Assembly: GCA_026391475.1 (NCBI GenBank)
Contig: JAPLED010000111.1
Coordinates: 1-59,072, forward strand
Reading direction: 5' to 3'
Origin: Bacteroidia bacterium
Lineage (GTDB): Bacteria > Bacteroidota > Bacteroidia > Bacteroidales > VadinHA17
Length of the DNA stretch: 59,072 nt
Of this stretch, positions 1-59,072 are shown one piece after another. The notes below the pieces were generated by a model that did no database searches, was not told the origin of the DNA, and saw nothing but the letters and a program-made list of their open reading frames with translations. The first letter of the stretch is position 1. Every line of letters begins with the position of its first letter. The translations under genes were made by a program, and so were the position numbers.

Positions 1-291
1 CTTCTGCCATTCAAACTTAAATTTTGATAACCTTTTCCCTTTAATCCATGAATTAGATGATGTTTTAATTTCTTCTACCAAATCTGGTATAAGTTGATTT
101 ACATTATATCCGATTAAGATATGCATATGGTCTGGCATTGAACCTATTGCCAGAACTTTATGCCGATGATTTTGAGCAATCCCTGTAATATACATCTCTA
201 TTTCATCTTTCCATTCTTTTTTTATCAGGGCATCGCGGTTTTTTACTGCAAATACCAAATGGAAATAACATTGAGTATAAGTGTTTGCCAT
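1..291 (-). CDS. IS200/IS605-type (Y1) transposase, N-terminal part, cut by window edge
   Basis: Reading the minus strand from the ATG at 291 gives 97 codons open to the window edge, beginning MANTYTQCYFHLVFAVKNRD. This start and the HxH motif within MPDHMHIL (about residues 57-64) are typical of the single-strand HUH transposases of the IS200/IS605 or REP-associated (RAYT) group, which cleave and join DNA through one catalytic Tyr. That Tyr would lie beyond the edge, so completeness cannot be judged. An alternative in-frame ATG is at 303, but the MANTYTQ start is the usual one in this family. IS200 versus RAYT cannot be decided from this fragment. Confidence 0.85.
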   Translation of the reverse strand, partial: MANTYTQCYFHLVFAVKNRDALIKKEWKDEIEMYITGIAQNHRHKVLAIGSMPDHMHILIGYNVNQLIPDLVEEIKTSSNSWIKGKRLSKFKFEWQK

Positions 292-506
292 TGTGTTTAA
301 CATTTTAATTTTCGTAAAAACATGCCATAAAGATAGCTTGCAACACCCAAATTCAAAAATCAATCCCCATTAATTGCGGATTTCAGAAGCTATTTTTAAA
401 AAGTGCGTAAAACAGGAAGGAATATATTCCGGCTCTTGAGAAACTAATCAACGAGATAAATAAATAAAAAAGTCTTGATACATGGAGTGGGGGTATAGAA
501 GGATTA

Positions 507-1217
507 CTATAAACCCAGAAATTGGATAGCCAGACCTGAAAAAAAGATCATTGCTCCGGCGATCAGGTGACTGTATTTCTCAACAGGTTTCAGATTAATT
601 TTATTCAGTCCCAGTTTAAATGCAAGCACTATCGACATCATTGTGCTTATTGTAACTACAGAAAAAAGTACTGATACAAGTATTGAACCGGAAATATTAT
701 TTTCAGCAGCAGGATACATCAATATCGGAATCAGAGGTTCACAGGGTCCAAAAACAAATATGAGGAATAAAATCCATGGAGTTGTTTTAAATGTGTCTTC
801 CTGATGAATATGAGTGTGCTCATTATGGTGATTATGCTCGTGAACATGTTTCTCACCATCAATATGAAAATGAGAGTGACTATGTTTTCTTTTCTTAATA
901 AGATTTCTTATGCTGATGATCATGTAAACCAGTCCAAAGGCAATAAATAACCATGCAGCAATGTTCCCGCGGAATGATTCCACTGATACCAGTCTGGTTA
1001 CAGATATTCCTACAGCAATACCTATCAGCCCCAGGACAACTGAACTCAGAACATGCCCCAGACCACAAAGAAATGTGATTAACATTGTCTTTTTCAGTGA
1101 CCATTTCTTTGCCTGGCTAAGCACAATGAACGGAAGATAATGGTCCGGTCCCAGAAGGGTATGAATAAAACCAATTGATATTGCAGTGACTGAAAGAAGT
1201 GCTATGGAATTATTCAT
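507..1217 (-). CDS. NicO/RcnA-like nickel/cobalt (or related) membrane transporter
   Basis: A 236-residue membrane protein with about six hydrophobic segments. The first segment carries HTLLGPDHYLPF, matching the HX4DH metal-site motif of NicO/UreH/RcnA-type transporters. Between membrane segments 3 and 4 (about residues 112-142) lies a His-rich hydrophilic loop (HSHSHFHIDGEKHVHEHNHH), as expected for binding Ni, Co or Zn. Such proteins move divalent metal ions across the inner membrane. The direction of transport and the metal cannot be told from sequence. The gene stands alone, divergent from kup. Confidence 0.75.
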   Translation of the reverse strand: MNNSIALLSVTAISIGFIHTLLGPDHYLPFIVLSQAKKWSLKKTMLITFLCGLGHVLSSVVLGLIGIAVGISVTRLVSVESFRGNIAAWLFIAFGLVYMIISIRNLIKKRKHSHSHFHIDGEKHVHEHNHHNEHTHIHQEDTFKTTPWILFLIFVFGPCEPLIPILMYPAAENNISGSILVSVLFSVVTISTMMSIVLAFKLGLNKINLKPVEKYSHLIAGAMIFFSGLAIQFLGL

Positions 1218-1326
1218 CTGTTAAGTTTATGCTGTAATAACAAGATCAATCGTTATGCAATTATATTTATAAAAATCGGAATAATTACAAATCGTCACTT
1301 AAATTCATGTTAATAGTATTGTAGTC

Positions 1327-1354
1327 GGAAGCCGGAAGCCGGAAGTCAGAAGTT
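1327..1354. repeat. 7-bp tandem array, four units (GGAAGYC type)
   Basis: Four heptamers in a row: GGAAGCC, GGAAGCC, GGAAGTC, AGAAGTT. They lie in the 331-bp gap (1218-1548) between the NicO-like gene and kup, facing a second heptamer array at 1406-1436. No gene or clear promoter is visible in the rest of this gap. Confidence 0.85.
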
Positions 1355-1405
1355 GAAATCAAATCCAGACATCAATATTCAAACTTTTACGTCGGATTTC
1401 CGTGT

Positions 1406-1436
<31 letters not shown>

Positions 1437-1548
1437 ATTAGTTACCAAAATTATTCCTGATAAGCTGATCCTTAAAATATTTATAATTACTAACTTTGGC
1501 CGTTTTTGTTTGAATTTTTTGTTGGCAAAAACATTTAAAAAGAGAATC

Positions 1549-3495
1549 ATGGACGGGACGGGTAAGCATCTGGATATTAAGAAACTCTCTTTCGCAGGCG
1601 TAATAGTCACCCTTGGAATAGTTTTTGGAGATCTCGGCACAAGCCCTCTTTATGTAATGAAGGCTATTGTCAACGGGGGAAGCAAATTTAATGATCTTCT
1701 CATTTATGGCTCAATGTCCTGCATATTCTGGACACTGACACTGCAAACTACCATTAAATATGTACTCATTACCCTGAGAGTAAATAATAAGGGAGAAGGC
1801 GGTATTTATGCTCTTTTTGCCATGATGAAAAGAAAATCCTCATGGGCAGCCATTCTTACAATGATTGGCGCCAGTGCCTTATTGGCCGATGGCGTTATAA
1901 CCCCTGCAATTACAGTTACTTCGTCTGTTGAAGGATTACGGTTATTTAACCCGCAAATACCGGTTATAGCTATTGTTCTTCTGATATTCGCTGTGTTGTT
2001 CTTCATGCAGCAATTCGGTACAAACGTTGTTGGTGGATCATTTGGTCCTATCATGGTCATCTGGTTTTCGATGATTGGCATTCTGGGTTTTTCTCAACTA
2101 TCCCAACACCCTGAAGTACTTAAAGCATTGAGCCCGGAATATGCTTACAGGTTCCTTTCTGAATATCCGGGAGGATTTATTTTGCTTGGTGCTGTTTTTC
2201 TGGCTACAACCGGAGCGGAGGCTTTATATTCCGATCTCGGCCATTGTGGTCTTAAAAACATCAGGGTATCCTGGATTTTTGTAAAAGTTGCTTTGTTGCT
2301 TAATTATTTTGGACAATGTGCCTGGTTATTAATGAAAAGCGGTCTTCAGAATGATGTCAACCCGTTTTATGGAATAATGCCTGAATGGTTTCTGCTTCCG
2401 GGGATATTAATTGCCACTGCAGCAGCTATCATCGCCAGTCAGGCACTTATAAGCGGGTCATATACACTGATAAGTGAAGCAATATCGCTTAACTTCTGGC
2501 CAAAAATCAGAATCTCCCACCCGACTTTTTTGAAGGGTCAGGTATATGTACCTTACGTAAACTGGTTTCTTTGGATAGCATGTAGTTTTGTTGTCATCTT
2601 TTTCAAGGCGTCATCTAATATGGAAGCAGCATATGGCCTTTCTATCACATTAACAATGATTATGACCACACTGCTTTTATCATATTATTTATATCAAAAG
2701 GGAGTGCATCACAGATTAGTCTTGCTTTTACTTGTCGTTTTTCTGACAATTGAAGGTGGTTTTCTTATATCAAATCTCCATAAATTTAATCATGGCGGAT
2801 GGTTTACGATTCTTCTGGCTTTATTATTCTTTCTGATTATGTATGGTTGGTATTTCGGAAGGAAATTGAAAAACAGATATGTAACCTTCACAGACCTGCA
2901 CAAATATATCGACCTGTTTAAGGACCTGTCCAAAGATAATTCTGTTCCTAAAACTGCCACCAACCTTGTTTATATTATAAAGGCCAACAGGCCTGATCAG
3001 GTTGAATCAAAGGTGATTTATTCAATATTCCGGAAACAACCCAAACGGGCAGATACATATTGGCTTCTGCACGTTGACAGAATCGATGAGCCGGACAGAT
3101 TTGAATATCAGGTCACCCAGATCATTCCGGGAGTTTTAATAAGAGTTGATTTCCATATTGGGTTTAAGGTAGAACCAAAGATTAACCTATACTTCAAAGA
3201 GGTGTTGGAAGACTTGATGGCATCGGGAGAAATAAAGCTTGAAAGCAGTTTCGATTCGCTCAGAAAGCATTCTCTTCCTGCAGATTTTAAATATGTTCTG
3301 ATTGACAGGATAATGCCACGCGACTATAAGCTTTCAGGCATTGAGAATATCACTCTTACACTTCACAGTCTGTCCAGGCTACTGTGCATTTCAGATGTAA
3401 AAGCTTTGCAGCTTGATTCTGCTAATACCATTGAGGAACAGGTCCCTATTACTATTGACCAACCTATTGAAAAGAGAATCAACCGGGTAAGCTGA
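1549..3495 (+). CDS. kup: Kup-family potassium uptake transporter
   Basis: K+/H+ symporter of the KUP/HAK/KT family in the inner membrane. From the ATG at 1549 it is 648 residues, the usual family length. The signature GIVFGDLGTSPLY lies near residue 26, followed by about 12 membrane segments to roughly residue 450 and a hydrophilic C-terminal domain of about 190 residues. The reading frame extends upstream to 1402 without a stop, but that stretch is the heptamer array and low-complexity DNA, so MDGTGKHLDIKKLSF is taken as the true N-terminus. It is convergent with the GNAT gene downstream. Confidence 0.93.
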   Translation: MDGTGKHLDIKKLSFAGVIVTLGIVFGDLGTSPLYVMKAIVNGGSKFNDLLIYGSMSCIFWTLTLQTTIKYVLITLRVNNKGEGGIYALFAMMKRKSSWAAILTMIGASALLADGVITPAITVTSSVEGLRLFNPQIPVIAIVLLIFAVLFFMQQFGTNVVGGSFGPIMVIWFSMIGILGFSQLSQHPEVLKALSPEYAYRFLSEYPGGFILLGAVFLATTGAEALYSDLGHCGLKNIRVSWIFVKVALLLNYFGQCAWLLMKSGLQNDVNPFYGIMPEWFLLPGILIATAAAIIASQALISGSYTLISEAISLNFWPKIRISHPTFLKGQVYVPYVNWFLWIACSFVVIFFKASSNMEAAYGLSITLTMIMTTLLLSYYLYQKGVHHRLVLLLLVVFLTIEGGFLISNLHKFNHGGWFTILLALLFFLIMYGWYFGRKLKNRYVTFTDLHKYIDLFKDLSKDNSVPKTATNLVYIIKANRPDQVESKVIYSIFRKQPKRADTYWLLHVDRIDEPDRFEYQVTQIIPGVLIRVDFHIGFKVEPKINLYFKEVLEDLMASGEIKLESSFDSLRKHSLPADFKYVLIDRIMPRDYKLSGIENITLTLHSLSRLLCISDVKALQLDSANTIEEQVPITIDQPIEKRINRVS

Positions 3496-3542
3496 TAAAA
3501 CATCAGGGGGTATTCTTTTTTCATTTGGTTTAGTTATCTGAT

Positions 3543-4703
3543 TTAAGGTATCGGATATCTTTTGAACTCTTTTGTTCTGTCGAAGAGATACCTGTAGGTT
3601 ATATAATTCTTAGCAGGGACACTTCCTACAGAAATAAATATTTTTCTCATTTTAGGGTTGAAGTCGGCGACCCATGAGAATTCAACTTCGTGATAATGAG
3701 GTTTCTTTTCAAGTACCTTTAGAAGATTCAGGATGAAAGCCGATTCGATTCCCAGTCCCTGGTATTTTGGGATAACACCCATTAAAAGGCCCTTTGCCCT
3801 TGTCATGGTATTTCGTTTTTTCAGATAAAGGAATTTTATCATACTGAACAGGTTCAGTTTTCCATTCAGGTGTTTAAGTATCTGATTCAGATCAGGAAAC
3901 ATAAGATAGATTGCTATTGGTTTTCCTTCAAAATAGGCGATCCAGATAAATTCTTCATCGATTATTGCTTTTGCTTTCCGAAGTACACCTCTTATGTATT
4001 CAGCTTCAAGGGGTTCAAAATGGATCTTAAATGAAGCCCAGGCTTCATTAAACACTTCAGCAAAGTCACGTGTATATTTTTCCTGATCTTTCCATGTGAA
4101 GTGGCGGAATTCATATCCCGGTTTATTGGTTACCCATTCTGCAATTTTCCGGAATCTGTCTGAAAGCGGTTTCGTAATATCAAGGTGAAAACCTTCCATT
4201 TTGTAATATATATTGAAACCGTATGATTCGAAGAGTTCCTGGTAGTAAGGATGATTGTAAGGGACCTCAAAAGAGGGATGGGTAAAACCTCCTGTAAGCA
4301 GGCCCCAATATTTATCGGTTTCCCCGAAATTAACCGGACCGTCCATCGCTTCCATTCCTCTTGTTTTAAGCCACTCCCGTGCAGTATCAAAGAGCAGAAA
4401 AGCTGAAGGTTTGTCGTTAATACATTCAAAGAACCCCATTCCCCCGGTAGGTTGCTCGTAAGATTGGGCAAGGTTATTATCAATAAAAGCTGCAATCCTG
4501 CCAATCAGATTGTTCTCATCGTCTTCCAGAATCCAGCGTTCTGCCTCACCATGTTTATAATAGGGATTTTTTTTCGGGTCAAAGATGGCCTCTGTTTCAT
4601 TGTCAAAAGGGCATACCCATATCTTGTCATTTCTATAAATAATTCTTGCAGCATCGAGGAATTTTTGCCTTGTTTTCCTGTCGTTTACTCTGATAATTTT
4701 CAT
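3543..4703 (-). CDS. GNAT-fold N-acetyltransferase-like protein
   Basis: A 386-residue soluble protein from the ATG at 4703 (MKIIRVNDRKTRQKFLDAA). The frame stays open up to an ATG at 4763, but the extra residues are poly-Asn/Lys and look non-coding. The N-terminal pattern (YRNDKIWVCPFDNE, then about residues 75-150 GRIAAFIDNN...GFFECINDKPSAFLLFDTA) and the C-terminal GVIPKYQGLGIESAFILNL, which resembles the acetyl-CoA-binding loop, fit a conserved two-domain GNAT family common in Bacteroidetes. The substrate is unknown. Confidence 0.7.
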   Translation of the reverse strand: MKIIRVNDRKTRQKFLDAARIIYRNDKIWVCPFDNETEAIFDPKKNPYYKHGEAERWILEDDENNLIGRIAAFIDNNLAQSYEQPTGGMGFFECINDKPSAFLLFDTAREWLKTRGMEAMDGPVNFGETDKYWGLLTGGFTHPSFEVPYNHPYYQELFESYGFNIYYKMEGFHLDITKPLSDRFRKIAEWVTNKPGYEFRHFTWKDQEKYTRDFAEVFNEAWASFKIHFEPLEAEYIRGVLRKAKAIIDEEFIWIAYFEGKPIAIYLMFPDLNQILKHLNGKLNLFSMIKFLYLKKRNTMTRAKGLLMGVIPKYQGLGIESAFILNLLKVLEKKPHYHEVEFSWVADFNPKMRKIFISVGSVPAKNYITYRYLFDRTKEFKRYPIP

Positions 4704-4919
4704 CAAATTATTATTGTTTTTAATGGTATGATGAATGGTATTATCTTTTTTCTTTAAGTCCAATGCAAATATGTTTATAACTGCAATTTAAGGAATATCG
4801 CTGACAAACAAGCCGGATTTTGACCGGGATAAGTATCTTTATACCTATATATTCAGTATATAAATAAGCAGAATACTATTAAATTAACTTATATAAAAAC
4901 CTTTCAGACACCAATTATT

Positions 4920-6288
4920 ATGAAAAAAATTCAATTAGTTTTAATCATCTGTACAATAACCTTATCCGCTTTTGGTCAGTCATCTGTGGCTTTGGTTGTT
5001 GATGCCGGAGCCTCAAAATACACAATCAGCCGTCATATCTATGGTCATTTCTCGGAACATCTGGGAAGATGCATTTACGATGGTTACTGGGTAAGCGAAA
5101 GCATGCCGGTGCCCAAGCAGGATCGTATCCGGCTTGATATCGTTGAAGCTCTGAAAAAGATCCAGATCCCGAACCTGAGGTGGCCGGGTGGTTGCTTCGC
5201 CGATGAGTATCATTGGCGCGATGGCATTGGTCCGAGGAACCAGCGTCCAACGATGATCAATACCAACTGGGGTAATGTTATAGAAGATAACAGCTTTGGT
5301 ACACATGAATTCCTTGAACTTTGTGAATTGCTTAAAGCAGAACCCGTGATTGTAGGGAATGTCGGAAGCGGTAGCGTTGAGGAAATGTCGAAATGGATTG
5401 AATATCTCAACTATGACGGGATAAGCCCGATGACAAACATGAGAAAGCAGAATGGCCGTGAGAAACCATGGGGAGTCTCTTTCTGGGGCACAGGGTACTC
5501 GTCCTGCAGTTGCTCAGGGCGCTCCGGCACAGCAGAACGCTCAGGTGCCTGGTCAGGGATCAGCTACCGACTTTACGGAAGCTACCTATTTCGCTACGAT
5601 GCAGAATGCTCTCCGTATGGATGAGATTATCAAAGGTCATGATTCAATAATGACCAAGTACGATGCACAGAAAAGAATTGCCCTTGTTGTTGGTGAATGG
5701 GGAATATGGACAGATCCGGAACCCGGTACGAATCCAAGATTTCTTTACCAGCAGAACAGTCTGCGCGACGCTCTCATTGCAGGTTCCACTCTGAACATCT
5801 TCAATAACCATTGCGACAGGGTTAAGATGGCTCAGCTTGCTCAGACAATTAATGTCCTCCAGGCTCTTATCCTTACTGAAGGCCCGAAGATGATACTTAC
5901 CCCGACTTATCATGTTTTTGATATGTATAAAGTTCATCACGATGCCAAGATGCTTCCGGTTAAATTCACCAGTCCCGATTATGTTTTGGGCAATCAGACA
6001 CTGCCAGCTCTTAACGTTTCAGCTTCTCAGGATTCATTAGGAGTCGTACATATTACTCTTGTTAATATCGACCCCGGCAAATCCATTACTCTGAGCACAA
6101 CATTAAATCAGGTCAAATGGGCAACAGTTACCGGGGAGGTACTGACTTCAGCAAAAATCACTGATATCAATACATTTGATAAGTCAGGTACTGTTAAGAT
6201 TGTAAAATTTGATGGTGCAAAAAAACAAGGTGATCTTCTGAATGTTGTATTGCCATCAAAATCAGTTGTTTTGCTCACGATTAAATAG
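4920..6288 (+). pseudogene. GH51 alpha-L-arabinofuranosidase, centre deleted and frameshifted
   Basis: The first frame (from 4920) has a signal peptide ([20 protein letters not shown]) and the GH51 N-terminal half: [53 protein letters not shown], then WGVSFWG at about 5484. After that it reads nonsense and stops at 5624. The C-terminal half continues in another frame from about 5488 to 6288: [41 protein letters not shown] and a beta-sandwich tail. In intact GH51 enzymes roughly 70-80 residues, including the GNE acid/base Glu, lie between these points. The nucleophile Glu (EWG) remains. This protein cannot be active as written. A collapsed assembly is the alternative explanation. Confidence 0.85.
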
Positions 6289-6305
6289 CTTGGGAAACGT
6301 AATAA

Positions 6306-6425
6306 ATGAAAAAATTTCTTTTTGTCATCATCTTTCTGGTCGGAGTATCATATACTGCCATGGCACAGGAGCAGGGTATTTCCGTGCATGATCCGGTTAT
6401 GATACGTCAGGATGGCCTTTTTTAA
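6306..6425 (+). pseudogene. 5' stump of a GH43 endo-arabinanase-like gene
   Basis: From the ATG at 6306, 18 nt after the GH51 stop, 39 codons encode a signal peptide (MKKFLFVIIFLVGVSYTAMA) followed by VHDPVMIRQDGLF and then TAA. The HDPV motif just after the signal is the start of the catalytic propeller in GH43 arabinan endo-1,5-alpha-L-arabinosidases, where the Asp is the catalytic base. Nothing downstream in any frame continues the family, so the rest (about 300 residues) is missing. Together with the broken GH51 this marks a decayed arabinan locus. Confidence 0.65.
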
Positions 6426-6475
6426 TAAAATAGTCTGCCGTTAAAGGGTCTGATCAAAATTCTCAAAATGTTGGT

Positions 6476-6483
6476 TATATTTG
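6476..6483 (+). promoter_or_regulatory. Bacteroidetes -7 element (TATATTTG) before the DedA gene
   Basis: TATATTTG matches TAnnTTTG exactly and lies 26 nt before the ATG at 6510. No good TTTG-type -33 element sits at the usual spacing, so this is moderate evidence. Confidence 0.45.
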
Positions 6484-6509
6484 ACACCTCACCATAGATT
6501 CGAAAATAA

Positions 6510-7127
6510 ATGGAGTTTTTTCAAACACTTTTCGATTGGTACATGGCCAATCTGAATTATTTTACTGTAGCCCTGCTGATGGCCATCGAAAGTACTTTTC
6601 TCCCTTTACCTTCTGAGGTGGTAATCCCTTTTGCTGCATACAAGGCTGCCCAGGGCGATCTGAATGTTTTTCTAGTAATTTTCTCAGGTACTGTAGGAGC
6701 TCTCAGCGGGTCTCTGATCAATTATACCCTTGCATATTACCTTGGGCGTCCCCTGGTTTATAAATTTGCCGGTTCAAGGCTTGGGAAAGTATTCCTTTTA
6801 TCGAAAGAAAAAGTTATACATGCTGAAAATTATTTTATCAGGAATGGCAAAGCATCAACATTTATCGGTCGCCTCGTACCTGGTTTCCGTCACCTTATAT
6901 CAATTCCTGCAGGACTTGCCAAAATGAACCTCCGCGATTTCATGCTATTTACTTTTGTGGGAGCAGGGATATGGAATATTATACTGGCAATTATCGGGTA
7001 TTATTTATATGAAATCAGGGAACAGATTTTCCCTTATGTAGGACATATTCTGCTCGCTCTTGGGGCTGTATTTGTTATTTACCTGATTATAAAAGCCAGG
7101 AAAAACGGAAAAGTTAAAAATAATTGA
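6510..7127 (+). CDS. DedA-family membrane protein
   Basis: A 205-residue inner-membrane protein of the DedA/VTT superfamily, whose members act in lipid (undecaprenyl-phosphate or phospholipid) flipping and envelope homeostasis. Visible hallmarks are the acidic re-entrant motif ESTFLPLPSEVVIPFAA (residues 26-42), GALSGSLINYTLAYYLGR (63-80), and the C-terminal FIGRLVPGFRHLISIPAGLAKM (118-139) with the conserved Gly-Arg and Arg. It stands alone behind a Bacteroidetes-type -7 element. The exact lipid substrate cannot be inferred. Confidence 0.88.
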   Translation: MEFFQTLFDWYMANLNYFTVALLMAIESTFLPLPSEVVIPFAAYKAAQGDLNVFLVIFSGTVGALSGSLINYTLAYYLGRPLVYKFAGSRLGKVFLLSKEKVIHAENYFIRNGKASTFIGRLVPGFRHLISIPAGLAKMNLRDFMLFTFVGAGIWNIILAIIGYYLYEIREQIFPYVGHILLALGAVFVIYLIIKARKNGKVKNN

Positions 7128-7210
7128 TTTGTTTTGTACTTAAGTCTGACGGCTTTTATTACTGAGGGTTCTTTAATGAATTGTGCTATTGTGATCTGAA
7201 TGATTTAAGT

Positions 7211-8095
7211 TTAGTCCTCAAGATACCCAAATTTCCCGTTATAATAGTCATCGTATGCCTGTTTTATTTCAGTTTCAGTATTCATTACGAACGGGCCATA
7301 CGATGCAATTGGTTCATTAATGGGTTCACCGCTAAGGATAAGTATCACACTATCTTTAAGAGCCTCAATAATAATATCTTCTCCATCATGGCCGAAAAGA
7401 ATGAAATAGTTTTCAGAGGCAGTTTTGGAATTATTTATTTTTACTTCTCCTTCAATTACAAGCATACCGGTATTAAAATTTTTGTTGAAACTGAAATCGG
7501 CCTTTGCTCCCTGAATCAGTTTTGCATTAAACATGTTAACCGGGGAGAATGTAAATGCAGGGCCTTTCAGACCCTTATATTCTCCAGCAATAATTTCCAC
7601 GACACTTTTACCATCGTCCGGTAAAAATCTAGCCATGTCTTTATTTTCAATTGCCTGGTATTTTGCAGGAGTCATCTTATGTTTAGCCGGCAGATTGACC
7701 CATAATTGAACCATCTGAAACACTCCACCTTTCTTACTGAATTCCTTTTCGTGGTATTCTTTATGAAGAACCCCGGCTCCGGCAGTCATCCACTGTACAT
7801 CGCCCTCGCCGATTACCCCGCTGTTCCCGGCACTGTCGTGATGAGCTACTTTCCCGTGATAGGCAATTGTAACAGTTTCAAATCCCCGGTGAGGGTGAAC
7901 ACCTACACCTTTTGGAATATCCGATGGGGGAACTGTCCATTTTGAGCCGTAGTCCATAAGGAAGAATGGGCTCATTCCCTCCATACCTATTTTGGGTTGA
8001 GAAGGGAAAAAATTGTGTACTCTGAAACCATCGCCAACCATATGAAAGGCAGGCGGTGGCAGAATTACTTCGATGTTTTTGAAATGTTTTTCCAT
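7211..8095 (-). CDS. Pirin-family cupin protein
   Basis: A 294-residue bicupin of the pirin family (metal-binding; some members have quercetinase activity). The metal site is intact: HPHRGFETVT gives His67 and His69, and GVLHKEYHE gives His111 and Glu113. The C-terminal cupin (about residues 170-280) is degenerate, as is normal. It lies 6 bp after the tocopherol-cyclase-like gene on the same strand, so the two are probably cotranscribed. The physiological substrate is unknown. Confidence 0.9.
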   Translation of the reverse strand: MEKHFKNIEVILPPPAFHMVGDGFRVHNFFPSQPKIGMEGMSPFFLMDYGSKWTVPPSDIPKGVGVHPHRGFETVTIAYHGKVAHHDSAGNSGVIGEGDVQWMTAGAGVLHKEYHEKEFSKKGGVFQMVQLWVNLPAKHKMTPAKYQAIENKDMARFLPDDGKSVVEIIAGEYKGLKGPAFTFSPVNMFNAKLIQGAKADFSFNKNFNTGMLVIEGEVKINNSKTASENYFILFGHDGEDIIIEALKDSVILILSGEPINEPIASYGPFVMNTETEIKQAYDDYYNGKFGYLED

Positions 8096-8101
8096 TATGT
8101 A

Positions 8102-9070
8102 TTAATGCTTTATATAATCAAATATTTTATCAATAACTTCGAGACCGGCTCTTTTGCCTGTATCATAATAGATAATATTATTATGTTTGTCAAAAAGGCT
8201 GAGGTTAACCTCTGAATCGATACTCTCTTTAATCCTTCTTGACATGTCGCCTGATGCTGGAGCTCTAAGCTCTCCGAATGTGTTTTTTACGGCTCTTACC
8301 TTCAGGATTGATTTATGATTCTTCAGGGTTAAGTTGATTGATTCATTGTTATGACTTATTTCAGTTATCACAGAATTATTATAGGTACTGAAAAGTGAAA
8401 ATATTTTATTAAAATATAGGAAAGCTATGAACCCGATAAAGAACTTTCCTCTCCATGGGATTTTTGCCAGAGAGAAGGTGAACGATGTATTATGGTCCTG
8501 GAAATTGTTAGCCTGAATCCATAGCCAAGCCTCAGGAAATGAGGTCCCCCAGTCTTTTTCAATATATCCTTTTCCGCCATTGAAATCAATATGATTCTCG
8601 TTTACTTTTATTCTGCCTGAGAGATCGTGATTTACAGAAACGATACCGTGCTTACATTCCATAAAAGGAACAAATGAATACCATCCCATTATTCCGGGGG
8701 AAAATAGGCTTTTTGGATATTTTACTATATTTTCATAATCAAGATGTCCGGATACTGTAAGCTTTTCAGTTTCAATTTTCAGATCAATATATTTATCAGT
8801 AAAGACAGAACATCCGACTTTAAGGTAAAATATTTTCTTATCCCAGATGAATTCATCCAAAGGGTAGCTTATATAATCTGTTTTCCCGGTAATGCCGTTT
8901 ATGACCTGTATAAATGCATGGGAATCATTATCAGTTAATGAGACCCCCGGTATAAATGACCAGACATGATTTAAATCCTGAGTGACATGTTTGAAATACC
9001 ATCCCTCAAAATAGTTTTTCTTTTTGAGATTGCCCTGGAAGATCTCTGACCTGTAGATTAGGAGATTCAT
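8102..9070 (-). CDS. Tocopherol-cyclase-like protein
   Basis: A 322-residue protein (start at the ATG at 9070, MNLLIYRSEIFQG). Its pattern matches the tocopherol cyclase-like family: FEGWYFKHV near the N-terminus, WSFIPGVSL, HAFIQVING, and the central GYIEKDWGTSFPEAWLWIQANNF. Plant members close the chromanol ring of vitamin E. Bacterial members outside cyanobacteria have no established role, and Bacteroidales are not known to make tocopherol, so the name describes the fold and not the reaction. No signal peptide is visible. It is followed 6 bp later by the pirin gene, which suggests a two-gene operon. Confidence 0.75.
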   Translation of the reverse strand: MNLLIYRSEIFQGNLKKKNYFEGWYFKHVTQDLNHVWSFIPGVSLTDNDSHAFIQVINGITGKTDYISYPLDEFIWDKKIFYLKVGCSVFTDKYIDLKIETEKLTVSGHLDYENIVKYPKSLFSPGIMGWYSFVPFMECKHGIVSVNHDLSGRIKVNENHIDFNGGKGYIEKDWGTSFPEAWLWIQANNFQDHNTSFTFSLAKIPWRGKFFIGFIAFLYFNKIFSLFSTYNNSVITEISHNNESINLTLKNHKSILKVRAVKNTFGELRAPASGDMSRRIKESIDSEVNLSLFDKHNNIIYYDTGKRAGLEVIDKIFDYIKH

Positions 9071-9191
9071 TGCTTCAATAATTCTGTAATATAACAAATC
9101 TTGCAGCCTAAAGTTCGTGTTCCCGGTACTCTTAAATATTGTGTCAGTTGGTATTTCCTAAAGGGGGTATTAGTAAATTTCTAATAGAAGT

Positions 9192-10052
9192 TTATTTTTT
9201 TGTCTGCAAAATTCTTATAAGCCATTTTTCAGCAAGCAATGGCCATGTCTCACCAGCCAGGCTTCCTGGCCTCAATCCGTAACCATGTCCTCCAAAGGGC
9301 AAAATATGAAGTTCAACAGGAATTTTTGCGTCCCTCAGGGCTCCGGCCATTACGAGGGCACTGTTCCCGTACTGGTCATCGGCAGTCTGAAATATAAACA
9401 TCGGAGGAGTCTCTTTTGTTAATTCCAGTTCAGGAGTAAGTGTTTTGTTTGGTCCCTGATCGAGATATGCCGGGTAGATAAGCATAGCAAAAGCAGGACG
9501 GCATGATAGGCTATCTGCCTCATCAACAGGAGCATAAGATTTTTTATTAAAAAGTGTACTGGTACGGGCACTCAGACTTCCACCTGCAGAGAAGCCCATA
9601 ATACCGACTTTTTCCGGATCTATGTTCCATTTTGCTGCGTTCCTGCGGATAATCCTTATTGCTCTCTGAGCATCCTGGAGTGCGCCTTCCTGTTTGTTGG
9701 GTATACGATATTGAAGTACAAAAGCCGAATAACCAAGTTTGTTAAGCCAGGTCGCTATCTCAGTGCCTTCTTTATCGTATGAAAGGATCCTGTAAGCTCC
9801 TCCGGGACAGATAATTACCCCTGATCTATTATTGAGTGAAGCGTCAGGTAAGTAAATTTCGACAACCGGGTTAGTAACCTCTGCAAACCTTACTTCGTTA
9901 GCTTTTCTGGCAGGATCCAAAACTGGTTCCTGTTTCTCTTTTAATTCACCCGGAACTTTACCTGGCCACAAGTAGATGATATCTTTTTTCTGAGAAAAGG
10001 ATTCTGATGCGATCAGCGTCAAAAGCAGAATTGAAATGATAGATTTCATCAT
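9192..10052 (-). CDS. Secreted alpha/beta-hydrolase, acetyl-xylan-esterase-like
   Basis: From the ATG at 10052 the product is 286 residues with a signal peptide (MMKSIISILLLTLIASESFSQ). The frame is open further up to 10121, where an ATG overlaps the trpA stop, but the signal peptide decides for the inner start. Catalytic features are the oxyanion region CPGGAYRILSYDKEG, the nucleophile elbow GFSAGGSL, an Asp in FIFQTADDQYG and a His in FGGHGYG. It resembles the BD-FAE/acetyl-xylan esterase group that deacetylates plant polysaccharides in the periplasm. It lies 65 bp after trpA and may receive read-through from the trp operon. Confidence 0.8.
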   Translation of the reverse strand: MMKSIISILLLTLIASESFSQKKDIIYLWPGKVPGELKEKQEPVLDPARKANEVRFAEVTNPVVEIYLPDASLNNRSGVIICPGGAYRILSYDKEGTEIATWLNKLGYSAFVLQYRIPNKQEGALQDAQRAIRIIRRNAAKWNIDPEKVGIMGFSAGGSLSARTSTLFNKKSYAPVDEADSLSCRPAFAMLIYPAYLDQGPNKTLTPELELTKETPPMFIFQTADDQYGNSALVMAGALRDAKIPVELHILPFGGHGYGLRPGSLAGETWPLLAEKWLIRILQTKK

Positions 10053-10117
10053 AATAATATTTTTAAGTATGGGATAGCATTTTGTAAAATTAATATAAAA
10101 GATTGAAAGGAATAATA

Positions 10118-10891
10118 TCAATCCCTGATTTGTCCGATAAATCTATGAATGATCTCTGGCAATGGACCGTTTTCATCAAGTGACCTGATAAATGCGCTGC
10201 CGATGATTGCTCCATTCGAATAATCACAAGCCTGATTAAAGGTTACTTTATTTGAAATACCAAACCCGATAAGCTTGGGTGTTTTCAAATTAAGATCATT
10301 AAACTTTTTAAAATAGGTCATCTGTGAATCGTCAAAATTGTTTGTTGCTCCTGTTGTGGCAGTTGTTGAGACCATGTATAAAAACCCTTTTGCAATACTG
10401 TCAATATAGGTAATTCTCTCATTTGGAGTTTGCGGTGAAATAAGAAAAATATTTAAAATATTATATTTTTCGTAAAGTGGTTCATATGATTTCCTGTACT
10501 CCTCCACCGGGAGATCGGGAATTATGGTTCCGTCAATACCGGTCTCACTGCATTTGTGAAGAAAATTTTCTATCCCGAATTTGAAAACCGGATTTATATA
10601 TCCCATAAAAATTAACGGTAGATTTGTTATTTCCCGCACACGTGCTAATTGTTCAAAAAGAAGGTTTAAGGATATCCCGTTGTGGAGAGCTTTTTCACTG
10701 CTTCGTTGTATTACCGGTCCATCTGCAACAGGATCGGAAAAAGGCATCCCAATTTCAATCATATCCACTCCTGATTTATCCAATTCCCTGATTATGGAAA
10801 GTGTGTGATTCAATTCAGGATATCCTGCAGTAAAATAGATGGAAAGTATATTTTTCTTTTTAGTTTTAAATAGCTTCTCTATGCGATTCAT
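10118..10891 (-). CDS. trpA: Tryptophan synthase alpha chain
   Basis: Cleaves indole-3-glycerol phosphate to indole and glyceraldehyde-3-phosphate and passes indole to TrpB. It has 257 residues with the active-site strand DMIEIGMPFSDPVADGPVIQ (catalytic Glu46; the second acid is Asp57) and the phosphate-binding loop VSTTATTGA. It is the last trp gene of the operon, 58 bp after trpB. Confidence 0.97.
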   Translation of the reverse strand: MNRIEKLFKTKKKNILSIYFTAGYPELNHTLSIIRELDKSGVDMIEIGMPFSDPVADGPVIQRSSEKALHNGISLNLLFEQLARVREITNLPLIFMGYINPVFKFGIENFLHKCSETGIDGTIIPDLPVEEYRKSYEPLYEKYNILNIFLISPQTPNERITYIDSIAKGFLYMVSTTATTGATNNFDDSQMTYFKKFNDLNLKTPKLIGFGISNKVTFNQACDYSNGAIIGSAFIRSLDENGPLPEIIHRFIGQIRD

Positions 10892-10949
10892 TATTTCTGA
10901 TTTTTATGTTTTTGAATTATTGAATAACAACAGTTTATTGGAGGCAACT

Positions 10950-12143
10950 TTATTTGAACATTTTTTTTGCTTCAATATATGCCTGCATATCCTTATCACC
11001 TCTACCCGAAATATTTACAACAACAATGTCAGTTTTTTTGAAATTCAGTTTGCCAAGAGCAGCGAGTGCATGCGCCGATTCCAGGGCAGGGATTATACCT
11101 TCAAGCCGGATAAGTTCGTAAGCAGCTGTAAGGGCCTCTTTATCAGTGGCATTCAAATAATCAGCCCTGCCTGTCTTTGCCAGCCATGCATGTAATGGAC
11201 CCACACCCGGATAATCGAGTCCTGCGGAAATGGAATAAGGTTCAGTGATTTGCCCGTCTTCATTTTGCATAAGGAGGGTTTTGCTTCCATGAATGATACC
11301 TGGCTCTCCCACAGAGATAGTAGCAGCGGTTCGACCGGTATTAACTCCTTCACCTGCAGCCTCTACACCTACAAGTCTTACATTTTTCCTGTTGATATAA
11401 TGATAAAATATTCCGGCCGCATTGCTTCCTCCTCCTACACATGCAATAATATAATCCGGGTCTTCAATCCCTTCTTTCCCGCTTAACTGAGTAAGTAATT
11501 CTTCGCTGATAACCGACTGAAACCTTGCCACCATGTCGGGGTAGGGATGTGGTCCGACAACAGAACCGATTATATAAAAAGTATTTTCAGGATTACATAT
11601 CCAATCGCGCAAAGCTTCATTCGTGGCATCCTTGAGGGTTTTATTACCGCACCTTGCCGGCACTACTCTGGCTCCCAGTATTTCCATCCGCTTTACATTA
11701 GGCTCCTGCCTGACCATATCTGTCTCACCCATATAAACAACACACTCCATCCCCATAAGCGCACAAACGGTCGCTGTTGCCACACCATGCTGACCTGCCC
11801 CGGTTTCAGCGATTATCCTGGTTTTCCTCATTTTTTTTGCAAGCAGAATCTGCCCGATAGTATTGTTTATTTTATGAGAACCGGTATGATTTAAATCCTC
11901 CCGCTTCAGATAAATCTTAGCCCCATACTTGTTACTCAGCCGGTTTGCAAAAAACAAGGGGGTAGGTCTGCCTGCATAGTCACTGAGTAACATGTTAAAC
12001 TCCTTTTTGAATTCTGCCGATTCAATGATATTATAATAAACAGCTCTCAGGGATTCTACATTCTGTCTGAGCATTTCAGGTACGAATGCACCCCCGAATT
12101 CGCCGTAATATCCGTTTTTGTCTGATATAAATGTCTCGTTCAT
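10950..12143 (-). CDS. trpB: Tryptophan synthase beta chain
   Basis: PLP enzyme that joins indole and L-serine to make tryptophan. It has 397 residues. The PLP Lys is Lys91 in [10 protein letters not shown], and the phosphate loop is [10 protein letters not shown]. The N-terminal [13 protein letters not shown] is typical of the TrpB1 type that pairs with TrpA. Its start overlaps the trpF stop by 4 bp (ATGA), indicating coupled translation. Confidence 0.97.
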
Positions 12144-12784
12144 AATGATTTATTATTTAATCGTATATCGGATATAAATTTTTTAAGAGTTTCAATGTCT
12201 TTTAAACCCGGATTCACCTCAAACCTGCTGTTCAGATCAATTCCGTAAAACGCTGGGTTGGTAATTTCCAGAATATTGTTGACATCCCGGGGGGTAATGC
12301 CTCCGCTGAGAAAAAACGGATGCCCAAGATCGTATTTATCGAGTATTTTCCAGTCGAATTTATATCCAGAACCTCCATAATTTGATGTTAATGCATCAAA
12401 CAGGAAATAATCTGTATAAGGGATGAATTCAGAGCATAATTTGAAACCGGTACTCTCTTTTATATTAAAAGCCTTTATAACCGGGATACCTGTTTCTTTT
12501 AGCCGGCGGCATGCATCCGGAGTTTCATTTCCGTGAAGCTGAACTATGTCGAGGGAGTATTTCCTGACAGTTCCGGTTATCACTTCAAAATCTGCATTCA
12601 CAAATACCCCTGCTTTTCTGATGTGCTGGGGAAACTTAGCAGGGATCTCATAGCCTGATATTTTGGCTGCATACCGCGGGGAGGAAGGATAAAAGATGAA
12701 TCCCATCAGCTCAGGCTTAAGTTCTGCCACTTCAAGGATATTCTCCGGTTCACGCATTCCACATATTTTTATTTTCAGACTCAT
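12140..12784 (-). CDS. trpF: Phosphoribosylanthranilate isomerase
   Basis: Amadori rearrangement of phosphoribosylanthranilate to CdRP. A 214-residue TIM barrel with [11 protein letters not shown] at residues 5-15 (catalytic Cys7), a catalytic Asp in YFLFDALTS, and the phosphate loops GGSG and LSGGI. It is a free-standing protein, not fused to TrpC as in enterobacteria. It overlaps trpC and trpB by 4 bp each. Confidence 0.96.
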
Positions 12785-13572
12785 TCCACTCCCATTTTTA
12801 AATCCATAATAAACCCTGCAGCAGTTTTTCCCGGGTTTTCTGATCTCATGAATTTTTCTCCGATCAGAAAGGCATCGTAACCTCTGGAAAATAGCTGTTT
12901 TACATCATTAATTGTCTGAAAACCACTTTCTGCAACTTTAAGACAATTCAGAGGCAAATGATGAAACAGATCCCTGGAATTATCCATACTAACCTCAAAA
13001 GTTTTAAGGTTTCGGTTATTAATGCCTATTATCTTTATTTTGTGATTCATCTTATCCAGATCCTTTTCATCATGGATTTCAAAAAGCACATCCATACCCA
13101 GGTTAAGAGCCAGATCGGAAAGCCTTTCAGCTTCCTTTTTACTTAATATAGAAGCGATCAGCAAAATAGCGGCTGCCCCGATCGATTTTGATTCAATCAC
13201 CTGGTACTCATCCACAATAAAGTCCTTTCTTAATAGAGGGAGTTTAGCAAACACGGCAACATTCTGAAGGTCATGATCTTCTCCTCCGAAAAATTCCTTA
13301 TCGGTAAGAATTGACATAGCTGCAATTCCTGCTTCCTGATACCCTCTTGCCACCTGTTCAACATCAGCAGTAAAATTGATAACTCCTTTTGAAGGAGATT
13401 TTCTCTTAAACTCACCGATAATGGAAGGTTCGGGTTTGTTTAATGCCTCATAGAAGGAAGGCATTTCACGTTTAAAGAAAACTGTATCCTCAAGTTTGCT
13501 GACAGGATAAAGCCTTTTTTTAACTTTTACTTCATCCCTTTTAAACGCTATAATTTTATCGAGTATATCCAT
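12781..13572 (-). CDS. trpC: Indole-3-glycerol-phosphate synthase
   Basis: Ring-closing decarboxylation of CdRP to indole-3-glycerol phosphate. A 263-residue TIM barrel with IGEFKRKSPSKG (residues 52-63), LRKDFIVDEYQV, GINNRNLKTF and VAESGF, the standard active-site segments. It lies 4 bp after trpD and overlaps trpF by 4 bp. Confidence 0.97.
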   Translation of the reverse strand: MDILDKIIAFKRDEVKVKKRLYPVSKLEDTVFFKREMPSFYEALNKPEPSIIGEFKRKSPSKGVINFTADVEQVARGYQEAGIAAMSILTDKEFFGGEDHDLQNVAVFAKLPLLRKDFIVDEYQVIESKSIGAAAILLIASILSKKEAERLSDLALNLGMDVLFEIHDEKDLDKMNHKIKIIGINNRNLKTFEVSMDNSRDLFHHLPLNCLKVAESGFQTINDVKQLFSRGYDAFLIGEKFMRSENPGKTAAGFIMDLKMGVE

Positions 13573-13576
13573 CTTC

Positions 13577-14566
13577 TTAAAGTTCCAGAAGTTTTCTTAA
13601 TAAGTTTTTTGCCCTGCCTCCCTGTAATGAATCTTCTGCTGATTCAAAGCATTCCGGTAAGCTTTTCCCGGGAAATAGCTTTTTCAGGGCCATGCCTGAA
13701 TTAACAATAACTACTGCCTTTTGAGCGGCAGTACCTTTACCCTTCAGAATATTTAAAAAAATCTTTACCGATTCTTCCACCGTTGTTCCTCCTTTCAGCT
13801 CTTTATGAGAGAGCCTGGGAAAACTGATTTTTTCAGGAGAGAGAAGTTCTTCTTCCTGATTAGAAATCATTTTAAACTCACTGGTCAGAGAGATTTCGTC
13901 GTACCCGTCCAATGAATAAATGATGGTATAATTTTTATCGGTTTGCTGATAGATATAATTATATAGTCTTGCTGTCTCCAGGTTCCAGACACCCACTAAT
14001 TGATTCCGTGGGAATGAGGGATTTACCATGGGCCCCAGCATATTAAAAAAGGTCTTTACACTAAGTTCTCTTCTGATCGGGGCTACTGCTTTCATGGCAG
14101 GGTGAAATAAAGGCGCATGCAGGAAACAAATGTTCGCTTTTTCCAATTGATTCCTGAGAGTATCCCGGTTGTTCGTAAATTTATACCCAAGATATTCCAT
14201 CACATTACTTGAACCACAGGCTGATGAGACCCCGTAATTGCCATGTTTTGCGACTTTTCCACCGGCTCCTGCAACTACAAACGATGACAAAGTGGAAATA
14301 TTGAAGGTATTTTTCCCATCACCTCCTGTACCGCAAAGATCGATAGTATCAAATTCAGAAAGATCAGTCGCCAGACACAAATCAAGCAGTGCATCGCGAA
14401 AGCCTGACAGCTCATGAACTGTTATCATTCGCATCATGAACACTGTAAGAAAAGATGACACCTGCGAATTATTATATTCACCATTAGCGATCTTTTTTAA
14501 TATATTCCTCGCTTCTTCTCTTTCAAGAGTGAGGTGGGATGTTAATCTCTGAAGAATTTCTTTCAT
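13577..14566 (-). CDS. trpD: Anthranilate phosphoribosyltransferase
   Basis: Transfers phosphoribose from PRPP to anthranilate. It has 329 residues with the PRPP-binding motif CGTGGDGKNTFN (residues 78-89), KHGNYGVSSACGSSNVMEYLG and a helical N-terminal domain. It is separate from trpG, unlike the trpGD fusion of E. coli. It follows trpG by 30 bp. Confidence 0.97.
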   Translation of the reverse strand: MKEILQRLTSHLTLEREEARNILKKIANGEYNNSQVSSFLTVFMMRMITVHELSGFRDALLDLCLATDLSEFDTIDLCGTGGDGKNTFNISTLSSFVVAGAGGKVAKHGNYGVSSACGSSNVMEYLGYKFTNNRDTLRNQLEKANICFLHAPLFHPAMKAVAPIRRELSVKTFFNMLGPMVNPSFPRNQLVGVWNLETARLYNYIYQQTDKNYTIIYSLDGYDEISLTSEFKMISNQEEELLSPEKISFPRLSHKELKGGTTVEESVKIFLNILKGKGTAAQKAVVIVNSGMALKKLFPGKSLPECFESAEDSLQGGRAKNLLRKLLEL

Positions 14567-14596
14567 ATATTATTAAGGTATAAGACCGATTTTTGC

Positions 14597-15166
14597 TTAA
14601 AGATTCAACCAGTTAAGCAGTATTTGTTTTCCGTGTTTTGTAAGAACCGATTCGGGATGAAACTGAACTCCTTTAACATCGTAGGTTAAGTGCGTCAACG
14701 CCATAATCATTCCTTCATCATCCTTCGCAGTGATTTTGAGTCCGGAGGGAAAGTTTTCTTCACTGACTACCCAGGAATGGTATCTTCCGGCTGTAAAACT
14801 TACCGGTATTTCCCTGAATATCCTATCACCTTCATCCATTACGTTTATGTTAGTTTCCACTCCATGGTAAACCTTGTCTAGGTTGATAAGGTTGCCCCCA
14901 AATACCTCGGCTATGGCCTGGCATCCCAGACAAACTCCCAGGATGCTCTTTGCGGGAGCAAAATGTCTGATCATTTTCTTCGTGATACCTGCCTGATCCG
15001 GAACTCCCGGCCCGGGTGAAATTACAATCTTGTCATATTTACCAATATAGTCCAGACCAATCTCATCGTTCCTGTATACATCAACCGGCCCCCTGGTCAA
15101 TTCTTTCAGAATATGTACCAGATTGTATGTAAATGAGTCGTAATTGTCCAATACCATTATTTTCAT
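14597..15166 (-). CDS. trpG: Anthranilate synthase glutamine amidotransferase subunit
   Basis: Supplies ammonia from glutamine to TrpE. A 189-residue class I amidotransferase with the full triad: Cys79 in GVCLGCQA, and His170 and Glu172 in FHPES. The oxyanion loop SPGPGVPDQAG is present. It lies 20 bp after trpE. In some bacteria this subunit also serves PabB; nothing here distinguishes the two roles except its place in the trp operon. Confidence 0.96.
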   Translation of the reverse strand: MKIMVLDNYDSFTYNLVHILKELTRGPVDVYRNDEIGLDYIGKYDKIVISPGPGVPDQAGITKKMIRHFAPAKSILGVCLGCQAIAEVFGGNLINLDKVYHGVETNINVMDEGDRIFREIPVSFTAGRYHSWVVSEENFPSGLKITAKDDEGMIMALTHLTYDVKGVQFHPESVLTKHGKQILLNWLNL

Positions 15167-15186
15167 TGTTGCTTCTTTTTAAATTA

Positions 15187-16608
15187 TTATATCCCGGATG
15201 CTATCGCGATAGCTGCTTTCAGGGCTCCCAGCTTATTATTCACCTCATTGAGTTCGTTTTCTTCAACTGAGGCAGCTACAATACCTGCCCCGGCCTGATA
15301 ATAAAGAGTATTGTTCCTGCTAAGAAATGAGCGGATCATTATGGCATGATTGATATCGCCGTTAAAGCCGATATAACCGATGGCGCCTCCGTAAAATCCG
15401 CGATTACGGTTTTCTATTTTGTCAATAAGCTCCATTGCTTTAAATTTTGGTGCACCGGAGAGCGTTCCTGCAGGAAATGAATCCCCAAAAATCTTTATGG
15501 GATTAAATCCCTCTTTAAGTTCACCAGTCACTTCAGAAACAAGGTGAATGACATGTGAATAGAACTGTACTTCCCGGAAGGTTTTTACAACCACATTATC
15601 CGAATTCCGGCTGAGATCATTTCTTGCCAGATCGACCAGCATGACGTGCTCTGCATTCTCTTTCCTGTCGTTGGCAAGATCGATTGCCAACTGCCTGTCC
15701 TCCTCATCATCACCCGATCGTTTAAAGGTTCCTGCAATAGGATTTATCTTAGCAATTCCTTTATCGATAATCAGTTGTGCCTCGGGAGAAGATCCGAAAA
15801 GTTTATATCCACCATAGTCAAAATAAAACAGATAGGGAGAAGGATTAATATTCCGTAAAGCCCTGTAAACATTGAACTCATCGCCATGAAACTGCTGGCT
15901 GAATTGCCTCGACAGAACAACCTGGAACACATCTCCCAGGAAACAATGTTTTTTGCCCTTACTGACCATTTCGATATACTCCTCATCTGTAATATTTGAA
16001 CATTCATTATTAAGTGGCATAAACCGGAATGCTCCGAGACTACGATTCCGTAAAAGACTTTTAACTTCATCAATCCTGCTCTCATTACCTTCGAGAAGAT
16101 TTTCGACAAGAAAAATACGGTTGTTAAAATGGTTGATCGCTATTATATATCTGTAAAGGGAATAGTACATGTCCGGGATCTTATACTGTTCATTTACATA
16201 ATATTTAAAGCGAATATCCTCGAAATATTTTACTGCATCGTAGGTAGTATAACCAAACAACCCGTTTGCAGACATTCCTGTGAGGTCGGTATTCCTGTTA
16301 ATAATAAATGACTTTAAAAATGAATTAAAGGTATCAGGCAGGGTATGTTTGTCTTTTATCCCGATTTGTTCCTGTTGACCATTGGGGTAATTGATGTGTA
16401 TTTTGTAATCCTCTGCTTTAAATTCTGCCATCATATCGAAGCAGATGTAGCTCATGCTATTACTATTTCCATGATAATCAGAGCTTTCAAGTAATATTGT
16501 ATTAGGAAACTTGTCTCTGATCTTAAGGTAAATCGTAACCGGAGTGATTATATCTGCCAGCCCCGGAGGAAACGGGTGTAAACTTGTAATTAGTTTTGAT
16601 TCTCTCAT
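15187..16608 (-). CDS. trpE: Anthranilate synthase component I
   Basis: Converts chorismate and ammonia to anthranilate. It has 473 residues from the ATG at 16608 (MRESKLITSLHPF). The frame could be extended to a TTG at 16641, but that codon lies in the U-tract of the upstream terminator, so it is rejected. The ILLES motif near residue 41 is the feedback tryptophan-binding site. Catalytic segments are GTFKRSG, LVDLARNDLSR, PAGTLSGAPKFKAMELI and GAGIVAASVEENE. It is the first structural gene of trpEGDCFBA and is controlled by the leader at 16632-16760. Confidence 0.97.
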   Translation of the reverse strand: MRESKLITSLHPFPPGLADIITPVTIYLKIRDKFPNTILLESSDYHGNSNSMSYICFDMMAEFKAEDYKIHINYPNGQQEQIGIKDKHTLPDTFNSFLKSFIINRNTDLTGMSANGLFGYTTYDAVKYFEDIRFKYYVNEQYKIPDMYYSLYRYIIAINHFNNRIFLVENLLEGNESRIDEVKSLLRNRSLGAFRFMPLNNECSNITDEEYIEMVSKGKKHCFLGDVFQVVLSRQFSQQFHGDEFNVYRALRNINPSPYLFYFDYGGYKLFGSSPEAQLIIDKGIAKINPIAGTFKRSGDDEEDRQLAIDLANDRKENAEHVMLVDLARNDLSRNSDNVVVKTFREVQFYSHVIHLVSEVTGELKEGFNPIKIFGDSFPAGTLSGAPKFKAMELIDKIENRNRGFYGGAIGYIGFNGDINHAIMIRSFLSRNNTLYYQAGAGIVAASVEENELNEVNNKLGALKAAIAIASGI

Positions 16609-16631
16609 CTTGAATTTATTTATAGTCTGTT

Positions 16632-16671
16632 TCAAAAACAAAACGACCTGCCGGGAGTCCGACAGGTCGTT
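16632..16671 (-). terminator. Intrinsic terminator of the trp attenuator
   Basis: On the minus strand, AACGACCTG at 16671-16663 pairs perfectly with CAGGTCGTT at 16650-16642. The stem continues as UCGG/CCGG (one G.U pair) to a 4-nt ACUC loop, 13 pairs in all, and is followed directly by a TTGTTTTTG tract. It lies 30 nt after the leader-peptide stop and 24 nt before the trpE start, exactly where an attenuator terminator is expected. Confidence 0.9.
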
Positions 16672-16700
16672 GATATATTACACAATATAGCAGTACTATC

Positions 16701-16760
16701 TCATCTCCAAGCTGTTGCTGGTAAGATTTGCCACCACCAATTGTTTATTGTAAGCCTCAT
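16701..16760 (-). CDS. trpL: trp operon leader peptide with three consecutive Trp codons
   Basis: A 19-codon frame reads MRLTINNWWWQILPATAWR and then TGA. Trp codons 8-10 lie at 16739-16731 and a fourth is codon 18. Its place just upstream of a terminator and trpE makes it a ribosome-mediated attenuation leader. Stalling at WWW would leave ACAGCUUG (16715-16708) free to pair with CGACCUGU (16669-16662), the 5' arm of the terminator, in 7 of 8 positions with one mismatch and one G.U. A ribosome reaching the stop would cover it. The leader and terminator are seen directly; the switching mechanism is inferred by analogy with E. coli trp. Confidence 0.85.
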   Translation of the reverse strand: MRLTINNWWWQILPATAWR

Positions 16761-16831
16761 TTTTGCTTTTATTGTGTTCAAAGGAAAGAATTTTTTCAAT
16801 AATGCACAACAAAAACTGATTTTTTTATTAA

Positions 16832-17188
16832 TCATTCCACAACTTCAGCCTTATCAAATCTCTGCGACTGAAAATGAATCCGGCCGCTCTTCACTCTACT
16901 TGCACCTTTACTACCGAAGAATCCCCAGCCGCCACTGCCTAACAGGAATCCCAGGGCATAGAATCCACCGTTATTATTCTGTGCATACATTGTAATCTTA
17001 TCATTAAAAAGCATGCCGATAAAGTCGAAGGGAGCAATGAATCCATGCCACAAACCGCCTAAAAAGCCGTATGTGTGTCCGGTCAGACATAGTTTAACTG
17101 ATTCATTATTTGCACATCCCGAAAGAATGATAATTGATAGAAGAATTATTACACACAGGAATTTCTTCTGAGAGAGAATAGTTTTCAT
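16832..17188 (-). CDS. Small conserved lipoprotein of unknown function
   Basis: 118 residues with a lipoprotein signal: a hydrophobic stretch ending IIILSGCANNE, the lipobox Cys at about residue 26. The rest contains GHTYGFLGGLWHGFIAPFDF and GMLFNDKITMYAQNNNGGFYALGFLLGSGGWGFFG, aromatic/Gly-rich and partly hydrophobic. I recognise this as a small family found in diverse bacteria but know no function for it. It lies on the same strand as trp but upstream of its leader. Confidence 0.65.
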   Translation of the reverse strand: MKTILSQKKFLCVIILLSIIILSGCANNESVKLCLTGHTYGFLGGLWHGFIAPFDFIGMLFNDKITMYAQNNNGGFYALGFLLGSGGWGFFGSKGASRVKSGRIHFQSQRFDKAEVVE

Positions 17189-17224
17189 TATTTAAGGTGT
17201 TGATTAATTATTGAATAAATTGTT

Positions 17225-17755
17225 TTAAAAAAGTGAAAGGTCAAATGCATTACCTGAATGCTTTTTTTCGTGGTCAATCAACCATCTTTTTCTTTTAAGG
17301 CCACCTCCATAACCGGTCAGACGACCATCTGAACCAATCACTCTGTGGCAAGAGATTATTATGGAAATACGATTCATTCCGTTTGCATTTGCAACAGCAC
17401 GGATTGAATCGGGTTTGCCGAGAGCAACCGATTGTTCCTGATAGGAACGCGTAGTGCCATATTGAATATTCATAAGTTCCTTCCATACAGCCTGTTGGAA
17501 TGTTGTGCCGGTGATAACAAGCGGTACCGAGAATTCTTTCCTGGAGCCTTCAAAATATTCTTTTAACTGTTTCCTGAGAGTTTTAAAGTGTTTGTTTTCT
17601 CCCTCCTGAATTGTTGTTTTAAAATGTTTTGCAAGGTCTTTATATTCCGTGTTCAGCATTCTTCTGTCACTGAATTCAAGAAGACAAACACCTTCATCAG
17701 TTGCCCCGGCAATCATCACACCAAGAGGTGTTTCTATCTTAATTGTTTTAATCAT
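17225..17755 (-). CDS. ogt: Methylated-DNA--protein-cysteine methyltransferase
   Basis: Suicide repair protein that takes the alkyl group from O6-alkylguanine. It has 176 residues from the ATG at 17755 (MIKTIKIETPLGVM). The active site is in SIIISCHRVIGSDGRLTGYGGGLKRKRWL. The Cys, His and Arg are conserved, but the usual Pro before Cys (PCHRV) is Ser. The N-terminal half is the ribonuclease-like fold of Ogt/Ada. No methyl-phosphotriester or AraC domain is present, so it is not Ada itself. Confidence 0.92.
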   Translation of the reverse strand: MIKTIKIETPLGVMIAGATDEGVCLLEFSDRRMLNTEYKDLAKHFKTTIQEGENKHFKTLRKQLKEYFEGSRKEFSVPLVITGTTFQQAVWKELMNIQYGTTRSYQEQSVALGKPDSIRAVANANGMNRISIIISCHRVIGSDGRLTGYGGGLKRKRWLIDHEKKHSGNAFDLSLF

Positions 17756-17827
17756 TATATTTACCCCCAACCCTTAATCACCTCTTCTCCCCATCTCCCC
17801 ATCCTCCCTTCTTTATTAAATCATGAG

Positions 17828-18250
17828 CTACTTAGTAAATCTTCCAGAAGCTGACTTAATGAATTTAATATTTCTGAATCTCATTGCAGACCAGTCGGCA
17901 TCGATGACAACCATCCGGATACCATGAAAACCAGAATCATTCAGAGTTTTCCAACCGTGGTCCCGGTCGATATCGGAACTAAATTTTTTTGAAGTTTTTT
18001 TCGGATAACAAAACCATAAAACTCCATCGGACAGGAGGTTATGAAGAGCAATAGGAATGAAGAACTCAACTTCTGAAATACTCTTAACAAAAATTATAAT
18101 GAAATCATACGGAAAACGAGGGTCAATTTCCTTGTCAATTTTAACATCTTTAAGTTCAATAGAAAGTGAAATAATGAAACTCTCTTCAGCATTTATTACT
18201 GCTATCCTTTCCTGACCCTTATAATTAAGCTTTCCCAGTAAGTTCTTCAT
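17828..18250 (-). CDS. Conserved hypothetical protein, 140 residues
   Basis: A soluble 140-residue protein without a signal peptide. Conserved-looking parts are FIIIFVKSISEVEFFIP (about 50-66), LWFCYPKKTSKKFSSDIDRDHGW (78-100) and VVIDADWSAMRFRNIKFI (113-130). This pattern (WFCYPK ... W..L...G..G.R.V.ID.DWSA.RFR) recurs in Bacteroidetes and resembles DUF3052-type proteins, but I cannot confirm the family. It is divergent from the thiamine operon. The function is unknown. Confidence 0.65.
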   Translation of the reverse strand: MKNLLGKLNYKGQERIAVINAEESFIISLSIELKDVKIDKEIDPRFPYDFIIIFVKSISEVEFFIPIALHNLLSDGVLWFCYPKKTSKKFSSDIDRDHGWKTLNDSGFHGIRMVVIDADWSAMRFRNIKFIKSASGRFTK

Positions 18251-18286
18251 ATTATCTTCCTGATTTGATCGCTAATTTAACAATAA

Positions 18287-18318
18287 ATTGGAATTTCTGC
18301 TAAAAGATCTTACTTTTG
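18287..18318 (+). promoter_or_regulatory. Promoter of the thiamine-salvage operon
   Basis: ATTG at 18287-18290, a 20-nt spacer, then TACTTTTG at 18311-18318, an exact TAnnTTTG. Transcription would begin around 18325, right at the 5' edge of the TPP riboswitch. Confidence 0.75.
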
Positions 18319-18331
18319 CAGTATCAAAAAA

Positions 18332-18403
18332 TGGGGTGCCTTATAACTACGGGCTGAGATCATACCCTTAAACCTGATCCGGATAATGCCGGCGGAGGGA
18401 AGA
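18332..18403 (+). promoter_or_regulatory. TPP riboswitch (THI element)
   Basis: The THI-box core is complete: GGGGTGCC at 18333-18340, GGGCTGAGATCATACCC at 18351-18367, AACCTGATCCGGATAATGCC at 18371-18390 and GGCGGAGGGA at 18391-18400. The CUGAGA and ACCUGAUC strands that bind the pyrimidine and pyrophosphate parts of TPP are intact. About 70 nt separate it from the TonB receptor start, with no U-tract terminator visible, so control is probably at translation or by a non-obvious structure. Confidence 0.95.
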
Positions 18404-18473
18404 AAGAGTATCACACAATTCAGCTGCACATAACAACCTCATATTCTTGATTTTGGCAATGAACTAATTGATC

Positions 18474-20861
18474 ATGATTATGAGAAAATTATTATTTTTC
18501 ATCGTGTTTATCGGTTTGCAGGGGATTTCACAAGCTATTGCTTTTCAGGTTAATGGCTCAGTGATCAAAGGTAAAGTTACTGATCTTAATGGGAATTCTT
18601 TGCCCGGGGCTGGCATAACAATCGAAAATACATTTCTGGGAGTTCATACAGATGCAGATGGAACTTACTCTTTTTCAGGCCTTAAAGACGGGACTTATAA
18701 ACTCCGATTTTCTTTTATTGGATATGAGGCACAATTACAGGAAGTCAACCTCAAGGGAGAAACTGTTTTGAATATAATCCTTTTAGAAAAGCCATATGTG
18801 ACGGAGGAGGTTTTTGTAAATGCCACGAGGGCAGGAGAGCATGCTCCGTTAGCCTATTCAACAGTTAACAAAGAAACTATTTCAAAAAATAACATTGCTC
18901 AGGATATACCATATTTGTTAAGTTATACACCATCAATGGTTGTATCTTCAGATGCGGGAACCGGTGTGGGATACACAAACATCAATATAAGAGGAACAGA
19001 TGTAAAACGAATTAATGTAACAATAGACGAAATACCTGTTAACGATGCCGAATCGCATGGGGTTTGGTGGGTTGATTTACCTGATTTAGCATCATCTGTT
19101 GATAACATCCAAATTCAACGTGGAGTAGGTACATCAACAAATGGAGCAGGTGCTTTTGGTGCCACAATAAATTTTCAGACTGCTAATCTTAATCGTGAAC
19201 CTTATGCAGAAGTCAATTCATCTTATGGCTCGTATAACACTTCAAAAAACACTATAAATATTGGTACCGGATTAATTAATAATAAGTTTGCTGTTGATGC
19301 ACGTTTATCAAAAATCTGGTCCGACGGATATATCGACCGGGCTTTCAGCGATTTAAAATCATTTTATGTTTCAGGAACAATGTATGGGGGAACAAGTATT
19401 TTAAAACTAATGATTTTTTCGGGAGTAGAACACACTTATCAGGCATGGTATGGAGTTCCCAAAGATTCATTAACAACAAATAGAACATTTAACCCATATA
19501 GTTATAAAAACGAAACAGATAATTACTGGCAGGATAATTACCAACTTCATTATTCAAAAGAAATAAACAGTAATTTGCATGCAAATGTTGCATTGCATTA
19601 TACAAAGGGGAAAGGATACTACGAAAACTTTAAACCAGACTCAAAATTTAGTTCATTTAATTTACCAAATGCAATTTTTAATACTGATACCATTGCCAGC
19701 TCCGATTTTATTACACAAAAATGGTTAGATAATGATTTTTATGGTTTTACATACTCTTTAAATTACAAGAAAAATAAAATTAATACTGTAATTGGTGGCG
19801 GATGGAATCAATATTCAGGAAATCATTTTGGAGATATAATATGGGCTAAAATTATAACTTTTGATAGCGAAAAATATCGTTGGTACAAAGGCACCGGGGA
19901 CAAAAAAGATTTAAATACATTCATAAAAATAAACTATTTGTTAACAAATAGTTTAAACTTGTATGCCGATCTACAATTACGAAATATTAATTACTCAATT
20001 GGTGGGTTTGACGATAATCTGAAAGATGTAACACAGAATCATAAATATAACTTTTTTAATCCCAAAGCCGGACTATTATACAATTTAAATGAGAAACAAA
20101 AAGTATACGCTTCATTTGGAATTTCGCAAAGAGAACCCGATCGTGGAAATTTCACTGATGCAGACCCCGGAAAAACACCCAACCCTGAGAAATTATTTGA
20201 TTACGAAGCAGGTTACGAATTTCGCTTATCAAAATTTATGCTTAGAGGAAATTTATATTATATGAATTATATTGACCAGTTAATTTTAACCGGTGAAATA
20301 AACAACGTTGGTGCCCCGGTATTAACAAATGTATCAAAAAGTTACAGACAAGGGATTGAGATCGAAGCGGGAATCCAAATTCTTAAAAATTTAAACTGGT
20401 ATGGAAATATGACATTTAGCAGGAATGTTATTCCGGTTTTTGTAGACTATACAGATAATTGGGATACATGGAGTCAGGATAAAGAGACATTAAAAAACAA
20501 AACAATATCTTTCTCGCCCTCAATAATTGCAAGCTCAGTTTTAGATTATGATCCGCTTAAAAATTTTCATTTAAGTTTTAATACTAAATATGTTGGAAAA
20601 CAATATATTGATAATACACAAAACTCAGAAAGAATGTTAAATGCATATTTAGTTCAAAATCTATCTTTCTTGTATACAATTAAAAATAAGATATTTAAAG
20701 AACTCACATGCCAATTTGCAGTAAATAATCTATTTGATAAGAAATACGAAACAAATGCATGGGTTTATAAATATAATGAAGGTGGTTCGCAACATATAAT
20801 GGACGGATATTTTCCACAGGCTGGCATAAATTACATGTTTAAAATTGGCGTAAAGTTCTGA
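18474..20861 (+). CDS. TonB-dependent outer-membrane receptor, thiamine-regulated
   Basis: 795 residues from the ATG at 18474. Order: signal peptide (about 1-24), a carboxypeptidase-regulatory-like domain (GKVTDLNGNSLPGAGITIENT to about residue 105), a plug (NINIRGTDVKRINVTIDEIPVND), then a beta-barrel ending in MFKIGVKF with a terminal Phe. The TPP riboswitch upstream and the PnuT and TPK genes downstream say that it imports thiamine or a precursor across the outer membrane. The coding strand from about 19200 to 20800 is visibly richer in A+T than its neighbours, which may point to transfer. A TTG at 18468 could also start the frame, but the ATG fits the signal peptide. Confidence 0.9.
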   Translation: MIMRKLLFFIVFIGLQGISQAIAFQVNGSVIKGKVTDLNGNSLPGAGITIENTFLGVHTDADGTYSFSGLKDGTYKLRFSFIGYEAQLQEVNLKGETVLNIILLEKPYVTEEVFVNATRAGEHAPLAYSTVNKETISKNNIAQDIPYLLSYTPSMVVSSDAGTGVGYTNINIRGTDVKRINVTIDEIPVNDAESHGVWWVDLPDLASSVDNIQIQRGVGTSTNGAGAFGATINFQTANLNREPYAEVNSSYGSYNTSKNTINIGTGLINNKFAVDARLSKIWSDGYIDRAFSDLKSFYVSGTMYGGTSILKLMIFSGVEHTYQAWYGVPKDSLTTNRTFNPYSYKNETDNYWQDNYQLHYSKEINSNLHANVALHYTKGKGYYENFKPDSKFSSFNLPNAIFNTDTIASSDFITQKWLDNDFYGFTYSLNYKKNKINTVIGGGWNQYSGNHFGDIIWAKIITFDSEKYRWYKGTGDKKDLNTFIKINYLLTNSLNLYADLQLRNINYSIGGFDDNLKDVTQNHKYNFFNPKAGLLYNLNEKQKVYASFGISQREPDRGNFTDADPGKTPNPEKLFDYEAGYEFRLSKFMLRGNLYYMNYIDQLILTGEINNVGAPVLTNVSKSYRQGIEIEAGIQILKNLNWYGNMTFSRNVIPVFVDYTDNWDTWSQDKETLKNKTISFSPSIIASSVLDYDPLKNFHLSFNTKYVGKQYIDNTQNSERMLNAYLVQNLSFLYTIKNKIFKELTCQFAVNNLFDKKYETNAWVYKYNEGGSQHIMDGYFPQAGINYMFKIGVKF

Positions 20862-20877
20862 GAATCAATTTATTACA

Positions 20878-21489
20878 ATGATTGTATATAGCTGGTTATC
20901 AGATAATTACATTGAAGTCTTCGGAGCAATTACCGGGTTAATATATGTATTTCTGGAGATCAGGCAAACCATTTGGCTATGGCCCATAGGGATCATCACA
21001 TCCGCTGTTTATATCTGGGTTTTTTTCACTGGCAAACTCTATGCAGATATGAGCCTGCAAGTGTATTATCTTGTAATCAGCTGCCTGGGGTGGTATTGGT
21101 GGGTAAAGGGCACAGGGCAACAGGAAGAAGAAGGAGAGTTGTTTGTCACCCGGCTGGACTTGAAAACCGGACTTGTACTGGCAGCAGTATTATCTGTTTT
21201 GTTTATAGTGATGTGGTTCATTCTTGACAGGTTGACTGATTCACCTGTGCCTGGATGGGATTCATTTATAACATCATTGTCAATAGTAGCGACCTGGATG
21301 CTTGCCCGTAAAATTTATGAACACTGGCTGTTATGGATTGTTGTTAATTCAGTAGCGGTGGTACTATTTTTATCCCGGGGGCTCTATCCGACAGTAATTC
21401 TTTATGTGATTTATGGAATTATGTCTTTTGTGGGTCTAGTTGCCTGGAAAAAAACAATCAGAACTGATTTATCAATAAGTGAAAAATGA
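20878..21489 (+). CDS. pnuT: PnuC/PnuT-family thiamine transporter
   Basis: A 203-residue inner-membrane protein with about seven hydrophobic segments and family motifs WPIGIITSAVYIWVFF, CLGWYWWVKG, TWMLARKIYEHWLLWIVVN. PnuC relatives take up unphosphorylated vitamins by facilitated diffusion and trap them by phosphorylation. TPP-riboswitch control and the overlapping thiamine pyrophosphokinase gene (4-bp ATGA overlap) identify the substrate as thiamine rather than nicotinamide riboside. Confidence 0.88.
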   Translation: MIVYSWLSDNYIEVFGAITGLIYVFLEIRQTIWLWPIGIITSAVYIWVFFTGKLYADMSLQVYYLVISCLGWYWWVKGTGQQEEEGELFVTRLDLKTGLVLAAVLSVLFIVMWFILDRLTDSPVPGWDSFITSLSIVATWMLARKIYEHWLLWIVVNSVAVVLFLSRGLYPTVILYVIYGIMSFVGLVAWKKTIRTDLSISEK

Positions 21490-22133
21490 AAGATAATCCG
21501 ATTAATTCCATTACCGTAATAGTCGCCGACGGTTCCTTCCCTGAACATCATATCCCACTCGGTTATCTTAAGGAAGCCGGCAGGATAATCTGTTGCGATG
21601 GAAGTGCGGAAAATCTTCTGAAAGCTGGGTTTGTACCTGAGGCAATAGTTGGTGATATGGATTCACTCAGTAAAGAGACTGCAGACAGATTCAGCGATCA
21701 CATATTCCGTGACTCAAACCAGGAAACCAACGACCTTACAAAAGCGGTCTGCTGGTGCTCGGAAAGAGGATATACAGAAATAGTGATTGTTGGTGCCACA
21801 GGAAAGCGGGAAGACCATACAATTGGTAATATTTCACTCTTAACAGAATATTCAAAAGATGTGAAAGTGATAATGGTGACTGATACTGGAATTTTATTAC
21901 CTTTTTTAAATGGGTCTAAAATATCATCATTTCCCGGCCAGCAGGTTTCAATCTTCTCAATTGATCCTGAAACAGAAATAACCTCAAAAGGATTGCGATA
22001 TCCTCTGGACAATAAAAAACTAAAAAACTGGTGGGTTGCAACATTAAATGAGTCGCTGGAAGATAGCTTTACTCTTGAATTCAACCATGGCCGGGTGATC
22101 GTCTACCTGAAATTTCCAGGTAAGGATTTATAA
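21486..22133 (+). CDS. Thiamine pyrophosphokinase
   Basis: Transfers pyrophosphate from ATP to thiamine, giving TPP and trapping the imported vitamin. It has 215 residues with CCDGSAENLL, VGDMDSL, QETNDLTKAV and GATGKREDHTIGN, the catalytic and thiamine-binding motifs of the TPK fold. It is the last gene of the riboswitch operon. Its 3' end overlaps the convergent LuxR gene by 6 bp. Confidence 0.94.
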   Translation: MKDNPINSITVIVADGSFPEHHIPLGYLKEAGRIICCDGSAENLLKAGFVPEAIVGDMDSLSKETADRFSDHIFRDSNQETNDLTKAVCWCSERGYTEIVIVGATGKREDHTIGNISLLTEYSKDVKVIMVTDTGILLPFLNGSKISSFPGQQVSIFSIDPETEITSKGLRYPLDNKKLKNWWVATLNESLEDSFTLEFNHGRVIVYLKFPGKDL

Positions 22134-23060
22134 TATCTTCAGCTCTTTAACCAGATTAATGAGTTGAACACGGCTCTTTACATTTGTTTTTATGTATATA
22201 CGGTGGGTATGATCTTTTACAGTTTGCAGACTGATAAATAATTTATCGGATATTTCCCTGTTACTCAATCCATTACAAATTTCACGCACAATATCTGTCT
22301 CACGTGGAGATACTTCATATTTTTTACAAAATTCTTCGAATGACAGGTCCTTTGTGGTTTCACTCGTAAAGGCCGACAGCAGAGTTCCATAATTCAGATA
22401 GACAGGAAGAAAAGTATTTCCGGCAAAGAACGTAAAAATGAAAATTATCGCAATATATGTTTGTGAGGTATAAAACAGTAGCGGAGTGCACTGTGAAGCC
22501 ATGACGAAAAATATTGCAGGAGCTATGATCTTCCTGTCATAATCATGAATAATTGACCTTCTTTTCAGTGGAAATAATATCAGTAATGAAGCAATAAGAG
22601 AATAAAGGAAGTTCATTGAAATGAAGTAATCCTTTATCAGTGATACAGGTTTTACTGCACTTGTTTTCGCAATAATATATCCCACAATAATTATTATTGA
22701 GAAATTGAGCAGCAGAAACCAGAATACCAGCCAGTTATTGTTCTTCCTTCCAGAAATCCCAAATGAGAACCGTATGAGCATCAACCATGCAAAAACGAGG
22801 AATGGCAACCCCATTAACATGGCAATATCCGAAAACCTGGCAAGTAGTTCTGCAGAAATGTATGTTGAAAGAAAAGCTTTGATAACTACTTGTCCCCATA
22901 TACCATAGAACCCGAAAGTAAATATGAAAACCTGAAAATAGAGCAGTGTTGAGAAGATATCATGACGGTATCTGTTTCGTAGCCGTGATGAGAGTACTAC
23001 GCCTCCTGCTGCCAGGGCAACCGATAAGATAAAAATTAAATATCCGAGATAATGCAACAT
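22128..23060 (-). CDS. Membrane-anchored LuxR-type transcriptional regulator
   Basis: 310 residues from the ATG at 23060 (MLHYLGYLIFILSVAL). Roughly the first 230 residues form seven or so membrane segments without a recognisable ligand domain. The C-terminus is a LuxR/FixJ helix-turn-helix: VSPRETDIVREICNGLSNREISDKLFISLQTVKDHTHRIY. This layout (multi-TM sensor fused directly to LuxR HTH) implies direct membrane sensing without phosphorelay. It is divergent from a membrane protein, with an operator-like repeat element in the shared upstream region. Confidence 0.85.
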   Translation of the reverse strand: MLHYLGYLIFILSVALAAGGVVLSSRLRNRYRHDIFSTLLYFQVFIFTFGFYGIWGQVVIKAFLSTYISAELLARFSDIAMLMGLPFLVFAWLMLIRFSFGISGRKNNNWLVFWFLLLNFSIIIIVGYIIAKTSAVKPVSLIKDYFISMNFLYSLIASLLILFPLKRRSIIHDYDRKIIAPAIFFVMASQCTPLLFYTSQTYIAIIFIFTFFAGNTFLPVYLNYGTLLSAFTSETTKDLSFEEFCKKYEVSPRETDIVREICNGLSNREISDKLFISLQTVKDHTHRIYIKTNVKSRVQLINLVKELKIL

Positions 23061-23107
23061 TATATAAAGGTATAAAAATCTATAAAAATCGAAAGGATAA
23101 AAATAAC

Positions 23108-23170
23108 CACTACCAAAGTATTGCACTACATACTAAAGTAGGAAAATTTAAAATCACTACTTTAGTATGA
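23108..23170. promoter_or_regulatory. Operator-like repeat and inverted-repeat cluster between LuxR and membrane gene
   Basis: CATACTAAAGTAG (23129-23141) and CTACTTTAGTATG (23157-23169) form a perfect 13-bp inverted repeat with a 15-nt spacer. A related copy, TACCAAAGTA, is at 23111-23120. CACTAC occurs three times (23108, 23124, 23155). The right arm ends 23 nt before the TACATTTG -7 element, so it covers the -33 region of the rightward promoter. This is most simply the binding site of the adjacent LuxR-type regulator. Confidence 0.65.
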
Positions 23171-23192
23171 AGTCCTTGAAAAAATCGGGGCT

Positions 23193-23200
23193 TACATTTG
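23193..23200 (+). promoter_or_regulatory. Bacteroidetes -7 element (TACATTTG)
   Basis: An exact TAnnTTTG lies 45 nt before the ATG at 23245. A consensus -33 box is missing at the expected place, which is occupied by the inverted repeat. That pattern is common at activator-dependent promoters. Confidence 0.6.
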
Positions 23201-23244
23201 CTTCATAAAAGTTCGCCAAATTTTTAAATCAAAAAATTATAATT

Positions 23245-23988
23245 ATGGAAACAAGTAATGAATACAAATTAGTTCCGGGTTTTGAGAATAGTTTCGGAAC
23301 AGGCTGGAAAGTCATGTTTGATAATTTTCTCAGGCTATTTCTGGTTATTATCGTTTTAGCAATAGTAACGGCTCCTTTTAAAATCTTTAATTTCCATTTT
23401 GATCTCTCGGATTTGCACAGATTCCCCTGGAATTTTGGAGGCGATTGGGTGCATAATATTTTCAGGTTAGGTACGCTTGGTATATTTGCGGCATTTTTCG
23501 GATTACTCACTATGCTCTATGCATTTCTTGTTGCACCCGTATTTCAGTATGGAGGCAGTATGATTTTTGTCCAGGCTGTAAGGAAAATAAAACCTGATTT
23601 TGAGTACCTGATCAAAGGTTTTATGGAGAACTACCTCCACATCATTCTTGCAAACCTCCTGGTCTTTGCACTAGTGGTTCTCGGGTTATTTGCACTGATC
23701 ATCCCAGGGATTATAATTGGATGCCGGCTAATATTTGTTTCCTATATAATAATGGACAAAAAACTCGATCCTATCGAAGCTGTTGAGTTAAGCTGGAAAC
23801 TTACAAGGGGTCATGGATGGAAGATCTTTTTCATGGGATTTGTATCAATCTTCATTGTGATCTTCGGACTTATAATGTTAATTGTTGGTATTTTCCCGGC
23901 AATAATCTGGATATCCAGCTCGTTCGCCGCTCTTTATGAATCAGTTCTTAGGGAGAAGGAGCAGCCTGGTGAACAGATAGCAACCTAA
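23245..23988 (+). CDS. Polytopic membrane protein of unknown function
   Basis: 247 residues with about five to six hydrophobic segments (roughly residues 27-45, 75-105, 130-165, 185-225). The segment DPIEAVELSWKLTRGHGWKIFFMGF is the kind seen in DUF975/YciC and glycerophosphodiesterase membrane-domain families, which gather in envelope-stress contexts. No catalytic motif is visible. Divergent pairing with the membrane LuxR regulator suggests it is that regulator's target. Confidence 0.7.
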   Translation: METSNEYKLVPGFENSFGTGWKVMFDNFLRLFLVIIVLAIVTAPFKIFNFHFDLSDLHRFPWNFGGDWVHNIFRLGTLGIFAAFFGLLTMLYAFLVAPVFQYGGSMIFVQAVRKIKPDFEYLIKGFMENYLHIILANLLVFALVVLGLFALIIPGIIIGCRLIFVSYIIMDKKLDPIEAVELSWKLTRGHGWKIFFMGFVSIFIVIFGLIMLIVGIFPAIIWISSSFAALYESVLREKEQPGEQIAT

Positions 23989-24033
23989 AATTATCTGCCT
24001 CATGCCCCCTGGCCCTCTTTTGCAAATCAGAGA

Positions 24034-26313
24034 CTATAGCTTCTTCAACTTAGCAAATCTGAGTAGTAATTTTTTTCTTCCGTCTTTTTCAAATTCCACT
24101 GTAGCTGTAGTATTTGGTTGTTGACCCTCAATTGATATTATTATGCCGTTACCAAATCTTTCATGCTGCACTCTATCACCCTCTGAAAATGATGAGGAAT
24201 CACTGGCGGTGAAGGGAGTGTCAGATGCAGGTTCTGTTTTCCGGATCTTTTTAAACCTGTCATCCTTTACATAGGTTTGAGGCTCTTCGCGAAAAGATGA
24301 TGGTTTGCTGCCTGCGTTAATATTATTCTTAAACGGTTTTCCTCCTGTCTGGGGATAATGCAGAAATTTCTGATCAATCTCACGAAGAAACCGGCTGGGA
24401 CTGCATCTTTCGAGGTTTCCCCATTTATACCTGTTAAGTGCGTAGCTCAGAGTTGCCTGCTTTTCGGCACGGGTAACTGCAACGTAGAACAGACGTCTCT
24501 CTTCCTCAAGTTCGCGGGCGCTTCCGGATGACATTGGTGATGGAAACAAGGTGTCTTCCATTCCGACAATATAAACATGCTTAAATTCCAGTCCTTTGGC
24601 TGAATGCATGGTCATAAGGGTGACTTTATTGCGATCTTCCTCTTTTTCGGTATCCTGATCAGTCAGTAATGCCACATTGGCCATATAAGCCTCCAGTGTT
24701 GAAGGCTCTCCATTGGTTTCAGCTGCTTCGGTAAAAACTTTTATTGCATTCAGCAACTCTTCAAGGTTTTCATAACGGCTGACCTCCTCGGGGGATTTCC
24801 CCTCCTTAAGTTCTCTCATAATTCCTGAACCGAGGGCAATTTCCCTCGCTTTTGCAAAAGCATCTGTAGTGCCGGAATTAAGCCGGAAGGTATTAATGAC
24901 GTCAACATACATCGATAACTTTTTGACTGTCCCTGAATTAAAGTGCTCCGGATATTTTCCGGCTTCAGGGAGAATACTCCAGGGCGTGACATTAAAAGCT
25001 GAAGCCAATTCGAATGTTTTTTGAATTGTAGTATCTCCGATACCTCGTTTTGGATAGTTTATCGACCTCTTGAGAGCTTCCTCATCTTCAGGGTTGATTA
25101 TCATCCTGAAGTACGCCAATATGTCTTTTATCTCCTTACGTTCGTAAAATGATAGTCCTCCATATATTTTATATGGTATGTTTTTTCTGCGGAGAGTCTC
25201 TTCAAAGATCCTCGACTGGGCATTTGTCCGGTAAAGAATTGCAAAATCTGACCAGTTGAGCTGAAGCGAAAATCTCTTATCAAAAATATCCGAAGAAACA
25301 TTAAACCCCTCTTCAGAATCTGTCATCGCCTGCATAACCTGTATCTTTTCCCCTGCCTCATTCATTGAATAAACCCTTTTCTGAATCTGACCCTCATTGT
25401 TTGCAATAATGGTATTTGCTGCATTCACAATTGTCTGAGTCGACCTGTAGTTTTGCTCAAGTTTAAAGAGCTGGTAATCACCGTAGTCGTTTTTGAATTC
25501 AAGAATATTTTCAATTCGGGCACCCCTGAATGAGTAGATGCTCTGAGCGTCGTCGCCAACCACACAGATATTCTGGTGCGAAGCAGCGAGTTTTTTTACT
25601 ATCAGGTATTGAGAATAATTGGTATCCTGATACTCATCAACAAGCACATAATTGAACCTTTCCTGATATGCTGCAAGAACTTCCGGGAAATCTCTGAAGA
25701 GTATGTTTGTATTTAGCAACAGGTCATCAAAATCCATCGCATTAGCCTTGAAACAGCGTGAAGCATAAGTCCTGTAAACATCGGCAAGCAAAGGCATCCG
25801 GCTCGATTTGTCATTTTCCTGCATCAAAGAATCTGCAGCATACATGCCGGAGGTTACGAGGCTGTTTTTTGCGGTTGATATCCTTGAAGCGATAACACCG
25901 GGTTTGTAAATATTATCATTGAGATTAAGCTCTTTTATAATAGTCCTGATGAGACTTTTAGAATCGGTTGAATCGTAGATAGTATAATTCGATTTGTACC
26001 CGAGTCTTTCACCTTCCATCCTCAGTATCTTTGCAAAGATGGAGTGAAAGGTACCCATCCAGAGATATCGGGCTATTTCGGGGCTGATAATCCCGGTGAT
26101 CCTCTCTCTCATCGCTTTTGCAGCCTTGTTCGTAAAGGTCAATGCAAGTATTTTACCGGCAGGGACGCCCTTCTGAAGAAGATGAACAATGCGATAAGTT
26201 AGTACCCTTGTTTTACCGGAACCAGCACCTGCTATTACAAGAGCAGGTCCTTCAGTATTGATAACTGCTTGTCTCTGAGACTCATTCAGATCGTTCAGAT
26301 AGTTGGTTGTCAT
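24034..26313 (-). CDS. UvrD/PcrA-type 3'-5' DNA helicase
   Basis: Superfamily 1A helicase of DNA repair and replication-fork restart, 759 residues from the ATG at 26313 (MTTNYLNDLNESQRQAV). Motifs in order: Q-motif LNESQRQAV, Walker A AGAGSGKT, DEYQDTN, GDDAQSIYSFRGA, QNYRST, TMHSAKGLEF and VAVTRAEKQ. The C-terminus (GDRVQHERFGNGIIISIEG ... RFAKLKKL) is the Tudor-like RNA-polymerase-interacting tail of PcrA/UvrD. It lies alone between convergent and divergent neighbours. Confidence 0.95.
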   Translation of the reverse strand: MTTNYLNDLNESQRQAVINTEGPALVIAGAGSGKTRVLTYRIVHLLQKGVPAGKILALTFTNKAAKAMRERITGIISPEIARYLWMGTFHSIFAKILRMEGERLGYKSNYTIYDSTDSKSLIRTIIKELNLNDNIYKPGVIASRISTAKNSLVTSGMYAADSLMQENDKSSRMPLLADVYRTYASRCFKANAMDFDDLLLNTNILFRDFPEVLAAYQERFNYVLVDEYQDTNYSQYLIVKKLAASHQNICVVGDDAQSIYSFRGARIENILEFKNDYGDYQLFKLEQNYRSTQTIVNAANTIIANNEGQIQKRVYSMNEAGEKIQVMQAMTDSEEGFNVSSDIFDKRFSLQLNWSDFAILYRTNAQSRIFEETLRRKNIPYKIYGGLSFYERKEIKDILAYFRMIINPEDEEALKRSINYPKRGIGDTTIQKTFELASAFNVTPWSILPEAGKYPEHFNSGTVKKLSMYVDVINTFRLNSGTTDAFAKAREIALGSGIMRELKEGKSPEEVSRYENLEELLNAIKVFTEAAETNGEPSTLEAYMANVALLTDQDTEKEEDRNKVTLMTMHSAKGLEFKHVYIVGMEDTLFPSPMSSGSARELEEERRLFYVAVTRAEKQATLSYALNRYKWGNLERCSPSRFLREIDQKFLHYPQTGGKPFKNNINAGSKPSSFREEPQTYVKDDRFKKIRKTEPASDTPFTASDSSSFSEGDRVQHERFGNGIIISIEGQQPNTTATVEFEKDGRKKLLLRFAKLKKL

Positions 26314-26413
26314 GTGTTTGTTTGAATCACAGCGTACCGGGTCCGGCAAATTTAGCAATAACAAATTCAGTGAAACATTATGTTGAAAATTAAAACGGGA
26401 ATATTTATTAACA

Positions 26414-26441
26414 GTAGAGACGTTGCAGGCAACGTCTCTAC
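26414..26441. repeat. Perfect 13-bp palindromic repeat with 2-nt loop
   Basis: GTAGAGACGTTGC (26414-26426), AG, then GCAACGTCTCTAC (26429-26441). It sits in the 185-bp gap between the helicase and L-rhamnose mutarotase genes. No U-tract follows, so it is not a typical terminator. Palindromes of the form GTAGAGACG...CGTCTCTAC recur as extragenic elements in many genomes. Confidence 0.8.
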
Positions 26442-26498
26442 ATAAGATTCCACATATTTTATTATTATTGTAAGGAATATTTAATAATCAATACTATT

Positions 26499-26822
26499 AT
26501 GAAAAGATTTGGGCAGATAATCGGGGTAAAACCTGAGCACTTTGAACGTTACAAAAAGTATCATGTGGCGGTATGGTCTGAAATTCTTGATATGATCAAA
26601 AAATGTAACATTCATAACTATTCAATTTTCCATAAAGACGGGATGCTGTATGCATATTTTGAATATACCGGAAATGATTTTGCTGCCGATATGGCAAAGA
26701 TGGCTGCAGATCCAAAGACACAGGAGTGGTGGGCAATTATGGAGCCAATGCAGGATCCGGTTGCTACCCGCAAAAAAGGTGAATGGTGGGCAAATATGGA
26801 CGAGGTTTTTCATATGGATTAA
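26499..26822 (+). CDS. rhaM: L-rhamnose mutarotase
   Basis: Interconverts alpha- and beta-L-rhamnose. It has 107 residues, a normal length. The catalytic His is His22 in YKKYHVAVWSE. The C-terminal MEPMQDPVATRKKGEWWANMDEVFHMD is the family signature. No other rhamnose genes are in the window, so it is a stand-alone copy. Confidence 0.93.
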   Translation: MKRFGQIIGVKPEHFERYKKYHVAVWSEILDMIKKCNIHNYSIFHKDGMLYAYFEYTGNDFAADMAKMAADPKTQEWWAIMEPMQDPVATRKKGEWWANMDEVFHMD

Positions 26823-26912
26823 ACCTGAAATCTGCCCTTATTTTATTATACTTGCAGAAGAATATATTAAAGTGATTCTGTTAGCTTTTTTGATACTAAG
26901 ATCTGATCACCT

Positions 26913-28145
26913 GTGCGTTATTTTTTTTTGATTATAGTAGTACTGTTACCCGTTATTTCTGAAGCTCAGCTTTCTGCTCCGGGGATGAGCGCTGTCAGGT
27001 ATACTTCATATCCTTCTGCTCCGGCAGTTAAAGATCCCATATTTATATATTGTAATGCTTCGGGAACACAAAAGGGATCACTCTACGCACGTAGTCCTGG
27101 AGGAACTGGTCCATTTAATTTTTCGTGGTACAAATGGAATGACATCACAAAAAGCTTCAGTATTTTTCTCAAAACCGAATCGGGGGTATCAACTTCCTCC
27201 TCAAATAATCTTGATGAGGGGGGGTACAAGGTTATTATAAGTGGAGGGTTTGATATGAGTCTTGTCGGATGGATATTTATCGACAAACCTTTTTCATCAG
27301 CAGAACTTCAGAACCGAACATGTGACTATGTTGCATTAAAAGGGAAAGCAGCAATTGACACTTTCTTTTACAAAAATATATCTAACGGGCTTCCGGTTAA
27401 ATTACCGAACAGGGTCAGTTTCTTATGGTCATCGGATCCAACCTCTTCGATACCCTTTCCCGATTTGTATATTAACCCTCAAACCTTTAATCCGCCATTG
27501 GTTGATGTCACTTATAAGCTGCAGGTAAGCGATAGTTTTGGTTGTATCAGCGAATCATCATTCCCTTATGAGTCTATTCATGTTAAGGCAGATTTCTCAG
27601 TCGATCCCGATAAAGGAGAAGCTCCGCTCGAGGTGGCTTTCACTGATAAATCGATTAGAGGAAGTAAATATAAATGGGAATTTGGCAATGATACCATCCT
27701 GGAACTCAATAACCCTGAACCACAAATCTTAATCTTTTATAAATATTATAAACCAGGAGAGTATTCGGTGAAACTGACAATTAAAAGTGAACGCGGTTGT
27801 ATCGATTCCATGAGGTTCGATAAAATTGTGGTTGATCCTTCGGAGCTTAAAATACCAAATGTTTTTACTCCCGATGGTGACGGACTCAATGACAACTTCA
27901 TGGTTGAATCAAAATCGCTAAGGTATATTAGTGTTGAGGTTTTCAGCCGTAGCGGGATGAAGGTTTATAACTTTTATGGTGAGGGAGAAAGACTCAGAGA
28001 ATGGCAGGGTTGGGATGGAAATGTAAATAACTCATCCATTAAAGCCAGCCCGGGGGTATACTTCTATATCATCCGGGCATACGGATGGGATGATGTTGAT
28101 TATAATAGCAAAGAACAGAAGGGGTTTGTGTATCTGTACCGATAA
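26913..28145 (+). CDS. Secreted protein with PKD domain and T9SS type B sorting domain
   Basis: 410 residues from a GTG at 26913. An in-frame TGA at 26904 excludes earlier starts, and the product begins with a signal peptide (MRYFFLIIVVLLPVISEA). Residues about 225-310 form a PKD domain (FSVDPDKGEAPLEVAFTDKS ... YYKPGEYSVKLTIKSERGC). The last about 95 residues are the type B gliding-motility C-terminal domain (IPNVFTPDGDGLNDNF, WDGN, GVYFYIIRA). The protein is therefore expected to be exported by the type IX system. A run of nine T residues lies at 26920-26928, right after the start. Confidence 0.85.
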   Translation: MRYFFLIIVVLLPVISEAQLSAPGMSAVRYTSYPSAPAVKDPIFIYCNASGTQKGSLYARSPGGTGPFNFSWYKWNDITKSFSIFLKTESGVSTSSSNNLDEGGYKVIISGGFDMSLVGWIFIDKPFSSAELQNRTCDYVALKGKAAIDTFFYKNISNGLPVKLPNRVSFLWSSDPTSSIPFPDLYINPQTFNPPLVDVTYKLQVSDSFGCISESSFPYESIHVKADFSVDPDKGEAPLEVAFTDKSIRGSKYKWEFGNDTILELNNPEPQILIFYKYYKPGEYSVKLTIKSERGCIDSMRFDKIVVDPSELKIPNVFTPDGDGLNDNFMVESKSLRYISVEVFSRSGMKVYNFYGEGERLREWQGWDGNVNNSSIKASPGVYFYIIRAYGWDDVDYNSKEQKGFVYLYR

Positions 28146-28179
28146 TTAAAGTCTTATTTCCCATTTCTGCAAGCCTGGC

Positions 28180-29307
28180 TTAAATAGTAATCTTTCTTTT
28201 TCTTGCTTCAACAGTCCATTGCTCTTTTACCATATGGTCATAAACAACAGAAACAGAATCATGACGGTCAACTGTCGGACAAATATGCCATGGGATACCA
28301 TATATAGATTCGCCGACTTTGTAATTATCAGCTTTATTTGTTCGGATGACCATATGTTCTTCATTATGACTTATTACAGTATAGTTTTCCAGTCCAAGGA
28401 TTTTAATTCTTGGCTGAGGCATCTCTGAAGCAACTGCTTTATGTCCAAGGTCGAGACATAACAATTCTTTTCCGGGCTTGCTTATGATCCGCGTAAGCAG
28501 AACAGCAGCATGTAAAAAGTCCATATCGGTGAAAGAACTGCTGTAGCCATAGTCCCATAAGAGAAGTGTGCCGGGACTGGATTCCACACCTTTTCGCAAA
28601 GCATGTATCGGGAAGGTAGGAGTTCCGCCTGCTACAATTTTAACTGAACCGATACCTTCCCCTTCAAGTTCATCTATTAGACTTATTACCTGGGCAAAAG
28701 CGTCATTACAAATTTTTTGACGTAGTAAGAAATCCGGTTCGTGAATATGACCGTCATATACATGAAGTCCTTCAGCGATCAGCATTGGCGAATCGATGAT
28801 TTTTTTGAAAAGCCTTGCTGCCTTTTCCCCGGGGGATATGCCTGTCCGGTTCATCCCGTTGTTTATATCGAGCCAGACATGGGTTTCGAGACCTGTTCTC
28901 ATGGCCATATCTGATAATTGAATGATAACCTCTTCAGAATCAGCAATGCAGGATATTTTTGTACCGCGAAACTCTTGTTTTAATTGAAAAAACCTTCCGA
29001 GATTAGGACCAACTGGCTGCATTGCCAGTAAAATATCAGTTACCCCGCACCTTGCAACCATCTCTGTTTCGGATATGGTTGCACATTTGAATTTATAAAT
29101 CCCATGGTTCATCTGCAATCTGATGATCTCAGACATTTTATGAGTTTTGACATGTGGTCTTAACAGATCAACACTTCCGGCAATCTCAATCATTTTCTGA
29201 ATATTGAGTTCGATACGGTCAGGATAAACCAGCAGGGAGGGTGAGCAAACCTCACTTACATTGTCGACCAGATACCAATCGTTGTTTTGAGAAGCAGTTT
29301 TTTCCAT
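28180..29307 (-). CDS. D-threonine aldolase-like PLP enzyme
   Basis: 375 residues from the ATG at 29307 (MEKTASQNNDW). An upstream ATG at 29346 lies inside the RidA gene and is less likely. It has an alanine-racemase-fold barrel with the PLP Lys in RPHVKTHK (Lys54), DINNGMNRTG and VAGGTPTFPIH. The C-terminal WHICPTVDRHD supplies the His-x-Cys/Asp metal site of the D-threonine aldolase/D-serine dehydratase family. It splits or dehydrates beta-hydroxy D-amino acids. Which reaction it catalyses cannot be decided here. It follows a RidA gene by 7 bp. Confidence 0.85.
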   Translation of the reverse strand: MEKTASQNNDWYLVDNVSEVCSPSLLVYPDRIELNIQKMIEIAGSVDLLRPHVKTHKMSEIIRLQMNHGIYKFKCATISETEMVARCGVTDILLAMQPVGPNLGRFFQLKQEFRGTKISCIADSEEVIIQLSDMAMRTGLETHVWLDINNGMNRTGISPGEKAARLFKKIIDSPMLIAEGLHVYDGHIHEPDFLLRQKICNDAFAQVISLIDELEGEGIGSVKIVAGGTPTFPIHALRKGVESSPGTLLLWDYGYSSSFTDMDFLHAAVLLTRIISKPGKELLCLDLGHKAVASEMPQPRIKILGLENYTVISHNEEHMVIRTNKADNYKVGESIYGIPWHICPTVDRHDSVSVVYDHMVKEQWTVEARKRKITI

Positions 29308-29314
29308 TTTTGTT

Positions 29315-29779
29315 TCAATAGAGTTCAAACATAGCTTCAACTTCAACAGATATGTTTAAAGGAAGTATCATACCGACAGCACTTCTTACACCGATACCGT
29401 TCTCTTCCCCAAAAACCTCAGCCATAAGCTCACTGAATCCGTTGATAACAGCCGGCTGTTGCTCAAAGCCAGGGGCACTGTTGACCATTCCCAGCACTTT
29501 TATTATCCGTTTGATTTTTTTTAATTCTCCAAAATGAGTCTTAATCGTTGATAACATTGTAAGTCCAACCTGCCTTGCAGCCAGTTTTCCTTCTTCTTTA
29601 TCAAGATCTGCACCCAGTCTACCTGTCATCAGGGTGCCGTCAGATCTGATTGGTCCCTGACCGGAAACATATAGGAATTTATCAACAACCAGTACAGGCT
29701 TATATACTCCGGCAGGTTTAGGTGCCGGTGGTAATATGAGGCCTAACTCAACAATACGTAAATCAGGATCTTGTTTCAT
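29315..29779 (-). CDS. RidA/YjgF-family protein
   Basis: 154 residues of the RidA superfamily, which hydrolyses reactive enamine/imine intermediates released by PLP enzymes. The key Arg is in GVRSAVGM (Arg132), and LYVSGQGPIRSDG is the usual strand. The operon with a PLP-dependent D-amino-acid enzyme fits this job: it would clear 2-aminoacrylate or 2-aminocrotonate made by its neighbour. Confidence 0.9.
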   Translation of the reverse strand: MKQDPDLRIVELGLILPPAPKPAGVYKPVLVVDKFLYVSGQGPIRSDGTLMTGRLGADLDKEEGKLAARQVGLTMLSTIKTHFGELKKIKRIIKVLGMVNSAPGFEQQPAVINGFSELMAEVFGEENGIGVRSAVGMILPLNISVEVEAMFELY

Positions 29780-29801
29780 TTTTCATTTATAATATTAATA
29801 G

Positions 29802-29832
29802 TAAAGATAAGTTGAATTTATATTCTATCAAT
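29802..29832 (-). promoter_or_regulatory. Probable promoter of the RidA/D-threonine-aldolase operon
   Basis: On the minus strand: ATTG (29832-29829), 19 nt, then TATCTTTA (29809-29802), one base off TAnnTTTG. It lies 22 nt before the RidA start. Confidence 0.45.
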
Positions 29833-29951
29833 TTGAATTGTATGAAAATGGTTAACCTGGCACGAGTTACAACCGAGCGGAAGTTGTTTTCGTCATTCAC
29901 CGGTAGATTTCCTCCTTTTACAGAATTTAACCGGAAATTAACTAATAAAAC

Positions 29952-29982
29952 TTTGTAAACTAAAAAAGTTTTCTCATTTTTG
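29952..29982 (+). promoter_or_regulatory. Promoter of the TetR/efflux operon
   Basis: TTTG (29952-29955), 19 nt, then CATTTTTG (29975-29982), one base off TAnnTTTG. It lies about 22 nt before the TetR ATG. No better promoter is seen between TetR and the TolC-like gene, so it may drive the whole efflux set. Confidence 0.55.
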
Positions 29983-30003
29983 CAGCGTTTATATAAAAAA
30001 GTA

Positions 30004-30609
30004 ATGGATATAAAGAACAGAATAATTGAAGGAGCAGCAGAATTATTCAAAACTTACGGAATAAAATCAGTAACGATGGATTCTCTGGCAAGCCATCTTG
30101 GTATGTCGAAGAGAACTATTTATGAAGTTTTTTCAGATAAGGATGAACTACTGATCGGGGTGCTGAAGTGGATGGCTGAGAAGCAGAGGGAATTAGTAAA
30201 AAGGGTACTGGACGATTCGGAAAATGCAATAGTTGCAATATTTAAACTGCTTGAAATTAACATGACTCATTTTCAGGATATGAGTCCTGCTTTTCATGCT
30301 GATATGAAGAAATATCATCACGATGTTCTGATGAAGAAAACGGATAAATGTGAAATGCCTGATTATAGTAATAATATGCAATTGATTGAAAGAGGGATTA
30401 AGGAAAAACTCTTCAGAAAAGAGATAAATCCGGATCTTGTTAACCGTTGCCTTTATTCATTGGTAAGGTCAACAATGGACAATGATTTATATCTGTTTGA
30501 GCAGTTTACACGTCGCGAAGTAGTAAAAAATGTATTAATCAATTACATGAGAGGTATTTCCACAAAGGAAGGTGATGATTTGATTAACAAACTTGAAGCT
30601 AAATTTTAA
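30004..30609 (+). CDS. TetR-family transcriptional regulator
   Basis: 201 residues from the ATG at 30004 (MDIKNRIIEGAAELFKTYG). The N-terminal HTH is standard: VTMDSLASHLGMSKRTIYEVFSDKDELL. The ligand-binding C-terminal domain is unlike named subfamilies. It heads a TolC-MFP-RND operon in the same direction and is presumably its local repressor. A perfect 16-bp palindrome lies between it and the channel gene. Confidence 0.9.
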   Translation: MDIKNRIIEGAAELFKTYGIKSVTMDSLASHLGMSKRTIYEVFSDKDELLIGVLKWMAEKQRELVKRVLDDSENAIVAIFKLLEINMTHFQDMSPAFHADMKKYHHDVLMKKTDKCEMPDYSNNMQLIERGIKEKLFRKEINPDLVNRCLYSLVRSTMDNDLYLFEQFTRREVVKNVLINYMRGISTKEGDDLINKLEAKF

Positions 30610-30669
30610 AAAGACAAATATTAAATCACATTAACACGCTTAGAAAATAAATTATAAACATGAACCGAA

Positions 30670-30685
30670 CCCCGACATGTCGGGG
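30670..30685. promoter_or_regulatory. 16-bp perfect palindrome before the efflux genes
   Basis: CCCCGACATGTCGGGG, symmetric over its full length, lies 35 nt before the TolC-like gene and 60 nt after tetR. It may be a TetR operator, or a GC-rich extragenic palindrome of the sort scattered in Bacteroidetes genomes. Its high G+C in an A+T-rich leader is notable. Confidence 0.5.
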
Positions 30686-30719
30686 CGAGTTCCATCATAC
30701 TATTAAAAAAAATTATACA

Positions 30720-32060
30720 ATGATGAAAAACAAAGAATTTCTGACAGTTTTACTTCTATTCTTCTTAACCGGTGGAATTATTCTGGCACAGGAGAACAGA
30801 AGTGAGTTAACACTTTCCTTAAAAGAGGCACAGGAATATGCAATTCAGAATAATAAAATGGTGATTTCCGCAAAAATGGATGTTGAGGCATCAAAAATTG
30901 CCCTTTGGGAGACTATTTCAAATGGTTTACCTCAGGTAAGTGTATCCGGTTCATTTACTGATAACCTTAAATTGATGACCACTCTCTTACCAGGGGACTT
31001 TTTTGGAAGACCAGGCGAAAAGGTACCTGTTACTTTTGGTTCACAGTTTAATTCAGGTGCCAGCATTCAGGCAAGTTTGCTGCTATTCAATGCCCCGTTT
31101 TATATTGGTATTGAGACCACAAAACTTGCACAGAAGTTAAGTGAAGAGAGCCTTGCAAAATCAGAACTCGATACAAAGGAATCTGTAAGTACTGCTTACT
31201 TCCTGATACTGGTTGCAGAAAAATCCCTTCAGATACTCGATGGGAATATTGCAAATCTGAACGAAACACTTAAGTCCACAAAGGCTATGTATTCAGCAGG
31301 TATGGCTGAATCAACTGATGTTGATCAGATGGTATCAAATGTTACAATGGTGGAAAATACCCGAAGCTCGATGCAACGTGCAATAGAACTGAATTACAAT
31401 CTGTTGAGATTTCAGCTTGGTGTTCCTGCCGAAACCAGGATAACACTTAAGGAGACACTCGAAAACCTGACTTCAGAAATAAATATTGAGGCACTTCTGT
31501 CTCAACAATTCGATCATCAACAGAACATGAATTTCATGTTGGTTGAGGGTCAGGAACAGATGTCGGCGCTGGCCCTTAAGTCACAGAAAGCGTCAGTTCT
31601 GCCCACATTAGCAGGTTTTTATAATTATGGTACGAACGGGATGGGCGATAAAATCGGAGATCAGAGATGGTTCCAGAATTCAATGACAGGACTGCAACTC
31701 TCAGTTCCGATATTTGCCAGCGGACAAAGATATAGTAAGATAAAAAAAGCACAGTTAAGCCTCGAAAAAGCAAGAACAACAAAAGAGATGGTTACCGACC
31801 AGCTCCTTCTCCAGGAAAAGCAGCTCAGGTACAACCTGGTTAATGCTAACCTTCAGTATAAAAGCCAGAAAGATAATATTGATGTAGCGAAAAGGGTCTA
31901 TGCCAGCATGGAAAATAAATTCAGGCAGGGTATGGCTTCAAGTCTTGAACTGACCCAGGCAAATTCCCTTTATCTGCAGGCTGAAAATAATTACGTGTCA
32001 GCATTAATGTATCTGCTTCAAACAAAACTTGCGTTAGATAAGTTATTGAATAACATGTAA
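30720..32060 (+). CDS. TolC-family outer-membrane efflux channel
   Basis: 446 residues from the ATG at 30720 (a second ATG follows directly), with a signal peptide ending near IILAQ. Two copies of the long-helix OEP pattern are visible: LSLKEAQEYAIQNNKMV at the N-terminus, and a second half from about residue 250 with repeated QKASVLPTL and KFRQGMASSLELTQA. It forms the outer-membrane duct of the RND pump encoded two genes downstream. Confidence 0.92.
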   Translation: MMKNKEFLTVLLLFFLTGGIILAQENRSELTLSLKEAQEYAIQNNKMVISAKMDVEASKIALWETISNGLPQVSVSGSFTDNLKLMTTLLPGDFFGRPGEKVPVTFGSQFNSGASIQASLLLFNAPFYIGIETTKLAQKLSEESLAKSELDTKESVSTAYFLILVAEKSLQILDGNIANLNETLKSTKAMYSAGMAESTDVDQMVSNVTMVENTRSSMQRAIELNYNLLRFQLGVPAETRITLKETLENLTSEINIEALLSQQFDHQQNMNFMLVEGQEQMSALALKSQKASVLPTLAGFYNYGTNGMGDKIGDQRWFQNSMTGLQLSVPIFASGQRYSKIKKAQLSLEKARTTKEMVTDQLLLQEKQLRYNLVNANLQYKSQKDNIDVAKRVYASMENKFRQGMASSLELTQANSLYLQAENNYVSALMYLLQTKLALDKLLNNM

Positions 32061-32105
32061 AAAGAAAATAGGTATAAATAGAAATAAAAAATAAAGCATT
32101 TAATA

Positions 32106-33170
32106 ATGAAATACTTCAAATCAATTTCGGCAATAGTGATAAGCGGACTGATAATTTCAGCCTGTTCATCAAAAGGCAAGAATACAACAACTACTTCTTC
32201 CGATCAGGCAACTGTAACTGAAAAAGCTGCTATACCGGTGAAAGTAATGACTTTATCAAAAACGAAAATCTCAAGAACAATTGACTATACAGCCACTGTC
32301 CTCCCTTTCGAGGAGGTAAATATGGCTCCGTCAACTCCCGGAAGAATTGATAAAATATATGTTGAAGTTGGTGATAAGGTAAATAAGGGTGATGATCTTT
32401 TCCTGATGGACCGTACCCAGCTGTATCAGTTAAAACTGCAGTTAAGCAGTCTTGAGAAGGATCTTAACAGGATCGATACTCTCCTTAAATCCGGTAGCGC
32501 CAAACAACAGCAATATGATCAGATGAAAACACAGTATGATGTCACAAAAACAAATGTCGACTTCATGGAAGAAAATTCATTACTGAAAGCTCCTTTTTAT
32601 GGTGTTGTTACTGGAAAATATTTTGAAAACGGTGAAATATATTCAGGTGCTCCTACAACACAGTCAGGAAGATCAGCTGTTGTTACAGTAATGCAGGTCA
32701 ATCCTCTGAAAGTTAATGTTAACATATCGGAGCAGTACTATCCTCTGATAAAAAAAGGAATGAAAGCGTCAATTACCGCTGATGTTTATAAAGGTGAGGC
32801 TTTTACAGGTAATGTTTATCGTATAGCTCCAACCGTTAGCTCTTCGACAAGATCATTTATTACTGAACTTGAGCTGCCTAATAGAAACGATCTTCTGAAA
32901 CCAGGCATGTTTGTCAGGGTATCGATGGATCTTGGAGAGGTTGAAACATTTGTCGTGCCTGCGAATACAATATTGGTTCAGGAGGGTACAAATATAAGGT
33001 TCTTATTCATTGAGAAAAACAATGTTGCACAACGTATCGAAGTATTGTTAGGGAAAAGGTTTGATGACCAGTTTGAGATCATTTCTACTGGCATTAAAGA
33101 GGGAGATAGGCTTGTAACTGAAGGACAGGCAAGGCTTATCAATGGTGACAAAATAGAAATAGTTAAGTAG
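32106..33170 (+). CDS. RND membrane-fusion (periplasmic adaptor) lipoprotein
   Basis: 354 residues. Lipobox at IISACSS (Cys about residue 20). Then a Thr/Ser-rich linker, the lipoyl half-motifs STPGRIDKIYVEVGDKVNKGD and LKAPFYGVVTGKYFENGEIY around a short coiled coil (LSSLEKDLNRIDTLLKSG), a beta-barrel and a membrane-proximal domain. It bridges the inner-membrane pump and the TolC-like channel. It is 45 bp after the channel gene and 25 bp before the pump. Confidence 0.93.
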   Translation: MKYFKSISAIVISGLIISACSSKGKNTTTTSSDQATVTEKAAIPVKVMTLSKTKISRTIDYTATVLPFEEVNMAPSTPGRIDKIYVEVGDKVNKGDDLFLMDRTQLYQLKLQLSSLEKDLNRIDTLLKSGSAKQQQYDQMKTQYDVTKTNVDFMEENSLLKAPFYGVVTGKYFENGEIYSGAPTTQSGRSAVVTVMQVNPLKVNVNISEQYYPLIKKGMKASITADVYKGEAFTGNVYRIAPTVSSSTRSFITELELPNRNDLLKPGMFVRVSMDLGEVETFVVPANTILVQEGTNIRFLFIEKNNVAQRIEVLLGKRFDDQFEIISTGIKEGDRLVTEGQARLINGDKIEIVK

Positions 33171-33195
33171 TATTCTGAATTTTAACTTTAATGAA

Positions 33196-36100
33196 ATGAG
33201 TATATATAGTGCTTCCGTAAAAAGACCTGTAACAACCATACTGATATTTGTCGGTCTGATGGTTATGGGACTCTATTCGCTGATGCAATTACCCGTGGAT
33301 CTTTATCCTGAAATGGAATTGCCTTTTGTTGTGGTTATCACAACCTATCCTGGCGCAAGTGCATCCGATATTGAATCGAATGTTACCCGACCGGTCGAAA
33401 ATGCCTTAAACTCGATAAGTAAACTTAAAGAGCTTACCTCCACTTCGAGTGATGGAGCATCTGTTGTTTTTATGAACTTTGAATATGGTACAAATCTCGA
33501 TGAGGCATCAAATGATATAAGGAGTGCCCTGAGTTTTACTGAAAGGGTGCTCCCTGCAGATTGTGAGAAACCGACAATCATTAAGTTCAGTACCAGCATG
33601 ATGCCAATTGTTTTCTATGCTATTACAGCAAATGAGAGCTATGCAGGTCTCGAGAAAATACTTGATGAAAAGATTGTTAACCCGTTAAACAGGATTGAAG
33701 GTGTTGGGTCAGTTGCTCTTTCCGGAGTTCCCGGCAGGAAGATATATATCGATGTCGATCCACGTAAAATGGAGGCATACAACTTGTCAATTGAACAGAT
33801 TGGGAATGTTCTCAGAGCCGAAAATATGAACATGCCGGCTGGTTACATAGAGATGGGCAAAACAGACTATCCATTACGTATACAGGGCGAATTTCCTGAA
33901 AGTGATGTTGTAAAAAATCTGGTTGTCAGTAGTTATAATGGCAATAATATATACCTGAAAGATATTGCTGAAGTCCGCGATACAATCCGGGAATCAAAAC
34001 TTAACACAAAGATCAACGGAGCAAGGGGAATGAGCATGTATGTTCAGAAACAGTCAGGAGGAAATACTGTGAAGGTTACTGAAGAGGTTGACAAAGCTCT
34101 CAGCACTCTTAAACAAGATCTTCCACAGGATGTAAAAATTGAAAAACTCTTCGATTCTGCTTCATTTATCAAAGGATCTATCAGCAATCTGACTGAGACT
34201 CTGATGTGGGCCGGAATCTTTGTAATACTGGTAGTCTTGTTCTTCCTTGGCAGATGGAGGGCAACCTTTATTATAATTCTTACGATACCGATTTCGCTGA
34301 TTGTGGCATTTATTTATCTTTTTGTAACGGGTGCCTCTATAAACATAATCTCGCTCACTTCACTCTCCATTGCGATAGGGATGGTGGTCGACGATGCCAT
34401 TGTTGTTCTGGAGAATATCACCAGACATATTGAAAGGGGGAGCCGTCCAAGGGAAGCAGCAATTTATGCGACCAATGAGGTTTGGCTTGCTGTAATTGTA
34501 ACTACTCTTACAGTTGTTGCTGTATTCTTCCCGCTCACATTTGTTAAAGGTCTTACCGGTGTGCTTTTCAAGCAACTTGGTATGATTGTTACTATCACAA
34601 TTATTACATCGGTATTTGCAGCAATTACTCTTACACCGACTTTGAGCGCACTAATTCTGAAATGGTATCCAATCAAAAAAGATGCACCTTTCTGGACATA
34701 TGACGGAAGTATCAGGAAATGGCTTGACTGGCTTGATCATTATTACGAGAAGACACTACGCTGGGCTCTTCGCCATAAAACATTTGTTACAATTCTGGCA
34801 GTGGTTATATTCGTCGTATCGATGAGTCTTTTCACAATCATAAAAACTGAATTCTTCCCACAGGCAGATGAGTCAAGAATTACATCAACAATAGAACTGC
34901 AGACAGGAACACGTGTTGACCAGACTATACTTACATCAAACAGGATCGACAGCCTGATAAAGGCAAAATATCCGGAGGTAAAGATTATTTCAACCTCAAC
35001 AGGCGCCGATGATCAGGGAGGATTTGCTTCTATTTTCAGTGCTGGGGGTACACACAAGATAACGTACACCCTCAGTCTTGTACCGATTGAGGAAAGAACT
35101 AAATCGGTATTTGATATTGTTGAAGAGATGAGAACTGATTTTTCCAAAATGTCGGAGATCGTCAATTTTACCCTTAGTACTTCCGATAATATGGGAAGTT
35201 TCGGAGGAAGTACTGTTGATGTGGAAATATACGGCTATAATATTTCCGAAACTAACCTTGTAGCAGAGAAACTTGCAGCAAAAATAAAGAAGATTCCAGG
35301 CACAAAGGATGTTAATATCAGTCGTGCCAAATCAAAACCTGAACTTCAGATTGTTTTTGATCAGAATAAGATGGCTGCAAACGGTCTGAACACGGCAATG
35401 GTATCGACTGCTGTCAAGAACAGAGTGGATGGTCTGACGGCAACCAGGCTAAGGCAGTTCGGGGATGAGTACGATGTAGTTGTGAGGTATAAGAAAAGTG
35501 CCCGTAGCACTCTTACCAATATCGAAAATATAGGAATTACAAACCCGACGGGACAGGTGATCCGTCTTGGTGAAATAGCCCAGATAAAAGAGTACTGGTC
35601 GCCTCCAAGCATTGAGAGGAAAAGAAAGGAACGTATAGTAAGGGTTGCATTCACACCATATAAGCGATCACTTACTGACATACAGGTTGATGTTCAGAAA
35701 GCAATTGACGAAACTACAATGCCTGTTGGTGTCATGGTTCAGATCTCTGGCGCTATCAAAGAGCAGATGGATGCTTTCATGGACATTGCAATGCTGATGA
35801 TGATAAGCCTTGTCCTTGTATACCTTATTATGGCATCCCAGTTTGAATCACTGAAAATGCCTTTTATCATAATGTTCTCAATACCGTTTGCTTTCTCGGG
35901 TGTTGCAATTGCACTTTTTGTAACAAACACCACTCTGAGTGTTATTTCAGGTATTGGAGCCGTGATGCTTATCGGTATTGTTGTTAAAAATGCTATCGTG
36001 CTTGTCGACTTTATTAACTTGATGAGGGAAAGAGGTCATGAACTGTATGAAGCAATAGCGATCTCCGGTCGTTCACGTCTGAGACCGGTTATTATGACCT

Positions 36101-36336
36101 CTGCAACTACTATTCTGGGTATGTTGCCTCTCGCAATGAGCAAAGGATCAGGATCTGAACTCTGGAGCCCGATGGGGGTAGCCGTAATTGGCGGACTAGT
36201 ATTCTCCACACTTGTGACACTTGTTCTTGTACCTGTTGTTTATGCAATATTCTCAAAACACGGAGAGCGCAACAAAAACATTGCTTTATATTCCGAGTTT
36301 GATTTTATGAACGGCAATGGAAATGGGGAAAAATAG
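33196..36336 (+). CDS. RND-superfamily efflux pump (AcrB/HAE1 type)
   Basis: 1046 residues, normal for the hydrophobe/amphiphile exporter family. It has the N-terminal ASVKRPVTTILIFVGL, the proton-relay Asp pair in GMVVDDAIVVLENITRHIERG (TM4), the TM10 Lys in GIGAVMLIGIVVKNAIVLVDF, and SRLRPVIMTSATTILGMLPLA. Two large periplasmic loops lie between TM1/2 and TM7/8. The substrate range is unknown. The heavy-metal subfamily is unlikely because the two-Asp HAE motif is present. Confidence 0.95.
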   Translation: MSIYSASVKRPVTTILIFVGLMVMGLYSLMQLPVDLYPEMELPFVVVITTYPGASASDIESNVTRPVENALNSISKLKELTSTSSDGASVVFMNFEYGTNLDEASNDIRSALSFTERVLPADCEKPTIIKFSTSMMPIVFYAITANESYAGLEKILDEKIVNPLNRIEGVGSVALSGVPGRKIYIDVDPRKMEAYNLSIEQIGNVLRAENMNMPAGYIEMGKTDYPLRIQGEFPESDVVKNLVVSSYNGNNIYLKDIAEVRDTIRESKLNTKINGARGMSMYVQKQSGGNTVKVTEEVDKALSTLKQDLPQDVKIEKLFDSASFIKGSISNLTETLMWAGIFVILVVLFFLGRWRATFIIILTIPISLIVAFIYLFVTGASINIISLTSLSIAIGMVVDDAIVVLENITRHIERGSRPREAAIYATNEVWLAVIVTTLTVVAVFFPLTFVKGLTGVLFKQLGMIVTITIITSVFAAITLTPTLSALILKWYPIKKDAPFWTYDGSIRKWLDWLDHYYEKTLRWALRHKTFVTILAVVIFVVSMSLFTIIKTEFFPQADESRITSTIELQTGTRVDQTILTSNRIDSLIKAKYPEVKIISTSTGADDQGGFASIFSAGGTHKITYTLSLVPIEERTKSVFDIVEEMRTDFSKMSEIVNFTLSTSDNMGSFGGSTVDVEIYGYNISETNLVAEKLAAKIKKIPGTKDVNISRAKSKPELQIVFDQNKMAANGLNTAMVSTAVKNRVDGLTATRLRQFGDEYDVVVRYKKSARSTLTNIENIGITNPTGQVIRLGEIAQIKEYWSPPSIERKRKERIVRVAFTPYKRSLTDIQVDVQKAIDETTMPVGVMVQISGAIKEQMDAFMDIAMLMMISLVLVYLIMASQFESLKMPFIIMFSIPFAFSGVAIALFVTNTTLSVISGIGAVMLIGIVVKNAIVLVDFINLMRERGHELYEAIAISGRSRLRPVIMTSATTILGMLPLAMSKGSGSELWSPMGVAVIGGLVFSTLVTLVLVPVVYAIFSKHGERNKNIALYSEFDFMNGNGNGEK

Positions 36337-36361
36337 ATTTTAACATGATAAATATTTGAAT

Positions 36362-36655
36362 ATGAAAGCAATAATGATAATATATAACCAGGCTCATACC
36401 GAAAAGGTAGAGTACCTTCTTGATAAACTCGGGATTAAAGGTTATACCCTCTGGGAAAATGTACAGGGAAGGGGTACCAATACTGGTGTTCCTCACCTCG
36501 GAACGCACGCCTGGCCCGAAATTAATAAAAGTGTCCTTGCTATCATGGATGATGAACTGGTTGATACAGTCCTTGAAAAAGTAAAGAGGATTGATGCCAT
36601 AAATGAAGAGGTAGGAATACGCGCATTTGTCTGGGATATTCTGAAGGCAGTGTAA
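36362..36655 (+). CDS. PII-like small protein linked to the RND pump
   Basis: 97 residues from the ATG at 36362. The fold pattern is that of PII-related trimers: MKAIMIIYNQAHTEKVEYLLDKLGIKGYTLWENVQGRG, a loop NTGVPHLGTHAWPEINKSVLAIMDDELVDTVLEKV, and a C-terminal GIRAFVWDILKAV. The QGRG..G.P..GTHAWP pattern is typical of transporter-associated PII-like proteins rather than GlnB (no uridylylated Tyr loop). Placed 25 bp after the pump, it probably binds a ligand and modulates the transporter. Confidence 0.75.
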   Translation: MKAIMIIYNQAHTEKVEYLLDKLGIKGYTLWENVQGRGTNTGVPHLGTHAWPEINKSVLAIMDDELVDTVLEKVKRIDAINEEVGIRAFVWDILKAV

Positions 36656-36670
36656 TATATCAGGAGTATT

Positions 36671-36708
36671 AAAAAAGCTGCTGTTATTTAATTAACAGAA
36701 GCTTTTTT
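36671..36708. terminator. Bidirectional intrinsic terminator
   Basis: CTGTTA (36681-36686) pairs with TAACAG (36693-36698) around a 6-nt loop. After one mismatch, AAAAAAGCT (36671-36679) pairs with AGCTTTTTT (36700-36708). A-run on one side and T-run on the other let it serve both the efflux operon and the convergent EF-G paralogue. Confidence 0.85.
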
Positions 36709-36747
36709 TTATACTTTTAAATACTTTCTGATATTTTAACAAATCAT

Positions 36748-38904
36748 CTATTCTTCTTCTTCTTCCTCCGAGTATGCTTTGATTACAGCATCCTGGACAT
36801 CGCCGGGTACCTGGGCATATTCAGCAAACTTCATGGAATACATTGCACGGCCACCGGTTATTGAACTAAGCGCAGTAGAATATTTATTCATCTCAGCTAG
36901 AGGAACTTTTGCTTTAATGACCTCAAAACGTTTTTCACTTGCCATACCGAGAACCATTCCACGTCTCCCCTGCAGGTCGCTGATAACATCACCCATACGG
37001 TCGGATGGGACCATTATTTCAACATCATACACCGGTTCCATAATTTTCGGTCCGGCATTTTTAAATGCCTGACTGAAAGCATTTCTTCCGGCAAGGCGGA
37101 AAGAAATTTCATTTGAGTCAACAGGGTGCATCTTGCCATCATATACATATACCCTTATATCGCGGGCATATGATCCTGTGAGTGGTCCAATCTCCATCTT
37201 CTCCATTATTCCTTTCAGGATTGCAGGCAAAAAGCGTGCATCAATTGCCCCTCCCACAATACTGTTTACATAAACAAGTTTTCCACCCCAGGGAAGTTCA
37301 ATCTCCTCTTTGTCACGGACTGATATTTTTACATCTTTTCCATTAATCTTTTGCATTGTCGCTTCTTTGGAGCCCTCTTCATAAGGTTCGATAATCATAT
37401 GAACCTCACCAAACTGGCCTGCGCCTCCTGATTGCTTCCTATGTCGGTAGTCGGCCTGCGCTGACTTTGTAATTGTCTCACGATAAGGTATTTTCGGAGG
37501 ATTGAAGTTAGTGTGGATCTTATAAATATTATCAAGATGCCACTTCATAATATTAAGATGGTATTCTCCCTGACCATGAACTATGATCTGTTTTAATTCT
37601 TTTGAGTATTCGATTATGATGGTTGGGTCCTCAAGATGAATTTTATTCAGAGCTTCACCGAGTTTTTCATCATCACTTTCGCTCTGAGCTTTGATTGCTG
37701 TACGGTATTTAGGTTCGGGGAATTTAATACCATCATATTTCCAGTCATTACCCGGAACATTAAGGGTATGACCGGTTTTGGTGTTTTTAAGTTTTACAAA
37801 AGCACCGATATCACCTGTGTGGAGTTCAGGGACCCGTGTTCTGTTTTTTCCTGCACTTATATAAAGTTGTGCCAACCGCTCTTTTGTACTGTTATTACTA
37901 TTGACAACATCGAGATTTTCCGTAACCTTTCCTGAATATACTCTGAAGTAATGTATCTCTCCGATATGTTCTTCGATTGATGATTTAAATACATAAACGG
38001 ATGCAGGTCCAGTGGGATTTGGTTTAACTTCGTTTCCCTTGCTGTTGACAGGAGCAGGCATATCTGAAATTGAAGGTGCTTCATTAACGATGAATTCCAG
38101 AAGACGGTCAACACCGATATTGTTTTTTGATGACAGGCATAATACCGGGAACATTCCTCTTGTAACAATTCCTTTGGCAATTCCTTTTTTTATTTCATCT
38201 TCAGTCAGGGTATCATTAGAGAAGAACAGTTCCATGAGTGATTCATCACTTTCAGCTGCTTTTTCAATTAGTGCACTATGCAATTCAGCAGCTTTGGCTG
38301 TATGCTCAACCGGAATATCAACTAATTCTGCCTTTCCTCCGTCTTTCGAATAGCGGAGCATTTTCATTTTAAGAACATCAATAATAGAGTTGAATCCAAC
38401 TCCTTCATTAACAGGATACTGAATAAGAATGATATTGTTACTTAATCTTTCCTTCAGCATTTCAATTGACTTCTCAAAGTTGGCTTTTTCGTGATCAAGG
38501 CCATTTATTACAAGAATAAGCGGCTTATGATTTTTTTCGGCGTGTCTGAAATGTATCTCGGTTCCAACCTCAACACCATTCTGGACGTTGATCGTCATAA
38601 CGGCAGCATCGGAAGCAAATAATGAAGAAATAATACCACCGCTGAAATCATCGAGACCGGGAGTATCGAAAATGTTTATTTTATGATTCTGAAATTCGGT
38701 ATAAAGTACTGTTGAAAAGATTGAGTTTCCGTTTTCATGCTCAATTGGACGATAGTCGGAGACTGTATTATTTCCTTCGATAGTACCTCTTCTTTCGATG
38801 ATGCCGCCATTAAAAAGCATTGCCTCTGCAAGGGTAGTTTTTCCTGACCCCGAGTTACCCAGAAGGGCAATGTTTTTAATCTGGTCCGCCTGGAATGTTT
38901 TCAT
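36748..38904 (-). CDS. EF-G paralogue (EF-G2 type) with degenerate GTPase motifs
   Basis: 718 residues with all five EF-G domains and an acidic tail (EEEEEE). The P-loop is GNSGSGKTT (residues 16-24). Switch I lacks the RGITI segment (ENGNSI instead). Switch II is DTPGLDDF (80-87), so the catalytic His of DTPGHVDF is Leu84. NKMD is NGLD (134-137). The ribosome-facing domains III-V look conserved (for example FRLAGRNAFSQAFKNAGPKIMEPVYDVEIMVPSDRMGDVISDLQGRRG). A Bacteroides EF-G2 that supports translation without GTP hydrolysis has been described, and this sequence fits that type. It is divergent from the rpsL operon with canonical fusA. Confidence 0.88.
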   Translation of the reverse strand: MKTFQADQIKNIALLGNSGSGKTTLAEAMLFNGGIIERRGTIEGNNTVSDYRPIEHENGNSIFSTVLYTEFQNHKINIFDTPGLDDFSGGIISSLFASDAAVMTINVQNGVEVGTEIHFRHAEKNHKPLILVINGLDHEKANFEKSIEMLKERLSNNIILIQYPVNEGVGFNSIIDVLKMKMLRYSKDGGKAELVDIPVEHTAKAAELHSALIEKAAESDESLMELFFSNDTLTEDEIKKGIAKGIVTRGMFPVLCLSSKNNIGVDRLLEFIVNEAPSISDMPAPVNSKGNEVKPNPTGPASVYVFKSSIEEHIGEIHYFRVYSGKVTENLDVVNSNNSTKERLAQLYISAGKNRTRVPELHTGDIGAFVKLKNTKTGHTLNVPGNDWKYDGIKFPEPKYRTAIKAQSESDDEKLGEALNKIHLEDPTIIIEYSKELKQIIVHGQGEYHLNIMKWHLDNIYKIHTNFNPPKIPYRETITKSAQADYRHRKQSGGAGQFGEVHMIIEPYEEGSKEATMQKINGKDVKISVRDKEEIELPWGGKLVYVNSIVGGAIDARFLPAILKGIMEKMEIGPLTGSYARDIRVYVYDGKMHPVDSNEISFRLAGRNAFSQAFKNAGPKIMEPVYDVEIMVPSDRMGDVISDLQGRRGMVLGMASEKRFEVIKAKVPLAEMNKYSTALSSITGGRAMYSMKFAEYAQVPGDVQDAVIKAYSEEEEEE

Positions 38905-38961
38905 ATTTTTCTGGATATTATATGTTATACTTATTTCCTATATACTCTGATGAGAAGGGAA

Positions 38962-38969
38962 CAAAAATA
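38962..38969 (-). promoter_or_regulatory. Possible -7 element for the EF-G paralogue
   Basis: On the minus strand this reads TATTTTTG (TAnnTTTG), 57 nt before the start at 38904. No good -33 box is seen. The 419-bp gap 38905-39323 otherwise holds the rpsL promoter and no gene that I can see. Confidence 0.4.
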
Positions 38970-39244
38970 ATAATTTTTTAAAAACAGCATAAGAAAGAGA
39001 TGAGAATTACAAATTTTTTATTTCCTTTGCAGCAGTTTTTTGAAATACAGGAGTACCGGTTTTTCTTTCACAGTAAGTTTACAAAACGTTTTTCGCTAGG
39101 GAAAGATCGGGAAGGAACCTGTTGATAACTTACATTTTTTAAGTAAGATATATTGTTTTAAACGTGCTTTAAGGCTTGATTATTGGGAATAATCAGGTAT
39201 CTGAATCATGTCTGTTATTTTGTTTCTAAAAAAATGACATACTG

Positions 39245-39277
39245 TTTGTGAATTAAGAAATAAAAACAATACCTTTG
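39245..39277 (+). promoter_or_regulatory. Promoter of the ribosomal-protein cluster
   Basis: TTTG (39245-39248), 21 nt, then TACCTTTG (39270-39277), an exact Bacteroidetes housekeeping promoter. The predicted transcript starts near 39284, leaving a short leader of about 40 nt before rpsL. Confidence 0.8.
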
Positions 39278-39323
39278 CAAACCATTTTTTTAAGTAAAAA
39301 TTAATGCTAAAATAATTGGAAAT

Positions 39324-39698
39324 ATGCCGACGATTCAGCAATTAGTAAGAAAAGGCAGGAAGAAACTGGTAGATAAAAGTAAAGCACCTGCTCTGGATTC
39401 ATGTCCTCAGAGAAGGGGTGTTTGTGTTCGTGTTTACACCACGACGCCAAAGAAACCTAATTCAGCTATGAGGAAGGTGGCCAGGGTAAGGCTTACCAAC
39501 CAAAAAGAAGTAAACGCTTATATTCCGGGAGAAGGTCATAATCTGCAGGAACACTCTATCGTACTGATCAGAGGTGGCAGGGTTAAAGATCTTCCGGGTG
39601 TGCGTTATCACCTTGTTCGTGGTGCTCTCGACACCTCCGGGGTTGATGGTCGTACTCAGAGAAGATCAAAATATGGTGCTAAAAGGCCTAAGAAGTAA
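39324..39698 (+). CDS. rpsL: Ribosomal protein S12
   Basis: Decoding-centre protein of the 30S subunit, 124 residues. [12 protein letters not shown] and GGRVKDLPG keep Lys43 and Lys88, the classical streptomycin-resistance positions, in wild-type form. First gene of the cluster, directly behind the promoter. Confidence 0.98.
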
Positions 39699-39717
39699 CA
39701 GTTAAAGGAATAAGATA

Positions 39718-40194
39718 ATGAGAAAGTCAAAACCAAAGAAGAGGATTCTGTTACCGGATCCCAAATATAAAGATTCGTATGTAACGAGGTTTGTGAATAA
39801 TCTTATGTTCAATGGTAAAAAGAACCTGGCTTTTAAAATTTTCTACGACTCACTTGAAATAGTCGGAGATAAATTTAAAGGCGAAGGCAAGTCCCCGCTC
39901 GAAATATTCAAGCAGGCTCTTGACAATGTTACCCCTCAGGTTGAAGTAAAAGCCCGTAGGGTTGGTGGTGCAACTTTCCAGGTGCCTATGGAGATCAGGA
40001 CTGACAGAAAAGTAAGCATCAGCATGAAGAACATGATCTCTTTTGCAAGGAAAAGAACCGGTCATTCAATGGCTGAAAGACTTGCAGCAGAGCTTATGGC
40101 GGCTTATAAACTTGAAGGTGGAGCATATAAGAAGAAAGAAGATACTCACAGGATGGCCGAAGCAAACAAAGCTTTTGCTCATTTCCGGTTTTAA
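39718..40194 (+). CDS. rpsG: Ribosomal protein S7
   Basis: 30S head assembly protein that binds the 3' major domain of 16S rRNA; 158 residues. Typical motifs are YNSxxVTRF-like [20 protein letters not shown] and [18 protein letters not shown]. Second gene of the str part, 19 bp after rpsL. Confidence 0.97.
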
Positions 40195-40227
40195 TTGATT
40201 ATAAGAGGCAATAGGATATAAGTATAG

Positions 40228-42330
40228 ATGGATAAAAACCTGAAATATACCAGAAACATCGGAATCATGGCCCACATCGATGCCGGGAAGACCACTACAA
40301 CAGAGCGTATTCTGTTTTATACAGGTCGTACTCATCGCATGGGCGAGGTACATGATGGCAATGCCCAGATGGACTGGATGGTTCAGGAACAGGAGAGAGG
40401 GATTACAATAACCTCTGCCGCTACAACTACTTACTGGAAATACAGGGGAGAAGATTATAAGATTAATATTATTGATACTCCCGGCCACGTTGATTTTACA
40501 GTTGAAGTTGAAAGATCACTAAGGGTTCTTGATGGTGCTGTTGCTGTCTTCTGTGCAGTAGGAGGTGTTGAACCTCAGTCAGAAACTGTTTGGAGACAGG
40601 CAAATAAATATGTTGTACCAAGAATTGCCTTTATTAATAAAATGGACCGTGCGGGAGCCGATTTTTTCAGCGTTGTTCAGCAGATCCGGGAAAAACTCGA
40701 AGCTAATCCCGTCCCAGTTCAGATACCGATTGGTGCAGAGGAGAATTTCAAAGGTTTTGTTGACCTGGTGAATATGAAAGCAGTCGTTTATTATAACGAC
40801 GAAGCAACTGGTATCCGTTTTGAGACCGAGGAGATTCCTCAGGATATGAAAGAGGAAGCTGATGAGTGGAGAGGAAAACTGATTGAAGCTGTTGCTGGGG
40901 TTGATGATACTCTTCTTGCCAGATATCTTGAAGATCATGAGTCAATTACAGGAGAAGAAATTCTCGTTGCTCTCAGAAAATCAACTATTGACGGACTTGC
41001 AATCCCGGTAATCTGCGGAGCTGCTTTCAAAAATAAAGGAATACAGAGTCTTCTCGATGCTGTAATCGCTTTCCTGCCTTCCCCTGTTGATAAAGGAGCT
41101 GTAACTGGAATTGACCCAAGAAATGATAAAGTAATTACACGTGAGCCGGACGATGAAGCACCATTGGCCGCTCTCGCATTTAAAATAGCAACTGATCCGT
41201 TTGTGGGCCGTCTGGCTTTCTTACGCGTTTATTCAGGTGTTCTCCATGCTGGAGATACAGTTTTGAATATCCGCACAGGGAAGAGGGAACGTATTAACCG
41301 CCTGTTCCAGATGCATGCCAACAAACAGAATCCTAAAGAAAGTATTTCGGCCGGCGATATATGTGCGGGTGTTGGATTTAAAGATATCAAAACCGGTGAT
41401 ACATTATGCGCAATTAATAAACCGATATTGCTTGAATCAATGGATTTTCCGGAGCCGGTTATTGGTGTGGCAATCGAGCCTAAAACTCAGGCCGATGTTG
41501 ATAAATTATCAATGGCACTCAATAAACTTGCCGAAGAAGATCCGACATTCCAGGTCAGAACTGATCCCGATAGCGGGCAGACAATTATCAATGGTATGGG
41601 TGAACTGCATCTGGAAATTCTCATTGACCGTCTGAAGAGGGAGTTTAAAATTGAATGTAATCAGGGTGCACCCCAGGTTGCATACAAGGAGGCCATTACA
41701 ACAACTGCTGAATTCCGTGAAGTATTTAAGAAGCAGACCGGAGGCAGGGGTAAATTTGCTGATATGACTTTTGATTTAATGCCGGCAGATGAAAATGTAA
41801 GAGGTCTTCAATTTGTAAATGAGGTTAAAGGCGGACATATTCCGAAAGAGTATATTCCATCAATTGAAAAAGGATTCCGCGAAGCAATGGTAAACGGACC
41901 ACTCGCAGGTTTCCCTCTCGATAGCCTTAAAGTAGTACTCAAAGACGGTTCGTACCATCCGGTTGACTCTGATGCTCTGGCATTTGAAATTGCTGCCAAA
42001 CAGGCTTTCAGGAAATTTGCAGGGAAATGCAATCCAGTAATTCTGGAACCAATCATGTCTACAGAAGTTGTAACTCCTGAAGAATATGTTGGCGATGTTA
42101 TAGGCGATTTTAACAGAAGAAGAGGCAGAGTGGAAGGTATGGAATCGAAAGCAGGCTCAAGGGTCGTTAAGGCAAAAGTACCTCTGGCCGAAAAATTCGG
42201 TTATGTTACAGTACTTCGGACCCTTACCTCGGGAAGAGCAACTTCAACAATGGAGTTCTCTCATTATGAAAAGGTACCTGTGGAAATATCAAACAGAATT
42301 GTAGAAATTACAAAAGGAAAAATTCTTTAA
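40228..42330 (+). CDS. fusA: Elongation factor G
   Basis: Ribosomal translocase, 700 residues, with intact GTPase motifs: [32 protein letters not shown] (catalytic His87) and NKMDR. Domain IV has the tip region [18 protein letters not shown]. This is the canonical factor, in contrast to the degenerate paralogue at 36748-38904. No tuf gene follows; rpsJ begins 4 bp after the stop. Confidence 0.98.
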
Positions 42331-42334
42331 AGAG

Positions 42335-42640
42335 ATGAGTCAGAAAATTCGTATTAAACTGAAATCTTACGATCATAACCTGGTGGATAAATCTGCCGAG
42401 AAGATCGTAAAAACAGTAAAATCTACTGGTGCAGTGGTTAGCGGTCCTATTCCGCTTCCAACCCACAAAAAGATTTATACAGTGCTTCGTTCCCCGTTTG
42501 TAAACAAAAAAGCAAGAGAGCAGTTTCAACTCTGTTCTTACAAAAGATTGCTCGACATTTACAGCTCAACACCAAAGACAATCGATGCTCTGATGAAACT
42601 TGAGCTTCCAAGCGGAGTTGAAGTAGAAATTAAAGTGTGA
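42335..42640 (+). CDS. rpsJ: Ribosomal protein S10
   Basis: 30S head protein (NusE in antitermination), 101 residues: [49 protein letters not shown]. Starts 4 bp after fusA, so the str and S10 clusters are contiguous here. Confidence 0.98.
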
Positions 42641-42661
42641 AACCAGTAAAGTAATAAAGAA

Positions 42662-43282
42662 ATGCAGGGATTAATTGGTAAAAAGGTAGGAATGACATCC
42701 ATTTTTGATGAAAATGGAAAGAATGTTCCATGTACGGTTCTGCAGGCCGGTCCATGTGTTGTTACACAGATTAAAACACTGGATAAGGACGGTTACTTTG
42801 CTGTACAGCTTGGATTCGACGATAAAAAGGAAAAGCATACTACTAAAGCCGAAATGGGCCATTTCAAAAAAGTCAATACAACTCCAAAGAGGAAACTCGT
42901 CGAGTTTACAGGCTTTGATGAAGGTCAGGTTAAAGAAGGTGAAGTGCTTACAGCCGAACTTTTCAGACCCGATAACTGGGTTGATGTGAGAGGCTGGTCA
43001 AAAGGTAAAGGATTCCAGGGTGTCGTTAAACGTTATGGTTTCGGCGGTGTAGGCGGAACTACTCACGGACAGAGCGACAGGCTAAGGCACCCTGGTTCAC
43101 TCGGAGCGTCATCATTCCCTTCAAGAGTATTCCCTGGCATGAGAATGGCAGGCCGTACAGGAGGAAATAAAGTGATGTCACAAAGCCTGAAAGTTGTAAA
43201 ACTTATGGCCGAGAGTGATATTCTAATTGTCAGGGGATCTATTCCAGGTCCAAAAGGTGGTTACGTAATAATTACAAAATAA
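42662..43282 (+). CDS. rplC: Ribosomal protein L3
   Basis: 50S assembly initiator near the peptidyl-transferase centre; 206 residues. [17 protein letters not shown] at the start and [40 protein letters not shown] carry the loop that reaches the active centre. Stop and the rplD start overlap as TAATG. Confidence 0.97.
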
Positions 43283-43911
43283 TGGAAATAGCGATTCTTA
43301 ATGCTAGTGGTAAAGAAACCGGAAGAAAAGTTAATCTTAACGATTCAATTTTCGGTATTGAACCTAACGACCATGCTATTTATCTGGATACAAAACAGTA
43401 CCTGGCCAATCAAAGGCAGGGTACCCATAGCTCCAAAGATCGTGGTGAGGTAGCTGGTAGTACCAGGAAGATTAAAAGGCAGAAAGGAACCGGAACTGCA
43501 CGTGCAGGAAACATAAGGAACCCTCTGTTCCGCGGAGGAGGACGTGTGTTCGGACCAAAACCAAGGTTCTATGGCTTCAAGCTTAATAAGAAAGTCAAAC
43601 AATTAGCCAGAAAATCCGCGCTCTCATATAAAGCATCAACAAATAATATTATTGTACTGGAAGACTTCTCATTTGAGGCTCCTAAAACAAAGGAAATAAT
43701 CAAAATGGGAAATAACCTGAATATTTCAAATAAAAAATCAGTATTTGTTTTACCAGAACAAAATAATAACATATATTTGTCAACCCGAAATGTACATGGG
43801 GTTGAAGTTGTAATTGCCAGTGAATTAAGTACTTACAAGATTATGAAGGCTTCAACATTGATACTTGTGGAGAGCGCAGTTGACGTTTTACAGGCAACAT
43901 TTGAAAACTAG
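43282..43911 (+). CDS. rplD: Ribosomal protein L4
   Basis: 50S exit-tunnel protein, 209 residues. The tunnel loop [33 protein letters not shown] is complete; macrolide-resistance changes usually fall here and the basic core looks normal. Confidence 0.96.
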
Positions 43912-43924
43912 AAAACTTTGAGTG

Positions 43925-44215
43925 ATGAATATTTTGCTTAAACCGATTGTAACGGAAAAGATGACAAGCCAGGGCGATAAATTTAACCGCTTTGGTTTTC
44001 TCGTTGCCAGAAACGCAAATAAGTTACAGATAAAGAAAGCCGTTGAAGAACTGTACAGTGTTACAGTAGATTCGGTAAATACGATGCGCTATGGCGGGAA
44101 AATAAAATCCCGTAATACCAAATCGGGACTTCTTACAGGAAAAACATCAGCTACAAAGAAAGCTGTTGTTACACTTGCAGAAGGAAATAAAATTGATTTT
44201 TATAGCAATATTTAA
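43925..44215 (+). CDS. rplW: Ribosomal protein L23
   Basis: 50S protein at the tunnel exit, docking site for trigger factor and SRP; 96 residues from the ATG at 43925 (a GTG one codon upstream is less likely). [11 protein letters not shown] and [18 protein letters not shown] are typical. Confidence 0.95.
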
Positions 44216-44223
44216 TAACCTAT

Positions 44224-45048
44224 ATGGCAGTCAGAAAGATCAAACCTGTAACACCAGGTCAACGACACAAGATCGCAGGCACTTTTGAAACTCTCTCAAG
44301 TGCTACGCCGGAGAAATCCTTACTTCGTCCGCTTATAAAATCAGGAGGAAGGAATGTTAACGGCAAAATGACTATGAGATACATCGGAGGCGGTCATAAA
44401 AAGATGTACAGAGTTATCGATTTCCTCAGGGAAAAAGATGGAATGCCTTCAACAGTCAAGACAATCGAATACGATCCGAATCGTTCTTCGAGAATTGCAC
44501 TTGTTGTTTATAAAGATGGTGAGAAAAGATATATAGTAGCACCTGTCGGGCTTCAGGTCGGTCAGACATTAATGTCTGGAAAAGAAGCTGCCCCGGAAAT
44601 CGGAAATACTTTGTTTCTTAGTGATATACCAATGGGGACTATCATTCATAATATTGAACTTAAACCGGGTAAAGGCGGAGCAATCGCACGAAGTGCCGGA
44701 ACTTATGCCCAACTGTCAGCCCGTGATGGGAAATATGCTACGATCAAACTTCCTTCGGGAGAAACAAGATTGATCCTTTCAACATGCCGTGCAACAATCG
44801 GTACAGTCTCTAATCCCGACCATAACCTCGAAAGATCAGGCAAGGCAGGCCGCTCACGCTGGCAGGGAAGACGTCCGAGAGTAAGAGGCGTGGTTATGAA
44901 CCCTGTCGATCACCCGATGGGTGGTGGTGAAGGTAGAGCTTCCGGCGGACACCCAAGGTCGCGCAAAGGAATTCCTGCAAAAGGTTTCAAGACCAGAGAC
45001 AAGAAGAAATACTCTGCAAAATTTATTATTGAAAGAAGGAAAAAATAA
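44224..45048 (+). CDS. rplB: Ribosomal protein L2
   Basis: 50S core protein needed for subunit joining and peptidyl transfer; 274 residues. The conserved [25 protein letters not shown] contains the essential His of the HPMGGGEG loop. Confidence 0.98.
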
Positions 45049-45058
45049 CTGATATAAT

Positions 45059-45322
45059 ATGAGTAGATCAATTAAAAAAGGCCCTTTCATTGATTTCAAA
45101 CTCGGGAAGAGAATTCTTGAAATGAATGACGGACAAAAGAAATCAGTGCTCAAGACATGGTCAAGAAGATCAGTGATCTCACCTGATTTTGTCGGACATA
45201 CTATAGCAGTTCATAACGGGAACAAGTTTATCCCCGTTTACATTACCGAGAATATGGTAGGCCATAAGTTAGGAGAATTTTCACCTACACGTACTTTCAG
45301 GGGTCACTCTGGTAATAAATAA
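45059..45322 (+). CDS. rpsS: Ribosomal protein S19
   Basis: 30S head protein contacting the A-site finger; 87 residues. [34 protein letters not shown] and [16 protein letters not shown] are diagnostic. Lies between rplB and rplV as in the standard S10 order. Confidence 0.98.
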
Positions 45323-45351
45323 GTAATGTAAACATTGAAAAACATTTAGAA

Positions 45352-45771
45352 ATGGGTGCAAGAAAAAGAAATACAGCTGACCAGAAAAAAGAGGTCGTCA
45401 AGAACAGATACCAGGCGATTCTCAAAAACTGTCCTACGTCTCCGCGAAAGATGAGATTGGTAACTGATCTGATAAGCGGAATGGAAGTAAACAAAGCACT
45501 TGATGTTCTCAAGTTCAGTTCGCAGGAGGCATCGCGCAGATTGGAGAAACTACTCCTCTCCGCAATTGCCAACTGGCAGTCGAAGAATGAAGGTATAAGA
45601 GTGGAAGAAAGCAATCTCTTTGTAAAACTGATTCATGTCGACGGAGGCCGTTCATTGAAAAGACTGCAGACAGCACCACAGGGTAGAGCCTACAGGGTAA
45701 GAAAAAGATCAAACCATGTAACTCTCGTGCTTGACAGTATGATTAAGGAAGTTGAAAAAGCATCAAATTAG
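45352..45771 (+). CDS. rplV: Ribosomal protein L22
   Basis: 50S tunnel-lining protein, 139 residues. [21 protein letters not shown] and [14 protein letters not shown], with the beta-hairpin [28 protein letters not shown] that forms the constriction opposite L4. Slightly longer than the E. coli protein at the N-terminus. Confidence 0.96.
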
Positions 45772-45776
45772 AACAG

Positions 45777-46475
45777 ATGGGACAAAAAGTAAATCCGATA
45801 GGTAACAGATTAGGTATAATTAAAGGATGGGATTCAAACTGGTACGGTGGAAAAGATTTTTCCGGTAAACTGGTTGAAGATACTAAAATCAGGGAATACC
45901 TGAATGCCAGGCTCGCAAAAGCAAGTATCTCCAAGATTATTATTGAGAGAACACTGAAGCTTATTACTGTAACAGTTAATACCGCACGTCCGGGTATCAT
46001 TATTGGTAAAGGCGGACAGGAAGTTGACAAGCTGAAGGAAGAACTCAAGAAAATTACGAAAAAAGAGGTTCAGATAAACATCTTTGAAGTTAAACGACCT
46101 GAACTGGATGCTAACATAGTCGGAAATAATATTGCCCGCCAGCTGGAAGGTAAAATTTCGTACCGTCGTGCAATCAAAATGTCAATTGCTTCCACTATGC
46201 GTATGGGAGCAGAAGGAATAAAAGTTATGATCTCCGGTCGTCTTGGTGGCGCTGAAATGGCCAGAAGCGAATCTTACAAGGAGGGACGTATTCCACTTCA
46301 TACTTTACGTGCTGACATTGATTATGCTTTGGCTGAAGCACATACAAAAGTTGGACTTCTTGGTGTTAAAGTATGGATTTGCAACGGAGAAGTTTATGGT
46401 AAGAGAGATCTCAGTCCGAATATCGGTGCAAGAAATGCTAAGAATAAGAGTCTGAAAAGGAAAGCAAAAAAGTAA
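45777..46475 (+). CDS. rpsC: Ribosomal protein S3
   Basis: 30S mRNA-entry protein, 232 residues. KH domain with [14 protein letters not shown] (about residues 72-85) and the C-terminal [11 protein letters not shown]. Begins 5 bp after rplV. Confidence 0.97.
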
Positions 46476-46515
46476 AACATTTAGTAGTATATAATTTTAT
46501 AACAATATTTGAGCA

Positions 46516-46938
46516 ATGTTACAACCGAAAAGGACCAAATTCAGGAGAGCCCAGAAGGGAAGAATGAAAGGCAATGCACAAAGAGGCAACCAGCTGGCAT
46601 TCGGGTCATTTGGTATCAAAGCACTTCAGGAGAGCTGGATCACCGGAAGGCAGATAGAAGCAGCTCGACAGGCCGTAACGCGTCATATGAAACGTGAAGG
46701 TCAGTTATGGATTAGGATTTTCCCCGATAAGCCTATTACAAAGAAACCTGCTGAGGTACGTATGGGTAAAGGAAAAGGAGCCCCCGAAGGTTTTGTTGTA
46801 CCGGTAACTCCGGGAAGGATTCTGCTTGAGGCTGATGGAGTATCATATGAAGTTGCAAAAGAAGCTCTCCGTCTGGGAGCTCAGAAACTTCCAATAACAA
46901 CAAAATTTATTGTAAGACGCGATTACGTACAGGAATAA
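46516..46938 (+). CDS. rplP: Ribosomal protein L16
   Basis: 50S protein of the A-site region, 140 residues: [32 protein letters not shown]-like [25 protein letters not shown], and [20 protein letters not shown]. Confidence 0.97.
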
Positions 46939-46951
46939 TACTTTGACAGAG

Positions 46952-47158
46952 ATGAAAACTTCAGAAATAAAGGAATTAAGCAGCTCTGATCTTCTCGAGA
47001 GAATCGACACGGAGAGGACAATGCTCGTTCGTATGAAGCTTAACCATGCAATCACTCCTCTTGATAACCCGCAAAAGGTTAAAGAAGTGAAACTTACGAT
47101 TGCACGTCTGCTAACCGAAATGCGTACAAGAGAGTTGAATAAGAAATCTAATAGCTAG
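46952..47158 (+). CDS. rpmC: Ribosomal protein L29
   Basis: Small helical 50S protein at the tunnel exit; 68 residues from the ATG at 46952 (a TTG three codons upstream is ignored). [18 protein letters not shown] and a C-terminal [17 protein letters not shown] are typical. Confidence 0.93.
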
Positions 47159-47165
47159 ATCAGCA

Positions 47166-47420
47166 ATGGAAAGGAATCTTAGAAAAGAACGTATAGGTGT
47201 AGTTGTCAGTACAAAAATGGACAAATCCATCGTCGTAGTCATTAAAAGGAAAGTAAAACATCCTATTTATGGCAAGTTTATTAACAGAACAAAAAAACTG
47301 ATGGCGCACGATGAAGCAAATTCATGCAGTATTGGCGATACTGTACGTATCTCGGAGACCAGGCCTCTGAGCAAGAATAAAACCTGGAGATTAATTGAAA
47401 TAATCGAAAGAGCTAAGTAA
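47166..47420 (+). CDS. rpsQ: Ribosomal protein S17
   Basis: 30S assembly protein of the OB fold, 84 residues: [36 protein letters not shown] and [23 protein letters not shown]. Confidence 0.97.
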
Positions 47421-47422
47421 TC

Positions 47423-47788
47423 ATGATACAACAGGAAAGCAGATTAACCGTAGCCGATAACTCAGGAGCCAAAGAAGTATTATGCATCAGAGTACTCGGT
47501 GGTAGCAAAAAAAGATATGCTACCGTAGGTGATAAAATTGTTGTGAGTGTGAAATCAGCACTTCCTTCAGGTGAAGCAAAAAAAGGTACAGTAAGCAAAG
47601 CAGTTGTCGTCAGAACAAAAAAAGAGATCCGTCGTGCCGATGGTTCCTATATAAGATTTGACGATAACGCAGTTGTTCTTCTTAACAATGTGAACGAAGT
47701 ACGTGGTACACGTATCTTCGGCCCGGTTGCCAGGGAACTCCGCGACAAGTACATGAAGATTGTTTCATTAGCACCTGAAGTGTTGTAA
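47423..47788 (+). CDS. rplN: Ribosomal protein L14
   Basis: 50S interface protein and binding site for RsfS; 121 residues. [40 protein letters not shown] and [19 protein letters not shown]. Confidence 0.98.
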
Positions 47789-47807
47789 TATATTTAAATA
47801 CACAACG

Positions 47808-48131
47808 ATGCAGAAGAAATTACATATTAAAAAGGGAGACACGGTTATGGTAATAACCGGTGAATCAAAAAGTCAGAAAGGCCGTGTTCTGGAAGTAGAC
47901 AGAGATAAAAACAGAGCTCTTGTTGAAGGTGTAAATCTGGTATCGAAACATACCAAACCCAATGCCAAAGCTCCACAGGGAGGTATAATAAAGAAAGAAG
48001 CACCGGTCCATATTTCAAATCTGATGCTTATCGATCCTGCATCCGGTAAACCTACCCGTATTGGTAAAAAACTTAATGAAAAAGATAAATTAGTGCGTTA
48101 TTCAAAAAAATCAGGAGAGGAGATCAAGTAA
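47808..48131 (+). CDS. rplX: Ribosomal protein L24
   Basis: 50S assembly initiator with a KOW motif, 107 residues: [37 protein letters not shown]. Stop and the rplE start overlap as TAATG. Confidence 0.97.
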
Positions 48132-48682
48132 TGTACATACCTGCGCTAAAAACCAAGTATAAAGACGAGATCGTCACTGCATTAATGAAGGAATTCGGAT
48201 ACAAAACTGTAATGCAGGTCCCTAGGTTGGAAAAGATAGTTATCAACCAGGGAGTAGGTCAGGCTATTGCCGATAAGAAACTGCTTGAATTCGGTGTTAA
48301 GGAGATGTCTGATATTGCAGGGCAGAAAGCTGTTCAGACTAACTCAACAAAAGATATCTCAAACTTTAAACTGAGAAAAAACATGCCTATCGGAATAATG
48401 GTAACATTACGCAAAGAGAGGATGTATGAATTTCTCGAGAGACTGATTTCTGTTGCACTTCCGCGCATCCGCGACTTTAAAGGAATCAGTTCCAAACTCG
48501 ACGGACGTGGTAATTACACCCTGGGAATTACCGAGCAGATCATTTTCCCTGAAATCGACCTTGATAAGATTGCTAAAATCATGGGGCTTCAGGTGACATT
48601 CGTAACCTCGGCAGATACCGATGAGGAAGCATTAGCTCTGCTTAAGCACTTTGGTTTACCATTTAAAAATATTAAAAACTAG
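48131..48682 (+). CDS. rplE: Ribosomal protein L5
   Basis: Binds 5S rRNA and contacts the P-site tRNA; 183 residues. [47 protein letters not shown] and [19 protein letters not shown]. Confidence 0.97.
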
Positions 48683-48686
48683 TAAT

Positions 48687-48956
48687 ATGGCTAAAGAATC
48701 GATGATAGCCCGCGAAGTTAAACGCGCAAGACTGACTCAGAAATACGCTGCAAAAAGAGCCCAGCTGAAAGCCGATGGCGATTATATCGGATTAAGCCGC
48801 CTGCCCAGAAATTCAAACCCTAACAGAATGCATAACCGTTGTAAAATAACGGGCCGTCCAAGAGGTTATATGAGACAATTTGGGATAAGCAGAATTACTT
48901 TCAGGGAAATGGCATCATTCGGTCTTATTCCGGGTATAAAAAAGGCCAGTTGGTAA
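48687..48956 (+). CDS. rpsN: Ribosomal protein S14, zinc-independent long form
   Basis: 30S head protein, 89 residues from the ATG at 48687 (the frame extends upstream into rplE). It is the long C-minus type: only one Cys ([20 protein letters not shown]) and no CxxC pairs, so it needs no zinc. Confidence 0.96.
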
Positions 48957-48993
48957 ATTGATACTAAATTTAAATTATATTAAAAAATAGAAG

Positions 48994-49392
48994 ATGACTG
49001 ATCCAATTGCAGATTTACTGACCAGAATAAGGAACGCCATTATGGCCGGTCATAAGGTCGTGGAGGCACCAGCATCCAATCTTAAGAAAGAGGTTGCCAG
49101 AATTTTGTTTGAAAAAGGTTATATCCTCAGCTATAAGGTTATTGATGGTGAAGGACCGCAGGGAGTATTAAAAATTGCTCTTAAATATAATGCCAAGAGC
49201 AAAAAACCTGCAATAAAAGAAATACAGAGAGTCAGCCGCCCGGGCCTTCGTCAATACATTGGAGTTGACGAAATGCCGAGGGTGCTTAATGGACTGGGTA
49301 TTGCAATTATTTCAACCTCTAAAGGCTTAATGACCGACAAAGAGGCAAAAAAAGAGAAAATTGGTGGTGAAGTATTATGTTATGTTTACTAA
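48994..49392 (+). CDS. rpsH: Ribosomal protein S8
   Basis: 30S platform protein and, in E. coli, the translational repressor of the spc operon; 132 residues. [15 protein letters not shown] and [31 protein letters not shown]. Whether it autoregulates here is not shown. Confidence 0.97.
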
Positions 49393-49408
49393 TTAGGAGG
49401 ATAGCTTA

Positions 49409-49963
49409 ATGTCACGAATAGGAAAATTACCTGTAAACCTGCCTAAAGGCGTTACTGTAAATGTCAGTGACACCAATGTGGTTAGTGTGAAAGGCCCCTT
49501 GGGTGAGTTGACCCAGATGGTCGACAAAGACCTGAAGGTGGAAGTGGTAGGGAACGAAATCATATTATCGAGACCATCAGAATCAAAAAATCATAAGTCG
49601 TTGCATGGTCTTTACCGGGCACTACTCCACAATATGGTTGTTGGTGTTTCTGAAGGATACAGGAAGTATCTTGAACTTGTCGGAGTTGGTTACCGGGCAG
49701 AAGCAAAAGGGCAAAACCTTGAGATGAGCCTTGGCTTTTCACACGAAGTAAATATTATGCTTCCGAATGAGGTTAAGGTAGAAACCAAAACTGAAAGAAG
49801 GAGTAATCCCATTATTACCCTGACATCCATCGACAAGCAACTTATCGGGCATGTTGCTGCAAAGATCAGATCTCTCCGTCCACCCGAACCTTACAAAGGA
49901 AAAGGGATCAAGTTTGTTGGAGAACAGCTTAGAAGGAAGGCTGGGAAATCTGCTAGTGTTTAA
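49409..49963 (+). CDS. rplF: Ribosomal protein L6
   Basis: 50S factor-binding-site protein made of two similar domains, 184 residues: MSRIGKLPVNLPKGVTVNV, VGVGYRAEAKGQNLEMSLGFSHEV, and PPEPYKGKGIKFVGEQLRRKAGKS. GGAGG at 49395-49400 is one of the few clear Shine-Dalgarno-like sequences in the cluster. Confidence 0.97.
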   Translation: MSRIGKLPVNLPKGVTVNVSDTNVVSVKGPLGELTQMVDKDLKVEVVGNEIILSRPSESKNHKSLHGLYRALLHNMVVGVSEGYRKYLELVGVGYRAEAKGQNLEMSLGFSHEVNIMLPNEVKVETKTERRSNPIITLTSIDKQLIGHVAAKIRSLRPPEPYKGKGIKFVGEQLRRKAGKSASV

Positions 49964-49982
49964 TCTGGAAAAGTAAAAAATC

Positions 49983-50342
49983 ATGGCCTTAACCAAGTTG
50001 GAAAGAAGAACAAGGATCAAAATGAGGATCCGAAAAAAAATAAATGGTACTGCAGAAGCTCCAAGGCTTGCAGTTTACCGTAGCAATAAACAGATTTATG
50101 TTCAGGTTGTTGACGACCTGAATGGTGTTACTCTTCTGTCGGCCTGCTCTAAAGAAAAAGAGATTGCAGCCAAAACAGGTATAAAGAAAATTGAACAGGC
50201 TAAACTCGTAGGAAAGCTTCTTGCTACCAAATGCAAAGAAAAGGGCATTGAGAAAGTCATTTTCGACAGAAGCGGATATAAATATCATGGCAGAGTAAAA
50301 TCATTGGCTGATGCAGCCCGCGAAGGCGGATTAAAATTCTAA
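49983..50342 (+). CDS. rplR: Ribosomal protein L18
   Basis: 5S rRNA-binding protein, 119 residues: [29 protein letters not shown] and [28 protein letters not shown]. Confidence 0.97.
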
Positions 50343-50348
50343 TGAATT

Positions 50349-50864
50349 ATGGGAAACGGTATAAGAAAAGTTAAAACCAGCGATCTCGAACTTAAGGATA
50401 GACTTGTTAGCATCCAGAGAGTAACCAAAGTTACCAAAGGGGGACGTACATTCAGTTTTTCAGCTATTGTTGTAGTTGGAAATGAGGACGGTATCGTCGG
50501 ACATGGTCTTGGTAAAGCCAGTGAAGTTACCACAGCTATTGCAAAAGGTATCGAAGATGCAAAAAAGAATCTGATAAAAGTACCTGTTATCAATGGAACA
50601 ATACCTCACGAACAGGTTGCTAAATTCGGCGGTGCAAAAGTATTCATCAAACCTGCTTCTGAAGGTACTGGTGTTAAAGCAGGGGGAGCTATGCGTGCTG
50701 TTCTTGAGAGCGTCGGTGTGAAAAATGTACTCGCAAAGTCAAAGGGTTCATCAAACCCTCACAACCTTGTGAAAGCAACTTTTGCAGCTCTTCTCGAAAT
50801 GAGAGACGCTTTCTCAGTTGCTGAACACAGAGGTATTACAATGGAAAAAGTTTTTAACGGTTAG
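50349..50864 (+). CDS. rpsE: Ribosomal protein S5
   Basis: 30S accuracy protein with mRNA helicase role, 171 residues. [37 protein letters not shown] is the dsRNA-binding-like domain; [15 protein letters not shown] closes the second domain. Confidence 0.97.
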
Positions 50865-50878
50865 AAAAGAACATTACG

Positions 50879-51058
50879 ATGGCAAAAATTCGTATAACCC
50901 AGGTAAAAAGTAAAAACGGAAAACCCGAAAGGCAGAAAAGAACTATTGAAGCTCTCGGTATTCATAAATTAAACCATAGTGTTGAACATGAAGCTACCCC
51001 CCAGATATTAGGAATGGTGGTAAAAGTAAGACACCTGGTTAAAGTTGAAAATATTTAA
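50879..51058 (+). CDS. rpmD: Ribosomal protein L30
   Basis: A 59-residue protein from the ATG at 50879: MAKIRITQVKSKNG, KRTIEALGIHKLNHSV and the C-terminal MVVKVRHLVKVENI are the L30 pattern. It lies 14 bp after rpsE and 29 bp before rplO, its standard spc position. Easily missed because of its size. Confidence 0.96.
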   Translation: MAKIRITQVKSKNGKPERQKRTIEALGIHKLNHSVEHEATPQILGMVVKVRHLVKVENI

Positions 51059-51087
51059 GGTATTAAACATATTTATAATACAAAGTT

Positions 51088-51534
51088 ATGGATTTGAGTA
51101 ACTTAAGACCGGCTAAAGGGTCAATTAAAAAAAGTAAGCGTCTCGGTCGCGGTCAAGGCTCCGGAAAAGGAGGCACATCGACAAGGGGGCATAAAGGCGC
51201 TAAATCCAGATCTGGTTATAGCAAGAAAATCGGATTTGAAGGTGGCCAGATGCCTCTTCAGAGACGTGTTCCAAAATTTGGTTTTAAAAATATCAACCGC
51301 AAAGAGTATAAAGGTATCAATATCAGTACCCTTCAAAACCTTGCTGAACAGAATAATTTGGAAAAAATCGATTTTGAGGTACTTGTAATGGCCGGCCTGG
51401 TTTCTAAAAATGCATCGGTTAAAATTCTGGGCAAGGGAACTCTTGAAAGAAAACTTGAAGTTCATGCCCATGCATTCAGCAAGTCAGCTATCGAAGCAAT
51501 TAAAGCCAAAAAGGGAACCGCTGTAATACTATAA
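51088..51534 (+). CDS. rplO: Ribosomal protein L15
   Basis: Late 50S assembly protein, 148 residues. A basic Gly-rich N-terminal arm (LGRGQGSGKGGTSTRGHKG) and GFEGGQMPLQRRVPKFGF are diagnostic. Next gene is secY, 4 bp away. Confidence 0.97.
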   Translation: MDLSNLRPAKGSIKKSKRLGRGQGSGKGGTSTRGHKGAKSRSGYSKKIGFEGGQMPLQRRVPKFGFKNINRKEYKGINISTLQNLAEQNNLEKIDFEVLVMAGLVSKNASVKILGKGTLERKLEVHAHAFSKSAIEAIKAKKGTAVIL

Positions 51535-51538
51535 TTTC

Positions 51539-52867
51539 ATGAAACTGTTTCAGACTATAAAAAATATCTTTAAGATAGAAGATCTTCGCGCAAGACTAAT
51601 CTATACTTTTGGAATTATTTTATTATACAGATTGGGTAAATATGTTACCCTTCCGGGCATTGACCCTTCACAGCTGGCTAACCTCAGGAACCAGACCTCT
51701 TCGGGTATTATGGGTCTGCTCGACATGTTCTCGGGGGGTGCTTTTTCGCGGGCTTCGGTTTTTGCCCTCGGGATTATGCCTTACATCTCTGCTTCCATTG
51801 TAGTCCAGTTGCTTGGTATCGTTTTCCCTTATTTCCAGAAATTACAGAAAGAGGGAGAGAGCGGAAGACGCAAAATGAATCAGTATACAAGATATCTTAC
51901 GGTTCTTATACTTATACTACAGGCACCTACATACCTTTTAAACCTTTCAGCCCAACTTCCTCCCAGCGCATTTGTCCTTTCGGGTTTCTTCTTTAAGTTT
52001 TCATCAGTAGTAATCCTTACTGCAGGAACAATGTTTGTAATGTGGCTGGGAGAAAAGATAACCGATAAGGGTATTGGGAACGGAATTTCACTTATAATAA
52101 TGATAGGTATCGTTGCCCGGATGCCGGCGAACTTCATTTTTGAAGCAGGAACAAGGATGAACGGCGCAGGCGGTGCCATTGCCCTTATAGTTGAGATATT
52201 ATTTTTGTTTATTGTTGTTCTTGGTGTAATTCTTCTTGTACAGGGGACACGGAGGGTTCCTGTTCAGTACGCCAGAAGAATCGTTGGAAATAAACAATAT
52301 GGAGGGGTACGTCAGTATATACCACTTAAGGTAAATGCTGCCGGAGTAATGCCGATCATTTTTGCCCAGGCAATCATGATGCTCCCTATGATCATCGCCG
52401 GCTACGCAAATTCGGGTTCGGGCTTTATTGTTGCCTTCTCGAATATGTACGGATTCTGGTATAACCTGGTAACTGCAATTTTAATTATTGTCTTTACCTA
52501 TTTCTACACGGCAATTACCATTAATCCTGTGCAGATGGCAGAAGATATGAAGAAAAACGGAGGGTTTATTCCGGGTATCAAACCAGGAAGGAAAACGGTG
52601 GAATTTCTCGACACAATTATGTCGAGGATCACATTCCCCGGTTCTGTTTTCCTGGCAATTGTTGCTATCCTGCCCTCTATAGCAGTGAAAGCACATGTAA
52701 CGCCACAATTTGCACAATTTTATGGAGGCACATCACTTCTCATTCTTGTCGGGGTTATTCTTGACACCCTTCAACAGATTGAAAGTCATTTGCTTATGCG
52801 TCATTACGACGGCTTGATGAAATCAGGTCGTATTAAAGGAAGATCAGGTTCTGTTACATCGATATAA
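51539..52867 (+). CDS. secY: Protein translocase subunit SecY
   Basis: Channel-forming subunit of the Sec translocon in the inner membrane; 442 residues with ten hydrophobic segments. LGIMPYISASIVVQLL (TM2) and GEKITDKGIGNGISLIIMIGI are conserved, and a basic C-terminal loop EDMKKNGGFIPGIKPGRKT follows. Placement after rplO is the usual spc arrangement. Confidence 0.97.
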   Translation: MKLFQTIKNIFKIEDLRARLIYTFGIILLYRLGKYVTLPGIDPSQLANLRNQTSSGIMGLLDMFSGGAFSRASVFALGIMPYISASIVVQLLGIVFPYFQKLQKEGESGRRKMNQYTRYLTVLILILQAPTYLLNLSAQLPPSAFVLSGFFFKFSSVVILTAGTMFVMWLGEKITDKGIGNGISLIIMIGIVARMPANFIFEAGTRMNGAGGAIALIVEILFLFIVVLGVILLVQGTRRVPVQYARRIVGNKQYGGVRQYIPLKVNAAGVMPIIFAQAIMMLPMIIAGYANSGSGFIVAFSNMYGFWYNLVTAILIIVFTYFYTAITINPVQMAEDMKKNGGFIPGIKPGRKTVEFLDTIMSRITFPGSVFLAIVAILPSIAVKAHVTPQFAQFYGGTSLLILVGVILDTLQQIESHLLMRHYDGLMKSGRIKGRSGSVTSI

Positions 52868-52885
52868 TTAGTTTAGCGTTCTTTG

Positions 52886-53662
52886 ATGTTGTATTTAAAG
52901 ACTGATGAAGAGGTAGGGTTGTTAAAAGAGAGCAATATGCTGGTGTCACGGACACTCGCGGAGATTGCTTCAATAATCAGACCCGGGATCACTACACTTT
53001 ATCTCGATAGCATAGCCGAATCGTTTATCCGCGATAATGGTGCAACTCCGGCTTTCAAGGGATATGGTGGTTTTCCGAATGTACTCTGCACATCTGTAAA
53101 CGATGAAGTGGTTCACGGTATCCCATCGGACTATATCCTTAAAGAGGGCGATATAATATCAATCGATTGCGGAGTGATATTAAACGGGTGGTATGGCGAC
53201 AGTGCATATACTTTCCCCGTCGGTGAGATAAAGGAAGAGGTAAGGCGCCTGCTCGATTATACCAGAGCCGCACTTGAGGAAGGGGTTAAAGAAGCTGTTG
53301 CCGGAAACAGGGTTGGAGATATCTCTTTCGCAGTACAAACCAAAGCAGAAAGCGGAGGTTATTCTGTTGTCAGAGAACTCGTAGGACATGGAATTGGCAG
53401 GAAATTGCATGAACAACCTGAAGTACCTAATTACGGTAAGCAGGGAACCGGACCAAAGATGGAAAAAGGACTTGTTATTTGCATCGAACCTATGATTAAT
53501 GCCGGGAAAAAAGAGACATTGCAGATGAAAGACGGGTGGACCATTAAGACAGCTGACAGTAAGCCTTCGGCGCATTTTGAATATGCTGTTGCTGTTGATA
53601 AGGGGAATGCAGATGTATTAACAACTTTTGAATTTATAGAAAAAGTTTTAAATAAAATGTAA
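52886..53662 (+). CDS. map: Methionine aminopeptidase, type I
   Basis: Removes the initiator Met from nascent proteins. It has 258 residues from the ATG at 52886. Metal ligands are visible: Asp in [19 protein letters not shown] (two), His in [18 protein letters not shown], Glu in [10 protein letters not shown], Glu in AHFEYAVAV. It lies between secY and infA, as often seen outside enterobacteria. Confidence 0.96.
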
Positions 53663-53666
53663 TCGT

Positions 53667-53885
53667 ATGGCTAAACAACCATCAATTGAGCAGGACGGTA
53701 CTATCATCGAAGCCCTTTCTAATGCAATGTTCAGGGTGGAACTCGAAAATGGTCACGTTATTACTGCACATATCTCGGGAAAGATGAGAATGCATTACAT
53801 AAAGATCTTGCCGGGCGATAAAGTAAAGGTGGAAATGTCACCATATGATTTAACAAAAGGAAGAATAACATTCAGGTATAAATAA
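53667..53885 (+). CDS. infA: Translation initiation factor IF-1
   Basis: An OB-fold protein that sits in the ribosomal A site during initiation; 72 residues, normal. [22 protein letters not shown] and [15 protein letters not shown] are diagnostic. Confidence 0.98.
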
Positions 53886-53899
53886 GAAATATTAAGGTA

Positions 53900-54016
53900 A
53901 TGAAAGTAAGAGCATCTGTAAAAAAGCGCAGTTCTGATTGTAAGATAGTCAAACGAAAAGGTCGCATTTACGTTATTAATAAGAAAAATCCCAAGTTCAA
54001 ACAGAGACAGGGATAA
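53900..54016 (+). CDS. rpmJ: Ribosomal protein L36, zinc-independent form
   Basis: 38 residues from the ATG at 53900: [20 protein letters not shown] through KFKQRQG. Of the usual Cys11, Cys14, Cys27 and His33 zinc ligands only Cys14 remains; the others are Ser, Asn and Phe, so this is a C-minus L36. Found between infA and rpsM as usual. Confidence 0.96.
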
Positions 54017-54055
54017 TTTTAACTAATTTTGCACATCATTTAAGAAAAGTTTTAT

Positions 54056-54433
54056 ATGGCACGTATTGTTGGTGTAGATTTACCAAGAAATAAAAGAGGC
54101 GAAGTTGGACTGACTTACATCTACGGAGTAGGCAGAAGCATTGCTCAAAAAGTACTCGATGAGGCTGGCGTTGACAGGAATGCTAAGGTCGAAGAGTGGA
54201 ATGATGAACAGATCAATTCCATCCGGAGGATTCTGAACGATAATTATAAGCTTGAAGGTGAACTCCGCTCGGAGACACAAATGAACATAAAGAGGCTTAT
54301 GGATATTGGCTGCTACCGGGGTGTTCGTCACAGAATAGGTCTTCCTGTAAGAGGACAGAGCACTAAGAATAACGCCAGAACCCGGAAAGGGAGAAAGAAA
54401 ACTGTTGCAAATAAGAAAAAAGCTACTAAATAA
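54056..54433 (+). CDS. rpsM: Ribosomal protein S13
   Basis: 30S head protein bridging to the 50S subunit; 125 residues. [23 protein letters not shown] and [31 protein letters not shown] at 54024-54031 matches the -7 consensus and might be an internal promoter, but no -33 box accompanies it. Confidence 0.97.
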
Positions 54434-54440
54434 ATAGATT

Positions 54441-54830
54441 ATGGCAAAGAAGACTGGAGCATTAAAGAAGAGGGTCGTTAAGGTTGAACCTTCAGGCCAT
54501 GCACATGTTCATTCATCATTTAATAATATTATTGTTACTCTGACAAATAATTCAGGTCAGGTAATTTCATGGGCATCAGCAGGGAAGATGGGATTCAAAG
54601 GTTCCAAGAAAAACACACCCTATGCTGCTCAAATGGCATCTGAGGAATGTGGCAAAGTGGCTTATGATCTTGGATTAAGAAAAGTGAAGGTGTTTGTTAA
54701 AGGTCCGGGTGCTGGTCGTGAATCAGCAATCAGGTCAATAAGCAATACCGGCATCGAAGTTACTGAAATCGTTGACGTAACACCAATGCCTCATAACGGT
54801 TGCCGTGCTCCCGGAAGAAGAAGAGTATAA
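54441..54830 (+). CDS. rpsK: Ribosomal protein S11
   Basis: 30S platform protein near the Shine-Dalgarno helix; 129 residues: [36 protein letters not shown] and [17 protein letters not shown]. Confidence 0.97.
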
Positions 54831-54875
54831 GAAATTATAGAATTGATTATTTGTAAGTTATAAATTTATAGCACA

Positions 54876-55484
54876 ATGGCAAGATATACTGGCCCCAAAA
54901 CAAGAATAGCAAGAAAATTCGGCGAACCTATTTTCGGTCCCGACAAGCACCTGGAAAGGAAAAATTTCCCCCCGGGGCAGCATGGAATGAACAAAAAGAG
55001 GAAGAAGACTTCAGAATATGGTGTTCAGCTCAGGGAAAAGCAGAAAGCAAAATATACATATGGTATGCTCGAGCGTCAATTCCGCAATACTTTTGAGAAA
55101 GCCTCAAGAAGTAAAGGCGTTACAGGCGAAGTGCTGCTGCAACTGCTTGAAGCTAGACTCGATAACGTAGTTTACCGTCTGGGTGTTGCTCCGACAAGAG
55201 CAAGCGCACGTCAGCTCGTTTCACACAGGCACATAACCGTTAACGGAACCGTAGTAAACATTCCTTCATGCCAGCTAAAACCAGGTGATATTATCGGCGT
55301 TCGCGAGAAATCAAAATCTCTTGAGTCGATCGCTGATTCACTTACAACCAGGAAGTATACAAAACTTTCATGGCTCGAGTGGGATGACACACAAATGGCA
55401 GGTAAATTTATGAACATGCCTGAACGTACTGATATTCCTGAAAACATTAAGGAACAACTGATAGTTGAATTGTATTCTAAATAA
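54876..55484 (+). CDS. rpsD: Ribosomal protein S4
   Basis: Primary 16S-binding 30S assembly protein, in E. coli also the alpha-operon repressor; 202 residues. The S4 RNA-binding domain is [35 protein letters not shown]. No zinc Cys cluster at the N-terminus. Confidence 0.97.
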
Positions 55485-55502
55485 TAACCTAAGATAAATT
55501 CT

Positions 55503-56495
55503 ATGGCCATTTTATCATTCCAGAAGCCTGATAAAGTAATAATGCTGGAAGCGGACAACAAACACGGAAAATTCGAATTCCGTCCGCTTGAACCTGGCTA
55601 TGGTATTACTGTCGGCAATGCACTGAGAAGAATACTTCTCTCTTCGCTTGAGGGTTTTGCCATCACAACGGTTAAGATTGAGGGCATAGACCATGAGTTC
55701 TCTACCATAACCGGTGTAATGGAGGACGTAACCGAGATTATACTGAACTTGAAACAGGTGCGTTTTAAGAGGACAGTTGACGATGTTGATCATGAGAAAA
55801 TCATAATTAAAATCAGTGGTCAGGAGATTTTTAAAGCTGGTAACCTTAATAATGCTCTGAGCAACTTCGAGGTGTTAAATACCGAACTGGTTATCTTCAG
55901 AATGGAACCGGATGTTAAAATGCAAATAGAACTTACTGTTAATAAAGGCAGAGGTTATGTCCCGGCTGAAGAAAACCAACCGGTTGACAGTGAGTTTGGA
56001 CTTATCGCTATTGATGCTATTTTTACTCCTATCCGGAACGTAAAATATACGGTTGAAAATTACCGTGTTGAGCAAAAAACTGACTATGAGAAACTTTTTT
56101 TTGAGATCGAAACCGACGGATCAATTCACCCGAAAGATGCTCTTAAAGAAGCGGCAAAAATTCTCATTTATCACTTTATGCTCTTCTCCGATGAGAAGAT
56201 TACCCTCGATTCGGATGATAAAATGGCAAATGAGGAGTTTGATGAGGAAGTATTGCATATGAGACAGTTGCTGAAGACAAAACTGGTCGACCTTGACCTT
56301 TCTGTAAGAGCACTTAACTGTCTTAAAGCTGCAGAAGTTGAAACACTTGGTGACCTGGTGAAGTTTAATAAGAATGACCTTCTTAAATTCAGAAACTTTG
56401 GCAAGAAATCTCTCACCGAGCTTGATGAGTTGTTAGAATCCATGAGCCTTTCTTTTGGAATGGATGTAAGCAAGTATAAGTTAGAGAAAGATTAA
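55503..56495 (+). CDS. rpoA: RNA polymerase alpha subunit
   Basis: 330 residues. The N-terminal dimerisation domain has [30 protein letters not shown]; the alpha-CTD (about 255-320) has [44 protein letters not shown]. Scaffold of the enzyme and contact point for activators. Between rpsD and rplQ as usual. Confidence 0.98.
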
Positions 56496-56523
56496 TTTGA
56501 GAACTGGTTAAGGAAATAGAGAA

Positions 56524-57066
56524 ATGCGACATTCAAGAGTTATTAACCATTTAGGAAGAACAAGTTCACACAGGAAGGCGATGCTTGCAAACATGGCTAC
56601 ATCACTTATCCTTCATAAAAGGATTACTACCACAACAGCCAAAGCGAAAGCACTTCGTACCTTTGTTGAACCTCTTATAACTAAATCGAAAGAAGATTCA
56701 ACACACTCAAGGAGAGTGGTATTCAGTTATCTGAAAGATAAGACTGCAGTTGCTGAATTGTTCAGAGAGGTATCCCCAAAAATAGCTGAGCGCCCGGGTG
56801 GATATACACGTATATTGAAAATCGGCAACAGAATAGGTGATAATGCAGATATGTGCATTCTCGAACTTGTTGATTACAACGAAGCTATGCTCGGTGGAGA
56901 AACTGCAAAAACTAAAACAACAAGAAGAAGAAGAGCACCCAGGAAAAAAGAGAAGACAGTAGCTGAGACAAAAGCTCCTAAAGCTGTTAAAGCAAAAGCT
57001 GAAAAGACTGAAAAACCTATTGCAAAGGTTGAAGAAACCAACGGAGAATCAGTTCCAGAAAAATAA
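56524..57066 (+). CDS. rplQ: Ribosomal protein L17 with long charged C-terminal tail
   Basis: 180 residues. The conserved core (about residues 1-118) has [29 protein letters not shown] and [22 protein letters not shown] further ~60-residue tail is rich in Lys, Ala, Glu and Thr, low-complexity, and absent from the E. coli protein. Last gene of the ribosomal cluster, followed by a terminator. Confidence 0.96.
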
Positions 57067-57094
57067 AAAAATGTTTAAATAAATATTTAAAAAG

Positions 57095-57131
57095 AAAGGG
57101 ATGGTTCAGTAAAGACTTAATCCCTTTTTTT
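57095..57131 (+). terminator. Terminator of the ribosomal cluster
   Basis: AAAGGGAT (57095-57102) pairs with ATCCCTTT (57120-57127) around a 17-nt loop, followed by a T-run and TTG. It sits between rplQ and eno. Confidence 0.75.
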
Positions 57132-57163
57132 GTATATTACATAATTGTTTAATATTAAAATAA

Positions 57164-58447
<1,284 letters not shown>

Positions 58448-58541
58448 TCTTAAATTACCCATCCAGTCTCACTTTCCGACGTTATTAACAAATGTTGATA
58501 ACTTATGTTAAAATCGGGTTTATAACAACGACGATAATTTT

Positions 58542-58572
58542 ATTGTTTTTCAATTTTCTTAGTATAAATTTG
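58542..58572 (+). promoter_or_regulatory. Consensus promoter of the structured RNA gene
   Basis: ATTG (58542-58545), 19 nt, then TAAATTTG (58565-58572), an exact TAnnTTTG. Transcription is expected to start near 58580, just before the first hairpin. Confidence 0.75.
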
Positions 58573-58579
58573 ATTCATC

Positions 58580-59072
58580 AGGTGAGCGATAAAAGACTGC
58601 TCAAAAGATGTGGAAACGGAAAAGGTTACTTAAATGAAGCAAGATCCGTTTCGGTCAGACCCTCGGGTCTGCGCATCAGGCGAGCCGAAACCTGGACTAA
58701 AAGGACTTCGCGTCCCGGATGTTCAGTAAGTCAACGAAAACCGGAAACGTTCTTTCAGCGATTGAGTCACAGGGCTTCAGAATATGAAGGGCTTCGGCCC
58801 CGGGTTAACTGAAACTGATGTCATATCCTTCGGGAAATGTGCAACAGAGCCTGAAAGACAATTCGTCCCGGAAGTCCGCCTTAAAACGGACAAAAGGACA
58901 GCCGGAAGGTTCTGCTGTAACAGGCAAAACCCGAAAGCCATGGGTTGCATAAACAGATCTTGTATCCGATTAAGCAGCCGGTCAGAATAACAGTAATCTG
59001 ACATCGTTAGCAGCCTCGGCTGAAAACGATGAGTGGGAACTAATCCTAGCGAATAGTTCCCATTATTGTTTT
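58580..59072 (+). ncRNA. Large structured non-coding RNA, family not recognised
   Basis: About 490 nt with its own promoter and terminator. No frame gives a believable protein. Helices seen by eye: 58583-58587/58599-58603; 58613-58620/58645-58652 (8 bp); 58656-58661/58666-58671 (CUCG loop); 58703-58706/58712-58715; long-range 58721-58727/58808-58815; 58775-58779/58785-58789; 58789-58792/58797-58800 (UUCG); 58822-58828/58833-58839 (UUCG, one mismatch); 58874-58878/58887-58891 inside 58865-58868/58896-58899; 58928-58932/58942-58946; 58981-58986/58997-59002; 59002-59008/59025-59031 with inner CAGC/GCTG. It lacks the GAGGAAAGUCC of RNase P, a tRNA-like end (tmRNA) and SRP signatures. It may belong to a described class that I cannot name. 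Confidence 0.7.
59034..59072 (+). terminator. Terminator of the structured RNA
   Basis: TGGGAACTA (59034-59042) pairs perfectly with TAGTTCCCA (59054-59062), with an 11-nt loop, followed by TTATTGTTTT up to the window end. Confidence 0.8.

Follow-up and report, generated by a model that had tools for sequence, protein, structure and literature searches.

The window, i.e., the whole stretch of 59,072 nt analysed here, is the entire contig C76 of a 2.8-Mb draft genome, and the edge of the window is the contig end. Near this edge the enolase gene (eno, 57170–58447, + strand) is followed directly by a predicted RNA gene on the + strand (58576–59072). The predicted transcript is ~495 nt long and its start is placed a few nt past the −7 promoter element. 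The region 58541–59072 displays a Bacteroidota promoter, then ~495 nt of structured non-coding sequence and then a terminator. The conserved locus begins at ~58482, upstream of the start given in an earlier note on this DNA, and boxes that resemble protein-binding sites are found there. The RNA is assigned to the + strand because of its G-U pairs and the order of promoter and terminator. Conservation from promoter to terminator is found in 48 full-length copies of the RNA from the same genus.

The promoter (58543–58572, + strand) is of the sigma-ABfr type, with TTG at 58543–58545, a 19-nt spacer and TAAATTTG at 58565–58572. In the available text of PMC7366714 the Bacteroidota consensus is TAnnTTTG at −7 and TTTG near −33. 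The intrinsic terminator (59032–59072, + strand) consists of a hairpin, UGGGAACUA/UAGUUCCCA, followed by UUAUUGUUUU, and is cut by the contig end. The hairpin at 59032–59064 (helix 21 of the consensus structure, 99.8% of its cells paired) and the T-rich tail are near-invariant in the 48 copies. The terminator is absent from the output of a simple terminator scan, perhaps because its loop exceeds the limit of that tool.

Fold of the RNA within the genus

A BLASTN search with 58540–59072 found the locus in 53 of 58 genomes of the same genus, the window's own included. Four of the other five genomes have no match, and G031 displays a 24-nt match in an unrelated sequence. Forty-eight of the 53 loci were kept in alignment A1 (L019, L021, L053, L054 and L055 were dropped as cut, N-gapped or shorter), with a mean pairwise identity of 76% and a minimum of 65%. 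The consensus structure of these copies has 104 pairs in 21 helices, and several unpaired stretches are also conserved within the genus. Folding of the window's single sequence gives a minimum free energy of −162.5 kcal/mol (z = −3.94), and none of 100 shuffles was as stable.

In the 104-pair structure 97.5% of cells pair and 50 pairs show two-sided changes that keep the pair. Shuffled controls have means of 91.5% paired (sd 0.2) and 24.1 two-sided pairs, with none of 500 shuffles as high, and related sequences may exceed such a control even without structure. Two-sided cells number 308, versus a shuffled mean of 85. Slid-register controls, with 26–46% of cells paired, flatter the structure, since it was derived from the same sequences that were counted. 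The tests of P1 and P2 between lineages, described below, are independent of this genus structure. A protein-coding reading of the region was rejected: of the 226 pairwise indels only 8 have a length divisible by 3, and every frame is interrupted in at least one relative. The aligned sequences indicate strong selection on the structure of the RNA.

Much of what the earlier note had proposed for this locus is borne out. It had read an exact Bacteroidetes promoter at 58542–58572 and an intrinsic terminator, and both are present as described above. The non-coding character that it had assigned to the region agrees with the indel pattern and the stops. At least twelve separate helices had been counted, and the consensus has 21. 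The two cUUCGg hexamers are located at 58792 and 58828 and the two CUCG loops at 58661 and 59014, and the long-range helix is P1 (58578–58583 with 58996–59001), unbroken in all 48 sequences. The checks on homologues and covariation that it had suggested also came out in favour of an RNA gene: homologues are found by BLASTN in the genus, with relatives in further families, and covariation is seen both in the two-sided pairs of the genus and in P1 and P2 over 133 loci.

Relatives and the conserved core

Outside the genus, the BLASTN search gave short 5′-end matches in two other families, where shorter relatives with both ends are found. A first covariance model, built on the 3′ 126 positions, was used with strict filters and matched 89 of 393 genomes of the order, in 50 of 204 genera. 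Among the 100 listed places 87 were examined; three of the same genus and ten that were mostly weak or second copies were left out. A 5′ motif, which lies outside the 3′ model, is found 196–563 nt upstream on the same strand at 71 of the 87 loci, and at none of 284 control windows on the opposite strand. The strict motif pair is missing in 16 of the 87. On a looser look at loci without the strict pair, L084, L113, L114, L117, L135, L153 and L156, and further L161, L180, L186 and L195, resemble divergent members. L186 (family f119) displays a divergent 5′ motif with an insertion (TCAGCAGTTGAGAGATAAAAAGGTC) near position 1213 on the minus strand; L184, L185, L187 and L188 are matches from the same family, and the RNA family may extend past the strict motif. 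Four loci of family f6 (L130, L142, L147 and L162) match model R1 without either core motif and are perhaps another element with a hairpin terminator.

A second covariance model matched 49 of 396 genomes sampled from the class and 11 of 394 sampled from the phylum, which are partly the same genomes. Both ends of the RNA are present in 19 of the 34 loci from these searches (own included), which adds several families outside the order and within the class; the pair is not found in L194 and L197, the two loci outside the class. No match was detected under the strict filters in 304 of 393 genomes of the order and 347 of 396 of the class, and thus the RNA is not universal.

In a reverse test, GTDB r220 genome contigs were scanned with a pattern that covers the promoter and the 5′ motif alone. 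This gave at least 119 stretches, from which 80 loci with 81 pattern matches were taken. The 3′ motif is present with 74 of the 81, with all six P1 pairs formed in 70 and five of six in 4. The remaining seven comprise six matches at locus edges and L269, apparently the N-gapped copy of L021. By their titles the 80 loci belong to Bacteroidota groups, except for L210 and L219, which come from MAGs titled Chlorobiota and are apparently genomes of the window's family and order. Carriers include the cultured genera Draconibacterium, Maribellus, Tangfeifania, Mariniradius and Aquiflexum.

Selection of a locus started from one of its ends, and the other end had to be present as well (at most 4 and at most 3 substitutions). 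The more independent tests are the pairing of P1 and P2 across the two ends, and the counts of promoters and boxes in RNAs found by their 3′ end.

The plan common to the family is a core of two short helices, which flank an internal loop (GAGNGAUAAAA / ANAAUAACNGUA) and close a lineage-variable domain. The 5′ strand of P1 (UCAGGU, 58578–58583, + strand) pairs with its 3′ strand (AUCUGA, 58996–59001, + strand). Over the 133 loci, 781 of 798 cells of the six P1 pairs are paired (shuffle maximum 741), and the sixth pair forms in 120 loci. Covariation is seen as C-G, U-A and U-G at pair 1 and as A-U or G-C at pair 4. The internal loop has a 5′ strand at 58584–58594 (GAGCGAUAAAA; GAGNGAUAAAA in the family) and a 3′ strand at 58984–58995 (AGAAUAACAGUA; ANAAUAACNGUA in the family), both on the + strand. 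The two strands together have 23 positions, of which 19 reach at least 93% identity across the 133 loci, which were chosen using motifs from that same loop. P2 (consensus helix 2) pairs 58595–58598 with 58980–58983 on the + strand. Pairs 1–3 of this helix are present in 126, 125 and 129 of the 133 loci; the fourth and fifth (88 and 70 loci) are not general. The second pair is GC in 52 loci, GU in 40 and AU in 33.

P2 encloses the lineage-variable domain (58599–58979, + strand), which has 17 helices in the window's genus (consensus helices 3–19). The distance between the 5′ and 3′ motifs ranges from 196 to 563 nt over the 133 loci. Downstream of P1 is a 3′ hairpin with a CUCG loop (59002–59031, + strand; helix 20), in which 6 of 11 pairs show two-sided changes; the loop is UUCG or UACG in many relatives. 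Three small groups were folded separately, and P1, the loop, the 3′ hairpin and the terminator are common to them; the interior is not.

The promoter is also conserved between lineages. A −7 element, TAnnTTTG/A, is found 13–14 nt ahead of P1 in 131 of the 133 loci, part of which were selected with TTTG in the search pattern. The upstream TTG accompanies it in 124, with a distance of 19–21 nt in 121 of these. In shuffled sequences the −7 element occurs in 5.7% and both elements in 1.2%. Among 71 distinct RNAs found by their 3′ end, 70 have the −7 element, 68 have both promoter elements and 68 have the boxes. The window displays all parts of the working definition of the family: P1, P2, GAGNGAUAAAA / ANAAUAACNGUA, and a −7 promoter element 13–14 nt before P1.

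The four-box array and the genomic setting

Upstream of the promoter are four 9-bp boxes (58482–58525, + strand), 17–61 bp ahead of the −33 TTG. Box 1 is TTATTAACA (58482–58490) and box 2, which is inverted, is TGTTGATAA (58493–58501). Boxes 3 and 4 are degenerate (TGTTAAAAT at 58506–58514 and GGTTTATAA at 58517–58525). In 81 loci aligned on the palindrome, the layout is the palindrome gTTATtAACAATTGTTaATAAC, then tGTtnATa and then tGTgnATa, with fixed spacing, and the offset from array to P1 is 91–93 nt in 78 of them. The box 9-mer (TTATNAACA/TGTTNATAA) occurs in 119 of the 130 windows taken upstream of the RNA, compared with 60 of 2589 control windows. The window's own genome has a single such palindrome at up to one mismatch.

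The boxes are weakly predicted to be DnaA boxes, from their resemblance to these. They are mostly TTATTAACA and not TTATCCACA; the TTATNCACA type is found in 16 of the 130 windows, and Cyclobacteriaceae loci have boxes of this type in the same upstream region. The surroundings of dnaA in ten genomes displayed no cluster of three boxes, and two close boxes (80 bp apart) in L366 only. The position of the array upstream of the RNA promoter is fixed in most loci of several lineages, and the array is a possible site of replication- or growth-linked control.

The usual order in the window's genus is eno, RNA, ubiD, and thus a UbiD-family gene is likely to be next beyond the window. Within the genus, 45 of the 53 loci have the enolase gene upstream in the same orientation. 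Among the 133 loci, Eno is upstream in 17 and UbiD adjoins the RNA in 21 (22 UbiD proteins). These loci mostly have the RNA length of the genus and belong to the window's genus, with a few of unknown genus. Neighbours in other lineages include SRAP (12), DnaG (11), Rel/SpoT (7), fucosidase and others, the family names being based on one representative protein per family. No constant protein partner across lineages is found in the neighbour genes of the 133 loci.

Two copies of the RNA are present in eight genomes (G064, G095, G128, G177, G225, G307, G410 and Aquiflexum); in G177 and G410 one of the two was recognised by the looser look only. Varying neighbours and two-copy genomes together favour a trans-acting product, and disfavour both a cis-regulator and a cassette that encodes a protein of its own. 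Paired copies ~0.7–2 kb apart on the same strand are found at L058 (G095), L106 (G128), L086/L123 (G307) and L251 (Aquiflexum gelatinilyticum).

It had been suggested that the RNA could belong to a mobile system, with the protein encoded past the contig edge. The data do not support this, as the next gene in relatives is a UbiD-family decarboxylase (21 loci) and other lineages have other neighbours. A BLASTN search of phages and plasmids with the window's RNA, which would detect close relatives only, gave no match, and the promoter plus 5′ motif pattern found nothing in IMG/VR.

Possible role and comparison with known RNAs

Rfam 15 gave no match in the window at the gathering score, and at a relaxed threshold two chance-level matches, both outside the RNA. 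The loci of 13 relatives gave two tRNAs only, both in L217 outside the RNA, and three members scanned at relaxed settings yielded only weak matches, well short of the cut-off. OLE, GOLLD and ROOL, which we take to be included in Rfam 15, were compared as Rfam matches only and have none in the window or its relatives. RNase P RNA (RF00010) and tmRNA (RF00023) were rejected as identities, since both are found elsewhere in the genome above cut-off: the single RNase P match is at G000:C131 (230 bits), and tmRNA is at G000:C2 (126.7 bits), with none on C76 among the 10 matches listed. The 6S models RF00013 and RF01685 have no match at the RNA locus. Sub-cutoff 6S-Flavo matches (cut-off 85) at G1163:C15:495517–495655 (43.6 bits) and G1164:C7:1240651–1240783 (37.4 bits) are possible divergent 6S RNAs. 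The portions of the literature that were searched have no description of the RNA; a 2017 catalogue, which reportedly holds 224 candidate RNAs, was outside that search, so that a prior description is possible. The earlier statements that this is a structured RNA of no known class, and neither RNase P RNA nor tmRNA, thus agree with the Rfam results, the many homologues and the strong covariation.

The conserved sequence shows a free-standing unit with its own promoter and terminator, the transcription of which is predicted. Its RNA would be closed on itself by P1, followed by the short P2, with a loop of nearly fixed strands, GAGNGAUAAAA and ANAAUAACNGUA, between them. The large domain into which P2 opens would be well ordered in each lineage and rebuilt between lineages. 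A small fixed core with a variable periphery is also found in RNase P and SRP RNA, and this likeness suggests a trans-acting ribonucleoprotein. A conserved protein or ligand may bind at the core loop, and the periphery may serve as a scaffold; no protein partner is visible in the synteny. From the fixed position of the array, a protein that binds the four boxes could control transcription. Because the boxes resemble DnaA boxes, replication or growth state comes as a first guess, and RNA synthesis might be coupled to either.

From these sequence features, the locus probably encodes a new free-standing, trans-acting large structured ncRNA of the class Bacteroidia that is likely to be an RNP scaffold, with transcription, regulator and function all predicted. 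A more specific form, in which the RNA is a class-wide housekeeping RNP RNA whose synthesis is tied to replication via DnaA at the four-box array, is doubtful; if true, it would be a large RNA machine made in step with the cell cycle.

Other roles should also be considered. A functional counterpart of 6S or Ms1, with a P1/P2 loop that either mimics an open promoter or is a binding site for RNA polymerase, and with an array that acts as a growth-phase switch, would account for the terminal stem that closes the RNA and for the conserved internal loop, but is improbable. A core loop without likeness to a promoter and a large variable domain set the new RNA apart from 6S RNA. The RNA also has no Rfam 6S match, so that the earlier suggestion of a 6S-like RNA gains no positive support, with room left for a functional analogy. 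In the available text of PMC9130861, Ms1, a relative of 6S, binds the RNA polymerase core, which would fit such a role. RF00013 was found in none of 15 genomes, 13 of them carriers; however, this absence is uninformative, since the model also misses the Bacteroides control genome, and a 6S RNA has been detected in Bacteroides (available text of PMC7366714). RF01685, for which there was no positive control genome, gave candidates below its cut-off at other places in 2 of 13 carriers. A regulatory RNA whose exposed conserved loops pair with mRNAs, protected by the folded body, would fit a standalone gene with promoter and terminator and the unpaired stretches conserved within the genus. It is nevertheless unlikely: a closed core surrounds the nearly fixed loop strands, and the three folded groups have no interior in common, in contrast to what a fixed seed region would give.

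A ribozyme or ligand-sensing RNA centred on the P1/P2 internal loop is very unlikely. The near identity of that loop amid variable surroundings would be expected of such a centre, in loci that were chosen by loop motifs, but the RNA has no tie to one downstream gene, stops at its own terminator and has neighbours that vary by lineage. Hardly credible is a chromosomal origin or DnaA-titration locus with a secondary transcript. The four DnaA-like boxes at a fixed place, and the TTATNCACA-type boxes of Cyclobacteriaceae loci, would suit it, and so would a local sign change of the 2-kb skew, which is seen in G1162 close to the RNA. However, the skew has the same sign tens of kb on either side of the RNA in both G1162 (a noisy profile of 20 windows that covers 400 kb of 2.94 Mb) and G011 (contig C7, 20 windows, 400 of 809 kb), so that an origin at the RNA, although suggested by the boxes, is unsupported by the sampled GC skew. 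Two copies in some genomes and the strong selection on RNA structure also argue against it. The trans-acting ribonucleoprotein RNA is retained as the favoured reading.

To our knowledge, few large structured bacterial RNAs are kept across much of a class. Several of the best-known large structured bacterial RNAs run basic cell machinery. The RNA family described here matches no catalogued family that was searched and may be an unrecognised RNA machine. Its presence in cultured genera makes its function directly testable, and covariance models from the conserved core would annotate the family in many genomes.

GOLLD and ROOL, which like the new RNA are large and ornate, are often tied to phages and plasmids, whereas the searches of phages, plasmids and IMG/VR described above gave no match to the new RNA. 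In the available text of PMC12286853, one region of GOLLD is conserved and another less so, a split similar to that seen here. The same text gives 577 nt for the OLE RNA studied by cryo-EM and describes its function as poorly understood; the new RNA resembles OLE in size and in its elaborate conserved fold, and differs in that no Rfam similarity is found. Bacteroidales-1, Bacteroides-1, Flavo-1 and others are candidate RNAs of Bacteroidota from 2010 (PMC2864571, Table 1, as available), and none has an Rfam match to the window or its relatives. Bacteroides-2 and GUCCY-hairpin have no Rfam number in that table and fall outside the Rfam comparison. With 6S, 6S-Flavo and Ms1 the new RNA shares a terminal stem, a conserved internal loop and a standalone gene, and it differs from them in matching no such family, in its long variable domain and in a loop where no promoter-like bubble is recognised. 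RNase P RNA and tmRNA, both separately present in the genome, have a conserved core with variable peripheral domains, and this is the architecture that the new RNA also displays.
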